From assembly GCA_947451935.1 (NCBI GenBank), contig CANGBH010000007.1, positions 1-63,322 of the forward strand: a stretch of DNA of 63,322 bases, in the 5' to 3' direction. Shown piece after piece: positions 1 through 63,322 of the stretch (within the stretch, counting starts at the first letter, position 1; the number at the start of each line of letters is the position of its first letter). Source of the stretch: Chitinophagaceae bacterium. Its GTDB lineage: Bacteria > Bacteroidota > Bacteroidia > Chitinophagales > Chitinophagaceae. The notes beneath the pieces were generated by a model. It was not told the origin of the DNA. It saw nothing but the letters and a program-made list of their open reading frames with translations, and searched no databases. The translations under genes were made by a program, and so were the position numbers.

Positions 1-273
1 AATGACCTAAAAAGGGATTTGCTAATTGCCTATCAGGAATATCAAAACGCTGTAGCCGATGCTAAGATTGAAGAAAGTAACGTGAAGTATGCTGAAGAAA
101 ATAACATGATTTCTACAGAACGATTTAAAAAGCTTCAAAGTAATTCAATAGAATTGAGACAAGCTCAACTCAGTTTAAGTGAGGCACAAGACCGATATAT
201 CAATGCTCAATATAGAGCACAAATTGCAGCGTATACGCTGAAATTCATCACTGGAGAAATCAGCAAGTTCTAA
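1..273 (+). CDS. TolC-family outer membrane efflux protein, C-terminal fragment
   Basis: The reading frame is open from the first base of the window, so this is the last 90 residues of a gene that begins outside. The visible part is a long amphipathic, Glu/Gln/Ala-rich helix with the pattern ERFKKLQSNSIELRQAQLSL, followed by AQYRAQIAAYTLKFITGEI. That is the usual last helical hairpin and end of outer-membrane factors of RND or ABC type I export systems (TolC/OprM family). These trimers form the exit duct through the outer membrane and periplasm. The adaptor and pump genes would be expected upstream, outside the window. It ends convergently with lepB 35 bases away, with no obvious terminator between them. 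Family membership is fairly sure; the substrate cannot be told. Confidence 0.75.
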   Translation, partial: NDLKRDLLIAYQEYQNAVADAKIEESNVKYAEENNMISTERFKKLQSNSIELRQAQLSLSEAQDRYINAQYRAQIAAYTLKFITGEISKF

Positions 274-308
274 TTTAAAATAGATAGGTTGATTATAGAA
301 AATTGAGG

Positions 309-1835
309 CTACTCAATCAATTTGAAAATTCTATTCCAGCGTGGACCATTTTGCCAAGAGAACCAGATCAACGATGCTTTACCAACGATATGATCTTCTG
401 GCACAAATCCCCAAAACCTAGAATCCTGTGAATTGTGTCGATTATCACCCATCATCCAATAGTAGTTCATTTTGAATGTATACGAATCTGATTTAACTCC
501 ATTAATGTATACAGCTCCATCGCGCTCTTCCCAAGTATTATGTTCATATACTTGAATTACTCTTTTATAAAGAGAACGATTAGGTATATTTAAAGAGATT
601 GATGCACCTTTTTTAGGAACCCATAATGGTCCAAAATTATCTTCACTCCACTTAAAGTTTGTAGTATCATATGGATATGTATTTCCAAATCCACTTGAAT
701 TTAGTTCAGGCAATAAAGAACCTTTTATGACAAAAGGAAAAGCATTTACTTTTTCTGCTTGTTCTGCGGTCAATGTTATTCGATAGGTATTGGGGGCATC
801 TTGTGCAGGTAATAAGTCTCGCTGCTCTGGATCTTGTGGATTAATATTCAATTCATTCTTTACAAATTCATCTGGAAAAAATCCTTTACCATCAAGTATA
901 ACTGTATAAGGCTTTTCTGAAGCAGGGGCGATGAAATTCTTCTCATTGTTAACATATAAAATTCCATCCACTATACGGAGAGAATCGCCTGGAATAGCAA
1001 CGCATCGCTTAATAAAATTTTCTCTTTTGTCTACTGGTCTTACAAGAATGTCATCTCGCTCAGCAAATAGCATCTCACGAGTACCTCCTCTAGATTCATA
1101 TGCACGGAGGTAATCATAATAATTGATTTCAGATTGAAATTCTTTGATTACAGTATCCCCTACAGGATAATTAAAAACAACCACATCGTTTCGTTTAACA
1201 GGTTGTTCAAAGAAACGCTTGTAAGGTAATTTTAGCCATTCTAAATAGGATTTAGAATTACCGAATGGAAGTGTATGGTGAACAAATGGAAATGCTAATG
1301 GAGTATTTGGAATACGTGGACCATAACTTGTTTTGCTCACAAATAAAAAGTCGTTCACCAACAATGTCTTCTCCATAGATCCTGTTGGAATAACATATGC
1401 TTCAAAGATGAACGTTCTAATTATAGTAGCGGCAACAATGGCAAAAACTGCAGCATCAATCCATTCTCTTGTTGCTGATTTCGAATAATTTTTCACTACT
1501 GGAATACCAGCATAACGTTCGTTCTTGGAAAATCCTAAATAGGGAAAATATATAAAGGGAAAAAAAACAGTTGCCGTATGATGCAACACAGAAAAACGAC
1601 CAAAATGTTCAACAAATTTAATGCATAGCCAAATCGAGATAAACTGGCCTACTATGGGAATCAATTGAAAGAAAAACCATTGTTTTTTAAGTTCCATCTT
1701 ATCCACCATTAGCCAGGTATTATAGAAGGGAACAAGTGCTTTCCATCCATCTATTCCAGCTTTTTTGAACATGCCAAAAAGACCAATGTGAAATCCAATA
1801 GTAGCAACAATGAAAATAATCCAACCTAGACTCAT
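309..1835 (-). CDS. lepB: Signal peptidase I, long form with extra N-terminal membrane region
   Basis: Type I signal peptidase, which removes signal peptides from exported proteins at the periplasmic face of the inner membrane. The catalytic serine is in PTGSM (Ser153) and the general-base lysine in FIKRCVAIPGD (Lys276). The C-terminal family box MMGDNRHNSQDSRFWG is intact. The protein is 508 residues, long for LepB. About 120 residues lie between Ser and Lys, and the first 140 residues hold at least three hydrophobic segments, the first starting at residue 4, before the usual transmembrane anchor at about 127-147. Long two-part LepB proteins of this kind are common in Bacteroidota. A TAnnTTTG -7 box lies 20 bases upstream of the ATG. 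It is probably essential and single-copy, but copy number cannot be judged here. Confidence 0.95.
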   Translation of the reverse strand: MSLGWIIFIVATIGFHIGLFGMFKKAGIDGWKALVPFYNTWLMVDKMELKKQWFFFQLIPIVGQFISIWLCIKFVEHFGRFSVLHHTATVFFPFIYFPYLGFSKNERYAGIPVVKNYSKSATREWIDAAVFAIVAATIIRTFIFEAYVIPTGSMEKTLLVNDFLFVSKTSYGPRIPNTPLAFPFVHHTLPFGNSKSYLEWLKLPYKRFFEQPVKRNDVVVFNYPVGDTVIKEFQSEINYYDYLRAYESRGGTREMLFAERDDILVRPVDKRENFIKRCVAIPGDSLRIVDGILYVNNEKNFIAPASEKPYTVILDGKGFFPDEFVKNELNINPQDPEQRDLLPAQDAPNTYRITLTAEQAEKVNAFPFVIKGSLLPELNSSGFGNTYPYDTTNFKWSEDNFGPLWVPKKGASISLNIPNRSLYKRVIQVYEHNTWEERDGAVYINGVKSDSYTFKMNYYWMMGDNRHNSQDSRFWGFVPEDHIVGKASLIWFSWQNGPRWNRIFKLIE

Positions 1836-1854
1836 GGTAATAATTTTACGTCTT

Positions 1855-1862
1855 CAAATGTA
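1855..1862 (-). promoter_or_regulatory. Putative lepB promoter -7 element
   Basis: Minus-strand TACATTTG, an exact match to the Bacteroidota -7 consensus TAnnTTTG, lies 20 bases before the lepB ATG. No TTG is found at the expected -33 distance, so this is a partial match. It would give a very short 5' UTR. Confidence 0.4.
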
Positions 1863-1990
1863 GTATATATGATTGATTTCTAATCTCCCACAAATACCGT
1901 TAATAAAATTTAACAAAAATAAATTTGGCCGAAATTGCTGCTTTAACCACTTCAAGATTTATTGTTATTAATAGCAACAATACATATGTT

Positions 1991-2018
1991 TGAATGTCAA
2001 GATATATCTTGACATTCA
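1991..2018. repeat. 28-bp perfect palindrome between lepB and the 168-residue gene
   Basis: TGAATGTCAAGATA is followed directly by its exact reverse complement TATCTTGACATTCA. There is no loop and no U-run on either strand, so it is a poor intrinsic terminator and could instead be an operator for a dimeric regulator. The rest of the 208-base gap (1836-2043) shows only AT-rich sequence and the lepB -7 box. Confidence 0.7.
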
Positions 2019-2043
2019 TTAAAAGAGGATCAATGAATTTGAA

Positions 2044-2550
2044 TTAAAGTGAAATAGGTGTAATCACTTTTCTAGAAGATGACTTTACTGGAATATCCTT
2101 GATGGTTGCATCTTGACTATAAATAGCCTCAGCAATTTCCTCAACCTCTTCCATTACTAATGGCAAAGGAGTGGTACAAAACCGTAAAGCTGTCCATACA
2201 TGATCAATGACAACATCATCAATCTTATGAAATCCTTTCTGGATTAGGCATTCAAATGCGCAATCCCTATTTAGATCACTTACGATTTTTGAGGTAGGCT
2301 TAGGATAAGCTATCCAAAGTTTTCCTTCATTACGTAAAGAAGGAATAACATCTTTCAATATAGCTGAAAGTTGGGTATAATTAATGGCAAATACCAATGC
2401 AAAATCGATTTTTCTACTCCGTAGCAAAGGTGTTACATTCTTTGCAAAAGACAATTTTGTAAAAAATTTTTCCAAGGTAGATGGTATACCTTGAATGAGG
2501 AGATTTTTTTCATCACCAAACTCTAGCCTTTCAAAAATATTGATGAGCAT
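2044..2550 (-). CDS. DUF3052-like protein of unknown function
   Basis: A 168-residue soluble protein with no signal peptide or membrane segment. The central part resembles the DUF3052 family: a hydrophobic strand ending in FALVFA, then IPSLRNEGKLWIAYPKPTS, a DLNRD segment, and the closing VWTALRF that follows a GFHKIDDVVIDH helix/strand pair. The family has a small alpha/beta fold with no known activity. The last 40 residues are Glu-rich and then basic, and look disordered. The gene lies between plsY and lepB on the same strand but is separated from lepB by a 28-bp palindrome, so co-transcription with lepB is doubtful. The family assignment is from motif memory and is moderate. Confidence 0.6.
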   Translation of the reverse strand: MLINIFERLEFGDEKNLLIQGIPSTLEKFFTKLSFAKNVTPLLRSRKIDFALVFAINYTQLSAILKDVIPSLRNEGKLWIAYPKPTSKIVSDLNRDCAFECLIQKGFHKIDDVVIDHVWTALRFCTTPLPLVMEEVEEIAEAIYSQDATIKDIPVKSSSRKVITPISL

Positions 2551-2648
2551 AATTCCTTCGTTTTGGTTTAGTCTGTAAAATTAACATTTTTTCCACAGAT
2601 TTTAGAAATGATTATTAATCATTTTTTTATCGTCGGAAAGAACTAGAA

Positions 2649-3293
2649 CTAGCGCCTAGACTTTCTTCTATCTCGATTTTTGAAGATGGGAACTTTGCTT
2701 TCACTCCCAGAGAAAAGCCTGCCAATATTCTTCTGATGAGTTAATATCACGAGTAATGCAACTGCGATAGCAAAGATGCGATAGGCATTATTATCTACAT
2801 TAAATATTATCAGTATGAATACAGGAAATGCCATGCTGGCTAGAATAGAACTCAATGAAACGAATCGAGTAAGGTACAAGACTAAAAGAAAAACACCGCC
2901 ACAGCTTAATGCTGTCCAAGGAGAAATGGCGATAATCAGTCCAAATAATGTGGCCACTCCTTTACCACCACGAAATTCAGCCCAAAGAGGAAATATATGT
3001 CCAAGCACAGCAGCTAATCCGAGTCCGATTTGGAAATTTGTTCTTGCAAATTCATTATCAACATAAAAAGGAAGTAATAGAGCTAACTTAACAGCAAGTA
3101 AGCCTTTAAGCATGTCTAAAACCATTACTATACTTCCCCACCTTGAACCTAATACGCGGAAAGTGTTGGTAGCCCCAGCATTACCACTTCCATAATCTCT
3201 TATGTCAATATTAAACTGTGTTTTGCTGATAATCAGCGATGTTGGAATAGATCCCAACATGTAAGCTAATATGATCAGAATAACCTCATTCAT
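2649..3293 (-). CDS. plsY: Glycerol-3-phosphate acyltransferase PlsY
   Basis: Integral membrane enzyme that transfers an acyl group from acyl-phosphate to glycerol-3-phosphate, the first step of phosphatidic acid synthesis. All three PlsY motifs are visible: LGSIPTSLII near the N-terminus, GSGNAGATNTFRVLG, and the loop FRGGKGVATLFG after a GHIFPLW segment. There are five to six hydrophobic segments, and the tail is strongly basic (FKNRDRRKSRR). I start it at the ATG giving MNEVILIILAYMLGSIP, because PlsY normally begins directly with this helix. An in-frame ATG eight codons upstream (3317) would add IHKIFTIM-type residues without family support. It is followed by the DUF3052-like gene on the same strand. 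Confidence 0.95.
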   Translation of the reverse strand: MNEVILIILAYMLGSIPTSLIISKTQFNIDIRDYGSGNAGATNTFRVLGSRWGSIVMVLDMLKGLLAVKLALLLPFYVDNEFARTNFQIGLGLAAVLGHIFPLWAEFRGGKGVATLFGLIIAISPWTALSCGGVFLLVLYLTRFVSLSSILASMAFPVFILIIFNVDNNAYRIFAIAVALLVILTHQKNIGRLFSGSESKVPIFKNRDRRKSRR

Positions 3294-3356
3294 TATTGTG
3301 AATATCTTGTGAATCACAAATTTACGAAAAAAACACTAAAATGGTGGAGTATGGGG

Positions 3357-4181
3357 TTATGAAGGTCTTTTTTCAAACAACAAGGCAATCCAACCCGAGT
3401 CATCTAGTCTCCTAATTGGTTCCCCAAACAGTGGAGTAAACACCTGAGATATATCATCATAATCCTCTTGTAATAAACCACTTATGAGCAATTTACCAGG
3501 TGTGCGTAGGTGCTGATGTAGAGATGAAACATGTTGAATCAATACAGATTTGTTAATGTTTGCCAATATAATGTCTGCCCCTTCCAATTCGTCGAGTGTT
3601 TCACCCAAGAAAACGGTACAGCGGGAAGCATTATTCATATTCAGGTTTTCCTGAACATTTTCGATACTCCACGTATCATTATCAATTGCTTGAATAGCTC
3701 TAGCACCTAATTTCTCAGCTAAGATGGCTAGAATGCCTGTCCCAGTTCCAAAATCTAGAATCTGTTGATCTGTAAAATCAATGTCTAACATGGCATTCAT
3801 CATCATCCTAGTAGTAGCATGATGACCCGTACCAAAACTCATTTTAGGCGTAATCAGAATTTCGTGTTTATATCCATCCATCGCAGGGTGAAAATGAGCA
3901 CGGACATGAACTTGACCAGGAATAAATACAGGATCAAAATTAGATTCCCATAGTGCATTCCAATTTTGCTGCTTCACAATTTGTTGACTGAAGATTAATG
4001 TTTGCTCGGTGCAAAATTGTTCAAATTCTTCATGGTTCAATTGGTTGACATCTGCATAGGCAATCAGACCACCATCAGTTTCTTCCATACCATGAAATCC
4101 CAATTCAGGAAGCGTTGCGATAAGCAAGTCTCTTGATTGTTCAGATAATGACGTAAAGATAATTTCGACACATTCTACCAT
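3357..4181 (-). CDS. prmA: Ribosomal protein L11 methyltransferase
   Basis: SAM-dependent enzyme that trimethylates ribosomal protein L11. At 274 residues it is normal length. It has an N-terminal substrate-recognition domain (about 1-95), then FGTGHHATTRMM and the SAM-binding loop LDFGTGTGILAILAEKLGA. The motif IILANINKSVL corresponds to the NPPY-like motif of the family (N-I-N in PrmA). The start is odd. Reading along the minus strand, the intrinsic terminator behind pnp runs its U-stretch straight into this ATG, leaving no room for a conventional ribosome binding site. The alignment expectation (V-E-x-x-F near residue 3-8) supports this start, so translation may be leaderless or depend on the hairpin. 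It lies downstream of pnp on the same strand. Confidence 0.95.
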   Translation of the reverse strand: MVECVEIIFTSLSEQSRDLLIATLPELGFHGMEETDGGLIAYADVNQLNHEEFEQFCTEQTLIFSQQIVKQQNWNALWESNFDPVFIPGQVHVRAHFHPAMDGYKHEILITPKMSFGTGHHATTRMMMNAMLDIDFTDQQILDFGTGTGILAILAEKLGARAIQAIDNDTWSIENVQENLNMNNASRCTVFLGETLDELEGADIILANINKSVLIQHVSSLHQHLRTPGKLLISGLLQEDYDDISQVFTPLFGEPIRRLDDSGWIALLFEKRPS

Positions 4182-4214
4182 AAAAAAGCCGGTATGGATA
4201 CCGGCATTTTTTTT
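4182..4214 (-). terminator. Intrinsic terminator after pnp, abutting the prmA start
   Basis: GCCGGTAT / ATACCGGC form a perfect 8-bp stem with a 2-base loop (4188-4205), flanked by A-runs and T-runs on both sides so that it could work in both directions. On the minus strand the U-run is followed immediately by the prmA ATG at 4181. Confidence 0.85.
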
Positions 4215-4220
4215 ATCTAG

Positions 4221-6368
4221 TTAATTCCCTGAACCACCGCCATCGTTTCCTTCTGGTCTTGGCATAAGGGCTTTTCTACTCAATTTGAATTTTCCTGTTT
4301 TAGGATCTAATCCTATCAATTTTACTTTAACAGAATCACCTTCCTTTAAAATTCCATCTAGGTTTTCTAGACGTTTCCAGCTCACTTCACTGATGTGAAG
4401 CAATCCTTGCTTTCCAGGTAAGAATTCTACAAAGGCTCCGTAAGGCATAATAGATTTTACTTTTGCCTCATATTCTTCTCCTACTTCTGGCATAGAGACA
4501 ATTCCCTTAATCCAGGCTACAGCTCTTTCAAGACCTTCTTTAGCAGGACTGAACACACTCACTTCACCTTGATTGCCTACTTCTTCGATATTGATCGTGG
4601 TTCCAGTTTCGCGTTGAATTTCCTGAATTATTTTTCCTTGTGGGCCGATAATTGCACCAATGAATTCTTTGTCAACAAACATTTTCTCCATACGTGGCGC
4701 ATGTGGCTTAACCTCACTACGAGCTTTGTCGAAGCAGCTATACATAGCATCTAGGATGTGTAAGCGACCCTTTTTAGCTTGTCCAAGTGCCTCACGCATG
4801 GTTTCCATGCTCAATCCGTCTATTTTGATATCCATTTGAATACCACAGATGCCATCGCGGGTACCGGTTACTTTAAAATCCATATCTCCAAGATGATCTT
4901 CATCACCAAGGATATCAGTTAAAATAGCGTATTTACCATCAGATGGTCTGGTAATTAGACCCATCGCAACACCACTTACGTGCTTTGGAATCGGAACACC
5001 CGCATCCATTAGAGCAAGTGATCCAGCACATACAGTTGCCATAGATGATGAACCATTTGATTCAAGGATGTCTGAAACAACACGCACTGTATAGGCATAG
5101 TCACTTCCTGGCATCATTTGTTTCAATGAACGAAGTGCTAGGTTACCATGTCCTACCTCTCTTCTACCGGGGCCTCTATTTGGCTTTACTTCACCCGTTG
5201 AGAATGCAGGGAAATTATAATGTAGAATAAACTTGCTATAATCAGATTTTGCTGCACTTTCGATAAGCAATTCATCTAAAGGAGTACCAAAGGTAATCGT
5301 TGTAAGTGATTGAGTTTCACCCCTAGTAAACAATGCCGATCCGTGTGGTGTTGGAAGAACATCAACCTCCATATCTAATGGACGAACTTGATCTAACTGA
5401 CGACCATCAAGACGAATTCTGTCATCCAACATCATGTTACGTACTACTTCCCACTTCAAATCCTCGTAGTATTTTTTAGCTAATTTCTTTTGTTCTGGTG
5501 TTGCTTCAGCTCCTAGCAATTCAACAACTTCTTTCTTAAGCTCATCATATGCTTTAGATCTATCAGACTTAGCACTTGCACTTTTTGAAATAGCATAAAC
5601 CCTTGCTTCAGCAAATTCATTTACTTTAAGCTGAATTGCCTCATCAGAAGGTGGCTTAGGGTAATCTCTTTTACCTTGAACACCAACCTTTTCACGGAGC
5701 TGCTCTTGGGCGATGATTTGTAATTTGATAGAATCATGCGCTAATTCTAAGGCTTTAATGAAATCCTCTTCAGAACATTCTTTGGATTCACCTTCAACCA
5801 TCATAAGATTTTTAGAAGTAGCACCAATCATAAAGTCCATGTCGGCAAGTGCCAACTCAGCCCTATATGGGTTAACGATGAACTTTCCGTCAACCCTTGC
5901 GATACGTACCTCAGAAATAACTTCCTTGATTGGAATATTAGAAACAGCCAAAGCTGCTGAAGCAGCAAGGCATGCTAATGCATCAGGTAATACTTCTGGA
6001 TCAGATGATATTAATGAAATCAATACTTGAACATCACATAGATAATCTTCTGGGAATAAAGGCCTTAGGGCTCTATCAATCAAACGACTGATTAGAACTT
6101 CAGAATCTGTTATTCTTCCTTCACGTTTGAAAAAAGATCCTGGAATACGACCCGCTGAAGCAAATTTTTCTTGATAATCAACTGATAATGGGAAGAAATC
6201 TTGTCCTTCTTTAGGCTCTTTGTTAGCACACACAGTTGCCAACAAAATGCAATTTCCTTGTCTAACTGTAACGGCACCATCAGCTTGACGAGCAAGTCTA
6301 CCGGTCTCAATGGTTACAATACGGTTATTTCCTAAATCAAAACTGGTTTGAAATGGTTGTTGTAGCAT
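4221..6368 (-). CDS. pnp: Polyribonucleotide nucleotidyltransferase (PNPase)
   Basis: Phosphorolytic 3'-5' exoribonuclease of RNA turnover, cytoplasmic and trimeric. At 715 residues it has the standard order: first RNase PH domain (about 10-145), alpha-helical linker, second RNase PH domain with FTRGETQSLTTITFGTP and LTDILGDEDHLGDMDFKVTG, then a KH domain (FIGAIIGPQGKIIQEI) and an S1 domain (GEEYEAKVKSIMPYGAFVEF). The DILGDEDHLGDMDFK stretch carries the catalytic acidic residues. It sits directly downstream of rpsO, the same order as in Escherichia coli, with a hairpin between the genes. The C-terminal tail is Gly/Asn-rich. It is closed by a strong terminator. Nothing unusual is seen in the sequence. 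Confidence 0.98.
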   Translation of the reverse strand: MLQQPFQTSFDLGNNRIVTIETGRLARQADGAVTVRQGNCILLATVCANKEPKEGQDFFPLSVDYQEKFASAGRIPGSFFKREGRITDSEVLISRLIDRALRPLFPEDYLCDVQVLISLISSDPEVLPDALACLAASAALAVSNIPIKEVISEVRIARVDGKFIVNPYRAELALADMDFMIGATSKNLMMVEGESKECSEEDFIKALELAHDSIKLQIIAQEQLREKVGVQGKRDYPKPPSDEAIQLKVNEFAEARVYAISKSASAKSDRSKAYDELKKEVVELLGAEATPEQKKLAKKYYEDLKWEVVRNMMLDDRIRLDGRQLDQVRPLDMEVDVLPTPHGSALFTRGETQSLTTITFGTPLDELLIESAAKSDYSKFILHYNFPAFSTGEVKPNRGPGRREVGHGNLALRSLKQMMPGSDYAYTVRVVSDILESNGSSSMATVCAGSLALMDAGVPIPKHVSGVAMGLITRPSDGKYAILTDILGDEDHLGDMDFKVTGTRDGICGIQMDIKIDGLSMETMREALGQAKKGRLHILDAMYSCFDKARSEVKPHAPRMEKMFVDKEFIGAIIGPQGKIIQEIQRETGTTINIEEVGNQGEVSVFSPAKEGLERAVAWIKGIVSMPEVGEEYEAKVKSIMPYGAFVEFLPGKQGLLHISEVSWKRLENLDGILKEGDSVKVKLIGLDPKTGKFKLSRKALMPRPEGNDGGGSGN

Positions 6369-6399
6369 TTTATACGTTTTGGGAATGTTCCAAAAAGCA

Positions 6400-6425
6400 C
6401 TATTCCCAACCTAAGCTGGGAATAG
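6400..6425 (-). promoter_or_regulatory. rpsO-pnp intergenic hairpin
   Basis: CTATTCCCA and TGGGAATAG (6400-6408 and 6417-6425) form a 9-bp perfect stem with an 8-base loop. The hairpin is between the rpsO stop and the pnp start. On the minus strand it is followed by a broken T-run (GCTTTTTGG), so it could be a weak terminator or an RNase processing site. In E. coli the same gap holds the RNase III site used for pnp autocontrol; that role here is inference only. Confidence 0.6.
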
Positions 6426-6443
6426 AACTGTTCAGTAAATATA

Positions 6444-6716
6444 TTATTTTCTTAAGCCGAGCTTCTCTAACAAAGCACGGTAGCCGAGAAGGTTATGTTT
6501 GCTTAAATAAGTTAGAAGCCTCTTCCGTTGTCCTACCTTTCTCATCAAACCTCTATGGGTTGAGAAATCTTTCTTGTTAACCTGCAAGTGCTTAGAAATC
6601 TCATTGATTTCTTCAGTAAGCAATGCAATTTGACCTTCAATTGAACCGGTATTTTTTGAATTGCCACCGTATTCGGCAATAATGGAAGACTTTTTTTCTT
6701 TGGTTACGCTTGACAT
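6444..6716 (-). CDS. rpsO: 30S ribosomal protein S15
   Basis: A 90-residue protein of normal S15 length that binds 16S rRNA in the central domain of the small subunit. Diagnostic segments are GSIEGQIALLTEEI, HLQVNKKDFSTHRGLMRKVGQRKRLLTYL and the ending YRALLEKLGLRK. It starts with MSSVTKEKKSSII, as in other Bacteroidota. It lies immediately upstream of pnp, the classical order. Between the upstream small membrane protein and this gene there are about 99 bases with no clear promoter consensus on inspection. Confidence 0.98.
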   Translation of the reverse strand: MSSVTKEKKSSIIAEYGGNSKNTGSIEGQIALLTEEINEISKHLQVNKKDFSTHRGLMRKVGQRKRLLTYLSKHNLLGYRALLEKLGLRK

Positions 6717-6815
6717 CTCTATTTTTTTTGATTCATCTATAATTCTACGTCGAAAATTTGGCTGCGAAGGTATGCTTTTATTCTAAAATAACAAAGAAAT
6801 GCACATTCTGTATAG

Positions 6816-7334
6816 CTATTCCATATATTTCAGCTTGAAGGAATACAACAGAACAAAGAGAAGTCCAAAAATACCCCCATAAATTGCAAAAGCTAGTCCC
6901 ATTAAATTGCCCGACCCAAATACTAACAATGGAGCGATTATTCCAATTAAAGTTCCCAATAAATAGAGTCTAAACCCATTTTTCCTCAGCCGAAGCATGA
7001 GCATAGCCCCCAATAAGGTTAATAAATTCGATACCATTGAAAAAAAGCTATAATCACGCATATTGGAAGCAGTATTGCTAGCTGCAGCATTTGAAATAAG
7101 TTTCTCCACCTGCTCCCCTGCTGCAGGGTCTTTTTGAAAGGCAGCATCAAATTGAACTTGTAATTGCCCAAGGTTTTTGGCAAATTCGAGGCTCACCTGC
7201 TCAGGATTTGAAAGGCTAGAGATCGACTGCATCATTACCCAACTACTTCCAAAAATGGATAAATAACATAAAATGGTTAGAAATCGAGGACGAAATGGCC
7301 TTGAATTTGGAGTATGGTCAGTTGAAGAATCCAT
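6816..7334 (-). CDS. Small four-helix membrane protein, function unknown
   Basis: A 172-residue protein that I do not recognise. It has a short soluble N-terminus, a first hydrophobic segment at about 18-38, an extramembrane region at about 40-93 rich in Ala, Gln and Asn (likely periplasmic), then three closely packed hydrophobic segments at about 97-115, 121-141 and 144-166. Positive charges RLRKNG between helices 2 and 3 suggest that loop is cytoplasmic. No catalytic motif is visible. It is on the same strand as rpsO, about 99 bases upstream, and may share a transcript. Similar DUF4199- or DUF4064-like small membrane proteins exist in the phylum, but I cannot assign it to one. Confidence 0.7.
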   Translation of the reverse strand: MDSSTDHTPNSRPFRPRFLTILCYLSIFGSSWVMMQSISSLSNPEQVSLEFAKNLGQLQVQFDAAFQKDPAAGEQVEKLISNAAASNTASNMRDYSFFSMVSNLLTLLGAMLMLRLRKNGFRLYLLGTLIGIIAPLLVFGSGNLMGLAFAIYGGIFGLLFVLLYSFKLKYME

Positions 7335-7493
7335 TAATAATAAAACTATTTATACCCGAAGTTAAGATAGAAATGGGGTGATGTCTAAAAAAAGAGCAAA
7401 TTTGAACAAATTCGCACCGATTTCTATTATACACTTGATGCTGTATAGTAATGAATTGTAATTAAGTAATCGTTTGACACTAACATAACCATC

Positions 7494-8600
7494 CTGCAAA
7501 AAAGTCTCCATATAGTCAGCCACCATGAACCAAGTCCACTAGACTACCTTGGTGGAAGCGATTTATACTGGTTAATAAAAGCACTTCACACAGAAGGCAT
7601 TCAAATACATTTGCATCTCTTCATAGAAAGAAACAATCTTTCAAACACGCTTCAACAAGAATGTGAGCATATACATAATTACAAACAGAAAGCAGGACAT
7701 ACAGGTTTTTGTTTTGACATGCCATACTCAGTTAGCACTAGATCTGATGAAGCGTTAGTTGAAAGATTAAATCAGAATGATTTCCCGATTATTTTTCACG
7801 GAATAGAATCCACCTATTTTTTATCAAAGGGATATTTCCATAACCGTAAAATTGTCGTACGATTACAAACATGGAAACATCAGAAGTATAAAAAATTATG
7901 CCAAACCCACCCTATCGGATTACACAAGATCGATTATAAACTAAAAGAACTTCGTTATGCTAAATTCGAAAAAAATCTCTGCCAGAAACATAAATGTATT
8001 GCAAGTATAAAAACGGATGAATATTCGAACGAATTAACCCATGAAACAATTCCCCATTTTATTGGAATGGCTACTCCCATGGGAATTGAAGGAAATGGCC
8101 ATTACTGTTTGTTCCATGGCGATTTTTCCAATAAATCAACTGAACTAGCTGCACAATGGCTATTGAAAGAAGTCTTCAACGAAGTAGAACTACCTTTTGT
8201 TATTGTTGCTAAAAATCCTTCTGTAGAAATTGAAAATTTGGCACATGAAAAATTGCATACATGCATTGTTTCAAATCCAAGCGATAAGGAATTGATTGAA
8301 CTCATTAAAAAAGCTCACATAAATATTCTTCCAACAATTGGATTAAGTGAAAAGAATAATGATTTAATTCTTTCAACGCAACTCGGACGACATATTATAA
8401 TTAACCGTGAACGTGCTGATATTACTGATTTAAAGAGCATCTGTCACATCGCGGACACTGCTAAGGAATTCAAAGAGAAAATAACAGCATTATTTGATCT
8501 GCCATTTACCATCAATGATATTGAAAAAAGAGAACAAGTATTTAGAGAAGAATTTGACGATAAAAAAAATACTGCTACGCTAATTAAATTGCTATACTAG
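7494..8600 (+). CDS. GT-B fold glycosyltransferase with non-ATG start
   Basis: The recognisable protein begins upstream of the first ATG/TTG-type start. From 7494 the frame reads LQKSLHIVSHHEPSPLDYLG, then GSDLYWLIKALHTEGIQIHL. This is the first Rossmann strand and the glycine-rich acceptor loop of a GT-B enzyme, so a start at TTG 7611 would cut off 39 needed residues. No ATG exists between the stop at 7467-7469 and this region, and CTG at 7494 is the best-placed start. Later segments match a Bacteroidota GT family: YCLFHGDFSNKSTELAAQWLL (strand plus linker), PFVIVAKNPS, ANPSDKEL-like SNPSDKELIELI, and HINILPTIGL. Where relatives normally have GLKxKLLxAL for nucleotide-sugar binding, this protein has GLSEKNNDLILSTQLG. 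The 3' end overlaps convergent ftsE by 17 bases. It acts probably in the cytoplasm; its substrate is unknown. Confidence 0.7.
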   Translation: MQKSLHIVSHHEPSPLDYLGGSDLYWLIKALHTEGIQIHLHLFIERNNLSNTLQQECEHIHNYKQKAGHTGFCFDMPYSVSTRSDEALVERLNQNDFPIIFHGIESTYFLSKGYFHNRKIVVRLQTWKHQKYKKLCQTHPIGLHKIDYKLKELRYAKFEKNLCQKHKCIASIKTDEYSNELTHETIPHFIGMATPMGIEGNGHYCLFHGDFSNKSTELAAQWLLKEVFNEVELPFVIVAKNPSVEIENLAHEKLHTCIVSNPSDKELIELIKKAHINILPTIGLSEKNNDLILSTQLGRHIIINRERADITDLKSICHIADTAKEFKEKITALFDLPFTINDIEKREQVFREEFDDKKNTATLIKLLY

Positions 8601-9270
8601 CATTATCCAAGACTTTCCCACCTTCTGTTTTTATCATTCGTGCTGGATATTTTTTAATCACCATATAATCGTGGGTAGCCATCACAATTGCTGTACCAAA
8701 TTCTTGTCCAATTTGAAATAGCAACTGCATAATCTCTTCAGTTGTTTCTGGATCAAGATTACCTGTAGGTTCATCTGCAAGTAATAGTTTAGGTGAGTTT
8801 AATAAAGCCCTTGCAATGTCAATACGTTGTTGCTCACCTCCTGAAAGTTCATATGGGAATTTAAAGCCCTTCGTAGAAAGTCCAACTTTTCGAAGTACTT
8901 CTTCAATTTTATCTTCTATCTCTCTATGATTAGTCCAGCCTGTAGCATTCAATACAAACTTCAAATTATCATGCACATTTCTATCTGTAAGCAATTGAAA
9001 ATCTTGAAATACAATTCCAATGTTTCTTCTTAAGTAGGGAACTGTTTTCCAAGTAACTTCTTTCAAATCAAATCCAGCAACTTTAGCTTCGCCAGTTTTT
9101 AATGGCAATTCGCCATATAATGTTTTAAGCAAACTCGATTTTCCAGTACCAGTCTTACCTACTAAGTACACAAATTCACTTTTATGAATTTGTATGTTCA
9201 CGTCAGATAAAATAAGAGAATCTCCTTGGTAAATATTAGCCTGTTTTATATCTAGTACTGCTTCACTCAT
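8584..9270 (-). CDS. ftsE: FtsE-type ABC transporter ATP-binding protein
   Basis: A 228-residue ATPase with Walker [10 protein letters not shown], the FtsE-type KTLYGELP and [20 protein letters not shown] (Q-loop), signature [15 protein letters not shown], Walker [13 protein letters not shown] and H-loop ATHDY. FtsE with the membrane partner FtsX activates peptidoglycan hydrolases during division. The high match around the Q-loop separates it from LolD-type proteins, though these are close. No ftsX lies beside it, so the partner must be elsewhere. It is followed convergently by the glycosyltransferase with a 17-base overlap. It lies downstream of purM on the same strand with a 54-base gap. 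Confidence 0.88.
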
Positions 9271-9324
9271 GTTAACTATTTTCTAATTGAAGTTACAAAT
9301 TAGATAAGAAAATGCTGTAATGAT

Positions 9325-10497
9325 TTAACTAAAACTATGTACAGACCCATTAAGGTGGATATCCAATGACTTAGTTGAAGATCCTTCTACGTAGCCAATA
9401 ATTTTAGCATCAATACCATATTTAGTTGCTGCAGCAATCATACTACTCGCCTTGTCTGGTGTTGTGTAAATTTCCATTCGGCATCCCATATTAAAGACCT
9501 GTAGCATCTCTTTATCATCGGCCTTGCTGGCTTCTTGAATCAATTTAAATACAGGAGGAATATCAAACAAGGAATCCTTTATCACTTTCATTGGCGCCGG
9601 TAGATACTTGAGGCATTTTGTTTGTCCCCCACCGCTGCAATGAATTAATCCATGTACAGCATCAAAATCTTGTTCCAGAATATCTTTAATAACAGGGGCA
9701 AATGTTCTGGTTGGACTCAGCACTAATTTTCCTGCATTTACATAAGAACCTAATCCAGGAATTTCCTCAGTTAATGTGTGCTTGCCGAGGTATACTACTT
9801 CAGATGACAATGCTGGATCAAACGATTCTGGATATGATTTAGCATACTGATTTGAGAACATATCATGCCTTGCACTCGTTAACCCGTTACTTCCTATACC
9901 ACTATTGTACTCAGATTCATATACTGCTTGTCCATAACTAGCTAAGCCTACAATTACATCCCCAGCAGCTATTTTATCATTAGTAATCAATCTGTTTTTG
10001 GGCCACCTAGCCGTCATAGTTCCATTTACGGCTACCGTTCGAACAACATCACCTACGTCAGCTGTTTCTCCACCTAAGTAGGCTATCCTTACTCCCATCT
10101 TCGACAATGAATCGAATAATTCACTAGTGCCATTGATAATTTCTTTTAAAACTTCACCAGGAATGAGTCCTTTATTTCGATCGATGGTGGAATTAAAAAT
10201 AATATTGTCATAAATTCCAATACAAAGCAAATCATCCAAATTCATCACTACGGCATCTTGGGCAATCCCACGCCAAACAGAGATATCGCCCGTTTCTTTC
10301 CAATATAAATAGGCCAAAATACTCTTTGTTCCTGCCCCATCGGCATGCATTACGTTGACGAATTCATCGTCACCACCTAAATAATCCGGATAGATTTTAC
10401 AAAACGCATTGGGGTAAATACCTTGATCCAAACCTTGGATGGCAGCATGAACTTCTTCCTTTTGGGCGGAGACACCTCTTTTATTGTATAGACTCAT
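9325..10497 (-). CDS. purM: Phosphoribosylformylglycinamidine cyclo-ligase (AIR synthase)
   Basis: ATP-dependent ring closure of FGAM to AIR in purine synthesis. The PurM signature is clear: VMHADGAGTKSILAYLYWKE, then DAVVMNLDDLLCIGI and YLGGETADVGDVVRTVAVNG. I use the ATG at 10497 (MSLYNKRGVSAQKEEVH), giving 390 residues, usual for the phylum. An upstream extension to 10623 would cross a good promoter match and overlap ribF, and its residues look untranslated. The protein is the longer Bacteroidota variant, with a divergent C-terminal half carrying LIHCSGGGQTKCLKYL. It is divergent to ribF. Confidence 0.93.
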   Translation of the reverse strand: MSLYNKRGVSAQKEEVHAAIQGLDQGIYPNAFCKIYPDYLGGDDEFVNVMHADGAGTKSILAYLYWKETGDISVWRGIAQDAVVMNLDDLLCIGIYDNIIFNSTIDRNKGLIPGEVLKEIINGTSELFDSLSKMGVRIAYLGGETADVGDVVRTVAVNGTMTARWPKNRLITNDKIAAGDVIVGLASYGQAVYESEYNSGIGSNGLTSARHDMFSNQYAKSYPESFDPALSSEVVYLGKHTLTEEIPGLGSYVNAGKLVLSPTRTFAPVIKDILEQDFDAVHGLIHCSGGGQTKCLKYLPAPMKVIKDSLFDIPPVFKLIQEASKADDKEMLQVFNMGCRMEIYTTPDKASSMIAAATKYGIDAKIIGYVEGSSTKSLDIHLNGSVHSFS

Positions 10498-10515
10498 GGT
10501 AAAGAATAGAGTACA

Positions 10516-10545
10516 CAAATTTACTTTAGAAGGTGGACATGGCAA
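10516..10545 (-). promoter_or_regulatory. Putative purM promoter
   Basis: Minus-strand TAAATTTG (10523-10516) with TTG at 10545-10543, separated by 19 bases. This fits the Bacteroidota -33 TTG / -7 TAnnTTTG pattern. It lies 18 bases upstream of the ATG at 10497, which supports that start over the longer reading frame. Confidence 0.55.
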
Positions 10546-10611
10546 GAATAAAAAAGGAGTTCTTGTCAACACTATGTTCATTCTCCTTTTTGAAGTAATT
10601 TCGCGTTTCTT

Positions 10612-11559
10612 ATGCAGGTACATTACGATATTGATAAATTACCCCTATTTACTAATTCAGTCATCACCATCGGTACATTTGACGGAATCCATTCGGGACA
10701 TCATGCCATATTGGATCAGCTTATCCAGGAAGGAAGTAAACACGAGGGAGAATCTGTCGTTATTACCTTTCACCCCCATCCACGCAAAATCATACGTGCA
10801 GGAGAAGCTCCTTCTTTGTTAACCTCTATTGATGAAAGAATTGCCCTTTTTCAAAAAAAAGGAATTGATCATTTAGTTATTGTTCCTTTTGACTTAAACT
10901 TTGCTGAATTATCTGCTGAAGAGTATATAGACAAATTTCTTGTCCATTATTTCCATCCAAAGGCTATTGTTATTGGCTTTGACCACCGATATGGAAAAAA
11001 TAGAGCAGGTGATTATGCCCTGCTAAAGAGCAAAGAAAATCTCCATGAGTATGAAGTAATAGAAATCCCTGAATTCATCCTAAATAACTCAAAAATTAGC
11101 TCTACGCATATTCGAAAAGCATTATTAGCAGGGGAAGTTGAAATTGCCAATTCTTTGCTTGGTTATGCCTATCAATTGGAGGGAATAGTTATTCGAGGCG
11201 ATCAATTGGGTAGAACAATAGGCTTTCCTACAGCAAATCTCGCCATAATCGAAACTGAAAAACTCGTCCCTGCAACGGGTGTTTACGCAGTTTCGGTTTT
11301 CGTTAAAAAAGCAAATAGCATCATTGAAAAAAACGGCATGATGAACATCGGATATCGGCCAACAGTGAGCGGTAAAGAAAGAAGAATTGAAATCCACCTA
11401 TTCGATCTCAACGAAGACCTTTATGATCTTTCTCTTTGTGTAGAATTAAAGGCGTTTATCAGAAATGAAATTAAATTTTCAGGTCTCGCAGAACTCACAG
11501 CTCAATTAGAAAAAGACCAAAAAACGGTCATTGCTTTTTTTGACTTACAAGCTAAATAA
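10612..11559 (+). CDS. ribF: Bifunctional riboflavin kinase / FMN adenylyltransferase
   Basis: Makes FMN and then FAD from riboflavin. The N-terminal nucleotidyltransferase domain shows GTFDGIHSGHHAILDQL and VITFHPHPRKI, with IGFDHRYGKNRAG further on. The C-terminal kinase domain has GDQLGRTIGFPTANLAI and YDLSLCVELKAFIRNEIKFS. The length of 315 residues is typical. The ATG at 10612 directly precedes the expected first strand. TAATTTCG, one mismatch from TAnnTTTG, lies about 10 bases before the ATG. It is divergent from purM and overlaps the convergent holA end by 8 bases. Confidence 0.96.
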   Translation: MQVHYDIDKLPLFTNSVITIGTFDGIHSGHHAILDQLIQEGSKHEGESVVITFHPHPRKIIRAGEAPSLLTSIDERIALFQKKGIDHLVIVPFDLNFAELSAEEYIDKFLVHYFHPKAIVIGFDHRYGKNRAGDYALLKSKENLHEYEVIEIPEFILNNSKISSTHIRKALLAGEVEIANSLLGYAYQLEGIVIRGDQLGRTIGFPTANLAIIETEKLVPATGVYAVSVFVKKANSIIEKNGMMNIGYRPTVSGKERRIEIHLFDLNEDLYDLSLCVELKAFIRNEIKFSGLAELTAQLEKDQKTVIAFFDLQAK

Positions 11560-12550
11560 TAATTTTTGCTATGAGCTCTTTCATAAGGCTAGCGTCAGTT
11601 ACATCAGACTTTCCAATACCAACACTTTTTAAATTATAATGGTGCATTAACAACAGTGCATTTTCAACTTCAGCCGGTGTATATTTTTGCATAGCCGAGA
11701 TGTATTGTTTTGCAAAAAAACCATTTATCCCAAGTAATGAAGCGAGAGCATACTCATCACGAACATTGCTTGACGAAGCAACATATAATTTACTGAAAAA
11801 TGCATAAAGAGTCGGCAGCAAGAGCTGAATAGGAGCGGCTTTGGGGTTAGAAGCGAAATAATTTAAGATAGCTAATGACTTAGCTAAGTCTTTATTTATC
11901 ATTGCGGCTTGCAGTTCAAAAACATTAAATTCTTTACTAACCCCTACAAAATTTTCTATGTCATCATCCGTGATGGTTTTACGACCAGCTAGGTTAATGA
12001 TTATTTTTTCTACTTCATTTTCAATTCGTTGTAAATCGTTGCCAATATGTTCAACTAATATGTGTAATGTTTTAGGCTTGATATCCAATCCCTTTCGCTT
12101 GATCAATTGAGACGCCCATTCAGGTAATTCATTGTCATACAACTTCTTTGTAGTCAGCACCTCAATTTTCTTATGAATCAATTTCCCAAACGCTTTACGC
12201 TTATCGTAAGTTTTATCTTTATATGCTATAAGCAAAATGGTAGAGGAAAGGGATTGTTCTATGTAATGTTCTAACTTTTCAATATCGCGAAGCTGCTGAG
12301 CTTCCTTTAGTATTACTACTTGTAAATCTGAAAACATAGGATACCTTCTGCATGCGTTAAGCACATCTTCTACTTTTGAATCCTTTCCATAGAAAACGCT
12401 CAAATTAAAGGATGCCTGGTCCGGTGTCAGAATATTGGCCTCGGCATAATTCGTCAACAAATCAATATAATAAGGCTCATCCCCTTGGAGCCAGTAAATG
12501 GGCTTAAAAACCCCTTTTACCCAATCTGACTGTATCTGTTCAACGCTCAT
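11552..12550 (-). CDS. holA: DNA polymerase III delta subunit
   Basis: Clamp-loader subunit that opens the beta clamp. At 332 residues it is of usual length. It begins with SDWVKGVFKPIYWLQGDEPYYID, the HolA opening (PIY.L.G.E.Y), then LRDIEKLEHYIEQ and STILLIAYKDKTYDKRKAFGK, and in the middle LVEHIGNDLQRIENEVEKI and FNVFELQAAMINKDLAKSL, all standard HolA segments. The C-terminal helical collar domain carries SNPKAAPIQLLLPTLYAFF. As usual for delta, no functional Walker A is present. It is convergent with ribF with an 8-base overlap. Confidence 0.95.
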   Translation of the reverse strand: MSVEQIQSDWVKGVFKPIYWLQGDEPYYIDLLTNYAEANILTPDQASFNLSVFYGKDSKVEDVLNACRRYPMFSDLQVVILKEAQQLRDIEKLEHYIEQSLSSTILLIAYKDKTYDKRKAFGKLIHKKIEVLTTKKLYDNELPEWASQLIKRKGLDIKPKTLHILVEHIGNDLQRIENEVEKIIINLAGRKTITDDDIENFVGVSKEFNVFELQAAMINKDLAKSLAILNYFASNPKAAPIQLLLPTLYAFFSKLYVASSSNVRDEYALASLLGINGFFAKQYISAMQKYTPAEVENALLLMHHYNLKSVGIGKSDVTDASLMKELIAKIII

Positions 12551-12718
12551 ATTCCTTTTATTTTAGCATTCTAGGGATTTCATTAATTTCTATGATAACA
12601 CATGAATGGTATATTTTAACATAGTTACAAGGTTTTATAGAAAAAAAATGATATTCCTTTGTGTAGATATCAAAAATATCAATTCAATTTTGAATAATAC
12701 TCAACAATCCATTAAATC

Positions 12719-13675
12719 ATGACAACAAATCCTACAAACGACAATTTTAGTCAAGAATCCAAAAAAGACAATAAAGGCACAATTATCATTGTCCTACTGA
12801 TTGCACTAATTGCCTCTTGGGTATACTTTTTCTATACTAAGAATCAAACAGCAATATTGATTTCAGACAAAGATGCTCAATATTCAACCCTAGATTCATC
12901 TAAAAATGCAGTTCAAAAAGAATTTGATGATGCCATGGTTCGTTTACAAGAAATGACTCAAACGAACGTCGGACTTGATAGTTTAGTGAAAACTAAAGAC
13001 AAGGAAATGCAGGTATTGAAAAGCAGATTCAAGTCTTTGGTTAGCAAACAAAATGCAACGGCAGAAGATCTTGCTGAAGCAAAAGTATTGGTTGGTGAAT
13101 TGAATGGGAAAATCAATGACTATGTAAAGGAAATCGAAAGACTTCAAGCTGAAAACCAACAGCTCACTGTTGATAAAGCGGGATTAACTGCCGATAAGCA
13201 AAACCTTGAAAAAAACCTAGCCAGTACAGAAGTGGCTAAAAAAGATGCTGAAAATAAAGTTGATGTAGGTTCTACGCTTCATGCATCAAGCTTTCAAATA
13301 GCGGCTATAAACGAAACGAATTCTGGAAAAGAAAAAGCTACAAATAGAGCAAAACGTGCCGACAAACTTCGTATATCCTTCATGTTAGATGATAATCGAA
13401 TTGCAACTACCGGTACAAAAATTCTATTCATCATCGCAAAAGACCCAAGTGGAAAAATTATCAAAGAAACAGCACTTGGCTCTGGAAGTTTTGAAACACG
13501 CCAAGACGGACAATCAGATTATACAACTAAATTGAACACCGAATATACTCAGGGTGAATCAAAATCAATAAACTTTGACCTCAAACAAACTGATGCCTAT
13601 TCTAAAGGAAGCTATAGCATCGTTGTTTATCAAAATGGTTTCAAAATCGGACAAGGTATAGCTGTTCTTAAATAA
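12719..13675 (+). CDS. Single-pass membrane protein with long periplasmic coiled coil
   Basis: A 318-residue protein of unknown function. A basic N-terminus is followed by one transmembrane helix at about 24-39 (TIIIVLLIALIASWVYFF). A coiled coil follows from about 52 to 180 with heptad Leu/Val and many Lys/Glu/Gln. The C-terminal beta-rich domain (about 185-318) contains KLRISFMLDDNRIATTGTK and GSYSIVVYQNGFKIGQGIAV. The domain looks like an immunoglobulin-like fold. Related proteins are conserved in Bacteroidota as chromosome-segregation-like coiled-coil hypotheticals, but no function is established. Orientation is probably N-in, C-out. It is closed by the 44-bp palindromic terminator and transcribed towards the large barrel gene. 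Confidence 0.75.
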   Translation: MTTNPTNDNFSQESKKDNKGTIIIVLLIALIASWVYFFYTKNQTAILISDKDAQYSTLDSSKNAVQKEFDDAMVRLQEMTQTNVGLDSLVKTKDKEMQVLKSRFKSLVSKQNATAEDLAEAKVLVGELNGKINDYVKEIERLQAENQQLTVDKAGLTADKQNLEKNLASTEVAKKDAENKVDVGSTLHASSFQIAAINETNSGKEKATNRAKRADKLRISFMLDDNRIATTGTKILFIIAKDPSGKIIKETALGSGSFETRQDGQSDYTTKLNTEYTQGESKSINFDLKQTDAYSKGSYSIVVYQNGFKIGQGIAVLK

Positions 13676-13690
13676 GATTAGCTGAATACA

Positions 13691-13734
13691 TTATAAAAAA
13701 AGGGACAGTGATATCACTGTCCCTTTTTTTATAA
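13691..13734. terminator. Two-way terminator, 44-bp perfect palindrome
   Basis: TTATAAAAAAAGGGACAGTG-AT followed by its exact reverse complement. The GC core GGGACAGTGAT is flanked by seven A and seven T. It lies between convergent genes and includes the stop codon of the minus-strand gene (13729-13731). Confidence 0.9.
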
Positions 13735-16700
13735 TATTGCTCGAATTTGCGCTCGTCCAATATTAACCATGCCAGAGCTCCCAGCTTTTCGTCCTTCATA
13801 TTGGATGGTCATTTCAAGATAAGGATTGAGTCTTTTAGTGAGATCTAACGTCCAGATAAAATTCTTTCCTGGCAACAGGCCTTCGAGCATAATATACCCA
13901 ACACTGGTATTCGCATTTCCATTAAAACTTATTTTACTAAAATTCATCGAAGTTGAAATAGCCGTATTAGACACTAAATTATACTTGGCTTCAAAAAGCA
14001 TTGCATTAATTTTTGCTGCTTCAGGTCCTTTATTTTGTTTATCATCTATCTTATAACCCGCCATCAAACGCAAATTCGTTCCTTGCGTAAATGTTATTCT
14101 TGGCTCAAGTGCCAATGAAGAAACATTATAATTTCGATTGCTGAATTTTGGAGTTTCTAAAATGTTTCGATTCATTTTAGTGATAAAATCAACTGTAATT
14201 ACCTTAAACCAATTCGATCTAATCTTGAATGAAATACCATCAATGGAACGTGTTTCATAACCATAAGACAAATATGCTCTATTACTTGTTTGCAAGGTAT
14301 TGATATCAAGTCCCCATACCTGACTCATTTTGTTGAATGAAAATGAATTACTGAATACCCGATCAAACGTTATTAAAGACGTGTCATTCAAAAAATTATC
14401 AAATGGATTATAGGCTTTAGCATGCCCTGCTTCTTGTTTTTTATTGATTTGAAGAGCTGATTGAACGTATAATTTTTTAATAAAATTAATAAATGCATTA
14501 GAAGTGGAATTCGATAACGCTTGAGATGGATTAATTACAACGTTGTAATTAAATTGTAAATAATCGGCTTTGATGAACTCATTGGTAGGCGTTGCAATTC
14601 TGAAAAATTTAGCTTGATCACGAAACTTAGCAATTTCAAATTCATTAAGTTGTTGAACGCCATCATTGTTGTAATCAATCCACGTATATTCTCCTTGTCC
14701 AGCAGGAACTTCAAAAAAAGCGAAATCTTTTCGCGGCTCTTGTCCAGTCCCCAACTCATATAACATATCCCCATTTATGGCTCCTTTCCAGACTGTTGAA
14801 AGGTATTGAACCCTTCCCAAGAGTGTTTTGTCTGGCTTGACCGCAGTGGCTTGGCTATTGATGATTTCAAGTTGCCTAAACGTAGTACTAAACTTTACTT
14901 GATGATGTTCACTAGCGAGTAGTTCAGACGTTATACTATAATTATGGCTTCTATCAGTTCTCTGCAATTTATTGGCAAATGGAATTTGATCTGTTCGCGT
15001 AAAATAATTCAATCCCCATTTATTCATTTTTGATTGGTCAGATTGAGTAAACACCTGAAAGGTATTGAATGCAAAACTTCCCGCTTTAAGTGAATCTGAA
15101 CGTATGAATGATGACGTTGTTTTTTCAAGTGAATATTTAACGCCAAATTCTTGGTTTGACCAATGTTCAATAGTTCGGGTAAGGTTAAGCGAAGGCCTCA
15201 AGAAATATCCTTTAGCCATACCGTCATTGAAGGATGTATAGCCGAAAATATTATCCATCCGCCAAGAGCGTTCATTGAAATGATGCTCGATATAATTTCG
15301 AGTAGCCTTATAATTTTCATCTCGGGCATACGATCCAATAGAATATTTTAGACTATGACCTTTTTCATTCAATAAGTTGAAATTTGCTGATGCCAACTTT
15401 TCATCTGCAGGCAGCGTAACAAGATCCAAACCCCAATCACGATTGAATTCCACATTCCGAAGTCGCTCAATCGGCTTAAAGGTTGATGAGGTATACTCTA
15501 GGTTGAAGTCGGATGTTAAAGAAATGCCTTTATCAGCTGATATACGTTTTGTGTTTTTGAAAATTAATCGGCCAGCTATCCCGTCATCATTCGATTTATC
15601 TTTTGAAGAAAATCGATTGAGATCAAATTTACTAAACGCAACATCCGTCAAGAGTTGAGATGACTTACTTACATCCCATTCAGTGCCGATTGAAATAAGG
15701 CGTTGACTTTTAGGTGCTGCGATTAAGACGACTGGTTCGAATCGTCCTGACTTTAAACCGGTAGATATATCTGGAGAAACCCATTTGTATACCTTTCCAT
15801 TCACATTGGCATCTAAGTCTTGAATATAATTTCCACCTCCATCTCCTAAGTCAATGAAGGATAGCGTGAATAAATCAGGTTGATCAAGATTCGTGTACTG
15901 ATATATGGTGTCTCGATTGTTTCCATTGTATATCGTGTCTACTTGTTTATAGAGAATCTTTCCATTGGCAAAGGTGTCGGCCATAGCTGAGCTATAGTAT
16001 GCCTTGTTTAGGTTATCACCAACGGTAGATAAAAATTGTTTTTGATTTGTATTTAGGGTTTGACTAATCGGTGAATTTTTAGCATCCCCATTATTGAAAA
16101 ATCCGATATTCATTTTAAACTTAGTTCCAATGAATACTTCATCATGCAGGTAGAGTTGAGAATTTAAATAATTTCGATCTGCATATTCAAACTCAATTTG
16201 AATACGTTTATCTTTTGTAATCATTTGCTTTGGAGTAAACGTAACTTCTGCCGTATTGTAATTGATTACATAATCTTGGTCCTCTCCCCTTTCCATCAAC
16301 ACACCATCTATAAAAACCCGTTCTGTTCCTGCCAAGACGATGAAGAACATTTCTTGATTTGCCCCTTTTAGTCGGTACGGGCCTTGATTCCCTTCTGAAC
16401 CTTGAAAAACGTTTCGTGTAAATTTGCCCTTTGCCACGGCACCACTTACGTGAAGACTATTATTTATAGAGGATGAAATTTTATCTGCTGATTCAAATGA
16501 AATTCCTTGAACACGTTTATAAAAATTCAAATAGTAAGAATCATTTCTTCTCAGGTCAAAGTCGCCTAAGAGAAGTTTCCATTTATCTTTTGAAAACTGA
16601 ATATATACTTGATCAAACTCTTTTAAATTTTGCGTATTTCCATCAGGTTGAATGGGAATATTATTATCTGAAATGGCAGCAGCTAGCAAAATGCTGTCGC

Positions 16701-17187
16701 CGATATATCCATTGAGTTGTAAGTTTAAACTTGAATTTAAGACAGCGTCTTGTCGGTTTCCAAAGGATAGCGAACGTCCTAGACTACCATTGGAGTTTAT
16801 TTTACCAAAATCGAATGGCTTTTGATTACTGGATTTATTACTAATCCTCACTTGAGGTAACCCAAAACGATACATCACTGAATCAAACGACATCCGTTTG
16901 GTTTCGGAGGCTAAATTAATTGACAGTACCCGGTAATGAACTTCAACTTCAGGAAAAGCTGGCTTTTTAATCCACGCAAGGGTTGATGATGCAAAATCAA
17001 GTTTATAATCCTCTTTTGAAATATCTTTTATCCAAAATGAGTTTGGCTCAATGCTTAGACTATCAAGCTTAAAAACCTTTGGGGATGTTGAAATGGTTTT
17101 TTGGCGCAAGTTTGTAAGGGGTTGTGCGGAGACAAACCCAACCAGGAATAGATATAGAAGAAGTGGTATTAACCTTTTAAATAACAA
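13729..17187 (-). CDS. Large secreted, probably outer-membrane beta-barrel protein
   Basis: A 1152-residue protein with a TTG start giving MLFKRLIPLLLYLFLVGFVSAQ, a clear signal peptide ending at about residue 22. The N-terminal part has SLGRSLSFGNRQDAVLNSSL and then NNIPIQPDGNTQNLKEFDQV. These segments are shared by a widespread uncharacterised Bacteroidota family and resemble repeated regions of the gliding/type IX secretion barrel SprA. Most of the rest is alternating aromatic/polar beta strands ending in an aromatic-poor strand (VNIGRAQIRAIL). At about 832-850 there is a DYNNDGVQQLNEFE segment, with the spacing of a calcium-binding EF-hand/dockerin-like loop. The long signal-bearing gene stands alone, ending in the two-way terminator. 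The barrel assignment is inference from strand pattern, and no T9SS tail is visible. Confidence 0.7.
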   Translation of the reverse strand: MLFKRLIPLLLYLFLVGFVSAQPLTNLRQKTISTSPKVFKLDSLSIEPNSFWIKDISKEDYKLDFASSTLAWIKKPAFPEVEVHYRVLSINLASETKRMSFDSVMYRFGLPQVRISNKSSNQKPFDFGKINSNGSLGRSLSFGNRQDAVLNSSLNLQLNGYIGDSILLAAAISDNNIPIQPDGNTQNLKEFDQVYIQFSKDKWKLLLGDFDLRRNDSYYLNFYKRVQGISFESADKISSSINNSLHVSGAVAKGKFTRNVFQGSEGNQGPYRLKGANQEMFFIVLAGTERVFIDGVLMERGEDQDYVINYNTAEVTFTPKQMITKDKRIQIEFEYADRNYLNSQLYLHDEVFIGTKFKMNIGFFNNGDAKNSPISQTLNTNQKQFLSTVGDNLNKAYYSSAMADTFANGKILYKQVDTIYNGNNRDTIYQYTNLDQPDLFTLSFIDLGDGGGNYIQDLDANVNGKVYKWVSPDISTGLKSGRFEPVVLIAAPKSQRLISIGTEWDVSKSSQLLTDVAFSKFDLNRFSSKDKSNDDGIAGRLIFKNTKRISADKGISLTSDFNLEYTSSTFKPIERLRNVEFNRDWGLDLVTLPADEKLASANFNLLNEKGHSLKYSIGSYARDENYKATRNYIEHHFNERSWRMDNIFGYTSFNDGMAKGYFLRPSLNLTRTIEHWSNQEFGVKYSLEKTTSSFIRSDSLKAGSFAFNTFQVFTQSDQSKMNKWGLNYFTRTDQIPFANKLQRTDRSHNYSITSELLASEHHQVKFSTTFRQLEIINSQATAVKPDKTLLGRVQYLSTVWKGAINGDMLYELGTGQEPRKDFAFFEVPAGQGEYTWIDYNNDGVQQLNEFEIAKFRDQAKFFRIATPTNEFIKADYLQFNYNVVINPSQALSNSTSNAFINFIKKLYVQSALQINKKQEAGHAKAYNPFDNFLNDTSLITFDRVFSNSFSFNKMSQVWGLDINTLQTSNRAYLSYGYETRSIDGISFKIRSNWFKVITVDFITKMNRNILETPKFSNRNYNVSSLALEPRITFTQGTNLRLMAGYKIDDKQNKGPEAAKINAMLFEAKYNLVSNTAISTSMNFSKISFNGNANTSVGYIMLEGLLPGKNFIWTLDLTKRLNPYLEMTIQYEGRKAGSSGMVNIGRAQIRAIL

Positions 17188-17327
17188 TAGATTGAATTTC
17201 TGGTAAGAATGATATAAAATTATCCATTATCATTGATTTACGCAGGAATTAAAAGAAAATAGGCCTTAATTCAACCCATTTACTTCATTAAATCGAAAAG
17301 GTTAGAAAGACAATAAAAATAAACTGA

Positions 17328-18086
17328 CTAAGAACCTAAGTTTGACTGTAAATACTCCCTATTCAAACGTGCTATGTTCATCACAGAAATTTCCTTAGGA
17401 CATTCTGCTTCACAAGCATAGGTATTAGTACAGCTACCGAATCCTTCTTTATCCATTTGAGCAATCATTCCAGCAACACGTTGTTTGCTTTCAGGTTGAC
17501 CTTGTGGTAATAAAGCCAAATGAGAGACTTTAGCTGAAACAAACAGCATAGCAGACGCATTTTTACACGCAGCGACACAGGCGCCACAACCAATACAGGC
17601 AGCTGCAGCAAATGCATCATCAGCGTTTTGCTTGTCGATCAATATTGCATTACCATCAACAGCATTTCCGGTATTAACTGAGATATATCCTCCCGCTTGT
17701 ATAATTCGATCAAAAGCCCCTCTATTCACCATTAAATCCTTCACCACAGGGAATGCATTTGCACGAAATGGCTCAATGGTAATGGTATCGCCATCTTTAA
17801 AAGCACGCATATGCAACTGACAGGTCGTAGTTCCTTGCCAAGGACCGTGTGGACGACCATCAATCACCATAGAACACATACCACAAACACCTTCACGACA
17901 ATCGTGATCAAATGCAATGGAATCCCCACCATCTTTAATGAGTTTCTCATTCAACACATCAATCATTTCTAGAAATGACATCTCTGATGAAATATCATTC
18001 ACATCATAAACTTCAAAGCGTCCTTCAGATTTACTATTCTGTTGGCGCCAAACCTTAAGTTTCAAATTCATTGTATAATGCTGCAT
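17328..18086 (-). CDS. sdhB: Succinate dehydrogenase / fumarate reductase iron-sulfur subunit
   Basis: Electron-transfer subunit linking the flavoprotein to the membrane quinone site. The 2Fe-2S ligands are in [18 protein letters not shown] with a later C in TTCQLHMR. The 4Fe-4S and 3Fe-4S ligands are in [17 protein letters not shown] and [17 protein letters not shown]. The 252 residues are usual for the Bacteroidota type with menaquinone. It is the last gene of the sdhCAB operon, 30 bases after sdhA. The order cytochrome, flavoprotein, iron-sulfur is the standard one for this group. The 140 bases downstream before the next gene hold no strong terminator. Confidence 0.97.
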
Positions 18087-18116
18087 ATGGATCGAATTAA
18101 CGGATAAGAAAATTAA

Positions 18117-20090
18117 TTATTTATAACTACGTTGACTTGGTTTCACCACTTCATAATCAAGGGTCTCTTTATGAAGGTTCCAGCTACCTACTTCTTTGCT
18201 CTCCCAGGCGGCTACATACATGAAATCATTATCATCACGTAGGGCTTCACCATCTGGAGTTTGATACTCCTCGCGAAAATGTCCGCCACAACTTTCTTTT
18301 CTTTCTAATGCATCCAAGCACATCAATTCACCCAATTCAAGAAAGTCGGCTACCCTACCTGCTTTATCCAACTCTGGGTTCATTTGATTAATGATACCAG
18401 GTATTTTAACATCAGACCAAAACTCATCACGAAGGGCTCTAACTTCTGCAATGGCTTGTTTCAATCCCTCTTCATTTCTGGCCATACCACATTTGTCCCA
18501 TATGATTTTACCCAATCTTTTATGAAAACTTTCAACAGTTTGCTTTCCTTGGATAGTCATTAATTTATTGATGCGATCACTGGCCACCTTTTCTGCATCA
18601 ATGAATGCAGGGTGATCGGTAGAAATATTGCTTGTTCTGATTTCTTCTGCTAAATAATTTCCAAGTGTGTATGGAATAACAAAATAACCATCCGCTAGTC
18701 CTTGCATCAACGCAGAGGCTCCAAGCCTGTTTGCACCATGATCACTGAAGTTCGCTTCACCTAAAGCATATAATCCATCAACCGTTGTTTTCAATTCATA
18801 ATCAACCCATAAGCCACCCATCGTATAGTGAACGGCTGGATAAATACGCATTGGAATTTCATATGGATTCTCTCCTGTAATTTTTTCATACATATTGAAG
18901 AGGTTACCATACTTCTCTTTAACCACCTCCTTTCCTAATGCTATAATGGCATCGGTTCCAATATTACCCAGGTTCCTTTTGCTCGCTTCTATTTTGCCAT
19001 AACGTAAGATTGCATCGGCATAATCCAAGTAAACAGCTTGCTTAGAAGAACCAACACCGTAACCAGCATCACAACGTTCCTTGGCAGCCCTTGACGCTAC
19101 GTCGCGGGGTACAAGGTTTCCAAAGGCGGGATACCTTCTTTCCAAGTAATAATCACGTTCTTCTTCAGGAATTTCATTTGGCTTTCTAGTATCACCTTGT
19201 TTAGCAGGTACCCAAATTCTTCCATCATTTCTGAGGGATTCAGACATCAAGGTTAATTTGGATTGATGATCGCCTGAAACAGGAATACAAGTTGGATGTA
19301 TTTGAGTGAAACAAGGATTAGCAAAATACGCTCCTTTTTTATGAGCCTTCCATGCAGCCGTTACATTTGAACCCATTGCATTGGTAGAAAGATAAAACAC
19401 GTTGCCATAACCACCAGTGCATAGTAAAACAGCGTGACCGAAATGTCTCTCTAATTCACCTGTTTCGAGATTACGGGCAATAATACCTCTGGCTTTTCCA
19501 TCAATGATCACTAACTCAATCATCTCATGTCTTGTATGCATTTCTACATTACCAAGTGCTACTTGTCTTTCTAATGATTGATATGCGCCAATCAATAACT
19601 GTTGTCCGGTTTGTCCAGCAGCATAAAATGTACGTTGAACTTGAGTACCCCCAAAAGATCGGTTACTCAATAATCCACCATATTCTCTAGCAAAAGGAAC
19701 ACCTTGAGCCACACAATGATCGATAATATTTGTACTGACCTCTGCTAAACGATGTACGTTAGCTTCACGAGCACGGTAGTCACCTCCTTTGATGGTATCA
19801 TAAAAAAGGCGGTAGACAGAATCACCATCATTTTGATAATTCTTTGCTGCATTAATACCTCCTTGAGCGGCAATTGAATGCGCACGTCTTGGAGAATCTT
19901 GAAAGCAGAATGCCTTCACTTTATAACCCATTTCAGCTAGACTGCTAGCCGCAGAAGCACCAGCAAGTCCAGTTCCAACTACGATAACTTCAAGCTTACG
20001 TTTGTTGGCTGGATTAACCAGTTTTACTTTTCCTTTATAGGTAGTCCATTTATCATCGAGCGGACCAGCAGGTATTTTTGAATCAAGCAT
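18117..20090 (-). CDS. sdhA: Succinate dehydrogenase / fumarate reductase flavoprotein subunit
   Basis: Catalytic subunit for succinate to fumarate conversion. The FAD Rossmann motif [20 protein letters not shown] is at about 36-55. The histidine for covalent FAD is in [20 protein letters not shown]. The catalytic region [15 protein letters not shown] and the C-terminal [19 protein letters not shown] are intact. At 657 residues it is the longer variant used with the single-protein cytochrome b. It lies between the cytochrome b (26 bases) and iron-sulfur genes. The operon acts in the TCA cycle and in the respiratory chain as complex II; direction in vivo cannot be read from sequence. Confidence 0.97.
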
Positions 20091-20115
20091 AATGTTGACT
20101 TTTTTTGAAAATTAA

Positions 20116-20832
20116 TTAGAATAACAAGGTTAGGCTGCCTAGCTTAAGTTCCCATCCAAAATGAATGAAAATAGGCATCAAGGCAAAAATCAACGGAACG
20201 ATGATCGAGAAACCAAATCCAATTGATTTAATGAGAGAAGTGTATTTTTTATTTGTCCACCCAAGCGTTTGTGCTGCACTCTGCACGCCGTGAAGCAAAT
20301 GCCATGAGAGAGAAATACACCCTAGGATATAGACCACTACTACCCACATTGGAGCAAATGTGTCTTGCATTTGGGCGTATAGATTATGGAAAACGATAGG
20401 ATCATTGCCATATTGAACTTCTGTTAAGCCTCCGAAGCGAGACGGTACCCAGAAATGAACCAGGTGCATAATCAAAAACAACAAAATCAATGTACCCAAC
20501 AATGCCATAGAACGGGAGTACCATTTTGATGTTTTGTTACCTGCACTGACTGCATAGCGTGACTTACGTGAGCCTCTATTTTGCAATTCAAGTTTATAGC
20601 CTTGAATGATGTGTAAAATGAAACCAGCAAATAAACCAATTTCAGTTACCCTGATTAAAAAGTTTGTTCCCATGAAATGAGCAGCTCTGTTAAAATTCTC
20701 CTGAGCATTCGGGAAGAAGACATTTGCGTTCACATAACAATGAACAACAAGAAAAATAATAAGAAAGATACCGGTTAAGGCCATCACGATCTTTTTACCG
20801 ATCGAAGAACTAAATAATTGACTCCAGTTCAT
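20116..20832 (-). CDS. sdhC: Succinate dehydrogenase cytochrome b subunit
   Basis: A 238-residue membrane anchor with five hydrophobic segments and candidate haem histidines in IIFLVVHCYVNAN, FILHIIQGYKLE, LIMHLVHFW and SLSWHLLHGVQSAAQTLGW. This is the two-haem, single-polypeptide type known from Wolinella and Bacteroidota, which uses menaquinone. First gene of the operon; an exact -7 element TAAATTTG stands 32 bases upstream. The sequence looks complete, with the ATG directly before the first amphipathic helix. Confidence 0.96.
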   Translation of the reverse strand: MNWSQLFSSSIGKKIVMALTGIFLIIFLVVHCYVNANVFFPNAQENFNRAAHFMGTNFLIRVTEIGLFAGFILHIIQGYKLELQNRGSRKSRYAVSAGNKTSKWYSRSMALLGTLILLFLIMHLVHFWVPSRFGGLTEVQYGNDPIVFHNLYAQMQDTFAPMWVVVVYILGCISLSWHLLHGVQSAAQTLGWTNKKYTSLIKSIGFGFSIIVPLIFALMPIFIHFGWELKLGSLTLLF

Positions 20833-20863
20833 AATGCAGTTTTACTGAATTTTTAATTGAGTG

Positions 20864-20871
20864 CAAATTTA
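20864..20871 (-). promoter_or_regulatory. Putative sdhCAB promoter -7 element
   Basis: Minus-strand TAAATTTG, exact TAnnTTTG, 32 bases upstream of the sdhC ATG. No TTTG is found at the ideal -33 spacing. Confidence 0.45.
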
Positions 20872-20957
20872 ACACAACGAAGGCATAAAATGGACGATTG
20901 TTTAGGCTCTTTTCATAAAATCTGAAGCCAAAATGCCATATAATAGGATCTATCTCC

Positions 20958-21524
20958 TTAATTGTTTAATTTTTTGAGGATATAGTTATCAAGCTTAATA
21001 AACAAATTGTTTGGGGTATAGGTCCGCCACTCTGGGAAATGTAGCAATTGAACATATCGATCGTTACCCACTTTTAAAAAATCATAGGTGGATTGATCAG
21101 GCATATTCAACAAAAGAATCCAGCCACCAAGGTCTGCAATATCATCATACCACTCTTCATAATAACAATCATCACTGCTGTGAAAATTAAGCACATTTTC
21201 ACCAATCAAAATAAACTTATTAATTCCTTCAGCAATCAAAGAATCAATCACATCTCGCTTCAAGGTCATGATATCATTTTCAATCGCATCATTCCACTCT
21301 CCGATCAATTCAATGATAGCATATTGAAGATCATAATCAGCCATTAAAATTTTTAAATACAAAGTCTGAGATCCAAAGTCATCCCACTGGGGATGGATAA
21401 AGTAATTATAAACTGTTTGGGTAAATTCAAATTCGGAATACTCTCTACCGAAAAATACAGATCTACTATCCTCGTCAGCAGAATAGATATGTTTCCAATT
21501 ATAAAATGGCTCTAACTCATGCAT
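20958..21524 (-). CDS. Conserved Bacteroidota protein of unknown function, last gene of murQ operon
   Basis: A 188-residue soluble, acidic protein. It has no signal peptide or membrane segment. Highly patterned regions are FYNWKHIYSADEDSRSVFFG, YNYFIHPQWDDFGSQTLYLK, and IGENVLNFHSSDDCYYEEWY, and these look like the conserved core of a phylum-specific family. Trp, Tyr, Asp and Glu are unusually frequent. The gene is eight bases after murQ and on the same strand, in a block with the sugar kinase, so a role tied to cell-wall recycling is suggested by context only. No catalytic motif is recognised. Confidence 0.8.
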   Translation of the reverse strand: MHELEPFYNWKHIYSADEDSRSVFFGREYSEFEFTQTVYNYFIHPQWDDFGSQTLYLKILMADYDLQYAIIELIGEWNDAIENDIMTLKRDVIDSLIAEGINKFILIGENVLNFHSSDDCYYEEWYDDIADLGGWILLLNMPDQSTYDFLKVGNDRYVQLLHFPEWRTYTPNNLFIKLDNYILKKLNN

Positions 21525-21532
21525 TGATCAAC

Positions 21533-22354
21533 TCATTTTTCATTAAGAAATTCAATTGCTTTTTTTACACTCCCTACTCTACTTAATATAGCCATTGCCT
21601 CTTCATAAGAAAGAGTAGCATGATGTTGAATAATCATTTTAATACCTCTATCAATTAATTTATCATTGGTGAGTTGCATATTGACCATCTTATTATCTTC
21701 TACCCGACCAAGCTGAATCATCACAGCTGTAGAAATCATATTAAGAATCATCTTTTGTGCAGTACCGCTTTTCATGCGGGTACTTCCTGTCACAAATTCC
21801 GGTCCAACAACCACTTCAATGGGATATAAAGCTACTTCCGACAAAGGTGAATGCTCATTGCACGAAATAGAACCCGTAACAATACCCTGTTCATTACACC
21901 TCTTTAAACCACCGATCACATAGGGAGTTGTTCCACTCGCTGCAATACCCACTACGACATCATCATTAGTTATGCTATGTTTTTGTAAGTCAATCCAGGC
22001 TTGCTCAAGATCATCTTCAGCAAATTCAATTGCACTAAACATGGCTTCTTTGCCTCCTGCTAAAACACCAATGACAACATTATCCGAAACGCCAAATGTA
22101 GGAGGACATTCACTTGCATCAACCAAAGCTAATCGCCCACTCGTTCCTGCACCAATATAAAATAGTCTGCCCCCAAGAATCATCTTATCAACAATCGCTT
22201 CTATCAACACTTGAATCTGAGGAATACTTTTGAAAACAGCCTCTGCTACTTTAGCATCTTCTTGATTCATATTCAGCAGAATTTCATGCACGCTCATTTT
22301 TTCAAGGTGCCTATAGATAGAATCTTGTTCAGTAGTTTTTATAAAATCAGTCAT
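21533..22354 (-). CDS. murQ: N-acetylmuramic acid 6-phosphate etherase
   Basis: Splits the lactyl ether of MurNAc-6-phosphate to give GlcNAc-6-phosphate, a step of peptidoglycan recycling. The SIS domain shows FYIGAGTSGRLALVDASECP and VVGIAASGTTPYVIGGL, followed by VVVGPEFVTGSTRMKSGTAQ, all hallmarks of MurQ. The 273 residues are slightly shorter than E. coli MurQ, with a reduced C-terminal helical domain (VGSVKKAIEFL). It sits 14 bases behind the kinase gene. The pair fits a phosphorylate-then-cleave route for MurNAc. Confidence 0.95.
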   Translation of the reverse strand: MTDFIKTTEQDSIYRHLEKMSVHEILLNMNQEDAKVAEAVFKSIPQIQVLIEAIVDKMILGGRLFYIGAGTSGRLALVDASECPPTFGVSDNVVIGVLAGGKEAMFSAIEFAEDDLEQAWIDLQKHSITNDDVVVGIAASGTTPYVIGGLKRCNEQGIVTGSISCNEHSPLSEVALYPIEVVVGPEFVTGSTRMKSGTAQKMILNMISTAVMIQLGRVEDNKMVNMQLTNDKLIDRGIKMIIQHHATLSYEEAMAILSRVGSVKKAIEFLNEK

Positions 22355-22368
22355 TAGTCAATTTAAAC

Positions 22369-23214
22369 TCAATTCGAATGGTATGCAACCAAACCATCCA
22401 TCGGCTGTTGTAAGATCTTCCCTTTTGTCATGCCAAAATCAATGCAAAGATCGCTTATTTTATCTTGGAAATAATATGCAATACTGCCTACAAAATGAAC
22501 CGGGTATGTTTTGTGTTGAGGGTAACTTAATAAATGTTGATTGAAGAAATCACGCAATCCATCTTCAATGATATTTTCGATGATAAAATGTCCTCTATGT
22601 AATGATAAAAATTTGGCAAAAGAAGCGAGGTATCGATTAGCCAATGGTTCCCGGTAGGTATGGTGTAAAATTTGATCTCCATCGGTTTGAAATGTATCGG
22701 TAAAAGACTTCATCAACGGCTTATCAAACATTTTATACAAATAATGCTGAATCACTTTTTTCCCTAAATAAGCCCCACTTCCTTCATCACCTAGTATATA
22801 CCCTAGTCCCGGAGAATTGGCAACAATTTTTTTACCATCAAAATAGCAGGAATTTGATCCTGTACCCAATATACTTACCACTCCCTTTTCTCTTCCACAT
22901 AAGGCCAGGGCAGCACCCATCGTATCGTGCGTAACGTTGATTTTTGATGCAGTAAGTGTATTATCAAGCGCTTTCTTGACCATATTGGAATTCTTAGTGG
23001 CATAACAACCGGTGCCATAGTAGTGAATGGCAGAAAATTCCTTTTTAAAAATAGATTTTGGCAATTCCCGGAGCAATGTTTCTTCAATTTGCTTTTGAGT
23101 GAAGTGGTAAGGACTTATTCCAATGGTAAACATCGACTTATAGCGACCTTTACCCACAATGCGCCACTCTGTTTTCGTAGCGCCAGCATCAACTATCAAT
23201 TGTAATCCAATCAT
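22369..23214 (-). CDS. BadF/NagK-type sugar kinase
   Basis: A 281-residue kinase of the ASKHA fold. The N-terminal phosphate loop IVDAGATKTEWRIVG and the nucleotide motif SILGTGSNSCYF are present, together with GYILGDEGSGAYLGKKVI. These match the BadF/BadG and N-acetylglucosamine kinase group. Bacteroidota homologues are annotated as glucosamine/GlcNAc kinases. Given the adjacent murQ, the likely substrate is MurNAc or GlcNAc released by wall recycling (inference). It is the first gene of the three-gene operon and is divergent from the S41 protease. Confidence 0.88.
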   Translation of the reverse strand: MIGLQLIVDAGATKTEWRIVGKGRYKSMFTIGISPYHFTQKQIEETLLRELPKSIFKKEFSAIHYYGTGCYATKNSNMVKKALDNTLTASKINVTHDTMGAALALCGREKGVVSILGTGSNSCYFDGKKIVANSPGLGYILGDEGSGAYLGKKVIQHYLYKMFDKPLMKSFTDTFQTDGDQILHHTYREPLANRYLASFAKFLSLHRGHFIIENIIEDGLRDFFNQHLLSYPQHKTYPVHFVGSIAYYFQDKISDLCIDFGMTKGKILQQPMDGLVAYHSN

Positions 23215-23262
23215 ATATCAAGTAATTTCAGGAACTTTACAAAATTATTATCTAAATGGTTT

Positions 23263-24849
23263 ATGAGTAACAAAAAAATCAACATCGGTCTTCCACTACT
23301 TTTTTCTATTGCCGTTATCATTGGCATGTTTGTTGGCTACAAATTACATAGCAATATGCCAAATGCGAAAAGTATTTTTAGCTCAGGTGGTAAAAATAAA
23401 ATGGGAGAAGTATTAGAACTGGTAAGACAGCGCTATGTAGATGAAGTTAATGTCGACTCTGTATCAGAAATCGGCATAGAAAAAGTATTGAGTTCTCTTG
23501 ATCCACATTCCGTTTATATTCCCATATCATCACTAAAGGAAATTAATGAAGACCTAGAAGGTCAATTTGAAGGCATTGGTGTTGAGTTCAATATAATCAA
23601 AGACAGCGTCCATATATTAGCTGTACTTCCAAATGGTCCAGCTTTTAATGCAGGACTAAAAATAGGTGACCGGATTATAGCGGTGAATGATTCGACGGCT
23701 ATTGGCATAAAAGACACGGAACAGTTTAAAAAATGGGTTAAGGGTCCCTCTGGCACTGAAGTAACACTGAAGATTCAACGCGACAAAAACATCATTGTAA
23801 AAAAAATAGCTCGAGGTACTATCCCACTAAAATCGGTTGATGCATCATATATGCTTGATGCCAATACAGGATATATTAGATTAAATCGTTTTTCTGGAAC
23901 GACCTATGAGGAATTTATGAAATCCCTTGAATCATTAAAGAATCAAGGAATGAAAAGTATGATACTCGACTTGCGCGACAATGGAGGAGGTATTCTAGAG
24001 GAAGCAGTTGATATTGCCGATGAATTTATTGGTGATAATAAACTTATCGTATATACACAAGGTAAAAACAACCCCAGAAAGGAATACCTCTGCAAAAGAC
24101 CTGGCTTATTCGAAGAAGGAAAAGTAGCCATTCTGATGAATGAAGGATCTGCTTCAGCAAGTGAAGTGCTAGCAGGTGCATTACAAGACTTAGACCGTGC
24201 AACGATTATTGGGAGAAGGAGTTTTGGCAAGGGACTTGTACAAGAACAATATACACTTTCTGACGGATCAGCACTACGATTAACCACGGCAAGATACTAT
24301 ACTCCACTTGGAAGAAGCATTCAAAAATCCTATCAGAATGGCAGTGATGAATACAATATGGAAATTGTAAATCGATTACATAATCAAAAACAAGAGGAAA
24401 AAGATACTGCCGCAATACAACATGGTAAGAAGTACAAGACAGCCTCAGGAAAATTGCTTTACGGTGGTGGTGGTATTACACCAGATTATTTTATAGCAAT
24501 AGATAGTGCATTATTCGACACCAGCCTAAACAGGCTCTATGCAAAAAATACACTGTCTAATTTTGCGTACAACTATTACATGACAAACAAAACCGCTTTA
24601 GCTAACTACAAAAACAGCAACGACTTTAATAATCAATTTGCACTTCCGCAAAATTATTTGTCATTGTTAATGGATTTTGTAAAAAAAGATGACATAACAC
24701 TGTCTATCAAAAACGAAAATTCGAAGCAATTTTTGGGTAATAGAATAAAAGCGATGATTGCAAGAATACTGTTTGGCGAAACAGGATATTTCCAGGTCTT
24801 GAATAGAGTAGACCCATCGATGAAGAAGGGATTAGAATCAATTCGATAA
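23263..24849 (+). CDS. S41-family C-terminal processing protease
   Basis: A 528-residue periplasmic protease anchored by one N-terminal helix (about 8-25, LPLLFSIAVIIGMFVGY). Next comes a helical DUF-type S41 N-terminal region, then a PDZ domain at about 90-165 (GIGVEFNIIKDSVHILAVLP, GPAFNAGLKIGDRIIAVND). The tail-specific protease core follows, with the catalytic serine in NEGSASASEVLAGAL and the lysine in SFGKGLVQEQYTL. The substrate-binding LDLRDNGGGILEEAVDIAD is intact. The long C-terminal extension is common in this phylum. It is divergent from the kinase and convergent with the methyltransferase at a gap of four bases. Confidence 0.94.
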   Translation: MSNKKINIGLPLLFSIAVIIGMFVGYKLHSNMPNAKSIFSSGGKNKMGEVLELVRQRYVDEVNVDSVSEIGIEKVLSSLDPHSVYIPISSLKEINEDLEGQFEGIGVEFNIIKDSVHILAVLPNGPAFNAGLKIGDRIIAVNDSTAIGIKDTEQFKKWVKGPSGTEVTLKIQRDKNIIVKKIARGTIPLKSVDASYMLDANTGYIRLNRFSGTTYEEFMKSLESLKNQGMKSMILDLRDNGGGILEEAVDIADEFIGDNKLIVYTQGKNNPRKEYLCKRPGLFEEGKVAILMNEGSASASEVLAGALQDLDRATIIGRRSFGKGLVQEQYTLSDGSALRLTTARYYTPLGRSIQKSYQNGSDEYNMEIVNRLHNQKQEEKDTAAIQHGKKYKTASGKLLYGGGGITPDYFIAIDSALFDTSLNRLYAKNTLSNFAYNYYMTNKTALANYKNSNDFNNQFALPQNYLSLLMDFVKKDDITLSIKNENSKQFLGNRIKAMIARILFGETGYFQVLNRVDPSMKKGLESIR

Positions 24850-24853
24850 AGAT

Positions 24854-25741
24854 CTATTTGTTGACCACATAAATCTGTGAGCTACATTGCTGTTTATTAA
24901 AAAGCGTATTGATGTTGGATAGTAATCCTATGAAACAAGAATAAAGTGGTCCAAGTATATTCTTCCTATACTTTTCGCTCAGTAGTGAGACATAGAATGA
25001 GTCAAACCACATCGGTAATATTTTCTCTACGGTCATTCCATGAGAAGAAATTAGTTTCTGCATAGACATTGGACTGAAATGATAGAGATGTCTAGGTACA
25101 TCATAAGCAGCCCAATAATTCTTGTAGTAGCGAGCATCATAAGAAGTATAATTGGGCACAGCAATGATCAACGTTCCTCCAGGCTTCAATAAAGCCTTAA
25201 GTTGATCAATGGTTTCATGCAATGTATGCACATGTTCTAGTACATGCCAAAGGGTAATGGCATCAAATCGTTCAGACTCAAGGGTCGATAAAAAAGCTGG
25301 AGATTGGATATTTGCTCCTGTTAATTGAATTGCCTTATCCATGGCACCTGCATCAGGTTCAATACCAGCAATATTCCATCCTGCCGTTTTCATTTCATTC
25401 AAAAAAGCACCTGTTCCACATCCGTAATCTAATAGATTACCTTTTTTTTGTCCGGTAGACTGTTCAATTAACTCTCTTTTTGAAACCAATGAAATATTTC
25501 TAACAAATTGATATACTTTATTCAATAGCCCCTGACTGCTATCTGTATGAGAAATGTATTGATCAGATTTATAATAAGCTCCAATTTCGTCAAGGTTAGG
25601 TATTTCATGGGTAAAGCGGTGGGAACATTGAGTACATTCTACCACTTCGAACATCAATTGGGAAACTGTATAATCCTTAACCGAAAAGATCATGTTAGAA
25701 GCAGCATTTCCACAAACCGGGCAACTATCTTGTACGTGCAT
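24854..25741 (-). CDS. Class I SAM-dependent methyltransferase with N-terminal zinc ribbon
   Basis: A 295-residue protein. The N-terminal CPVCGNAAS and ECTQCSHRF pairs form a probable zinc ribbon (about 8-42), as in several sugar or hydroxybutyrate methyltransferases. The SAM loop is NLLDYGCGTGAFLNEMKTAG with motif II ALLKPGGTLIIAVPNYTS. WHVLEHVH is typical of Methyltransf_23/13-type enzymes. A C-terminal helical cap follows. It is the last gene of the TPR/barrel/HU operon (nine bases after the HU protein). The substrate is unknown; a glycan or lipid acceptor is possible from the family. Confidence 0.88.
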   Translation of the reverse strand: MHVQDSCPVCGNAASNMIFSVKDYTVSQLMFEVVECTQCSHRFTHEIPNLDEIGAYYKSDQYISHTDSSQGLLNKVYQFVRNISLVSKRELIEQSTGQKKGNLLDYGCGTGAFLNEMKTAGWNIAGIEPDAGAMDKAIQLTGANIQSPAFLSTLESERFDAITLWHVLEHVHTLHETIDQLKALLKPGGTLIIAVPNYTSYDARYYKNYWAAYDVPRHLYHFSPMSMQKLISSHGMTVEKILPMWFDSFYVSLLSEKYRKNILGPLYSCFIGLLSNINTLFNKQQCSSQIYVVNK

Positions 25742-25750
25742 TAAAAAGAG

Positions 25751-26410
25751 TTAAGGTATATTGTATGAAGCAGCTGGGATAGATGCTTTAATTGGGTTCC
25801 ATCTTGCCTCCAGGATGGTATAATTGCTTATAGTAAATCTAAAGAAAAGGATGATCACAGACAGCATAAGTAAATAAATAGCCGTCATTTTCCATGACAC
25901 TAACTGATATCCTTTTTTCTGATCTTCAAAAAATGCTTCCATCTCAACCTTAGTCTTTTCCTCCTCGCCAACTTTCACTTGATGGTTATTATGCTGTCTT
26001 AAAACATGCTGATAATGAATCCCAGTGAAATAATCGGATGAATGCAATTTGGGCTGAAACTCCACCACCCCATCAGATGATTCAGTAATTAAACCAAGTC
26101 CAAGCCATTCCGCTTTTTTATCTGTCGCAATTTTTTTACGCAGGTGAAGTGAAAAATCATTCAACAACTGAATTGCATGGTCTTCTGTAACCTTGGCAAT
26201 TGAAGAAATATAACCAATCAAGCTAATTGGATTACCATTAATGTCCTTTGCAAAACGAATGGTATACTGTGGAGGTAGAATTGTTTTTTGTGTGAAATCA
26301 TTTCCTGCAGGAGTATGCATCAGCTCAAAAACACCAAAATCAGGAATAGCTACTGACCCATTAAGGAGTAGGAATTTATAAATTATGGTAGGAATTGGAT
26401 GAGATTGCAT
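25751..26410 (-). CDS. Double HU-domain (CCDC81-type) protein with C-terminal membrane helix
   Basis: A 219-residue protein with two HU-like units. The first (about 7-58) has LLNGSVAIPDFGVFEL, the second (about 62-118) has ISSIAKVTEDHAIQLLNDFS and EWLGLGLITESSDGVVEF, both with the turn seen in HU-type beta arms. A basic/acidic linker follows, then one hydrophobic helix at about 175-192 (TAIYLLMLSVIILFF). This layout fits the CCDC81-HU family described in Bacteroidota, in which an HU-like N-terminus is joined to a membrane anchor. DNA binding is not assured; the family has been proposed to bind proteins or envelope parts. It follows the barrel gene by six bases. Confidence 0.72.
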   Translation of the reverse strand: MQSHPIPTIIYKFLLLNGSVAIPDFGVFELMHTPAGNDFTQKTILPPQYTIRFAKDINGNPISLIGYISSIAKVTEDHAIQLLNDFSLHLRKKIATDKKAEWLGLGLITESSDGVVEFQPKLHSSDYFTGIHYQHVLRQHNNHQVKVGEEEKTKVEMEAFFEDQKKGYQLVSWKMTAIYLLMLSVIILFFRFTISNYTILEARWNPIKASIPAASYNIP

Positions 26411-26416
26411 TTCAAA

Positions 26417-28105
26417 TTAGTTTATGCTTCTTTTCAAGAAACGATATCGTACTCCGGCCAAGAAGTTGAAGCCATAAGCTTGATATTGGTTCCAGCGCTG
26501 ATAATGCATATTGGCAATATTATTCAAATCAATCCAAAAACCCCATTTTTTATTCAATTTATAATCCACACCAAGGTTAATATCGGCTACGTTATCTAAT
26601 TTTTTAGTCAATAGTGGCTCAGTGCTTGCCGTTGCACCTTTCCAGATAAACGAATGGAGCGAAATGGCTAAATTCGACATAGGCTTATAATTTAATTCCA
26701 GGTCTAATTCAACTGGGATAAACCCATACGGTTTATCGTATACCTGCTGAGACTGAAATAAGTATACATTAGTCTTAGAAGCAAATTTGAACTGCTCAGA
26801 CAACACATAATCCACATTAGATTGCAATTGAATAGCGGTAAGAGATGATTCCAACATGACACGTAAATCTTTACCGGAAACGCCTGAATTAATAAATAGT
26901 GGCAAGCCGGTAAATTTGGCAAATCCGACCAAAAAACTGGTTTGAAAACCAAATTCATTAGACCAATTAATTCCTGCACTATAGGTTGATTTACGACCAA
27001 AAGAAAGTGAATCAGGCGAAACAATGAAAGGATTATATGTTCTTAAAGATTGATATGAATTTATCAGAAAATCATTCCTTATGGATGCAAGTAAATTAAA
27101 TCTGCTATCATTCACCCTATAGCTCAAATCAAAAAGAGGCGCAATGTTTAACTGAGCTGACTTTACGCCAACAACTCCACCACTCAATTTTAAATTAGCG
27201 GAAGTATAATTAAGTTTTAGTGGGAGAAGAATTTGTGTAGATGTATTGCTATTACCACTGCCATTTCGATAACCCACTATATCAAAAATAGGTGCAGCTG
27301 AAAAGGATAAATCGCTTTTTAATGCATAGGTAAATGGCACACTAACACTCACAGATAATTCCTGAGCTGTTTTATTGGTAGATAGTAATCCAAAATCAAG
27401 AGTAGGATTTACAGATATTTTTCGTTTACTTCCTAACAAGGTGTAATATGAAATTCCAGTATAGGCTCTTTTAAACTGTTGCTGTAGCTCTTTACGTGAA
27501 TAAGAAAAACTAGTGTGATCATATCCATATTGGCGGTAAGCATCAAAAGTATATCCTCCATACAATGATACCTTTTGAGATGAAGACAACTTATTTTGTA
27601 GATAAAATCCTAATGATGAATTACTAAATTGCTGATCAGCGAGTTTTCCTTTAGCTGATATATGATCTCCCCAAGCTACAATACTTAGATTGTCCTGAAT
27701 AGATTGAAACGCAAGTTGCGCAAATGGATTTTGCAAGTTACCATAGCCCAATTTACTGAAAAGCTCTACCCCATTTCCAGCTGATGAATCTAGAACCAAC
27801 GCTAAAGGTTTTATAATAAATGACTTCAAATTAGATTTTCCAATTTGGTAAGTAGATTGATATGAAAATGAAAATGGTGTTGTGTCTTTTGCTGGTATTG
27901 ATGCATAAAATTGGATTTTCCCCGCAGGAATTATCTTAGGTTTAAACCCAGAGGTGATATTGATAACTTCATTCTCTTTTTTTTCTTTTTGGGCAAATGC
28001 GGAGGAACATAAAAACACCAACACAAAAAATAGATAAGCCTTATTGAGACTAGTATACAATAGAAAAGAGTTGCGAAAAATAATATGTGATTGGGTTAGT
28101 TTCAT
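26417..28105 (-). CDS. Probable outer-membrane beta-barrel protein
   Basis: A 562-residue protein. The hydrophobic stretch AYLFFVLVFLCSSAFAQ (about 23-39) is a signal peptide after a long N-terminal lead. The following region KENEVINITSGFKPKIIPAG precedes strand-like segments to the end. The C-terminal strand LAGVRYRFLKRS resembles the last strand of barrels, with an aromatic penultimate position. Segments KPLALVLDSS and LNYKPMSNLAISLHSF are typical of barrel proteins with TonB-receptor-like cores but without a TonB box or plug. Start and stop overlap the TPR gene by ATGA, so translation is coupled. Exact function unknown. Confidence 0.7.
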   Translation of the reverse strand: MKLTQSHIIFRNSFLLYTSLNKAYLFFVLVFLCSSAFAQKEKKENEVINITSGFKPKIIPAGKIQFYASIPAKDTTPFSFSYQSTYQIGKSNLKSFIIKPLALVLDSSAGNGVELFSKLGYGNLQNPFAQLAFQSIQDNLSIVAWGDHISAKGKLADQQFSNSSLGFYLQNKLSSSQKVSLYGGYTFDAYRQYGYDHTSFSYSRKELQQQFKRAYTGISYYTLLGSKRKISVNPTLDFGLLSTNKTAQELSVSVSVPFTYALKSDLSFSAAPIFDIVGYRNGSGNSNTSTQILLPLKLNYTSANLKLSGGVVGVKSAQLNIAPLFDLSYRVNDSRFNLLASIRNDFLINSYQSLRTYNPFIVSPDSLSFGRKSTYSAGINWSNEFGFQTSFLVGFAKFTGLPLFINSGVSGKDLRVMLESSLTAIQLQSNVDYVLSEQFKFASKTNVYLFQSQQVYDKPYGFIPVELDLELNYKPMSNLAISLHSFIWKGATASTEPLLTKKLDNVADINLGVDYKLNKKWGFWIDLNNIANMHYQRWNQYQAYGFNFLAGVRYRFLKRSIN

Positions 28106-31100
28106 TTTTGTTCTACTATTTGTTCTTCAGCCTTAATGCGCTCAAGGTCTTCTTCTGCCATAGTAACAAGATCTTTTATTTTACAATTTTCTATAACACT
28201 CTCCAATGTTGCTTTAGCATTGAAAAAATCCTTCTGTTTAGAAAAAAGGTTCCCCAACAAAATATAACAACGAGATTGCCAATAATCGCTTGGGTTCTCA
28301 TTAGAAATAACCGCCATGGCAGAAGCTTCTGCTTGACTAAGTAATTCTTGATTGAATTCATTAAGGGCGAGCTGAAACCCTGCTTCAGCCCCTAAGAGGG
28401 AATTACGACCTATCACATTTTTGAAGTAAGAAGAAGAAGAGTCTAATTTATTTATGGATTGAAATTTATATCCTAGAACTACTCGTGCATAAGAAAGATC
28501 ATCCAGGTTTGAATTTGAATCCATTAGTTGTAAGGCATAAGGACCCCCTTCCTCCCAGCGTTGGGTGAAATAGTAACATCGAACAATACCTCGCAATGAA
28601 AGTAATTTATCTTCAAGAGCTAATGCATCAGTATACTGTTTTATGTATAGGGGCAATGCGTTTTTATAATCTCGTAACTCAAAAAAGTAAATCCTTGAAG
28701 CCTCTCTAAGTGCATTTTTTTCATACTTACTAGGGCCAATTTGCGACAATTTTGAAAAGGTTTCAGCGGCCTCTTTCCATCTACTATCCTCTTTTAGAAG
28801 ATCTGACTTGAAGGCGAGTACGTCGGGAGCAAAAAGTCCATTTGGATAATCATGAAGATATCGCTCGATGGCATTGTAGGTCAATGCATGATCAGACTCT
28901 GTAAATGTCGATTGTACGAATTGAAACTGAAGCGAGTCTTTTTGAAAAGCATTAATAGATCTTCCACCCGATTCTAAAAATATTTGAAAATCGTCCAACT
29001 TACCATTCTTAACATAAATGCTTCGAGCGCTCTCTACAGCTTCAGTAGCTTCCTCAGAAGAAGGAAACTCTTTGATTACTTTTCTAAAAAAGGATATTGA
29101 TTGATCAGTATTTTCTAGGTTATAATGCGCAATACCAAGTTTTAAATATATTTCTGGCTTCAAGCTATCGGCTATTGAAGCCATTTCAATTAATTTATTT
29201 AAATACGTAATGGCGTTTTGGTATGATTCTTCAGACATATACGTATTCGCCAATTCCATTAAGACAATTGATGTGAACGAAGACAATGGAAACGCAGTTA
29301 AGATTTGCTTTAATGCATTAATTTTTTCAGTTGGATTGTTCACCCCTTCAATTATAGCAAGTTGATATGCAGCATAAATACTTCCATAATTCTTAGAACC
29401 ATCAGCCACCTTGGCATATAACGATTTTGCTTTAGCCATTTTCTTTTGCATAAAAGCACAATCAGCAGCTCTTACCAAACATTCCCTCAACTTATCATTA
29501 TCATAAACAGATTTTGATTCGATCACTTTGTCAAAAAAAGAATACGCTTTTTCATAATTCTCTAACTCGAAATAAGCATACCCTAAATTATAATATGCAT
29601 TTTCAGCAGAGGCTTCTCCAAGAGTAGTTGGATTAAGTTGAATATAATCAGCAAGGTACTTTATGGCATCATTGTACTTTTTCTCTCTGAATAAAATTTC
29701 CCCTTTCCAGAATAATGCATATGGAAAAAAGTTTGAAGACTTGAATTCCAGTACTTTATTCAAATACCCATATACCAATTGATATTTAGCTTCATTGATA
29801 GACTCCGTGGCTCTACCAAAATAAATTCGAGGAGCGATTTTTGAATAGGAAGATCTATCCAATGTTGAAGACTCTAACAATGCCAATGCTTTTTGGAAAT
29901 TATTGGTTTTAGCATAAAATGTCAGCAATACTGTGCGTGCTTCATTCAAGTAGGTTGAGTTAGGATAACTAGTCAAAAAATCAGATAGTTTTTGGAAGCC
30001 TAAATCGAGAAATCCAAGTTCTAGTGAAAGCTTTGCATAATAAAAACTAGCTATTTCCTTATGATTATTAAGATCCGTTTTGGAGACAACCATGGCAAAA
30101 GAATTACGAGCACTTTCCTTCTCACCAGTCTTTAAGAATGAATCACCCAAATAAAAAGCAGCATGACTAGCTATTTCGGGACTTTCTGCTGAGAGTGGTT
30201 TAAGTACACGAATTGCTTTTGTATAACTTCCCACTTCATGATAACCAATACCTAATTCAAGTAGCTGCATCGCATCAAGAGAATGCTGATCCTTCTGCAA
30301 CGTCTCGTAAAAAGAGATAGACTTCTGAAATTCGCCTTTGTTAAAGTATACAGAGGAAAGCAATTCTCTAGACTCAATTGAATAAAATATATTACCTGAT
30401 TTCAAAAATGCTTCCAATACGTCAATGGCTTTATCGGATTCACCTTTCTCATTGTATATATATCCTATGTAAAAAGGAACGACAGTCTTATACTGATCAT
30501 CTTGCACTAATTGATTAAACAAACGCAAGGCATTTTCATACTGCTTCTCAGCAAATGAAATAAAGCCAAGGTAATACGTAACATCATTTTTATAAACCGA
30601 CTTATCTAGTTGAGCGATACTTTCTAAGAAAGGCTTGGCTTTGGAGAAATTATTTAAAGAAAAGTATGCTACTCCTTTAACATATTGAACATACTCACTT
30701 CGGTCATCACTCAGATAAGAATCATCAGCATAATCAAAAAACGAAACGGCGTTTGCATAATCTCCTTCCCTGAAATAGTAATTGCCAATATAAAAAGCAA
30801 AGTTTGAATGGAGGATCTTGTCATTGGTCTGATTATATTTAGCCACTGCTTTCGCCAATGACTCTGTATCATGAATTTCTAAACCCGCATATAACGCTAA
30901 ATTACTTACCTCTTCTTTATACCCTTCGCTTTTTGCAGGAAAGAGTTGAGGTTGCTGCAACACAACTTTTGAATATGCTTGAGAAGCTTGAAAAAGCCCA
31001 TGCTCAAATAGTTGTTTCCCAAAACTAGACTGAACTTGACTAGGATTATACATCATCGAATTTTGTGCTACTATGGTATTAGTATGACAAAAAAAGAAAA

Positions 31101-31140
31101 CAAATAAGGATAGAAAGAATAACTCTTTAAATCGCTTCAT
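28102..31140 (-). CDS. Large secreted TPR protein, first gene of envelope operon
   Basis: A 1012-residue protein with signal peptide (about 1-26, ending NTIVAQ). Nearly the whole length is tetratricopeptide-type helix pairs, for example YYFREGDYANAVSFFDYADD, YNEKGESDKAIDVLEAF, NLGYAYFELENYEKAYSFFD and KLGIAHYNLENTDQSISFF. About 20 or more repeats can be counted by eye. This makes it a long periplasmic superhelix, and the next gene, overlapping by four bases, encodes a barrel, so it may bind it. An exact TAnnTTTG lies 22 bases before the ATG. Such TPR-barrel-HU operons recur in Bacteroidota (from memory). Not linked to any established machine by sequence alone. Confidence 0.85.
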   Translation of the reverse strand: MKRFKELFFLSLFVFFFCHTNTIVAQNSMMYNPSQVQSSFGKQLFEHGLFQASQAYSKVVLQQPQLFPAKSEGYKEEVSNLALYAGLEIHDTESLAKAVAKYNQTNDKILHSNFAFYIGNYYFREGDYANAVSFFDYADDSYLSDDRSEYVQYVKGVAYFSLNNFSKAKPFLESIAQLDKSVYKNDVTYYLGFISFAEKQYENALRLFNQLVQDDQYKTVVPFYIGYIYNEKGESDKAIDVLEAFLKSGNIFYSIESRELLSSVYFNKGEFQKSISFYETLQKDQHSLDAMQLLELGIGYHEVGSYTKAIRVLKPLSAESPEIASHAAFYLGDSFLKTGEKESARNSFAMVVSKTDLNNHKEIASFYYAKLSLELGFLDLGFQKLSDFLTSYPNSTYLNEARTVLLTFYAKTNNFQKALALLESSTLDRSSYSKIAPRIYFGRATESINEAKYQLVYGYLNKVLEFKSSNFFPYALFWKGEILFREKKYNDAIKYLADYIQLNPTTLGEASAENAYYNLGYAYFELENYEKAYSFFDKVIESKSVYDNDKLRECLVRAADCAFMQKKMAKAKSLYAKVADGSKNYGSIYAAYQLAIIEGVNNPTEKINALKQILTAFPLSSFTSIVLMELANTYMSEESYQNAITYLNKLIEMASIADSLKPEIYLKLGIAHYNLENTDQSISFFRKVIKEFPSSEEATEAVESARSIYVKNGKLDDFQIFLESGGRSINAFQKDSLQFQFVQSTFTESDHALTYNAIERYLHDYPNGLFAPDVLAFKSDLLKEDSRWKEAAETFSKLSQIGPSKYEKNALREASRIYFFELRDYKNALPLYIKQYTDALALEDKLLSLRGIVRCYYFTQRWEEGGPYALQLMDSNSNLDDLSYARVVLGYKFQSINKLDSSSSYFKNVIGRNSLLGAEAGFQLALNEFNQELLSQAEASAMAVISNENPSDYWQSRCYILLGNLFSKQKDFFNAKATLESVIENCKIKDLVTMAEEDLERIKAEEQIVEQK

Positions 31141-31161
31141 AGTTTATTGATGATTATATAG

Positions 31162-31169
31162 CAAATCTA
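31162..31169 (-). promoter_or_regulatory. Putative promoter -7 element of the TPR operon
   Basis: Minus-strand TAGATTTG, an exact TAnnTTTG match, 22 bases before the ATG of the TPR gene. A convincing -33 element is not seen. Confidence 0.42.
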
Positions 31170-31303
31170 CTTTTATTCAACTTGTATTACGTTACAAGTC
31201 ATTCTCTGTGGATAAATATCGAAAAAAACAGTTGATATGAACAATATCTTATCTTTATAACGACAGAATTAACGAAGTTTTAGACTAAACAAAATTTCAT
31301 AAC

Positions 31304-31711
31304 ATGAAAAAACTCATGAGTATCCACTACAATGCGTTTTCCTTTAATACAGCTATGCTTGTTATTCGACTAGCACTAGGCATCTTAATAATGTCTCATG
31401 GATATGATAAATTGGTGCACTTTAATCAAATGAAAACGGATTTTTATAATTTTTTGAATTTAGGAACTTCAGTTTCCTTGACCCTTTGCATTTTCGCAGA
31501 ATTTTTCTGCGCACTTTTTATTGTGATCGGTCTGTTCACTAGGGCTATGGCTGTTCCGTTGATAATAAACATGCTAGTCATCATCTTCAAAGTACATGAG
31601 CATGACTTCTTTGGTACAGCTGAAAAAGGAAGTCTTTACTTAGCCGGTTTCCTAGTGTTACTGCTATGTGGTCCTGGAAAAGTAAGTGTTGATGGAATAG
31701 CTAGTAAATAA
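31304..31711 (+). CDS. DoxX-family membrane protein
   Basis: A 135-residue protein with four hydrophobic helices. The DoxX opening MLVIRLALGILIMSHGYDKL (R-L-x-x-G-x-x-x-x-x-H-G-x-x-K) and the pair FAEFFCALFIVIGLFTRAMA are diagnostic. DoxX proteins are linked to thiol and sulfur-compound handling or to respiratory quinone enzymes, but their biochemistry is not settled. The ATG at 31304 is preceded by TATCTTTA, one base off the -7 consensus, about 48 bases upstream. It is followed after ten bases by the thioesterase and after that by cinA, so the three form an apparent operon. Confidence 0.9.
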   Translation: MKKLMSIHYNAFSFNTAMLVIRLALGILIMSHGYDKLVHFNQMKTDFYNFLNLGTSVSLTLCIFAEFFCALFIVIGLFTRAMAVPLIINMLVIIFKVHEHDFFGTAEKGSLYLAGFLVLLLCGPGKVSVDGIASK

Positions 31712-31721
31712 TATACCTAAC

Positions 31722-32132
31722 ATGTTTTCATTTGATAATCAAATTAGGGTTAGGTATGCTGATACTGACCAAATGCAGGTAGTCTATCATGCCAAATTCA
31801 TTGAATATTTCGAATCGGGGAGAACTGAAGCCATTCGTCACCTTGGAATCACCTACAAAGAAATAGAAGAATGGGGTTTAATTATGCCTGTGGTGAAACT
31901 AACAATAGAATATGCTAGACCAGGCTTGTACGATGATTTGTTAACGATCCGGACTATACTAAAAGAATTGCCTGATAGCCATAGCATTGACTTTCATCAG
32001 GAAATTTATAACGAAGCGGAAAAACTGGTATGCAAAGGAACCGTCACCCTATTTTTTGTTGAAAAGGCAACCCGAACAAAATGCACGATGCCAGCGCCGT
32101 TGAGAGAAAAACTACTTCCCTATTTCAATTGA
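31722..32132 (+). CDS. YbgC/4HBT-type acyl-CoA thioesterase
   Basis: A 136-residue hot-dog-fold protein. The start VRYADTDQMQVVYHAKFIEYFESGR includes the catalytic aspartate and the family motif VRYxDTDxMxxVYHxxYxxYFE. The continuation EWGLIMPVVKLTIEYARPGLYDDLL is also canonical. It hydrolyses short acyl-CoA or acyl-ACP thioesters and in E. coli works with the Tol-Pal region. Here it sits between DoxX (ten bases upstream) and cinA (nine bases downstream). Neighbours do not tell the substrate. Confidence 0.93.
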   Translation: MFSFDNQIRVRYADTDQMQVVYHAKFIEYFESGRTEAIRHLGITYKEIEEWGLIMPVVKLTIEYARPGLYDDLLTIRTILKELPDSHSIDFHQEIYNEAEKLVCKGTVTLFFVEKATRTKCTMPAPLREKLLPYFN

Positions 32133-32141
32133 TATACGCTC

Positions 32142-33389
32142 ATGAATGATAACTCGATTTTAGCCTCAATCATCACCATTGGAGATGAATTGTTAATTGG
32201 TCAAACGATTGACACAAATAGTGCATGGATCGCAACAGAATTGAATAAAGTGGGTATCCATGTTAAAAGACGTGTTGCTGTAGGTGATGTGTGGGATGAT
32301 ATTTGGCAAACTTTAGAAGAAGAAGGTGAGCAGGCACCAATTGTATTGATTACAGGAGGACTTGGTCCCACTTCAGACGATATCACAAAACCATTACTAT
32401 GTCAATTTTTTGAAGGTGAATTAATCGTAGACAAACAAGCACTGGAAAATGTAAAAAATATATTCGAAAAATTGCTAAACCGTCCACTCTTAGAACGGAA
32501 TCTAAAGCAGGCAGAGGTTCCAAGCACCTGTCAGGTTATTCAAAATAAAAGAGGAACAGCTCCAGGGATGTGGTTTGAAAAACATGGAACCATCTACATC
32601 AGCATGCCAGGCGTTCCACATGAAATGAAAGGAATGATGATGGATTACGTTATCCCAGCATTCAAGCGCCAATTCAATTTGGTGCCTATTCAACACAGAA
32701 CATTATTAACAGCCGGTATAGGAGAATCGTTTTTGGCTGACCTACTCATCCAATTTGAAGAAAATCTTCCGAGTTCAATAAAACTTGCCTACCTACCCAA
32801 TTATGGGATGGTTCGATTAAGGCTTTCCTGCCAAAATCCGTTGGTGAGCATTGAAGAGCTTAATAATATGTTTGCCAACTTAAAAGAGTTAGTAAAAGAC
32901 TATTTGGTTATCGACGAAGACTTGAGTTTACAAGAAACCATAGCAAGAATACTAATTCAACAAAAAAAGACACTAGCCATAGCGGAAAGCTGTACCGGTG
33001 GGTATATATCCCATTTAATCACAGCAATTCCTGGTTCTAGCGCCTTCTTTAAAGGTGGGATCATATCCTATGCAAATGAGGCTAAAATCGATACATTGGA
33101 TGTGCCAGAGGATATAATCGCTCAATTTGGGGCTGTTAGTCTAGAAACCGTGGAGAAAATGGCAGAAGGAATCAGGCTTAAAATGAAAACAGACTTTGCC
33201 TTGGCAACATCAGGTATAATGGGCCCTGGCGGTGGCACGGACACAAAACCCGTTGGCTTTGTATGTATAGCATTTAGTAGTGAATTCAAAACAGAATCAA
33301 CCACTTTGCAGTTTAGGTTTGATAGACAACGAAATATAGAACTTACCGCCGCCCATTCACTCAATTTTTTGAGGAAAAAGGTTGGATAA
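32142..33389 (+). CDS. cinA: CinA-family nicotinamide-nucleotide amidohydrolase/pyrophosphatase
   Basis: A 415-residue two-domain protein. N-terminal COG1058 domain (about 1-245) carries IITIGDELLIGQTIDTNSAW and ITGGLGPTSDDITKPLL. The C-terminal COG1546 domain (about 260-415) carries AIAESCTGGYISHLITAIPG and ATSGIMGPGGGTDTKPVGFV. The C-terminal domain removes the amide from nicotinamide mononucleotide, salvaging NAD; the N-terminal domain hydrolyses dinucleotides such as ADP-ribose. The full-length form is standard in this phylum. Third gene of the DoxX-thioesterase-cinA block. Confidence 0.96.
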   Translation: MNDNSILASIITIGDELLIGQTIDTNSAWIATELNKVGIHVKRRVAVGDVWDDIWQTLEEEGEQAPIVLITGGLGPTSDDITKPLLCQFFEGELIVDKQALENVKNIFEKLLNRPLLERNLKQAEVPSTCQVIQNKRGTAPGMWFEKHGTIYISMPGVPHEMKGMMMDYVIPAFKRQFNLVPIQHRTLLTAGIGESFLADLLIQFEENLPSSIKLAYLPNYGMVRLRLSCQNPLVSIEELNNMFANLKELVKDYLVIDEDLSLQETIARILIQQKKTLAIAESCTGGYISHLITAIPGSSAFFKGGIISYANEAKIDTLDVPEDIIAQFGAVSLETVEKMAEGIRLKMKTDFALATSGIMGPGGGTDTKPVGFVCIAFSSEFKTESTTLQFRFDRQRNIELTAAHSLNFLRKKVG

Positions 33390-33429
33390 GTTTGCCCCCA
33401 ATACTACCTACTGAGTCCTTCGAATAAGT

Positions 33430-33437
33430 TAACTTTG
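33430..33437 (+). promoter_or_regulatory. Putative -7 element six bases before the E2 start
   Basis: TAACTTTG, exact TAnnTTTG, ends six bases before the ATG at 33444. With this spacing transcription would begin at or near the start codon, so the message would be nearly leaderless. No good -33 TTG at the usual distance. Confidence 0.38.
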
Positions 33438-33443
33438 ACCTGA

Positions 33444-34820
33444 ATGGCGATAGTTAATGTCATAATGCCGAAATTAGGCGAAAGCATCATGGAAGCTACT
33501 GTGCTAAAATGGCACAAGAAGGTAGGCGATTTTGTTAAACATGATGAGCCACTACTTGACATTGCTACAGATAAAGTGGATAGTGAGGTCCCCTCAACCG
33601 CTGAAGGAATACTCGAGGAACTTTGTTGTCAAGAAAATGATGTCATCGCTATTGGATCAATAATAGCAAAAATCAAAACAACCTCAACAGAAACGATCCA
33701 AGCTATCCCAGCAGTTCCTAATTCAAGCAATGGTCCAGAAAATAGCCATTCTAATGGACAAAATCATTCGCAGAATGAATCAAATGGACAATATGTTCCC
33801 TATCAACCTTCTACAGTAGAAATTAAGTCGAAACAAGATTCGGGCAAGTTTTATTCCCCTTTGGTGATGAATATTGCCTCTAAAGAAGGGCTAAACCTTA
33901 ATGAACTTGAATTAATACAAGGCACAGGGAACGATGGAAGGGTAACCAAGAAAGACATTTTACAATACCTCAATACTCGAAAAACAGCACAATTCGCAAG
34001 TCCAAATGAGACTATTGCTCCTATACAAGAGGAAACCATAAATACCCCATACGTTCAGGAACGAATTGCAGAACCTGTGCATGCGCCTATCGTTGAATCA
34101 TCAAGCTCAGATAATGTTGAGATCATAGAAATGGACAGAATGAGAAAACTCATTTCTGAACATATGACAAGAAGTAAAGCAACTAGTGCGCATGTTACTA
34201 GCTTTACTGAAGCAGACGTTTCAAATTTGGTTAGTTGGAGAGAAAAGAACAAGCATGAATTTGAGAAAAGAGAAGGAGAAAAAATAACACTTACTCCACT
34301 ATTTATAGAAGCCTTGGTCAAGTGTTTGAAGAAATTCCCCATGCTAAATGCGAGTGTTTCCGGAGACAAAATAATCATCAAAAAAGACATCAATATCGGT
34401 ATGGCAACAGCCTTGCCTACAGGGAACCTTATTGTACCCGTGATAAAATATGCCGACCAATTGAGTTTAATCGGTGTAACGAAACATGTTAACCGATTAG
34501 CCAGAACAGCGAGAAATGGAAAGCTTCAACCAAGCGATGTTCAAGATGGCACATTTACGTTCACCAATGTGGGAACTTTTGGAAGCTTGATGGGAACGCC
34601 TATCATCAATCAACCTCAAGTAGCAATTTTAGCAACAGGCGCAATTAAGAAAAAACCAGTTGTTATTGAAAGTGAAAAAGGTGACAGCATAGCCATTAGG
34701 CACATGATGTTTATCTCAATGTCATATGATCATAGAATTATTGATGGAGCAATGGGCTCAAAGTTTTTAAGCGAATTTGTGAAAGCCCTTGAAACATTCG
34801 ATACAACAAGATCTTTTTAA
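33444..34820 (+). CDS. Dihydrolipoamide acyltransferase (2-oxo acid dehydrogenase E2)
   Basis: A 458-residue E2 core of a 2-oxoacid dehydrogenase complex. One lipoyl domain (about 1-75) with lipoyl-lysine site DIATDKVDSEVPSTAEG (Lys44). An Asn/Ser/Gln-rich linker follows, then an E3/E1-binding domain (about 130-170, FYSPLVMNIASKEGLNLNEL and GNDGRVTKKDILQYL). The catalytic domain ends with SMSYDHRIIDGAMGSKF, which contains His430 and Asp434 of the HxxxDG active site. No E1 or E3 genes lie beside it, so substrate (pyruvate, 2-oxoglutarate or branched-chain) is unclear. The single lipoyl domain and the E2 of branched-chain type are frequent in the phylum. Confidence 0.93.
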   Translation: MAIVNVIMPKLGESIMEATVLKWHKKVGDFVKHDEPLLDIATDKVDSEVPSTAEGILEELCCQENDVIAIGSIIAKIKTTSTETIQAIPAVPNSSNGPENSHSNGQNHSQNESNGQYVPYQPSTVEIKSKQDSGKFYSPLVMNIASKEGLNLNELELIQGTGNDGRVTKKDILQYLNTRKTAQFASPNETIAPIQEETINTPYVQERIAEPVHAPIVESSSSDNVEIIEMDRMRKLISEHMTRSKATSAHVTSFTEADVSNLVSWREKNKHEFEKREGEKITLTPLFIEALVKCLKKFPMLNASVSGDKIIIKKDINIGMATALPTGNLIVPVIKYADQLSLIGVTKHVNRLARTARNGKLQPSDVQDGTFTFTNVGTFGSLMGTPIINQPQVAILATGAIKKKPVVIESEKGDSIAIRHMMFISMSYDHRIIDGAMGSKFLSEFVKALETFDTTRSF

Positions 34821-34884
34821 ATGGTGCACTGAACGTTCTTAAAAGCCTTTACAACCAAATTAGTTTTCTTACAACCTACATTTT

Positions 34885-37083
34885 TTGAGTACTTCCATTT
34901 TTTTAATCACCCCTCCTTTTACTCAGCTGAATACACCATATCCGGCAACTGCATACCTTAAAGGATTTTTGAATACAAAAAACATACCCTCATCCCAAGC
35001 AGATTTGGGTATAGAAACAATTCTTTGTCTGTTCAGCAAAAATGGATTGACTGAATTATTTAAACACATAGAATACACCCAGCCTGCCTTAACAGACAAT
35101 ACAAAGAGAATTGTAATACTGAATAGAGATTACATTAATACTATAGATGACGTCATCCTTTTTTTACAAGGAAAAAATCCAACACTAGCCTATCATATTT
35201 GTCAAAAAAACTTTCTTCCAGAAGCGTCGAGATTCGAAAACAAAGATCAAATGGAATGGGCATTTGGATCAATGGGCATTCAAGACAAAGCAAAGTATTT
35301 ATGTACCATGTATCTTGAAGACTTGTCCGATTTGATAAAAGAAACGGTAGATGAACATTTTGGGTTTAGTCGATATGCAGAAAAGCTCGGACGAAGTGCT
35401 AACAGCTTTGACCAATTGCATGAAGTATTACAACTACCCAATACATATATCGATTCAATCTATTTAACACTACTCAAAGAACATATTGAACGTAACCAAC
35501 CTTTACTAGTTGCATTATCAGTACCCTTTCCTGGAAATTTATATACAGCCCTTCGATGTGGTCAATGGATCAAAAAAAATCATCCACATATTCACGTAGC
35601 TATGGGCGGAGGATTTGCCAATACAGAACTCCGATCATTATCTGACACACGTGTATTTGACTATGTCGACTATATAACGTTAGACGATGGAGAAGCTCCG
35701 GTTGAACTACTAATTGGATTTTTAAACGGTAAAGTACAACAGCATCAACTCAAAAGAGCATTCCTAAAAGAAGAGAACACCGTTAAATTCATCAACGATA
35801 TTTCAAGCAAAGAATATAAACAATCAGAAGTTGGAACGCCAGATTATAATGGTCTGCCTTTAGATAATTATATATCCGCTATTGAAGTAGTAAACCCCAT
35901 GCATCGTTTATGGAGTGATGGCCGATGGAATAAATTAACCATGGCTCATGGATGCTATTGGGGCAAATGCACCTTTTGCGATATATCACTAGATTACATC
36001 AAACTATATGAACCTTCTACTGCTTCAATGATATGCGACCGCATTGAACAGCTAATTGCACAAACAGGCAACACTGGATTTCATTTTGTAGATGAAGCAG
36101 CTCCTCCATCATTAATGAAAGCACTTGCATTGGAAATAATTAAGCGAAAATTAATTATAAGTTGGTGGACGAATATTCGATTTGAAAAGAGCTTCAGTTT
36201 TGATCTTTGTCAACTACTAAAAGCCTCTGGATGCATAGCAGTAAGCGGAGGATTAGAAGTTGCATCAGATAGACTTCTTGAACTAATTCAAAAAGGAATA
36301 ACTGTTTCTCAAGTTGCACAAGTAAATAGAAACTTCTCTGAAGCCGGAATCATGGTTCATGCGTATTTAATGTATGGCTTTCCTACACAGACTGCACAAG
36401 AAACCATTGATTCACTAGAAATGGTGAGACAACTTTTCAAAACGGGTGTATTGCAATCGGCATTTTGGCATCAGTTTACTATGACTGCACATAGTCCGGT
36501 TGGACTAAATCCAGAAAAATTCAATGTATCAAAAGAAAAAGATGAAATTGGCACTTTTGCCAATAATGATATAATGCATGTCGATCCTACCGGAACAGAT
36601 CATGATACGTTTAGTTTTGGTTTAAAAAAATCATTGTTCAATTACATGCAACATCATGCCATTGATGATCCCTTGCAAAATTGGTTCGATTTCAAAGTTC
36701 CCAAAACCAGTGTCGAAGCAGACTATATTGAAAAAGCACTGACACAAGACATTGACTTAACGTTTAAATCCAATGCTAAAGTGATATGGCTTGGAAATGC
36801 CCCTTCAGTTGAATATTACATTCAGTCAAAAAAAGGAATGCAACGTGAAATGGCCAAGCTCAACTTTATTACAAAATCGGGACAACTTGAAATTCAAATT
36901 TTAAAATCCCATGCAGAGTGGTTAATTCCTATTCTTGTAAAAATTTCATTTCAGGAAAACAAAACATACACCCTTCAAGAAATAAAAAACGATTACGAAT
37001 CAGCAGGCTTAGAAGATTTCGAATTGTTTTGGGATAATAAACCTATGACAGGATTAAATAAATTAGGATTACTTAAAATCTAA
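34885..37083 (+). CDS. B12-binding-domain radical SAM protein
   Basis: A 732-residue protein beginning at TTG. No in-frame ATG exists upstream before a stop, and the first residues STSIFLITPPFTQLNTPYPA match the family opening. N-terminal cobalamin-binding Rossmann-like domain (to about 290) includes VALSVPFPGNLYTALRCGQW and the YITLDDGEAPVELL segment. The radical SAM domain has the cluster motif GCYWGKCTFCD, i.e. C-x4-C-x2-C, one residue longer than canonical C-x3-C-x2-C. Then HFVDEAAPPSLM and SGGLEVASDRLLELIQKGIT follow as in other such enzymes. C-terminal domain unknown. Reaction unknown; members do methylations or rearrangements. It stands between the E2 gene and the convergent S9 peptidase. 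Confidence 0.88.
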   Translation: MSTSIFLITPPFTQLNTPYPATAYLKGFLNTKNIPSSQADLGIETILCLFSKNGLTELFKHIEYTQPALTDNTKRIVILNRDYINTIDDVILFLQGKNPTLAYHICQKNFLPEASRFENKDQMEWAFGSMGIQDKAKYLCTMYLEDLSDLIKETVDEHFGFSRYAEKLGRSANSFDQLHEVLQLPNTYIDSIYLTLLKEHIERNQPLLVALSVPFPGNLYTALRCGQWIKKNHPHIHVAMGGGFANTELRSLSDTRVFDYVDYITLDDGEAPVELLIGFLNGKVQQHQLKRAFLKEENTVKFINDISSKEYKQSEVGTPDYNGLPLDNYISAIEVVNPMHRLWSDGRWNKLTMAHGCYWGKCTFCDISLDYIKLYEPSTASMICDRIEQLIAQTGNTGFHFVDEAAPPSLMKALALEIIKRKLIISWWTNIRFEKSFSFDLCQLLKASGCIAVSGGLEVASDRLLELIQKGITVSQVAQVNRNFSEAGIMVHAYLMYGFPTQTAQETIDSLEMVRQLFKTGVLQSAFWHQFTMTAHSPVGLNPEKFNVSKEKDEIGTFANNDIMHVDPTGTDHDTFSFGLKKSLFNYMQHHAIDDPLQNWFDFKVPKTSVEADYIEKALTQDIDLTFKSNAKVIWLGNAPSVEYYIQSKKGMQREMAKLNFITKSGQLEIQILKSHAEWLIPILVKISFQENKTYTLQEIKNDYESAGLEDFELFWDNKPMTGLNKLGLLKI

Positions 37084-37088
37084 TCACT

Positions 37089-40025
37089 TTATTGGTCCAA
37101 TCCCATTGTTTTTCCCTTTTCAGTAGCAGGCACCCCAACGTTAATCCATGACGGAGGAGCATCTCCTTTTAAGAGCCAATCAAAATATTGTTGTTCGCGA
37201 ATTTGAATATCCTTTCTATTTTTCCGCTCCACTAAATTATGCGCTTCTCCATTGTAGTTGAGCATCCAAACTTTTTTATTGAGCCTACGCATGGCAGTGA
37301 AAAGTTCTATCCCTTGATACCATGGCACAGCACCGTCATTATCATTTGCCATGATCACAAGTGGTGTTGTAACTTTTGGTAAATGGAACAATGGTGAATT
37401 CTCAATATATAAGGCTTGATTTTGCCAAAGAGTTGCTCCAATTCTACTCTGTGTTTTCTCATATTGAAATTGACGGTTCATACCCGATTCCCAACGAATA
37501 CCGCCGTAAGCACTTGTCATATTGGCAACGGGAGCGCCAGCCCAAGCTGCTTTAAAAACAGTTGTTCGAGTGATGATATGGGCTACTTGATACCCACCCC
37601 AGCTTTGGCCTTGAATACCCATCCTAGTGCTATCAACCCACCCTTTCTTCACCAATGATCTTGCCCCACTCACCACATAATCAACTGCACCTTTTCCTGG
37701 ATAACCAATTTTGTAATGGATATCAGGCGCTAACACCATATATCCTCTGCTAACAAAAAATGGAATATTTAATCTACTAGGTGTTGGAGCAGGAGCTATG
37801 TAATTATTTAATCCATCAGAAAGTTTTTCATAGAAATAGGTAATCAATGGATATTTTTTACCTTCTTGAAAATTATCCGGTTTATATACAATACCTGTAG
37901 CAGTCTTTCCATCATATGCTTTCCAACTATATAGCTCTGCTGTTCCCCAAGAATAAGAAGATTGTTGAGGATTAATTGTAGTAATCTTTTCTTCCTTTTT
38001 AAGGTCTTTGCTTAAATACAAATTTGGCGACGAAATAAAGGATTCTTTGGTATATGCATATACATCAGTATTAGAGGATTTGATTAATCCATTCACGGCA
38101 TAGTTACCTTGAAATTGATGCTTCAATGTTGAAGCATCACTGATGTTTAGTGTTGCAATACCAGCTTGCTTATTTGTTTCATTGAATGACTTCAATAGAA
38201 TATGCTGATTGTATTTTAGTGTTTTCTCATCAGCATTAGTCGATACATACCTATAGCTTGTCTTTAATTTACGTCCATTACCACTAGTAAGTTCAATAGG
38301 TAATTTTACCCCAAGTGGATCAAGTTTCCAAATATCAAAGCGATCATAAACAAAAATACTAGAATCCTGATTTGCCCAAGCCATTATACCATATGGTGTT
38401 GGTTGAGATGGCATATCGTATTCTTCATCATATAACTTATGAGGTATCCTTGAACTAACGTTTACTAGATTAGCGTTGGAATAAGTGAAATAGTGTTTTT
38501 GTTGTAAATCATACCAATAGATATAGTTACCAAATGGAGAAATCTGTGGATCACCTTCCAAATTTTTCTTAATTAACTTACGATTACCGGTAGAGGCATC
38601 CACCGAATAAACATCTTTTTTAGTATCCCCCTGCCACTGCATTTCAACGCGGTTTGATCTATCTGTAATACCAAGTAACTGTGATGCATCAGCTTCAGAA
38701 GAATACACAACATCGGGAAGATCTAAATCAGCTAATTGAACAAACTTTTTCTCTTGAAGATCAACCATCGCTAAATACGAACGCTTGTTTTCCTTCTCAA
38801 TATTTTTTAATTGATAGGTTTGAAGATAGTCGTCGTTATAATGCCAGATGTCAAGTTTAACCTGATCAATTTCAATTAGATTAGTATCAATGATTGATTT
38901 TATCGGATTAGTCCCTAGATAAATGCGATTCCCGGATTTGCTAAATACAGGGAGAAACTCGTCCGACACGGTCCAGTTGATCAACATACCCTCAGTAAAT
39001 TTATCGACAAGAACAGATGCCTCAGGCTGTCCATTTTGCCAATGCCAAAGCGTATAAAATTTTTGCGGCGATTTAAAACTACTGTCACGTTCAGCTAAAA
39101 AAGCAACTTGATAGCCCTTCTGATCAATTGCTATATTTTTTATATCATTTGCCCCTTTCATTAGTGTATCAAATCTATTCTCAACAGTTCTCCATAGATA
39201 AACTAAAGGCTTAACTGCTTTATCTGATTTCTTGGATGTTGACTTTAGTACAATCAACTTTCCATTTTCACTCCATAGGTATTCATTAATTAACGGAAAT
39301 TTTTGCTCATTTTGCGATGACAAATTCCGAATAACTAGTTCATTTCCTTCCTTAATCACGGGAGCATTAGGCTCTTCAGAACCTGCATCCAATTCATCGT
39401 CATCGATTCGTACTCCTGTTGCACTCAATTTTCGCTTTTGCTTCTTATTGGGTGTTTGTTCGATGATAATCGGCAAGGCAGATTTAAGAGAATCATCAGC
39501 ATGATGAACTGAATCAATATTCATATTTCCGTTTGATGAATCGACTTGAATAGGTGAAGTCAAATAAGCAAGCCACTTACCCGATTTCTTGGGAAGGCTA
39601 TACGAAATCACATTTGGTTCTTTTTCAAACTCATGAGTTTTTAAATTGTAAATGCCTAGTGAATCTTTTGGAAATTCATCAGGCTTTTTTTTCTTGATTT
39701 TAGCTTTTCGTATATCGCTATAAAGTGGTTTAATTCTTAAAATCAAGAATTGACTATCGTCAGAAAAAGTGGACATATAACCTCTTGGTATTTCAAATTG
39801 GTACGACGAATCCACTTTCTTCAAAACCATCTTCCCGTCTCCTTCTTGAAGATCAATTGTATAAACGATCCAACTGCCATCTGCACTTAATTTCCGTTCT
39901 CCAATATTCTGCCAACTATCATAAACAGTATGATCTAATGGTTTCTTTTGAGCTTGTAGAAATAATGATATAGTTAACGTACATATTACAAATATGAAAC
40001 GTATAGCAAATCGAGTATAAACCAT
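37089..40025 (-). CDS. Secreted S9-family (prolyl oligopeptidase-like) peptidase
   Basis: A 978-residue exported serine peptidase. I use the ATG at 40025 giving MVYTRFAIRFIFVICTLTIS, a good signal peptide. An in-frame ATG ten codons upstream is less likely. N-terminal two-thirds is a beta-propeller-like region with PD40-type strands (for example NKLIVLKS-type repeats and SSEADASQLLGITDRSNRVE). The C-terminal alpha/beta hydrolase domain has the nucleophile in GIQGQSWGGYQVAH, the aspartate in VMANDNDGAVPWYQG and the histidine in NGEAHNLV. Such peptidases are common in peptide-using Bacteroidota. It is convergent with the radical SAM gene with a five-base gap. Confidence 0.93.
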   Translation of the reverse strand: MVYTRFAIRFIFVICTLTISLFLQAQKKPLDHTVYDSWQNIGERKLSADGSWIVYTIDLQEGDGKMVLKKVDSSYQFEIPRGYMSTFSDDSQFLILRIKPLYSDIRKAKIKKKKPDEFPKDSLGIYNLKTHEFEKEPNVISYSLPKKSGKWLAYLTSPIQVDSSNGNMNIDSVHHADDSLKSALPIIIEQTPNKKQKRKLSATGVRIDDDELDAGSEEPNAPVIKEGNELVIRNLSSQNEQKFPLINEYLWSENGKLIVLKSTSKKSDKAVKPLVYLWRTVENRFDTLMKGANDIKNIAIDQKGYQVAFLAERDSSFKSPQKFYTLWHWQNGQPEASVLVDKFTEGMLINWTVSDEFLPVFSKSGNRIYLGTNPIKSIIDTNLIEIDQVKLDIWHYNDDYLQTYQLKNIEKENKRSYLAMVDLQEKKFVQLADLDLPDVVYSSEADASQLLGITDRSNRVEMQWQGDTKKDVYSVDASTGNRKLIKKNLEGDPQISPFGNYIYWYDLQQKHYFTYSNANLVNVSSRIPHKLYDEEYDMPSQPTPYGIMAWANQDSSIFVYDRFDIWKLDPLGVKLPIELTSGNGRKLKTSYRYVSTNADEKTLKYNQHILLKSFNETNKQAGIATLNISDASTLKHQFQGNYAVNGLIKSSNTDVYAYTKESFISSPNLYLSKDLKKEEKITTINPQQSSYSWGTAELYSWKAYDGKTATGIVYKPDNFQEGKKYPLITYFYEKLSDGLNNYIAPAPTPSRLNIPFFVSRGYMVLAPDIHYKIGYPGKGAVDYVVSGARSLVKKGWVDSTRMGIQGQSWGGYQVAHIITRTTVFKAAWAGAPVANMTSAYGGIRWESGMNRQFQYEKTQSRIGATLWQNQALYIENSPLFHLPKVTTPLVIMANDNDGAVPWYQGIELFTAMRRLNKKVWMLNYNGEAHNLVERKNRKDIQIREQQYFDWLLKGDAPPSWINVGVPATEKGKTMGLDQ

Positions 40026-40058
40026 TGGGAAAAATTTATTTAATAAAAGTAGCAAAAA

Positions 40059-40946
40059 TTAGCTCGACTGTTGCTTGTGTTTTTCTTTAGTCCAAATACG
40101 CCAGCTCTGTACCAAAACAGTAAAAAAAATAATACCCAACCCTACATAAAACGAAATACCCAAATACTCATTCTCATTAAATACTACAAAAGCCAAGATG
40201 ATACCATAAACCGGCTCTAAATTGTACGAAAGATTAACCGTAAAGGGAGAAACTTTAATTAGGGAACGGATGGAAAGATTAAATGCAAGCACGGTACAAA
40301 AAAGACTTAGGATAATCAGCCAAAAAAAATCAGACGCGCTTGGAATTAAATACTGGGCAGGATAAAATATAAGATAAATTGGCACCAAGATATTTAACGA
40401 TAACCAGCCACCCCCAATTTCATAAAACGTAATGGTATTGGAATCAAATCGGTCTACTAACTTCTTATTTAATATAGGGAAGAGTGCAGCAAAGAATGAT
40501 GAGACAAGTCCAAATATAATACCAAGTTGATAATCCTTATCGAAATGAAAAATCAGATAAATACCTAACATCGCCAAAAGACCAATAATGAATTCAGCAA
40601 AATCTATTCGTGTTTGATTAATTAATGGTTCAAGTAATGTGCTAAAAAATCCAACAGCTGAAAAACAAACTAAGGCCACAGATATATTTGCATATTTAAC
40701 GCTACCATAAAAAAGGACCCAATGAATTGAGATAACTGCACCAACTCCCAAAAGGGGAAGCATTTCTCGAAATGTTAATCTCTTAATTCTAACAGTAAAA
40801 AGTGATATAACAAATAAGATGATGGTTGCGAAAAGCATTCTATACCATACCAACAAAGATTCATTCAAATGAATTAATCGTCCTAATACACCAGTAAAAC
40901 CAGCTAGTAAAATGGCAACATGTAGTTGGAGAAATGCCTTTTTCAT
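40059..40946 (-). CDS. EamA/DMT-family transporter
   Basis: A 295-residue inner-membrane protein with ten predicted hydrophobic helices in two EamA halves. Helix pairs such as LHVAILLAGFTGVLGRLIHL (start) and NLSYNLEPVYGIILAFVVFNE (a conserved EamA signature close to the C-terminal half) are typical. These transporters export metabolites or take up small solutes; the substrate cannot be predicted. It is on the same strand as the Dpm1-like gene 50 bases upstream and the S9 peptidase downstream. Confidence 0.92.
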   Translation of the reverse strand: MKKAFLQLHVAILLAGFTGVLGRLIHLNESLLVWYRMLFATIILFVISLFTVRIKRLTFREMLPLLGVGAVISIHWVLFYGSVKYANISVALVCFSAVGFFSTLLEPLINQTRIDFAEFIIGLLAMLGIYLIFHFDKDYQLGIIFGLVSSFFAALFPILNKKLVDRFDSNTITFYEIGGGWLSLNILVPIYLIFYPAQYLIPSASDFFWLIILSLFCTVLAFNLSIRSLIKVSPFTVNLSYNLEPVYGIILAFVVFNENEYLGISFYVGLGIIFFTVLVQSWRIWTKEKHKQQSS

Positions 40947-40996
40947 AATGTGCGCGAGACTTGGTTAAACGTGCAAGAAAAACGCTAACGTTTGAT

Positions 40997-41731
40997 TTAT
41001 TTATTCCTAGGAATTCCATGAAAGAGACTTTGCAACTGCATGTGTAGAACACCAACTATACCCTCCTGAATAATTCCTTTAGTCATTTTAGAAGCCCCAT
41101 GCAATCTATCTTTAAATGTAATGGGTACCTCTGTAATCTTTAGTCCAAGCTTCCACGTTTTAAATTTCATTTCAATTTGGAAAGCATAGCCAACAAAACG
41201 AATTTCATTTAAGTTGATGGCAGAAAGAACTTTTTTAGTATAGCATACAAATCCAGCAGTTGGATCTTTAATTGGCATCCAAGTTATTAAACGTGTATAC
41301 CATGCTCCTCCCCTTGAAATAAATTTTCGAGAGAATGGCCAATTTTCAATCCACCCACCCTTCACATAACGTGAACCAATGGCAAGGTCTGCCCCGCCCA
41401 ATTTACATGCATTATAAAGACGTTCAAGATCAGCAGGATCATGGGAGAAATCGGCATCCATCTCAAATATAAAAGAGTACCCATGCTCCAATCCCCACTT
41501 GAACCCTTTTATATAGGCAGTTCCTAATCCAAGTTTCCCCTGACGCTCTTCTAAAAATAAATTAGAAGAATATATAGTTTGTAATGACCGAACAAGATCA
41601 GCAGTTCCATCAGGTGAACCATCATCGATGATTAGAATATGAAACCCTTGATTTAAGTCAACTATCGCCTTAATGATTAATTCGATATTCTCTTTTTCGT
41701 TGTAGGTTGGTATGATGACAAGCTTTTCCAA
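40997..41731 (-). CDS. Polyprenol phosphate mannosyltransferase-like glycosyltransferase (Dpm1 type)
   Basis: A 244-residue GT2 family enzyme with N-terminal LVIIPTYNEKENIELII, DDGSPDGTADL and the catalytic DADFSHDP motif. GLGTAYIKGFKWGLEHGY and VEGYAFQIEMKFKTWKLG-like VGYAFQIEMKFKTWKLGLKI are characteristic of polyprenol-phosphate mannose synthases. The C-terminal hydrophobic tail typical of the long form is absent, so it lies as a membrane-associated enzyme. It probably makes lipid-linked sugar for later transfer. It is followed by the EamA gene and preceded by the dnaQ-like gene with 24 bases between. Confidence 0.93.
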   Translation of the reverse strand: MEKLVIIPTYNEKENIELIIKAIVDLNQGFHILIIDDGSPDGTADLVRSLQTIYSSNLFLEERQGKLGLGTAYIKGFKWGLEHGYSFIFEMDADFSHDPADLERLYNACKLGGADLAIGSRYVKGGWIENWPFSRKFISRGGAWYTRLITWMPIKDPTAGFVCYTKKVLSAINLNEIRFVGYAFQIEMKFKTWKLGLKITEVPITFKDRLHGASKMTKGIIQEGIVGVLHMQLQSLFHGIPRNK

Positions 41732-41755
41732 TAATACGTTCTGTTATTATCTTGT

Positions 41756-42532
41756 TTATGAATTATTCTGCTTAAGCATTGTCTTATTGAAAATTTCGGT
41801 CAGCTTTTGCTTAGTATGTAAAGCAAAATCACTCTTAATCATCCAATCAAAATAAGATGGCTCTGATTTTAATATAGCCTCAACTAATTTACCTTTATGC
41901 TTTCCAAAATTGAAAATTATTTTGCCATTCTCAACAACCATTCTTCTCGCAAAGTCAACAACTTCTTCTTCTCCAATCACTTGAAATATTGAATCTATTG
42001 TATTGCCTAAACTTTCATATTTGGCAAGCTGTGCCTCAAATACCTCCCAGGTAGCATTTACATCAACCTCAGCACTATGTGCATTCTCCAGCAATTGATT
42101 GCAATAAAATTTATAGGCTGCAGATAAATTACGAGGCTCCATTAAGTGATATATTTTTTGAACATCGAGTAATTTTTTTCCTTCAATGTCAAATTCCAGA
42201 CCCGCTCTTAAAAACTCTTCCATGAGCAAAGGCCAGTCGAACTTATTTGAATTATACCCTGCTAAATCAGCTCCTTCTAAAAATTGCTTTATTTCATTAG
42301 CCGCATCCCTAAAAAATGGAGCATCTTTAACCATTTCATCGGTAATACCATGAATAAGGGATACCTCGGGTGGAATAGGCCGTTCTGGATTAATTAGCTT
42401 CCTTTTTTTGTGTTTAGCACCATCTGGCATGACCTTCAACATAGCGATTTCAACAATACGGTCTTGGCTTAGGCTTAACCCAGTCGTTTCAAGATCGAGA
42501 AAAACTATGGGCCTGGCTAATGTTATATTCAT
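41756..42532 (-). CDS. DnaQ-type 3'-5' exonuclease
   Basis: A 258-residue exonuclease with Exo I FLDLETTGLSLSQDRIVEIA (Asp/Glu pair), Exo II YNSNKFDWPLLMEEF and Exo III HSAEVDVNATWEVFE. The C-terminal part from about 205 (KIIFNFGKHKGKLVEAIL) resembles the DUF3820 or Exo X-like C-terminal domain. It is related to the epsilon proofreading subunit but could also be a repair or RNA exonuclease. The start ATG at 42532 is directly in front of NITLARPIVFLDLE, the expected strand. It is first in a three-gene run with the Dpm1-like and EamA genes. Confidence 0.9.
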   Translation of the reverse strand: MNITLARPIVFLDLETTGLSLSQDRIVEIAMLKVMPDGAKHKKRKLINPERPIPPEVSLIHGITDEMVKDAPFFRDAANEIKQFLEGADLAGYNSNKFDWPLLMEEFLRAGLEFDIEGKKLLDVQKIYHLMEPRNLSAAYKFYCNQLLENAHSAEVDVNATWEVFEAQLAKYESLGNTIDSIFQVIGEEEVVDFARRMVVENGKIIFNFGKHKGKLVEAILKSEPSYFDWMIKSDFALHTKQKLTEIFNKTMLKQNNS

Positions 42533-42687
42533 AATTCTTAATGTGTCACAATATAGGACGAAATTTTATGCGAAAAGATGTTAATCAGCCAATATCTAAC
42601 CTAAATAAACTCCTCATTTAGAGAAAAATAACAAAATACTTAGTAAAAAAACGACTCTCACATACTAAAACACCTATAATTTAGTTT

Positions 42688-42695
42688 TATATTTG
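42688..42695 (+). promoter_or_regulatory. Putative -7 element of the 41-residue lipoprotein gene
   Basis: TATATTTG, exact TAnnTTTG, 19 bases upstream of the ATG at 42715. No good -33 element. Supports that the small reading frame is transcribed. Confidence 0.42.
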
Positions 42696-42714
42696 ATAAA
42701 CAACTAAATCCTAC

Positions 42715-42840
42715 ATGAAAAAATCAATGACGCTTTTTATAGTTTTGTTCGCAGCAATTTTAATAAGCTCATGCTCTTCATACCGTGCAGCAGCCGGTGG
42801 AGGCTGTCAAGTAACCAAAAATTTAGTGGGTTACCGGTAA
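42715..42840 (+). CDS. 41-residue lipoprotein
   Basis: A small gene with a classical lipoprotein signal peptide. A basic start is followed by a hydrophobic stretch to the lipobox ISSC-S (Cys20). The mature tail is only 22 residues: SSYRAAAGGGCQVTKNLVGY plus R. It has a -7 element 19 bases upstream and an intrinsic terminator 30 bases after the stop. Both support a real monocistronic gene. Small lipoproteins of this form with an internal Cys in GGGC-type sequence occur in Bacteroidota; function unknown. Confidence 0.75.
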   Translation: MKKSMTLFIVLFAAILISSCSSYRAAAGGGCQVTKNLVGYR

Positions 42841-42870
42841 TCAATGAATTGAAAACGAATATGTTACATA

Positions 42871-42898
42871 AAAAAAGAGGCTATTTAGCCTCTTTTTT
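42871..42898. terminator. Intrinsic terminator, two-way
   Basis: AAAAAAGAGGCTA and TAGCCTCTTTTTT form a perfect stem with a 2-base loop. It serves the small lipoprotein gene on the plus strand and the sulfhydrylase gene ending at 42920 on the minus strand. Confidence 0.88.
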
Positions 42899-42919
42899 AC
42901 GTTTATACTTTCAAGGTAT

Positions 42920-44245
<1,326 letters not shown>

Positions 44246-44256
44246 TTATTAGTCTA

Positions 44257-44264
44257 CAAACTTA
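44257..44264 (-). promoter_or_regulatory. Putative metY promoter -7 element
   Basis: Minus-strand TAAGTTTG, exact TAnnTTTG, 27 bases before the ATG of metY. The bases at -33 are TTTT rather than TTTG. Confidence 0.42.
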
Positions 44265-44339
44265 GTAGGATTTTTCAAATTTAAAAAATATTTCCAATAA
44301 AAATAATTTTTAGGCATCTCCCCTAAGGGTCAACACGCT

Positions 44340-44347
44340 TATCTTTG
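44340..44347 (+). promoter_or_regulatory. Putative -7 element of the nitroreductase gene
   Basis: TATCTTTG, exact TAnnTTTG, about 19 bases before the GTG start at 44367. Divergent to the metY element 76 bases away. Confidence 0.42.
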
Positions 44348-44366
44348 ACCACCTAAACCAAATAAC

Positions 44367-45092
44367 GTGTATACAGCAGAATTTGACCAAATTATACAGA
44401 GTAGAAGATCAAATAGGCGATTCGACCCAAATGTGGAAGTTTCTGATGAAGTCATCCAAAAAAGCTTGGAAAGAGCTATTCTAGCCCCTAACAGTAGCAA
44501 TATGCAACTTTGGGAATTCTATTGGATCAAATCTGATGAATTGAAGCTGGCACTTGTTCCACTTTGCTTTGGACAATCAGCCGCAAAAACAGCCAAACAT
44601 ATCATGGTCTTTGTTACACGCAGGGATTTATGGCCTAAACGTGCTGCATGGAACCTGGCGCAAATTAAACAAGGCATAGGTGATCAAGAACCTACCACCT
44701 TGCAAAAACGTGGATTAGATTATTATGGCAAACTGATGCCGTTGGTATACCGCAGAGACTTGCTCGGTTTAACTTCTCTATTAAGAAAGACTATTTGCTT
44801 TGTAATGGGCTTATTCAAACCCTTCATGAGAATGGGTGGAAATGCTGATCAACGGGTAATGGTACATAAATCTTGTGCCCTAGCAGCACAAACATTTATG
44901 CTATCCTTAACCGCAGAAGGATACGATAGTTGTCCAATGGAAGGCTTCGATGCTGTTCGTGTCAAAAAACTGCTTCAACTGCCAAGAGGCGCAGAGGTAA
45001 ACATGATTGTAGGCATTGGCAAAGGAACTTCTGAAGGAATTTATAATCCAAGAATTAGAGTACCTTATGCTGAAGTTGTTTTTGTAAAATAA
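44367..45092 (+). CDS. Nitroreductase-family FMN protein
   Basis: A 241-residue protein beginning at GTG. The family start QIIQSRRSNRRFDP holds the FMN phosphate-binding Arg/Ser pair. NSSNMQLWEFYWI and the C-terminal MEGFDAVRVKKLLQLP (helix before the flavin loop) are also in place. A 40-residue hydrophobic/basic insertion around residues 125-155 (LTSLLRKTICFVMGLFKPFM) could be a membrane-associating segment and is unusual for soluble nitroreductases. The function of the subfamily is unknown. Confidence 0.85.
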   Translation: MYTAEFDQIIQSRRSNRRFDPNVEVSDEVIQKSLERAILAPNSSNMQLWEFYWIKSDELKLALVPLCFGQSAAKTAKHIMVFVTRRDLWPKRAAWNLAQIKQGIGDQEPTTLQKRGLDYYGKLMPLVYRRDLLGLTSLLRKTICFVMGLFKPFMRMGGNADQRVMVHKSCALAAQTFMLSLTAEGYDSCPMEGFDAVRVKKLLQLPRGAEVNMIVGIGKGTSEGIYNPRIRVPYAEVVFVK

Positions 45093-45154
45093 ATAATTGG
45101 CTTATTCACAAACCGTTCTGAGTAATTAGCTCAATCAAGATAAATAGTATAGAC

Positions 45155-47008
45155 ATGCGTAGATTTTTTTTGTGCTTACTGGTACCAATTTTATTAAGCA
45201 GTTGGACGCCCATCGATTTTTATGTTTCTCCGACAGGAAACGATGCAAATCCTGGCTCAAAAGAAAAACCATTTAATACTTTACATAAAGCGAAACAAGC
45301 TGTTCGTGAAAATCGCATTAGTCAACCAAACGAAAACATTACGGTATGGATTGATGATGGAAAATATATTATGAAAGAACCTTTAGTCTTCAATCCTGCA
45401 GATGCTGGCTCAACCACCTCATTAGTACAGTATAAAGCAATCAAGAATGCGCATCCACTTATTTCTGGAGGAGTTGAAATAAAAGGATGGCAAAAAACAG
45501 AAGATGGAATTTGGGTGGCCAAATTACCTGAAGAAGTTATAAAAAAAGAGTTTCGTGAATTGTTCATCAATGATGATCGAGGTATTAGAGCAAAACACCC
45601 AAATGATGGCTACATGAGGGTGGCAAAATCAGGCATAGATAAACGCACTAGCTTTCAATTTAATGCAGGCGACTTCCCGCTGCCCAGAAAGGCCACTCAA
45701 ACAGAACTTCTATTCTTGCATGATTGGTCAATATCACGGATCCCTGTTAAAAAAATTGATTCTGCTAATTCTGTGCTTGAAACAGTAGATTCCATTGGAG
45801 TGAAAAGCATTGGATTTTTCACGATTGATAATTGGGAAGATCATCCCCGTTACTTTCTTGAAAATGATATCGCCTTCCTTGATTCAGTAAACGAGTGGTA
45901 TGTAGACACTGAAGCACAATTGATTTACTTGAAACGTGACGAAGGGAAAAATCCGAATGAAGAAATCATTACAGCTCCCATTTATGGACCACATTTAATT
46001 CAGCTGATTGGAACAAAAGAAAATCCAGTAAAGAATATTTCGTTTGAAGGATTATTATTTAGATTCTGTTCATGGTCTTTACCGAAATTAGGTTACGCAG
46101 AAGTACAAGCCTCTTTTTTTGATCAACGTTCTTCCACCAATCAAACATGGAGCACTGTTCCTGCAGCTGTGGATATTATTTGGGGAGAGCAGTGTAGTTT
46201 TTCTAATTGTCAGGTTAGCAATGTAGGAGGAACCGGAATAAGATTAGGAATGGGATCAAAAAACTGTGTCATATCCAATTCACATTTTCAAGATATATCA
46301 GGTGTAGGTATCATGGTAGGAGAAGACCAAGGAAGATTAATAAACAATCAAATATGGTGGAAAGTTGCTCCAGAAGAGGTGGCGAGTAACAACACCATTG
46401 ATGGCAGCACTATTACAGATTGTGGAAAGCAGTTTTATGGTGCAGTGGGCATTTGGTGTGGCATTACAGCTGGCACAATCATTTCTAGGAATAACATATA
46501 CCATCTTCCCTATTCAGGCATTTCAATTGGATGGGAATGGACGCCAATACCAACGGCATGCAGAGATAATCATATAGAAGGAAATCATATCCATGATATC
46601 ATGAATATATTGAGTGATGGTGGTGGAGTGTACATGTTGGGTGTACAGCCTGGAAGCAGTATTTCAAATAACCTGATTCATGATGTAAAAGCAAATGCCG
46701 GTAAAGCCGAAAGCAATGGTATGTTTATTGATGAAGGATCTACTGACGTTACGGTAGCTGGAAATATTATTTATAACATTTCAAAGTCGCCCATTCGATT
46801 TCACAAAGCAAAAATAAATAGTGTAAAAAACAATTTCTTGAGTTGTGAAAAACGAACCCCTCCTATTCGCTATAATGTCACCAACGAAAAAGATATTCAA
46901 AAAGAGAATAATACGATTCTTAAAAATGGGAAGGCTTCAGATAATAAAATTCTTCAGCATGCCATCGCAATGTGGATGAAGGAAAATTCCAGGACAGCAT
47001 CACATTAA
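45155..47008 (+). CDS. Secreted right-handed parallel beta-helix protein
   Basis: A 617-residue exported protein with signal peptide MRRFFLCLLVPILLSSWTP. After it comes the DUF1565-like sequence DFYVSPTGNDANPGSKEKPF (common to pectate-lyase-type beta-helix proteins). NGG-like loops and N-rich coils (GVGIMVGEDQGRLINNQIWW, GGGVYMLGVQPGSSISNNLI) make up the beta-helix from about 260 to 590. It is a candidate polysaccharide lyase or carbohydrate-binding esterase. No specific catalytic pair was identified. It is followed by the ssrA terminator. Confidence 0.85.
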   Translation: MRRFFLCLLVPILLSSWTPIDFYVSPTGNDANPGSKEKPFNTLHKAKQAVRENRISQPNENITVWIDDGKYIMKEPLVFNPADAGSTTSLVQYKAIKNAHPLISGGVEIKGWQKTEDGIWVAKLPEEVIKKEFRELFINDDRGIRAKHPNDGYMRVAKSGIDKRTSFQFNAGDFPLPRKATQTELLFLHDWSISRIPVKKIDSANSVLETVDSIGVKSIGFFTIDNWEDHPRYFLENDIAFLDSVNEWYVDTEAQLIYLKRDEGKNPNEEIITAPIYGPHLIQLIGTKENPVKNISFEGLLFRFCSWSLPKLGYAEVQASFFDQRSSTNQTWSTVPAAVDIIWGEQCSFSNCQVSNVGGTGIRLGMGSKNCVISNSHFQDISGVGIMVGEDQGRLINNQIWWKVAPEEVASNNTIDGSTITDCGKQFYGAVGIWCGITAGTIISRNNIYHLPYSGISIGWEWTPIPTACRDNHIEGNHIHDIMNILSDGGGVYMLGVQPGSSISNNLIHDVKANAGKAESNGMFIDEGSTDVTVAGNIIYNISKSPIRFHKAKINSVKNNFLSCEKRTPPIRYNVTNEKDIQKENNTILKNGKASDNKILQHAIAMWMKENSRTASH

Positions 47009-47025
47009 TTTCTTAACGACTTCAT

Positions 47026-47062
47026 ACAAAAAAGCCTCACTATGTAGTGAGGCTTTTTTTGT
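47026..47062. terminator. Two-way terminator of the beta-helix gene and ssrA
   Basis: CAAAAAAGCCTCACTA and TAGTGAGGCTTTTTTTG form a long stem with a 2-base loop. On the minus strand it directly follows the tmRNA 3' end (discriminator A at 47062). Confidence 0.88.
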
Positions 47063-47427
47063 GGAGATGGTGGGATTCGAACCCACGTCCAAACATATTC
47101 GCCGTAAACTTTCTACATGCTTATTTTGGAATTGATTGTCGAAAATGTGCAGGAACCAAACAAACCAACACATTTCGTAGCTGAATAGTCTTAGTCAACT
47201 GTCACAGCCTTCAGTTGAAGCAGCCTCGTTTTTTTTGATTCAGCGGAGTGACTTGGCAAAGGCAGGCCCGTCAATCAGCTATAATGGGTGCGCTAATCTC
47301 TGATTAGGCAGCCATGGCGTAAGTATTCTCGCCATTTGTTGGTTTCGTATTCAGATTAAAGTGCAACATACGCAACGCACTGCATGCTTACCTACAAAGA
47401 TCTACGCTGTCGATACCGGTCATCCCC
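47062..47427 (-). ncRNA. ssrA: Transfer-messenger RNA
   Basis: tmRNA of 366 bases, rescuing stalled ribosomes. The 5' end is GGGGATGACCGGTATCGACA and the 3' end GGGTTCGAATCCCACCATCTCC. The acceptor stem GGGGATG pairs with CATCTCC (one G-U pair). The T-arm has the normal GTTCGAATC loop. CCA is not encoded (genome has ACA). The internal reading frame is GGC GAG AAT ACT TAC GCC ATG GCT GCC TAA, giving the tag GENTYAMAA. The decoding position and the Cytophaga-like YAMAA ending make the call secure. It is one piece, not permuted. ssrA and the beta-helix gene share a terminator. Confidence 0.97.
47304..47333 (-). other. tmRNA tag reading frame (GENTYAMAA)
   Basis: Nine codons plus stop inside the tmRNA. 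With the alanine carried by tmRNA the tag becomes A-GENTYAMAA. The two last alanines are the Clp-protease degron. The sequence follows the A-rich single-stranded region ACCAACAAAT, usual for the resume site. Confidence 0.9.
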
Positions 47428-47591
47428 AACTGCGTGGTACAAAGGTACTCAATAAGCAGGGATTCAATCCAAAAGAGCACAAAAAGAGATGTTAATATGA
47501 AAAACTGGGTTTAAAAAATAGGACAGGATAAAACTAATTATATATTCAGCTTGTTAAAAAGACCAATTTGAACTAAATTTGTCAGCTCAAT

Positions 47592-47675
47592 GCCCAGATG
47601 GCGGAATTGGTAGACGCGCTAGACTCAAAATCTGGTTATCGTAAGGTAGTGCAGGTTCGATTCCTGTTCTGGGCA
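47592..47675 (+). tRNA. tRNA-Leu (CAA)
   Basis: An 84-base tRNA with long variable arm. Acceptor GCCCAGA pairs with TCTGGGC. The anticodon loop is CTCAAAA, anticodon CAA (reads UUG). The T-arm is GCAGG TTCGATT CCTG-like. Discriminator A at 47675, CCA not encoded. It is followed by a hairpin at 47679-47706. Confidence 0.97.
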
Positions 47676-47678
47676 CAA

Positions 47679-47710
47679 AAAATCCTCAACAAAAGTTGGG
47701 GATTTTCATT
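47679..47710 (+). terminator. Hairpin/terminator after tRNA-Leu
   Basis: AAAATCCTCAAC and GTTGGGGATTTT pair (one G-U) with loop AAAA, followed by CATT-TT. It starts four bases after the tRNA. Confidence 0.75.
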
Positions 47711-47718
47711 TTAAGATA

Positions 47719-47766
47719 TGCAGGTTCCCTGCCTGGCGGCAGGCAGGGATTCCTGTTCTGGGCACA
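47719..47766 (+). pseudogene. Partial duplicate of tRNA-Leu 3' end with a GC-rich hairpin insert
   Basis: TGCAGGTTC (47719-47727) and GATTCCTGTTCTGGGCACA (47748-47766) repeat exactly the T-arm, acceptor 3' side and following bases of the tRNA at 47650-47677. Between them lies a 20-base insert CCTGCCTGGCGGCAGGCAGG, 16 of 20 bases G or C. The insert forms an 8-bp stem with a tetraloop GCGG, and two more pairs from the flanks. The copy has no 5' half, so it cannot be a functional tRNA. Origin as an integration scar or a duplication plus palindrome insertion is inference. Confidence 0.85.
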
Positions 47767-47767
47767 C

Positions 47768-47794
47768 AACCTCCTTTTTATAGGAGGTTTTTTT
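47768..47794 (+). terminator. Intrinsic terminator behind the tRNA fragment
   Basis: AACCTCCT and AGGAGGTT form an 8-bp stem with loop TTTTAT, followed by T5. It follows the duplicated acceptor end as the first hairpin follows the intact tRNA. Confidence 0.8.
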
Positions 47795-47850
47795 ATGGAG
47801 TATTGCCTTAATATTTTTCAGACTATCTAACTAACATGTCTAACGTTAAT

Positions 47851-47876
47851 TGTCATTCCGAGCGAAGCGAGGAATC
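47851..47876. repeat. REP-like repeat, GTCATTCCGAGCGAAGCGAG type
   Basis: TGTCATTCCGAGCGAAGCGA followed by GGAATC: an imperfect inverted repeat (ATTCC ... GGAAT) of a type I remember from intergenic regions of many bacteria. GC content is well above the surrounding sequence. The remaining gap to 48000 shows nothing further. Confidence 0.55.
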
Positions 47877-48000
47877 TATACTTATACTCCTAACATATTC
47901 TTCTAGAGTTAAATGCAGAGAATTAAATCCTAGAATCTCTTATTTGGGGTGGGAATAATAGTTTTTAGAGAAAATATCTGCGAACAGTATTTTAAATACA

Positions 48001-48453
48001 TCATTTTAAATTCTCCAAATCATCTAAATCTTTGGAGCGCCCTGCTCTTTGCTTTGTAGTGATTAAATCATTTTTATGAATCGTTCTAATCTCAATTTCT
48101 TCATCTCTAAATACAATCGAGCGCAAATATGAAGAAGCAAAGTCTAATCCCTCTAGTTTAATCATAATATCAATGGCAACAGGTGGAATTCCAAAAGTAA
48201 AAACATCCCAAACAGGATGAAGCAGGAAATTTTCTGCGGTCATATCAAATACTGGCATACCGAATTCTTCGAAAGCTTGCCTTATTTTCAAATAATTATC
48301 CTGAGTTCTATCAACCCATAAGTCCATGTCTCCTGTAGTCCTAGAATAACCATGTAGTATAACGGAATAACCTCCAACAAGAATATATCGTACTTCATTT
48401 TTGTTGAGCGCTGCAATGAAATCCCGAAAATCTTTGTTGAAAATATTACCCAT
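48001..48453 (-). CDS. Nucleotidyltransferase-fold protein (MNT/DUF6036-like)
   Basis: A 150-residue protein with the nucleotidyltransferase core EVRYILVGGYSVILHGYSRT and the two-Asp site GDMDLWVDRT. AIDIMIKLEGLDFASSY gives the third acidic strand, and the C-terminal KNDLITTKQRAGRSKDLDDL is typical of the AbiEii/MNT-like set. Such proteins occur in toxin-antitoxin pairs and as solitary accessory genes. It overlaps the upstream 68-residue gene by one base (TGATG). The gene pair recurs in Bacteroidota and other phyla (from memory). Whether it is a toxin, antitoxin or neither cannot be told. Confidence 0.8.
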   Translation of the reverse strand: MGNIFNKDFRDFIAALNKNEVRYILVGGYSVILHGYSRTTGDMDLWVDRTQDNYLKIRQAFEEFGMPVFDMTAENFLLHPVWDVFTFGIPPVAIDIMIKLEGLDFASSYLRSIVFRDEEIEIRTIHKNDLITTKQRAGRSKDLDDLENLK

Positions 48454-48659
48454 CAGGATGAAATGGATTTAGCTGAAAATTTTGTCCTATCCATTCTAGG
48501 AGGATTATTGATATCAAAATTATACGCAACACTATTCAGGTATGCAGCAACCTTTAAACGATCTTGCCAAGATAGTTTTTGATACTCCAACGCATGGTTA
48601 GATGCTTCTTTCATAGTCTGTGCCTTAAAAGCAGTTCTATCTAGCTTGAAACTGTCCAT
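48453..48659 (-). CDS. Small partner of the nucleotidyltransferase
   Basis: A 68-residue protein, from ATG at 48659 (MDSFKLDRTAFKAQTMKEAS). A longer reading frame from 48719 adds 20 residues without family-like character. The rest is SWQDRLKVAAYLNSVAYNFD and NNPPRMDRTKFSAKSISS. The pattern D-R-T-x-F at both ends with W-x-x-x-L and L-x-x-x-Y in the middle fits the short helical partner commonly found directly upstream of such nucleotidyltransferases. Start/stop overlap implies coupled translation. Function unknown. Confidence 0.72.
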   Translation of the reverse strand: MDSFKLDRTAFKAQTMKEASNHALEYQKLSWQDRLKVAAYLNSVAYNFDINNPPRMDRTKFSAKSISS

Positions 48660-48876
48660 ACCCAAATTTAGCATATTATCAAATGGATGCCTAATCTTCC
48701 GTAAATAAACAAAAATCAATGAATATTTCCTCTAAACGTACTGAAATAAAGAGGAGTTTCTAAAGCTCCTTCAACAACCTCACCCCTACTATACTTCTAT
48801 AATTAATCTTAAACAGAACGAAAACATTCAGCTCCCAAATAGTATTTTTATATCTCACTATTTCAACACTCATTAT

Positions 48877-50508
48877 ATGAAATATTCCATCATTTTACTC
48901 CTCCTTTGTTCCATAAACTGCTTCAGCCAAGATACACTCACTCAAAAGGATATTAAACACGCTAGTAAACTGATCGACATCTCCTATACAGATAAGGAAA
49001 TAGAAATGATGTATCCAGATCTCAAAGACAACCTAGGTGAATACAAGAAATTACACCAACTAACACTCAATAACTCAGTAGGCATGAGCTTAATTCAAGT
49101 CATTAGCCCAATGCCTACAACCAAACAAAAAGAAATTAAATGGGTATTTAATAAATCTATAAAACGTCCTAACAACATCAATGACATCGCATTCTATTCC
49201 ATCAATCAACTTGGATCATTACTTCGAAACAAATCGATCACCTCAGTTGAATTAACAAAATTCTTTATCCAACGATTGAAAAAGTTCGACGACTCATTAC
49301 ACTGTGTAGTCTCATTAACAGAAGAACTAGCGATGCAACAAGCTAAACAAGCAGATGAATTGTTCAGCAAAGGAATTGATAAAGGTCCACTGCAAGGTAT
49401 CCCCTACGGTCTAAAAGACTTATTCGCTGTCAAGGGAACAAAAACAACTTGGGGTGCTGAACCCTATAAAAATCAATCTATAGAGGAAGATGCTTTTGTC
49501 TATACAAAACTTAAAGAAGCAGGAGCTGTATTGGTTGCGAAATTTACGCTAGGCGCTCTTGCCATGGGAGATTATTGGTTTGGAGGTAGAACAAGAAATC
49601 CATGGAACCTTGAAGAGGGATCAAGCGGTTCATCTGCAGGATCTACATCAGCAACCGTAGCAGGATTAATTCCTTTCGCTATCGGCACCGAAACACATGG
49701 ATCAATTATTTCTCCAAGTCATACCTGCGGTGCAACAGGATTACGTCCAACTTTCGGAAGTGTTAGTCGCTCCGGTGCCATGGCATTGAGTTGGAGCTTA
49801 GATAAAATCGGACCAATATGCCGTTCAGCAGAAGATGCTGCCACTGTTTTCGCATTCATTCACGGCTCAGATGGCCAAGACGGAAGTGCTGTAAATGAAG
49901 CATTCAACTACAGTCCTACAAAAGATATTAAACAACTACGCATTGGATATGCCAAAAACTATTTTGACAAACTAGATTCATCTTCTCAAGAATGGAATGT
50001 GTTGAAGCAATTAAAAAAATTAGGTATCAAACTAGAAGGAATGAATTTTCCAGATACTGAAGTATACCAATATGATATGATTGGAATTGTCATCGGCTCA
50101 GAAGCTGCAGCAGCCTTTGATGAATTTACCAGAACGGACCTAGATGATCAAATGACTAAACAAGAACGATATGATTGGCCGAACTATTTCAGAACAGCTA
50201 GAACAATCCCTGCGGTGGAATACATCAACACAAATAGACACCGTGCATTGCTCATGAAAAACATAAATGATGCGATGAAAAATTTCGATATCATCATAAC
50301 ACCAACATTTGAAGGGAAACAACTCTCCATAACAAACCTAACTGGTCATCCAGCGCTATGCATGCCGATAGGATTAGACAAACAGCAATTACCCAACAGC
50401 ATCACCATGCTCGCAAACTTATACCAAGAAGAAGACCTCTTATTGTTCGGTAAGTTTTTCCAAGATCATACGGATTACGATGACATGCATCCTTCCATGT
50501 TCAAATAA
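48877..50508 (+). CDS. Exported amidase (amidase signature family)
   Basis: A 543-residue protein with signal peptide (MKYSIILLLLCSINCFSQ). The first 100 residues are an N-terminal extension. The amidase signature domain follows with the catalytic Lys in GIPYGLKDLFAV, the cis-Ser in EGSSGSSAGSTSATVAG and the nucleophile Ser in IGTETHGSIISPSHTCG. The triad Ser-cisSer-Lys is complete. Relatives include GatA-like peptide or amide hydrolases, but the export signal makes GatA itself unlikely. Likely a periplasmic amide hydrolase with unknown substrate. Confidence 0.9.
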   Translation: MKYSIILLLLCSINCFSQDTLTQKDIKHASKLIDISYTDKEIEMMYPDLKDNLGEYKKLHQLTLNNSVGMSLIQVISPMPTTKQKEIKWVFNKSIKRPNNINDIAFYSINQLGSLLRNKSITSVELTKFFIQRLKKFDDSLHCVVSLTEELAMQQAKQADELFSKGIDKGPLQGIPYGLKDLFAVKGTKTTWGAEPYKNQSIEEDAFVYTKLKEAGAVLVAKFTLGALAMGDYWFGGRTRNPWNLEEGSSGSSAGSTSATVAGLIPFAIGTETHGSIISPSHTCGATGLRPTFGSVSRSGAMALSWSLDKIGPICRSAEDAATVFAFIHGSDGQDGSAVNEAFNYSPTKDIKQLRIGYAKNYFDKLDSSSQEWNVLKQLKKLGIKLEGMNFPDTEVYQYDMIGIVIGSEAAAAFDEFTRTDLDDQMTKQERYDWPNYFRTARTIPAVEYINTNRHRALLMKNINDAMKNFDIIITPTFEGKQLSITNLTGHPALCMPIGLDKQQLPNSITMLANLYQEEDLLLFGKFFQDHTDYDDMHPSMFK

Positions 50509-50550
50509 AATATGTTGCCCCCCTATTCGTTGAACTATATTAAATAAAAA

Positions 50551-50574
50551 CGGAACTGGTGTTGACCAGTTCCG
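50551..50574 (-). terminator. Intrinsic terminator for minus-strand transcripts
   Basis: CGGAACTGG and CCAGTTCCG (perfect 9-bp stem, 6-base loop) with a T-run on the minus strand only. It would end the transcript of the 61-residue gene on the right. Confidence 0.75.
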
Positions 50575-50595
50575 CGATGCAGTAGTGACTAAATC

Positions 50596-50658
50596 CTTTT
50601 ACAGACTTAAACGTCTACTTTAATCTTACCGGCATCGGAAGTTGAGTTCCGTTCGCCG
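50596..50658 (-). other. Structured non-coding stretch between terminator and 61-residue gene
   Basis: The stretch holds a nested hairpin, CGGC(50630)...GCCG(50658) around CGGAA...TTCCG with loop GTTGAG. Left of it is a small AGAC/GTCT hairpin with a TTAAAC loop. It is more GC-rich than neighbours. It would be the 3' UTR of the 61-residue gene or a separate small RNA. No known Rfam family was recognised by eye. Confidence 0.4.
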
Positions 50659-50735
50659 ACTGATGTAAAACTACAGCTATCATAAATCCTATAATCACCC
50701 TTTAATCATAGAAATAGGTGATTGTCCTCATGATA

Positions 50736-50921
50736 CTAAGGTCCCTCAGCCGGAGGCGGTATCTCATATGGAGGCGACACATAGGGATCTTCCTCGGGTA
50801 TAGTATCAGGATTCTCCTCAGGAATAAGTGGCTCCTCAGGGTCAATCTGCGGACTGGTTTCTGGAATTTTGGTAGGCGGCAATACTTCTGGTGGAAGAAT
50901 CGTAGAAGCTGACTTTTTCAT
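50736..50921 (-). CDS. 61-residue Pro/Glu-rich mini-protein
   Basis: MKKSASTILPPEVLPPTKIP at the start, then repeated P-E-E-x-P units and SPPYEIPPPAEGP at the end. Counting gives 18 prolines and 10 glutamates in 61 residues. It is highly acidic and presumably unfolded. I treat it as coding because of the ATG start, the proline-repeat pattern that is hard to get by chance in AT-rich sequence, and the downstream minus-strand terminator. The reverse frame (50718-50912) is Arg/Trp-rich and looks spurious. Function unknown. Similar short PxxP-type proteins occur in Bacteroidota. Confidence 0.6.
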   Translation of the reverse strand: MKKSASTILPPEVLPPTKIPETSPQIDPEEPLIPEENPDTIPEEDPYVSPPYEIPPPAEGP

Positions 50922-51078
50922 GGTGTATAGTTAATAGTTCAATTAGATATCTGCTCCAATATGAAGGATTATTTCATCGAAATAATTGACATCCATATGC
51001 CAAACACATGAGTTGAATCATTAACAAAAATATAAAGGCTTTTTTTCTACGCTAGTATATCAAACAACGGTAATACAG

Positions 51079-51086
51079 TACTTTTG
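51079..51086 (+). promoter_or_regulatory. Putative -7 element of the CBS-type gene
   Basis: TACTTTTG, exact TAnnTTTG, eight bases before the ATG at 51095. As with the E2 gene the implied 5' UTR is almost nil. No -33 TTG at the usual distance. Confidence 0.4.
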
Positions 51087-51094
51087 CCTTACGT

Positions 51095-52456
51095 ATGAAT
51101 ATCAAAAACAACATTCTGGAAACGATTGGAAATACTCCGTTAATTAAACTGAATAAAATCACCCAAGACCTGCCAGGCACGATATTGGCAAAAGTTGATT
51201 ATTTCAATCCCGGTAATTCAATCAAAGACCGTATGGCGATTAAAATGATTGAAGTAGCCGAACAAGAAGGAAAATTGAAACCAGGAGGAACCATCATAGA
51301 ATGTACTTCAGGCAATACAGGAATGGGACTAGCCTTAGCAGCCATAGTAAAAGGATATAAATGCATATTTACTACAACAGATAAGCAATCAAAAGAAAAA
51401 ATTGATATTCTTAAAGCAGTAGGTGCGGAAGTCATTGTTTGTCCTACCAACGTCGGACCAGAAGATCCGAACAGTTACTATTCCGTTGCAAGAAGACTAG
51501 CTCGTGAAATTCCGAATTCATTTCATGCGAATCAATACGATAATCTAGCCAATAGACTAGCACATTATGAATCTACTGGCCCAGAAATTTGGGAACAAAC
51601 AGATGGCAAAATCACTCACCTTGTTTGTACCGCTGGTACTGGTGGAACTGTTACAGGCACCGCTAAATTCTTAAAAGAAAAAAATCCGAACATACAAATA
51701 TGGGCCATTGATGTTTATGGTTCATTGTTGACAAAATATTTTAGAACTGGTGAGATTGATATGACGGAAGTTCATCCATATATATCTGAAGGCTTTGGAG
51801 AAGATTTTGTTCCAGAGAATTTCGACATGTCGGTCATTGATCATTTTGAACAGGTAACTGATAAAGATGGTGCCATCATGGCGAGGCGCATTGCGAAAGA
51901 AGAAGGTTTGTTTTGTGGATATAGCTCAGGAAGTTGTTTGCAAGGTTTGTTTCAACTCAAACAGAAATTAAAAAAAGATGATGTCGTAGTATGTGTCTTT
52001 CATGATCATGGAAGCAGATACATTGGTAAGATATATAATGACCAATGGATGATGGAAAGAGGATTCCTAGAAGTCAAAACATTAAAAGATATTCTTTCAT
52101 CAAGAGGTAGCAAACAAAAGTTAATTAGTGTTGGCCCAGATAATACTGTTTCTGATGCAGTTGCCCTAATGCGCAAATATGAAATAGAACATATTCCAGT
52201 TATTCAATCAAATGAAATCATCGGTTCTATTAGTGAAAACGGTTTATTTCAAAAACTTTTTTCTAATCCTGAAATAAAAGAGTCAAGTGTAATGGATGTA
52301 ATTGAAAATGCATATCCAATGGTTGATTTTCATACCCCCGTTGAAAAAATTAGCGCATTAATACACAAAGAAAATGGAGCCGTTTTAGCAAAAGATGAAA
52401 CAGGATCTATCCATATCGTCACCAAGTACGACATACTACAAGCATTAGCAAAATAA
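51095..52456 (+). CDS. Cystathionine beta-synthase-type PLP enzyme with CBS domain pair
   Basis: A 453-residue protein. N-terminal fold type II PLP domain with NTPLIKLNKI, the PLP lysine in NPGNSIKDRMAIKMIE, the substrate loop SGNTGMGLALAA and the phosphate loop TAGTGGTVTGTAKF. The C-terminal part (from about 330) has two CBS domains (VSDAVALMRKYEIEHIPVI and PMVDFHTPVEKISALIHKEN). It condenses serine and homocysteine to cystathionine or makes cysteine. Homocysteine from the metY enzyme elsewhere in the window could feed it (inference). The CBS pair often binds AdoMet, but bacterial ones vary. Confidence 0.93.
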   Translation: MNIKNNILETIGNTPLIKLNKITQDLPGTILAKVDYFNPGNSIKDRMAIKMIEVAEQEGKLKPGGTIIECTSGNTGMGLALAAIVKGYKCIFTTTDKQSKEKIDILKAVGAEVIVCPTNVGPEDPNSYYSVARRLAREIPNSFHANQYDNLANRLAHYESTGPEIWEQTDGKITHLVCTAGTGGTVTGTAKFLKEKNPNIQIWAIDVYGSLLTKYFRTGEIDMTEVHPYISEGFGEDFVPENFDMSVIDHFEQVTDKDGAIMARRIAKEEGLFCGYSSGSCLQGLFQLKQKLKKDDVVVCVFHDHGSRYIGKIYNDQWMMERGFLEVKTLKDILSSRGSKQKLISVGPDNTVSDAVALMRKYEIEHIPVIQSNEIIGSISENGLFQKLFSNPEIKESSVMDVIENAYPMVDFHTPVEKISALIHKENGAVLAKDETGSIHIVTKYDILQALAK

Positions 52457-52674
52457 TGGCATAAGTCGATGTAACCCAATATTGACAAGTATTTCATTGA
52501 ATCAATTCATCGAATAAAATGTCCATCAATCTAGTTGATGACGTCAGCACTCACGTATAAATACGAATAGCTTAATTCGTAATTCCACTCAATTCAGAGT
52601 AATTCTTGCAGACCAATAAAAGGGTGGTAATGCTCTTGTATGGGTTATAGGGGCATGATATCTTTGTATCATCA

Positions 52675-52960
52675 ACGAAGCGAAAAACAATATCCTAGAA
52701 ACCAAAAACAAAATCCTAAAAAACCAAAAAACAACGCCTTATTCCTGAACCCGTTTTTAATCCGACACCCTTGAAAACTAATCCTACCAAATCCAACCCA
52801 ACCCAAAAACCAAACCCTAATCCAATCCAACCTAATTAAACCAACTAAAAAGATTCGATCCAACCCATCCTAAAAAACCAAAACCTAATCCAATCCTAAA
52901 GCAAATCCAACAATCCTAAAGCCAACAATCCAACATCCAAAACCATTAAACCGAAAAGTG
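52675..52960. repeat. G-depleted A/C-rich low-complexity tract
   Basis: About 286 bases dominated by A and C on the plus strand. From 52774 to 52851 (78 bases) there is not one G. It is built from short variable words such as AATCCAA, AATCCTAA, CCAAAAAC and ACCCAACCC. No long tandem unit is seen. The reverse-strand frame inside it is an artefact of composition. The rest of the 52457-53025 gap has a small ATGATA/TATCAT hairpin at about 52655-52672, and no gene. Confidence 0.85.
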
Positions 52961-52993
52961 TAACCAGATTATAACCATTTTAAAGGCTTTAGC

Positions 52994-53024
52994 AAAAAAC
53001 CCAGTGATTTCACTGGGTTTTTTT
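52994..53024. terminator. Terminator of the hisGDCB operon
   Basis: AAAAAACCCAGTGA and TCACTGGGTTTTTT form a perfect stem with a 2-base loop, T-runs on both strands. It stands 2 bases from the hisB stop and ends the operon. Confidence 0.9.
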
Positions 53025-53025
53025 A

Positions 53026-54165
53026 TTAGAGTATTCCTTTTGTTGTGGGTAATGAATCATTAAATGGGTCTTTTTTGACGGCCATTCGAATTGCTTTGGC
53101 GAAGGCTTTGAATATGGCTTCTATTTTATGATGTTCATTTTCTCCTTTACAGCTGATATTTATATTGGTCTTAGATGCATCAGAAAACGATTTAAAAAAA
53201 TGATATACCATTTCGGTCGGCATGTCTCCAACTTTTTCTCGATTCAATTCTACATCCCAAACAATCCAATTTCTACCCCCAAAATCAATAAGCACCTTTG
53301 CCTCTGCATCATCCATGGGTAATGCAAACCCATAACGCTCCATTCCTCGTTTATCAGATAATGCTAATGCCATCGCTTCTCCTAATGCAATACCTGTATC
53401 TTCAATAGTGTGGTGCTCATCGATGTGTAAATCGCCGTTGACTTTAATCGATAAATCCATATTGCCATGTTTTGCAATCTGTTCCAACATATGATCAAAG
53501 AACCCAAGTCCAGTGCTAATATCAGCCTTACCTTTGCCGTCTACATTCAATTCAATATCGATCTTAGTTTCATTGGTATGCCTAGAATGAACTACTTTTC
53601 GAAGGCCATTCTTTAAAAAATGAAAGATCTCTTCCCAACTGGTTGTTTCCAATGAAAGGTATTTTCTTGTCTCCGGATTAAGCGTATTCACATCAACATA
53701 CCCAACACCTTCATTATTATTCAACCAAATACAGCCAGCCCCAAGATTCTTAGCCAATTCGATATCCGTTACTCGATCGCCAATAACAAATGAACCAGCA
53801 AGGTCATAGTTCGGATTATTTAAATATTTACCCAACATCCCTACTCCAGGTTTACGATTTGGAGAATTATCTTCTGGTAAACTTGGATCGATGTATACTT
53901 CATGAAAATCAATGCCCTCCCCTTTAAATGTATCTACGATCAAATCATGTACGGGTTGAAAATCAGCATAAGGAAACATAGGCAATCCTAATCCATCTTG
54001 ATTGGTAACCATAGCAATTTCGAAATCAAATTCTTTGACAATTCGTGTTAGATATTGAAATACCCCAGGATAAAATTTCAACTTTGCAAAACTATCAATC
54101 TGAAATGTTGGCGGGGCTTCATATATAAGCGTTCCATCCCTGTCAATAAACAATACTTTTTTCAT
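53026..54165 (-). CDS. hisB: Bifunctional histidinol-phosphatase / imidazoleglycerol-phosphate dehydratase
   Basis: A 379-residue fusion. N-terminal HAD phosphatase (about 1-165) has FIDRDGTLIYEAPP and MVTNQDGL, then GSFVIGDRVTDIELAKNLGA. The C-terminal dehydratase (about 185-379) has FFDHMLEQIAKHGN, DEHHTIEDTGIALGEA and NEHHKIEAIFKAFAKAIR. The phosphatase zinc cluster of E. coli HisB (three Cys and one His in ICPHLPADECDCRKP) is replaced by IDPSLPEDNSPNRKP. All four ligands are gone. Last gene before the operon terminator. Both reactions belong to histidine biosynthesis steps 7 and 9. Confidence 0.96.
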   Translation of the reverse strand: MKKVLFIDRDGTLIYEAPPTFQIDSFAKLKFYPGVFQYLTRIVKEFDFEIAMVTNQDGLGLPMFPYADFQPVHDLIVDTFKGEGIDFHEVYIDPSLPEDNSPNRKPGVGMLGKYLNNPNYDLAGSFVIGDRVTDIELAKNLGAGCIWLNNNEGVGYVDVNTLNPETRKYLSLETTSWEEIFHFLKNGLRKVVHSRHTNETKIDIELNVDGKGKADISTGLGFFDHMLEQIAKHGNMDLSIKVNGDLHIDEHHTIEDTGIALGEAMALALSDKRGMERYGFALPMDDAEAKVLIDFGGRNWIVWDVELNREKVGDMPTEMVYHFFKSFSDASKTNINISCKGENEHHKIEAIFKAFAKAIRMAVKKDPFNDSLPTTKGIL

Positions 54166-54212
54166 TCTTTCTAATTTCGATTTATTATGCTGATTTTAAT
54201 TTTCTCTTGACG

Positions 54213-55262
54213 TTATCTAGGACAAGTTGAAATAGCCGAAAGCAACGACTCATTCTCCTTTTCCGTTCCCACTGTAATGCGCAAGCATTCCTCACAAAGC
54301 AATACATTGCTTCGGTCTCTGGCTACAATACCCAAGCCCAATAAATGATGATACATTTTTTTAGCATCACTAAACTGAACCAACAAGAAGTTGGCATCAG
54401 AAGGATATACTTTCTGTACTTGATCTAATTCCATCAAGTCAATCTCTAACTGCTTTCTTGCTTCCACTAAAAAAATAATCATATCATTCACCTGTCCAAT
54501 TTCATCTAAAGCCTCTAACGCCAATGTTTGAACAGGCTGACTAATATTATAAGGAGGCTTAACCTTATTCATATACCCTACAATTTCGGTAGAAGCAAAT
54601 GCCATGCCTAGTCGCAATGCAGCCAAGCCCCATGCCTTACTCAAGGTCTGCATAACAATCAGATTAGGATACTCTTTTAAATCCGAAACAAATGAACGCT
54701 GCCTTGAAAAATTTATATACGCTTCATCAATTACTACAATACCATCAAAATTATTAAGCACCATCTCTATATCAGCTCTGTTCAAGCTATTTCCAGATGG
54801 ATTATTCGGTGAACAAATCCAGATGATTTTAGTATTGATTTCAATAGCCTCTTCCAAAGCAGGTAAGTCCAATTGAAACTCCTTTGTCAACGGAACCCGT
54901 TTCAAATTAACATTATTGATGTTTGCGGATACTTCATACATGCCATATGTAGGGGGACAAATTATGACTTGATCCTGTCCAGGCTCACAAAAACAACGGT
55001 ATATAACATCAATGGCTTCATCGCTACCATGACCAATGAATATATTTTCAACGGGAACTTGTTTGATGCCAGATATTTTTTCTTTTACTTTCAATTGAAA
55101 AGGATCAGGATATCTATTGTACCATTTAAGTGTAGGAGAACCAATGGAGTTCTCGTTGGCATCAAGAAATATGCTAGCCTCACCCTTAAATTCATCTCGT
55201 GCCGTAGAGTATGGCTTAAGCAATTTTATATTTTTTCTTACTATCGAATCAAGATTAAACAT
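54213..55262 (-). CDS. hisC: Histidinol-phosphate aminotransferase
   Basis: A 349-residue PLP enzyme of fold type I. Sequence hallmarks are FLDANENSIGSP, FIGHGSDEAIDVIYRCFCEP and the PLP lysine in MQTLSKAWGLAALRLGM. SPNNPSGN and the NFSRQRSF area match subgroup I-beta. It is between hisD (12 bases) and hisB (47 bases). It transaminates imidazole acetol phosphate. Confidence 0.96.
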   Translation of the reverse strand: MFNLDSIVRKNIKLLKPYSTARDEFKGEASIFLDANENSIGSPTLKWYNRYPDPFQLKVKEKISGIKQVPVENIFIGHGSDEAIDVIYRCFCEPGQDQVIICPPTYGMYEVSANINNVNLKRVPLTKEFQLDLPALEEAIEINTKIIWICSPNNPSGNSLNRADIEMVLNNFDGIVVIDEAYINFSRQRSFVSDLKEYPNLIVMQTLSKAWGLAALRLGMAFASTEIVGYMNKVKPPYNISQPVQTLALEALDEIGQVNDMIIFLVEARKQLEIDLMELDQVQKVYPSDANFLLVQFSDAKKMYHHLLGLGIVARDRSNVLLCEECLRITVGTEKENESLLSAISTCPR

Positions 55263-55274
55263 GTCTACTAGTTC

Positions 55275-56555
55275 TTAATATTTATTGATGCGAATCTTTA
55301 CAGCATTTGCATGTGCATCCAAACCTTCTGCTTCTGCCATGGCTATGATTGTCTTACCGAGTTGCTTAATTCCATCTTCAGTAATGTGTTGAAAAGTAAC
55401 CTTTCGAACAAAACTATCACAACTAACTCCACTATAAGCTCTAGCATACCCATTCGTTGGAAGCGTATGATTTGTTCCACTGGCATAATCGCCTGCGCTC
55501 TCAGGTGTATAATGACCAAGAAAAACAGAGCCTGCATGTTCAACCTGCTCAGCTAAGTCTTGTGCATCATCACAAGCAATGATGAGATGCTCAGATGCAT
55601 AGGCATTTACAACTTCAAGACCCTCTTTAATATCGTTAACAAGGATAGCACGACTATGTGCTAAGGCTTCCATAGCAATATCTTTTCGCTCTAATAATTC
55701 AAGCTGGCGATTAATCGACTCAAGTGTTTTGTCAATGATTACGTTAGAGTTGCTGACTAAAATAACCTGTGAGTCTGGACCATGCTCCGCTTGAGATAAC
55801 AAATCAGCTGCAACAAAATCCGGATTAGCCGTTGAATCTGCCAATACACATACCTCGCTCGGACCAGCAGGCATATCAATCGCAACACCATCCATTTGCA
55901 CTAATTGCTTTGCAGTAGTTACATATTGATTTCCTGGCCCAAAAATTTTATCTACTTTGGAAATTGACTTAGTACCATATGCCATAGCCGCAATCGCTTG
56001 AGCACCTCCACAAAGGTGAATCTCCGTTATGCCTACTAATTTTGCTGCATATAAAATGGCGGGGTGAATAGTTCCTTCTTTTGATGGTGGCGTACACAAA
56101 ACGATCTCTTTACATCCAACAAGTTGTGCTGGGATGCCCAACATCAAAATAGTTGAAAACAAAGGAGCACTTCCGCCTGGTATGTAAAAACCAGCTCGGT
56201 GAATAGGCAATGATTTTCTCCAACAGTATACGCCTGGTGATGTTTCAATACGAGCAGAAACTTCTAGTTGACTGGCATGAAATTTTTTAATATTATCATA
56301 TGCCGATAACATGGCATCTTTAAGCTGTTGAGAAATCAACTTTTCAGCTTGAGCGATTTGTTTCTTCTTAATTAACGATGACTTTATAGGAGTCGAATCA
56401 AATCGTTTCGAGTAACGCCTTAATGCCCTATCCCCGTTTTTCTGAACTTCCGCAATGATTTTACCAACCTGCTTTACAAGCTGCTTATTGTCCATAACAG
56501 GCCTTTTAAGCAATTCTGCTATCTCTTCGGGTGATGGGTAATCAACTCTTTGCAT
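55275..56555 (-). CDS. hisD: Histidinol dehydrogenase
   Basis: A 426-residue NAD- and zinc-dependent enzyme for the last two steps of histidine synthesis. FGPGNQYVTTAKQLVQ, DMPAGPSEVCVLADSTANPD, DLLSQAEHGPDSQVILVS and the C-terminal SGTNHTLPTNGYARAYSGVS are family signatures, and the zinc ligands Gln/His lie in the LLSQAEHG segment. The start ATG has MQRVDYPSPEEIAELLKRP. Second gene of the operon. Confidence 0.97.
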   Translation of the reverse strand: MQRVDYPSPEEIAELLKRPVMDNKQLVKQVGKIIAEVQKNGDRALRRYSKRFDSTPIKSSLIKKKQIAQAEKLISQQLKDAMLSAYDNIKKFHASQLEVSARIETSPGVYCWRKSLPIHRAGFYIPGGSAPLFSTILMLGIPAQLVGCKEIVLCTPPSKEGTIHPAILYAAKLVGITEIHLCGGAQAIAAMAYGTKSISKVDKIFGPGNQYVTTAKQLVQMDGVAIDMPAGPSEVCVLADSTANPDFVAADLLSQAEHGPDSQVILVSNSNVIIDKTLESINRQLELLERKDIAMEALAHSRAILVNDIKEGLEVVNAYASEHLIIACDDAQDLAEQVEHAGSVFLGHYTPESAGDYASGTNHTLPTNGYARAYSGVSCDSFVRKVTFQHITEDGIKQLGKTIIAMAEAEGLDAHANAVKIRINKY

Positions 56556-56567
56556 AACAGGTTCTAT

Positions 56568-57434
56568 TTATAATATCATTTTTTCAATTGGAACAACCAA
56601 GATCCCCTCAGCACCTGCGGTCTTCAATTGTTCTATTTTATCCCAAAACTCTTCTTCACTTAATACGCAATGAACACTACTCCATCCACTTTCTGCTAAG
56701 GGAAGTACTGTTGGACTTCTCATCCCCGGTAATAAAGAAATGATTTTTTGTAATTGATCATTGGGTGCGTTCAAGAGTACATATTTACTTTTATTGGCTC
56801 TCTTTACTGATCTTATCCTAAACAATAATTTTTCAAGAATAGCCATGCGTTCTTGATCTAACTTGCTATTAGAAACCAATACTGCCTGAGAATCTAAAAT
56901 AGTTTCTACTTCTTTCAAGCCATTCATAAATAAGGTGCCTCCACTGCTCACCAAATCAGCTACCACATCAGCTAGGCCAATACCAGGAGCTATTTCCACA
57001 GAACCACTGATTTCATGAATAGAAGCTTCTATTGAATGCTTTTTAAGAAATTCCTTTACCAAGGTGGGATAACTCGTGGCAATTCTCTTTCCATGTAATG
57101 CAGCAACACTTGCATATTCCATATTTTTAGGAACAGCGATAGACAATCTGCATTTGCCAAAACCCAGCGATTCAACCAATTTCACTTTTCTCCCCTTTTC
57201 GCCCAATACATTTTGGCCAACAATACCGATATCGGCCACCCCATCTTCTACGTATTCTGGAATATCATCATCCCTTAAGAAAAAAACCTCCAACGGAAAG
57301 TTCTCAGAAACCGTTTTTAATCGATCCTTCACATTTCTAAGATCAATGCCACATTCTTTCAAGAGTTTTACCGAATCCTCATATAGTCGACCTGATTTCT
57401 GAACCGCTATCCTCAATACTGTCTTATTTTCCAT
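56568..57434 (-). CDS. hisG: ATP phosphoribosyltransferase, long form
   Basis: A 288-residue HisG, the committing step of histidine synthesis. LRIAVQKSGRLYEDSVKLLK and YVEDGVADIGIVGQNVL are the catalytic-domain hallmarks, followed by GIGLADVVADLVSSGGTLFM. The C-terminal 75 residues (ERMAILEKLLFRIRSVKRAN onward) are the ACT-like regulatory domain of long-form HisG, so HisZ is not needed. First gene of hisGDCB, controlled by the leader upstream. Confidence 0.97.
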   Translation of the reverse strand: MENKTVLRIAVQKSGRLYEDSVKLLKECGIDLRNVKDRLKTVSENFPLEVFFLRDDDIPEYVEDGVADIGIVGQNVLGEKGRKVKLVESLGFGKCRLSIAVPKNMEYASVAALHGKRIATSYPTLVKEFLKKHSIEASIHEISGSVEIAPGIGLADVVADLVSSGGTLFMNGLKEVETILDSQAVLVSNSKLDQERMAILEKLLFRIRSVKRANKSKYVLLNAPNDQLQKIISLLPGMRSPTVLPLAESGWSSVHCVLSEEEFWDKIEQLKTAGAEGILVVPIEKMIL

Positions 57435-57455
57435 ATACCTTAAATTGAATAAAAT

Positions 57456-57480
57456 AAAAAAGGCTTACCCTTGGCAAGCC
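57456..57480 (-). terminator. Attenuator terminator upstream of hisG
   Basis: On the minus strand GGCTTGCC-AAG-GGTAAGCC-TTTTTT. The 8-bp stem has one G-U pair. It lies 28 bases after the leader stop codon and before hisG. The loop and 3' arm contain CCAAGG, complementary to CCTTGG just after the leader stop, which allows a competing antiterminator fold. Confidence 0.85.
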
Positions 57481-57507
57481 CGAATTATAGTAACATAACA
57501 CCAAGGC

Positions 57508-57555
57508 CTACCTAGTTTGTAAGAAATGATGATGAATATGTGTATTTGTGATCAT
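57508..57555 (-). CDS. his operon leader peptide (15 residues, 4 His)
   Basis: MITNTHIHHHFLQTR ending in TAG. It has four His codons (CAT), three in a row, at 57526-57540 with one Ile interruption. The codons lie a suitable distance ahead of the CCTTGG element (57501-57506), so a ribosome stalled there leaves it free, whereas one at the stop codon covers it. The consensus promoter ends at 57560 only five bases before the ATG, so the message may be leaderless. The peptide exists only for control, as in classical attenuation. Confidence 0.85.
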   Translation of the reverse strand: MITNTHIHHHFLQTR

Positions 57556-57559
57556 AGCA

Positions 57560-57591
57560 CAAATTTAACCATCAAAAACATTATCGCCAAA
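57560..57591 (-). promoter_or_regulatory. Consensus promoter of the his leader
   Basis: Minus-strand TTTG (57591-57588), 20 bases, TAAATTTG (57567-57560). This is a full match of the Bacteroidota -33/-7 consensus (TTTG N19-21 TAnnTTTG). The start of transcription would fall at or within two bases of the leader ATG at 57555. Confidence 0.75.
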
Positions 57592-57675
57592 AAACCTTCA
57601 TAATTTATCAAATGAGGTTAATTTCGACCCGAATTCTTGTTTTTATTGAATTCCTTTTACTTCAAACAAATGGCC

Positions 57676-59649
57676 ATGATAAAATCTTTTTCCAGATTCG
57701 GGACACAGATAATCCTTCTCATTTTATTGTCTACATCAATGTTAATGGCACAACCAGAAAGATGGCAACAACGTGTAAACTATAAAATGGACGTCAAAGT
57801 TGATGCCATGGCTAACCAATTTTCTGGAAAACAACGATTGGAATACTGGAATAACTCACCAGATACCCTAAAAGTGCTCTACTACCACTTATATTGGAAT
57901 GCATTTCAACCAGGTAGCATGATGGATCAACGCAGTATTGAAATGGGTAAAAAACTGATTCGTGGTCGCGCTGATTGGGATGCTAGAGTTCAAGATAGAA
58001 TTTCCAAATTAACCCCATCTGAAATTGGCTATCAAAATATCCATAATCTAAAGGTTAATGGTATAACACAAAAGACTACCCTATTTGAAACAATTTTAAA
58101 GGTAGACCTTTCAAAACCGATCTTACCTAAAACAAAAGCAACGATAGAACTAGATTTTGAAGCACAAGTACCTGTTCAGGTGAGGAGAAGCGGTCGGAAC
58201 AATGCAGAAGGGGTAACATTTAGTATGGCTCAATGGTATCCTAAATTATGTGAATACGACTATCAAGGATGGCATCCTACACCCTATGTTGCTCGTGAAT
58301 TTTATGGCATTTGGGGTGATTATGAAGTTAATATAACCATCGACAAAAAATATGTCATTGGAGGAACTGGATACCTACAAAATCCACAAGAAATTGGACA
58401 TGGATATGAGAAATTTTCAAGCGTTCCCTTTAAAGAATCATCCGATAAATTGATCACATGGAAATTCAAAGCCCCTAATGTGCATGATTTTGTTTGGGCT
58501 GCAGATCCAAACTATATTCATAATTCAGTAGCTGTAAGAAAAGGATTAGTCTTGCATTCATTTTATAAAATTGATACAGCCTCTCTTACAAAGCAATTCA
58601 ATAATATGTATGCGAAGCCAAAAACCACAGAAAACTTAACCGCATATAATAATAAGGCTGCTAATAACTTAGCATCATTCATTAGTAAATATAAACAAGA
58701 ATGGGATAGTGTGTTAAGCGTTGCTGCAAAAGCATTACCCTTCATTGAAAAAACATTCGGAGAATATCCATACAAACAATATTCATTTATTCAAGGTGGA
58801 GATGGCGGCATGGAATATCCCATGGCTACATTATTAAAAGGAGCTGGCAATGGTGTTGTATTACATGAATGGATGCATACATGGTATCAAATGATCTTGG
58901 CAACCAATGAGTCACTCTACCCATGGATGGATGAAGGCTTCACCAGCTATGCTGAATCCAGGGTCAACAATTGGTTAAATGGTGACGTAGATTCATTCCC
59001 ACATAAATCTTCGTTTGATTCGTATATCATGCTTTCAAAAAGTGAATTGAATGAACCTCTAACTACACACTCAGATCATTATAGTTCCAACACGGCTTAT
59101 AGCATAAACTCCTATTCTAAAGGTGAAGTTTTTCTAGAGCAACTAGGCTATATAGTTGGCGCTTCCACTAGAGATAGTATTTTAATGGATTACTATAATA
59201 CCTGGAAATTCAAACACCCCAATGTAATTGACTTCATTCGCATTGCTGAAAAAAGAAGTGAATTGCAATTAGATTGGTATAAAGATTTCTATGTAAATAC
59301 AAACAAGACAATTGATTATGGAATTGATAGCCTCTGGGATGAAGGTGGTAAAATGAAAATTCGATTAAGAAATGTTGGAACAATGCCAATGCCAGTCGAC
59401 CTTGAATTAACATTTAGAGACGGAAGTAAAGAGCAAGTATATATTCCTCAATACCTCATGTTTGGAAGTAAAGAAAATGAAAATCCTTCTTTGAAACGAA
59501 CTGTTGGAGAACCCTGGAAATGGACTCACCCTACGTATACAATTGAGGTTGATCACAAACTGTTCGACTTAAAACGGATTGAAATAGATCCACTACAAAG
59601 GACAGCAGACATTGAACGAAAGAATAACATGCTTGAATTGAAATGGTAA
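57676..59649 (+). CDS. Secreted M1-family metallopeptidase
   Basis: A 657-residue aminopeptidase-like protein from ATG 57676 (MIKSFSRFGTQIILLILLST), with signal peptide to about residue 26. Starts upstream (57670, or TTG 57637) add hydrophilic residues. The zinc site is VVLHEWMHTWYQ with the second Glu in PWMDEGFTSYAESRV, so HExxH-x18-E is intact. The exopeptidase motif GAMEN is replaced by the close GGMEYPM. N-terminal beta domain contains RLEYWNNSPDTLKVLYYHLY. Likely periplasmic or surface aminopeptidase. A partly matching TAATTTCG box lies about 54 bases before the ATG. Confidence 0.94.
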   Translation: MIKSFSRFGTQIILLILLSTSMLMAQPERWQQRVNYKMDVKVDAMANQFSGKQRLEYWNNSPDTLKVLYYHLYWNAFQPGSMMDQRSIEMGKKLIRGRADWDARVQDRISKLTPSEIGYQNIHNLKVNGITQKTTLFETILKVDLSKPILPKTKATIELDFEAQVPVQVRRSGRNNAEGVTFSMAQWYPKLCEYDYQGWHPTPYVAREFYGIWGDYEVNITIDKKYVIGGTGYLQNPQEIGHGYEKFSSVPFKESSDKLITWKFKAPNVHDFVWAADPNYIHNSVAVRKGLVLHSFYKIDTASLTKQFNNMYAKPKTTENLTAYNNKAANNLASFISKYKQEWDSVLSVAAKALPFIEKTFGEYPYKQYSFIQGGDGGMEYPMATLLKGAGNGVVLHEWMHTWYQMILATNESLYPWMDEGFTSYAESRVNNWLNGDVDSFPHKSSFDSYIMLSKSELNEPLTTHSDHYSSNTAYSINSYSKGEVFLEQLGYIVGASTRDSILMDYYNTWKFKHPNVIDFIRIAEKRSELQLDWYKDFYVNTNKTIDYGIDSLWDEGGKMKIRLRNVGTMPMPVDLELTFRDGSKEQVYIPQYLMFGSKENENPSLKRTVGEPWKWTHPTYTIEVDHKLFDLKRIEIDPLQRTADIERKNNMLELKW

Positions 59650-59663
59650 ATTGCCGCAGGGCC

Positions 59664-61901
59664 TTACCCTTCAAATCCAGTGAATTTGATCTTTAGGTTC
59701 TCAAATAACTCTACCAGTTGTGCATATAATAATTGCAGTTCAGCTTCTGTTTTAACAATACTATCATCCTCAATTTCTTTCATTAATGCATCATACCCAT
59801 TAATGCCAATAGATTTAATCATTACTTTCTCGCGATGGACGATTCGCTTTGCTCTAACCCAATCTTTAGATAATAAAGATTCTTTCCAACCTACTAGTGC
59901 ATATTCAATTTCCTCCAATAAGTATTCAAGCATTCTAGAAAATTGAGCAGGATCTTTTCCTGCCATTTCGAAAATACTCGATACAATCCGCTTATGAATT
60001 GAATTATAGTACTTGTCTTTTACAGAACCATGATCAAAGAAATCACATAGCCGATGTTGTAACGTCTTTTGATCTATAGGCTTGGTAATGCAATCAGAAA
60101 ACCCAAGATTTAAAATATGATTCACTTCAGACTTAAATGCTGATGCCGTTAGTGCGATAACGGGTATGGTATCTCCATATTTTTTTTTGATGGCTACCAA
60201 TGCTTCTGTTCCATCCATAACAGGCATTTGTATATCCATTAAAATGAGATCATATTTAGCATCTTCAATTTTAATTAAGGCTTCTGCACCATTAACAGCT
60301 TCATCAACAATAACTGCTAGATTGGTGAGCATCATTTTGAAAACGAACCGATTAAGTTCATTATCCTCAACCAATAAAATATGTTTTCCTTGAATTAAAG
60401 TACAATCGTCGTATGTTGATTTTTGAGTCAACAATGCCTCTGTCGCTACTTGTTCAAATGGAATAGAAACAATTACTTTAGTTCCCAATCCTTTGATACT
60501 CTCAATATTGATTTCGCCTCCCAAAAGATTAACTATTCGCTTAGTAATAGCCAATCCCAATCCTGTTCCCGTTTTCTTATGGTGACTTTTTGAGTTATGC
60601 TCCTGATAAAATTCTTCAAAAATATGCTTAATGGAATCTTCAGAAATACCTATTCCAGAATCTTCACAGATGAATTGAACTACCTGCTTATGTTCATCGG
60701 TACTCTTTAATTTAATCGTAAGTTTTACATACCCTTTATCTGTATAGGTGATAGCGTTCCCTATAATATTTATCAAAATTTGTCGAATACGTACTTCATC
60801 AGAATAAAGATGGGCATTAATTATGGGATCATACTCCGTAATCATCTGAATACCTTTTTCCTTAGCCTTAGGATTTAAAATATTTTCAACACTTAGTTTA
60901 ATCTGCTCAAGATTTATGACTTCTTTTTCAATCGTCATTTTGCCAGCCTCAATTTTAGATAGATCAAGTATGTCGTTTATAATACCTAACAAGTTTTTAG
61001 CAGAATCTGTGATGTTTTTTACAAAAAAAACTTGTTGCTCAGATAATGGGGTGAATGATAGCTGTTCAGAAAGTCCCAGAATAGCATTCATTGGTGTTCG
61101 GATCTCATGACTCATGTTGGATAAAAAGCCAGATTTGGCCTTTTCCGATTCCATTGCCCTATTCCTAGCCTCCACTAGACTCATCTGCAATTGCCTTGTT
61201 TGAGTAATATCGGCACAACTCCAAAGCTGTCCTTTAAATGATCCATTGATATAAATGGGTACATAATCGCGAGATAGTAATCGTCCGTCGGAGAAGTAAA
61301 CTTCATCCCCTAATATTGAATCTTTTTCACCTAGTTTTTGATAAAAATGCAACCCTTGTTCTGCTTGCTTAAACAAATAGCTTGAATCAGAAATTCGTTT
61401 AATAAAATCTGCACCAATTAAATTCTCAGGTTCAACTACAATATTAAAAATTGTACAAAATTGTTTGTTAACAAAAATGATGGTACGATTTTCATCTTCC
61501 AACAAAATCCCCTTACCAAGGTTATCCATCAAATAAGCTATTCGAGAAGAATTAAGCTGAAATGGATGCTGCTGACAAATACAAATGAGGTTATCGTCTG
61601 GTATTTTAGTCAGCGATATATGTTTCCGTATTGTCTTTTCTTCCCTAGTGAGCAGAATGGCCTCTCCCGTCCAACTGCCTTTTTCCAAAACAAGTGGTAG
61701 TATATTATTTTGAAGTTGTTCTGCGTATTCTGGAGAAAATGTGGTTGTCCAGGGCTTGCCAAGGATCTCATCAGGACGTTCATGCCCTAGAAACAAGGTA
61801 TATGGCTCATTTAAATAATAATATTTGCCTTGTTTATTGATCAAGGCAACGCCATCGATGTATAATTCCTCGTTATTGTTGATTAGGTTGGTGTTTAACA
61901 T
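59664..61901 (-). CDS. Hybrid sensor histidine kinase with PAS, receiver and Hpt-like end
   Basis: A 745-residue soluble protein. Two PAS-like domains come first (about 12-105 and 120-235, second ending GQLWSCADITQTRQ). The HisKA phospho-acceptor is His265 in SNMSHEIRTPMNAIL. The ATPase domain has N382 (NIIGNAITYT), EDSGIGIS and GTGLGLAITKR. The receiver domain (505-625) has phospho-acceptor Asp556 in LILMDIQMPVMDG. The C-terminal helical domain has KRIVHREKVMIKSIG with His689, as in Bacteroidota Hpt domains. No transmembrane helix is seen, so it senses a cytoplasmic signal. The neighbouring AraC gene is on the same strand upstream. Confidence 0.93.
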   Translation of the reverse strand: MLNTNLINNNEELYIDGVALINKQGKYYYLNEPYTLFLGHERPDEILGKPWTTTFSPEYAEQLQNNILPLVLEKGSWTGEAILLTREEKTIRKHISLTKIPDDNLICICQQHPFQLNSSRIAYLMDNLGKGILLEDENRTIIFVNKQFCTIFNIVVEPENLIGADFIKRISDSSYLFKQAEQGLHFYQKLGEKDSILGDEVYFSDGRLLSRDYVPIYINGSFKGQLWSCADITQTRQLQMSLVEARNRAMESEKAKSGFLSNMSHEIRTPMNAILGLSEQLSFTPLSEQQVFFVKNITDSAKNLLGIINDILDLSKIEAGKMTIEKEVINLEQIKLSVENILNPKAKEKGIQMITEYDPIINAHLYSDEVRIRQILINIIGNAITYTDKGYVKLTIKLKSTDEHKQVVQFICEDSGIGISEDSIKHIFEEFYQEHNSKSHHKKTGTGLGLAITKRIVNLLGGEINIESIKGLGTKVIVSIPFEQVATEALLTQKSTYDDCTLIQGKHILLVEDNELNRFVFKMMLTNLAVIVDEAVNGAEALIKIEDAKYDLILMDIQMPVMDGTEALVAIKKKYGDTIPVIALTASAFKSEVNHILNLGFSDCITKPIDQKTLQHRLCDFFDHGSVKDKYYNSIHKRIVSSIFEMAGKDPAQFSRMLEYLLEEIEYALVGWKESLLSKDWVRAKRIVHREKVMIKSIGINGYDALMKEIEDDSIVKTEAELQLLYAQLVELFENLKIKFTGFEG

Positions 61902-61943
61902 AAGAATACTTAAATGAAAATAGCTTAAACAAAAGCAAAAATT

Positions 61944-61959
61944 AGCGTATATATACGCT
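61944..61959. promoter_or_regulatory. 16-bp palindrome upstream of the kinase gene
   Basis: AGCGTATATATACGCT, perfect palindrome, in the 224-base gap between the kinase and AraC genes. On the minus strand AATTTTTG follows, so it could be a terminator of the AraC transcript or an operator for the kinase gene. Confidence 0.5.
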
Positions 61960-62057
61960 GAAAAAATGCTTTTTTCGTGATTACTACGAACTAGTTACAC
62001 GAATAGCAAGGATACAACTAATAAAAAGCAAACCCCATGTTTAGGTAGATGAGATCG

Positions 62058-62083
62058 AGCTGAAAGGATGAATTATTTCAGCT
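62058..62083. repeat. Inverted repeat AGCTGAAA-N10-TTTCAGCT
   Basis: Eight-bp arms separated by 10 bases, 43 bases downstream of the AraC stop. No U-run. Possible RNA 3'-end structure or protein-binding site. Confidence 0.45.
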
Positions 62084-62125
62084 TAATACCATATAATACA
62101 ATAGTAAGATAAATGTAACCATCTA

Positions 62126-63283
62126 TCATGCTCCAGTCAACATATATTCTTGTGGTGCACGACCAGTTATTTGACGAAAACTCAAAAAGAAGGAGGTATA
62201 TGACGTGAAGCCTACTTCAACAGCTAAGGAATCAAATGTTTGCGTGTTTAAATATCCACTTTTAATTAAACTCAATGCATCATATACGCGGATGATTTTT
62301 TTAAAATCAGCGAAACTTTCCTTGCTATGGTACTTGAAGAGATATAAAATATGAGAAGATGGAATCTTGATCTCTTTAGCAAGGTCTTCTATAGAAACTT
62401 CTCCATTCCTCAAAAACTTATTAAAAATAGTAGCTTCTTCGATCCTGTGAAAATGATCCCGTAAATATGGATTTATTTTTGAAGTCAGCCGTTGATCCTT
62501 AGGATTTGTAATCGCTTGAGTTTCCTTAAAAGACCAAATATTGTCCATGGCTAAATTCGGAGTTGCAATTAATTCTATCTTATTACTGAGAATATCATAC
62601 CCATACAAAATCTTAGGAGTCACTAATATTTTAATTAGTAATCCTACCCAAATAGTTGAACTTACTAGCAACGAGGAAGACTGTGATTTAATCACATCAT
62701 AAAAATTATACAGGATTATTCTGAATAAAAAACTCAGTACTAAAAGGCATGAGCAGATATACAAAAACACAGCCCACCTATAAATAACCTGATCTTGCTC
62801 GGCAAATCCGAGTATGCCTTTTGGTCGATTCCATACATGCTTATGTAAAATCTTAAAGGTAAGGATGCAATAAAAAATGGCAATCATACCGGCACATGCT
62901 GCATAGGTCATCCTAACCATAGGCTTGTACTGTTCATCAACAAATTGAATGAACAAAAAAATAAATATTAGCAAAAGGGGTGAAAAAAAGTGGAAATAAT
63001 TGGATTTCAATTCATTAGACTTTAACACCAGGCCTCTAATATATAAGTAGAAACAAACAATACTCATTGTTCCTAAAATATCTAATCCATTGATCACGGA
63101 ATGGGTAAACGGTGTTTGATAAAAAACACTTATGGCATGAAAAAAGTTACGAGAGGCAATAATTCCAATGGGGATCTGCAAAAATTTATTTATGCTGGAA
63201 AGCTCTCGGTATTTTGAATTAATGATTATCAAAATCAGAAAACCTAAAAAACTGACAATCATATATAAAAAGTAACTAGCCAT
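62126..63283 (-). CDS. AraC-family regulator with membrane-embedded N-terminal half
   Basis: A 385-residue protein. The first 220 residues contain seven or so hydrophobic helices (for example ASYFLYMIVSFLGFLILIII and YFHFFSPLLLIFIFLFIQF). The C-terminal 100 residues are an AraC DNA-binding domain: IEDLAKEIKIPSSHILYLFK is the first helix-turn-helix, and FDSLAVEVGFTSYTSFFLSF is the second, ending RQITGRAPQEYMLTGA (the family's R-x-x-x-G-x-x-P-x-x-Y). A membrane-bound sensor and DNA-binding protein in one, common in Bacteroidota. Upstream region is cut by the window end. Ligand unknown. Confidence 0.9.
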   Translation of the reverse strand: MASYFLYMIVSFLGFLILIIINSKYRELSSINKFLQIPIGIIASRNFFHAISVFYQTPFTHSVINGLDILGTMSIVCFYLYIRGLVLKSNELKSNYFHFFSPLLLIFIFLFIQFVDEQYKPMVRMTYAACAGMIAIFYCILTFKILHKHVWNRPKGILGFAEQDQVIYRWAVFLYICSCLLVLSFLFRIILYNFYDVIKSQSSSLLVSSTIWVGLLIKILVTPKILYGYDILSNKIELIATPNLAMDNIWSFKETQAITNPKDQRLTSKINPYLRDHFHRIEEATIFNKFLRNGEVSIEDLAKEIKIPSSHILYLFKYHSKESFADFKKIIRVYDALSLIKSGYLNTQTFDSLAVEVGFTSYTSFFLSFRQITGRAPQEYMLTGA

Positions 63284-63322
63284 TTTAAAACTATTTAAGA
63301 AAGAATAAATTGAATATGGGAG

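Follow-up and report, generated by a model that had tools for sequence, protein, structure and literature searches.

We are highly confident that the hisGDCB operon in the window (the whole 63,322-nucleotide stretch of Chitinophagaceae DNA analysed here) is controlled by a ribosome-mediated transcription attenuator, whose RNA would start at, or about one base from, the AUG of a leader ORF. A run of cognate codons lies in a short ORF just before the biosynthetic operon, an intrinsic terminator stands between this leader and hisG, and an antiterminator can form that is exclusive with the terminator. Histidine attenuation, as proposed in the first-pass annotation, has good support from conservation, covariation and folding, and comparison of related sequences indicates that it is very probably a classical switch recurring across Chitinophagaceae. 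We thus regard the attenuator as real, well conserved and of the classical kind, with antiterminator arms that had to be corrected and with a likely leaderless start that other genes of the genome share.

A His-rich leader ORF before hisG

The genes hisG, hisD, hisC and a bifunctional hisB were identified by NCBIfam and follow one another in this order on the minus strand (Table 1). Reading along that strand, TTTG is followed by 20 nt, TAAATTTG, TGCT, the leader ORF, 26 nt, GGGCTTGCC-AAG-GGTAAGCCT with a T-run, and hisG at 57434. Direct reading confirmed the 15-residue ORF (ATG ATC ACA AAT ACA CAT ATT CAT CAT CAT TTC TTA CAA ACT AGG TAG) and stop codon seen in the first pass, with four His codons, three of them consecutive. 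A longer ORF is excluded by an in-frame TAA inside the promoter box, so the earliest ATG available is at 57555. A comparable His-rich ATG ORF arose in only 32 of 5000 dinucleotide shuffles of the window's 300-nt upstream stretch.

Table 1. Features of the hisG leader and operon in the window
Feature	Position	Strand	Basis or remark
hisG, first gene of the operon	56568-57434	-	TIGR00070
hisD	55275-56555	-	TIGR00069
hisC	54213-55262	-	TIGR01141
hisB (bifunctional)	53026-54165	-	NF003937
-33 element TTTG, 20 nt before -7 box	57588-57591	-	direct reading
-7 box TAAATTTG (TAnnTTTG)	57560-57567	-	direct reading; motif scan
Predicted transcription start, A of leader ATG	57555	-	fifth base after box; prediction
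Leader ORF MITNTHIHHHFLQTR*	57508-57555	-	His codons 57540-57538 and 57534-57526; stop TAG 57510-57508
Segment 1, CTTAC, directly after last His codon	57519-57523	-	pairs with segment 2, -2.0 kcal/mol in window
Segment 2, GGTAGGCC, antiterminator 5′ arm, includes stop TAG	57505-57512	-	conservation, covariation, folding
CCTTGG, antiterminator segment of first-pass annotation	57501-57506	-	pairing with CCAAGG not conserved
Small hairpin within antiterminator (UGGUG / UACUA)	57488-57503	-	folding, window alone
Segment 3, GGGCTTGCC, terminator 5′ arm and antiterminator 3′ arm	57473-57481	-	scan, covariation
Terminator loop AAG	57470-57472	-	direct reading
Segment 4, GGTAAGCCT, terminator 3′ arm, near copy of segment 2	57461-57469	-	scan, covariation
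Terminator T-run	57456-57461	-	terminator scan, direct reading

We compared the upstream regions of hisG within the family, where the gene is present in 93 of 117 genomes. Ninety of these 93 entered the comparison (30 search loci and 60 fetched), leaving out G098, G032 and G024 (a second genome of its genus, a missing N-terminus and a fragment, respectively), and near relatives were added as the best 80 of 572 matches. The resulting 170 loci, less 3 with a short upstream region and 11 duplicates, gave 156 distinct upstream regions, near-duplicates being retained. A His-rich ATG ORF (8-35 aa, lying within 300 nt upstream, with at least three His in seven residues) was found in 145 of the 156, in contrast to 56 of 3120 dinucleotide shuffles; the ORF is thus kept before hisG in relatives, which is the outcome sought by an alignment check named in the first pass. 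With at least three His in seven residues in any frame the count was 150, of which 147 were credible after removal of three spurious loci (L004, L039 and L051), so that 9 of the 156 family regions had no credible leader (6 without a His cluster, 3 spurious). Model R1 of the element gave a single low-E match in the window's own genome, at the hisG site (2.1e-12; next 0.05).

Outside the family we sampled 82 genomes of 25 families (22 search loci and 60 hand-picked, from 252 matches in 296 genomes), a set that hardly covers a very divergent HisG group. By a loose rule without shuffled control, a His cluster preceded hisG in 70 of the 82, and 47 of these 70 also had a terminator. In families f3, f21 and f23 (15 genomes) the His ORF was present with no intrinsic terminator by the rule used, so another control may act there. 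The His-rich ORFs of these families stop 74-133 nt short of the hisG match; the loci are L223-L226 in f3, L247 and L253 in f21, and L238, L243-L246, L249, L251, L252 and L255 in f23.

Promoter box and predicted start

The promoter reported in the first pass, TTTG-N20-TAAATTTG, was found on the minus strand as described (57591-57588, 20 nt, 57567-57560). Among 127 scored family leaders, TTTG occurs at a spacer of 17-22 in 98. Taken by itself, TAnnTTTG shows no enrichment in the window (77 versus 85 expected), and on the minus strand from 57560 to 60617 the box at 57560 is the only one. Elsewhere in the window, TAnnTTTG boxes lie 12 nt upstream of the tmRNA (47059-47427, minus strand) and 10 nt upstream of a tRNA gene (47592-47675, plus strand).

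We counted the bases between box and ATG (d, where d = 4 corresponds to an ATG at +1) on 127 of the 150 leaders, 20 others having no strict TAnnTTTG (several have TAnnTTCG) and 3 having the box but no ATG. The spacing was 4 in 34 leaders, 5 in 8, 6-10 in 54, 11-20 in 28 and more in 3; no other single class is as large as d = 4, and none of the 127 has a shorter spacing. The TAnnTTTG box occupies -12 to -5 in F. psychrophilum, with its G at -5 (PMC9723704, in excerpt), and the G is also at -5 in the probable promoters of F. johnsoniae, a set selected for spacings of 4 or 5 nt (PMC6847099, in excerpt). Taken with this mapped position, the counts would place the start codon at +1 to +7 in 96 of the 127 leaders (about three quarters), and at +1 in the window's clade. 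Indeed, on a quick hisG tree of the 76 leaders with a full hisG, d = 4 was found in all 12 rows of that clade (support 99); the d = 4 state required at least 10 changes on this tree, a fewest-changes count without shuffled control and with two long branches flagged.

The leader of the window is therefore likely to be leaderless, with its ATG at the predicted +1. The leaderless start suggested in the first pass is supported in its spacing (d = 4, box at -12 to -5), the start itself remaining a prediction from that spacing. The alternative that survives best keeps the attenuator and gives the leader a short 5′ UTR, so that its translation would not be leaderless; we consider this improbable, though well short of negligible. 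In its favour, the ATG is at least 6 nt from the box in 85 of the 127 family leaders, leaders longer than 10 nt occur in 87% of the F. johnsoniae transcripts that have a probable promoter (PMC6847099, in excerpt), and leaderless mRNAs amount to just 5.5% in F. psychrophilum (PMC9723704, in excerpt). However, the box position in the two mapped data sets (the second with its 4 or 5 nt choice) puts an ATG with d = 4 at +1, this spacing is the commonest with none closer and is also a mode for ordinary gene starts of the same genome, and no further box lies upstream on this strand as far as 60617.

These ordinary starts were examined in 863 kb of the window's genome, G000 (the window and loci L258-L277 and L399-L418). 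Of 530 boxes outside long ORFs, 112 had a long ORF starting 0-59 nt further on, with 18 starts at d = 4, 4 at d = 3 and 5 at d = 5; two control motifs gave 1 and 0 at d = 4. We thus rejected the idea that leaderless spacing is a speciality of the attenuator, as d = 4 is also a mode for ordinary genes (18/112). The peak suggests that this small genome has many leaderless mRNAs. The pattern TANNTTTGNNNNATG occurs 64 times in the whole genome versus 38 for the same pattern read backwards, and 17 of its 30 matches returned as loci open ORFs of at least 80 aa. In contrast to G000, no clear peak was seen in G083 of the same family (2/42 starts at d = 4) or in G215 of another family (3/61 at d = 4, 4 at d = 5), so on these three genomes the trait seems to vary. 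Published figures elsewhere in the phylum are low and include 3.7% of B. thetaiotaomicron transcripts with a 5′ UTR under 10 nt (PMC7366714, in excerpt) and leaderless genes in 1 of 37 Bacteroidetes/Chlorobi genomes, the latter from a study restricted to Pribnow-like boxes (PMC3160421, in excerpt).

Terminator and antiterminator arms

The terminator (stem 57481-57461, T-run to 57456) was the sole site returned by a scan of 57400-57700, where shuffles average 0.2. Scan and direct reading agree with the first-pass annotation that the complement CCAAGG lies in it, covering the loop and the adjoining ends of both arms. Conservation was measured on alignment A1, for which the 147 leaders were thinned to 107 and a further 35 dropped by hand, mostly leaders with the arm away from the stop, leaving 72 rows. 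As this hand choice favours the structure, the same counts were also made on the full sets of 107 and 147. In the terminator helix 3:4, 99.0% of cells are paired on the 72 rows with 24 two-sided changes, 98.5% with 34 on 107, and 99.1% with 42 on 147; none of 500 shuffles reached these values. By a loose rule, a hairpin with a T-run was returned for 147 of the 147 leaders.

The stretch from the His codons to the terminator was searched for segments that can pair with the terminator 5′ arm. The conserved arm, commonly GGTARGCC, nearly repeats the terminator 3′ arm and in the window has the stop codon inside it; the conserved antiterminator thus pairs GGTAGGCC (57512-57505) with GGCTTGCC (57480-57473). 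Over the 147 leaders the best such segment had a median score of 19.6 versus 12.6 for shuffled sequences, 1.9% of shuffles reaching it, and the lowest score was 12 (L124). The finders of arm and terminator always return a best candidate, so the evidence lies in these scores and not in the bare 147/147. The arm overlaps the stop codon in 102 of the 147 and otherwise lies within the last codons or just past the stop. In some clades, segment 2 precedes the stop by about 12-31 nt and falls within longer leaders that end, for example, in QGML or DGIM (L062, L076, L079, L134, L144, L148, L158, L160 and others); the stop codon is therefore not always within the arm.

Helix 2:3 keeps all 8 pairs in 51 of the 72 rows and at least 7 in 71, with 96.5% of cells paired and 9 two-sided changes, neither value being reached by any of 500 shuffles. 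Column by column, two-sided changes fall at 2 of the 8 pairs (345/500 shuffles reach this) with 10 further pair types (67/500), indicating that the arms are preserved mostly as sequence and that column-wise covariation in this helix is not unusual relative to shuffles. Paired cells and two-sided changes stood at 96.0% and 14 on 107 leaders, and at 95.5% and 17 on all 147, again with 0/500 shuffles reaching either. Other families have the same layout in different letters, such as TCAAGCG with CGTTTGA in f5, and the arm score in the 47 leaders outside the family had a median of 18.4 versus 12.0, with 3.5% of shuffles reaching it.

A different antiterminator, CCTTGG paired with CCAAGG, had been proposed in the first pass. 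CCTTGG is indeed present after the stop codon, one base beyond it and not two as stated, and the two segments are able to pair (-6.7 kcal/mol). The helix is, however, complete in only 1 of the 72 aligned rows and 2 of the 147 leaders, and its pairing does not exceed that of shuffles: 55.2% of its cells are paired on 72 rows (390/500 shuffles reach this), 50.8% on 107 (287/500) and 50.0% on 147 (270/500), and a search for such a helix without alignment gave a median equal to that of shuffles. It is also weaker than helix 2:3 and exclusive with it. Its rarity and shuffle-level pairing refute it as a conserved device, and that it is the antiterminator is very unlikely.

Helix 2:3 and the terminator together behaved as a switch when the window RNA was folded. 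With their inner hairpin, segments 2:3 give -16.3 kcal/mol and 3:4 gives -12.7 kcal/mol. We masked the first 29, 41 or 59 nt, assuming that a ribosome shields 11 nt beyond the A-site codon. With nt 1-29 or 1-41 blocked (a stall on the first or last His codon) the antiterminator 2:3 formed, and with nt 1-59 blocked (a ribosome at the stop), or with the full naked RNA, the terminator formed. Folding, a check put forward in the first pass, thus reproduced the antiterminator/terminator switch. The last His codon precedes segment 2 by 10-16 nt in 127 of the 147 leaders, which is roughly as far as a ribosome extends past its A site.

Just past the last His codon, 96 of the 147 leaders carry CTTRC, complementary to segment 2. 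It is read in frames 2, 1 and 0 in 58, 30 and 8 leaders, encoding Leu-Pro, or Thr-Tyr / Thr-Cys, which suggests that the RNA is kept and not the peptide. Family-wide, hairpin 1:2 scored 13.8 versus 9.0 in shuffles, a moderate excess (6.7% of shuffles reach the median); in the window it amounts to only -2.0 kcal/mol. Naked RNA cut just past segment 3 folded as 2:3 and hairpin 1:2 is weak, so the state without a ribosome is unsure in the window's species.

From these computed parts, their conservation, covariation and energies, we infer a transcript start, leaderless initiation and a histidine response as follows. RNA polymerase would start at, or within about one base of, the leader AUG, and a ribosome would load at the 5′ end of the message. 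When charged His-tRNA is scarce, the ribosome would halt on the His codons and cover segment 1, leaving segment 2 free to pair with segment 3, so that no terminator forms and the operon is read. With ample His-tRNA it would reach the stop codon and occupy segment 2, and the terminator 3:4 could then fold. If no ribosome is present, the expected helices are 1:2, weak in the window, and 3:4.

An action mainly of another kind, on hisG translation or in trans as a small RNA or peptide, has a precedent in the trpL RNA and peptide of S. meliloti, which act in trans (PMC7298713, in excerpt), but is hardly probable here given the hairpin with a T-run in every leader (by the loose rule) and the covariation of segment 2 with its 5′ arm; an additional role of this sort may exist. 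Least probable of all, and rejected, is control of hisG by a T-box or other riboswitch with an incidental short ORF: T-boxes do control his genes in Firmicutes and Actinobacteria (PMC9413887, in excerpt), but neither the window nor 15 related loci had an Rfam match at the gathering threshold, E values up to 10 gave no T-box and only unrelated sub-threshold families, and the His run recurs in 145/156 upstream regions.

Other leaders and known attenuators

A Phe/Tyr-rich leader, MNMPKTARFYFYYYFTGSTGSLC, was observed before prephenate dehydratase in the window's genome (G000:C4, about 48789-49019, minus strand; loci L340 and L477). It has d = 4 and a terminator downstream, and a like leader stands at d = 3 to 6 in 14 of 17 loci, its own included. 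In an analysis without shuffled control, complementarity to the terminator was located where the Phe/Tyr run ends or beyond it, and the leader may sense both Phe and Tyr. No such leader was found before trpE, ilvB, ilvD or homoserine dehydrogenase in flanks of at most 1.5 kb in the same genome, in a scan that covered the first trpE match, the first homoserine dehydrogenase match, ilvD and, by the stricter rule only, ilvB. In a relative (G414, locus L353), a branched-chain-rich ORF, MQPGNNITVLNKLTAIIIVVVVIIIPVSLGGGV, lies about 1.1 kb before the ilvD match and is followed by a terminator; by the same scan, a leader like it is absent before ilvD in the window's genome.

Enterobacterial hisL (RF00514) resembles the window's element in its leader peptide with His codons, its terminator before hisG, its exclusive antiterminator and its sensing by ribosome position. 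The hisL attenuator is longer and multi-arm, whereas the window has one four-segment switch with near-repeated arms and the stop codon within the antiterminator arm. The window also differs in apparently having no 5′ UTR, and thus no room for a Shine-Dalgarno sequence. RF00514 itself has no match in the window, whether the gathering threshold or a limit of E 10 is applied.

A leaderless attenuator is already in print for trpL of Sinorhizobium meliloti, where the 5′ end of the transcript is known experimentally to be the ATG of the leader ORF (PMC7298713, in excerpt); it is like the start predicted in the window and differs in sensing tryptophan, in belonging to Alphaproteobacteria and in its experimental 5′ end. 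The ilvBNC leader peptide of Corynebacterium glutamicum is formed without a ribosome binding site, according to the title of Morbach 2000 (cited in PMC4046766, in excerpt), and differs from the window in concerning branched-chain amino acids and Actinobacteria. In F. psychrophilum, clues to leader peptides were described before amino-acid operons, together with a hisG 5′ element that other Flavobacteriaceae genera share (PMC9723704, in excerpt). As far as that excerpt goes, which gives no arms or start spacing, the element is like ours in being structured, from Bacteroidota and without an Rfam hit. Our literature search, with most subscription journals outside it, found no description of the Chitinophagaceae His element; the terms leaderless and Chitinophagaceae gave none, and leaderless leader or attenuator gave only trpL of S. 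meliloti. On the strength of the F. psychrophilum work, attenuation in Bacteroidota is partly in print already. Vitreschak is said to have mentioned attenuators in Bacteroidetes/Chlorobi in 2004.

We tentatively suggest, as a possibility that goes beyond the attenuator itself, that leaderless initiation is a major mode in the window's Chitinophagaceae lineage, unlike the few percent published for other Bacteroidota, and that the His and Phe/Tyr attenuators use it by design. A ribosome would join the 5′ AUG as it leaves RNA polymerase, synchronising translation of the leader with transcription of the very short attenuator (about 95-100 nt) from the first nucleotide.

The element is a compact His attenuator, with parts pinned by more than 100 relatives, in a phylum where we found such leaders only briefly mentioned in searchable papers. 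If its start maps as predicted, a bare 5′ AUG would suffice to time ribosome and polymerase in bacteria without Shine-Dalgarno sites. It also points to a lineage of Bacteroidota in which leaderless mRNAs may exceed the published 5.5% (F. psychrophilum) or 3.7% (B. thetaiotaomicron).
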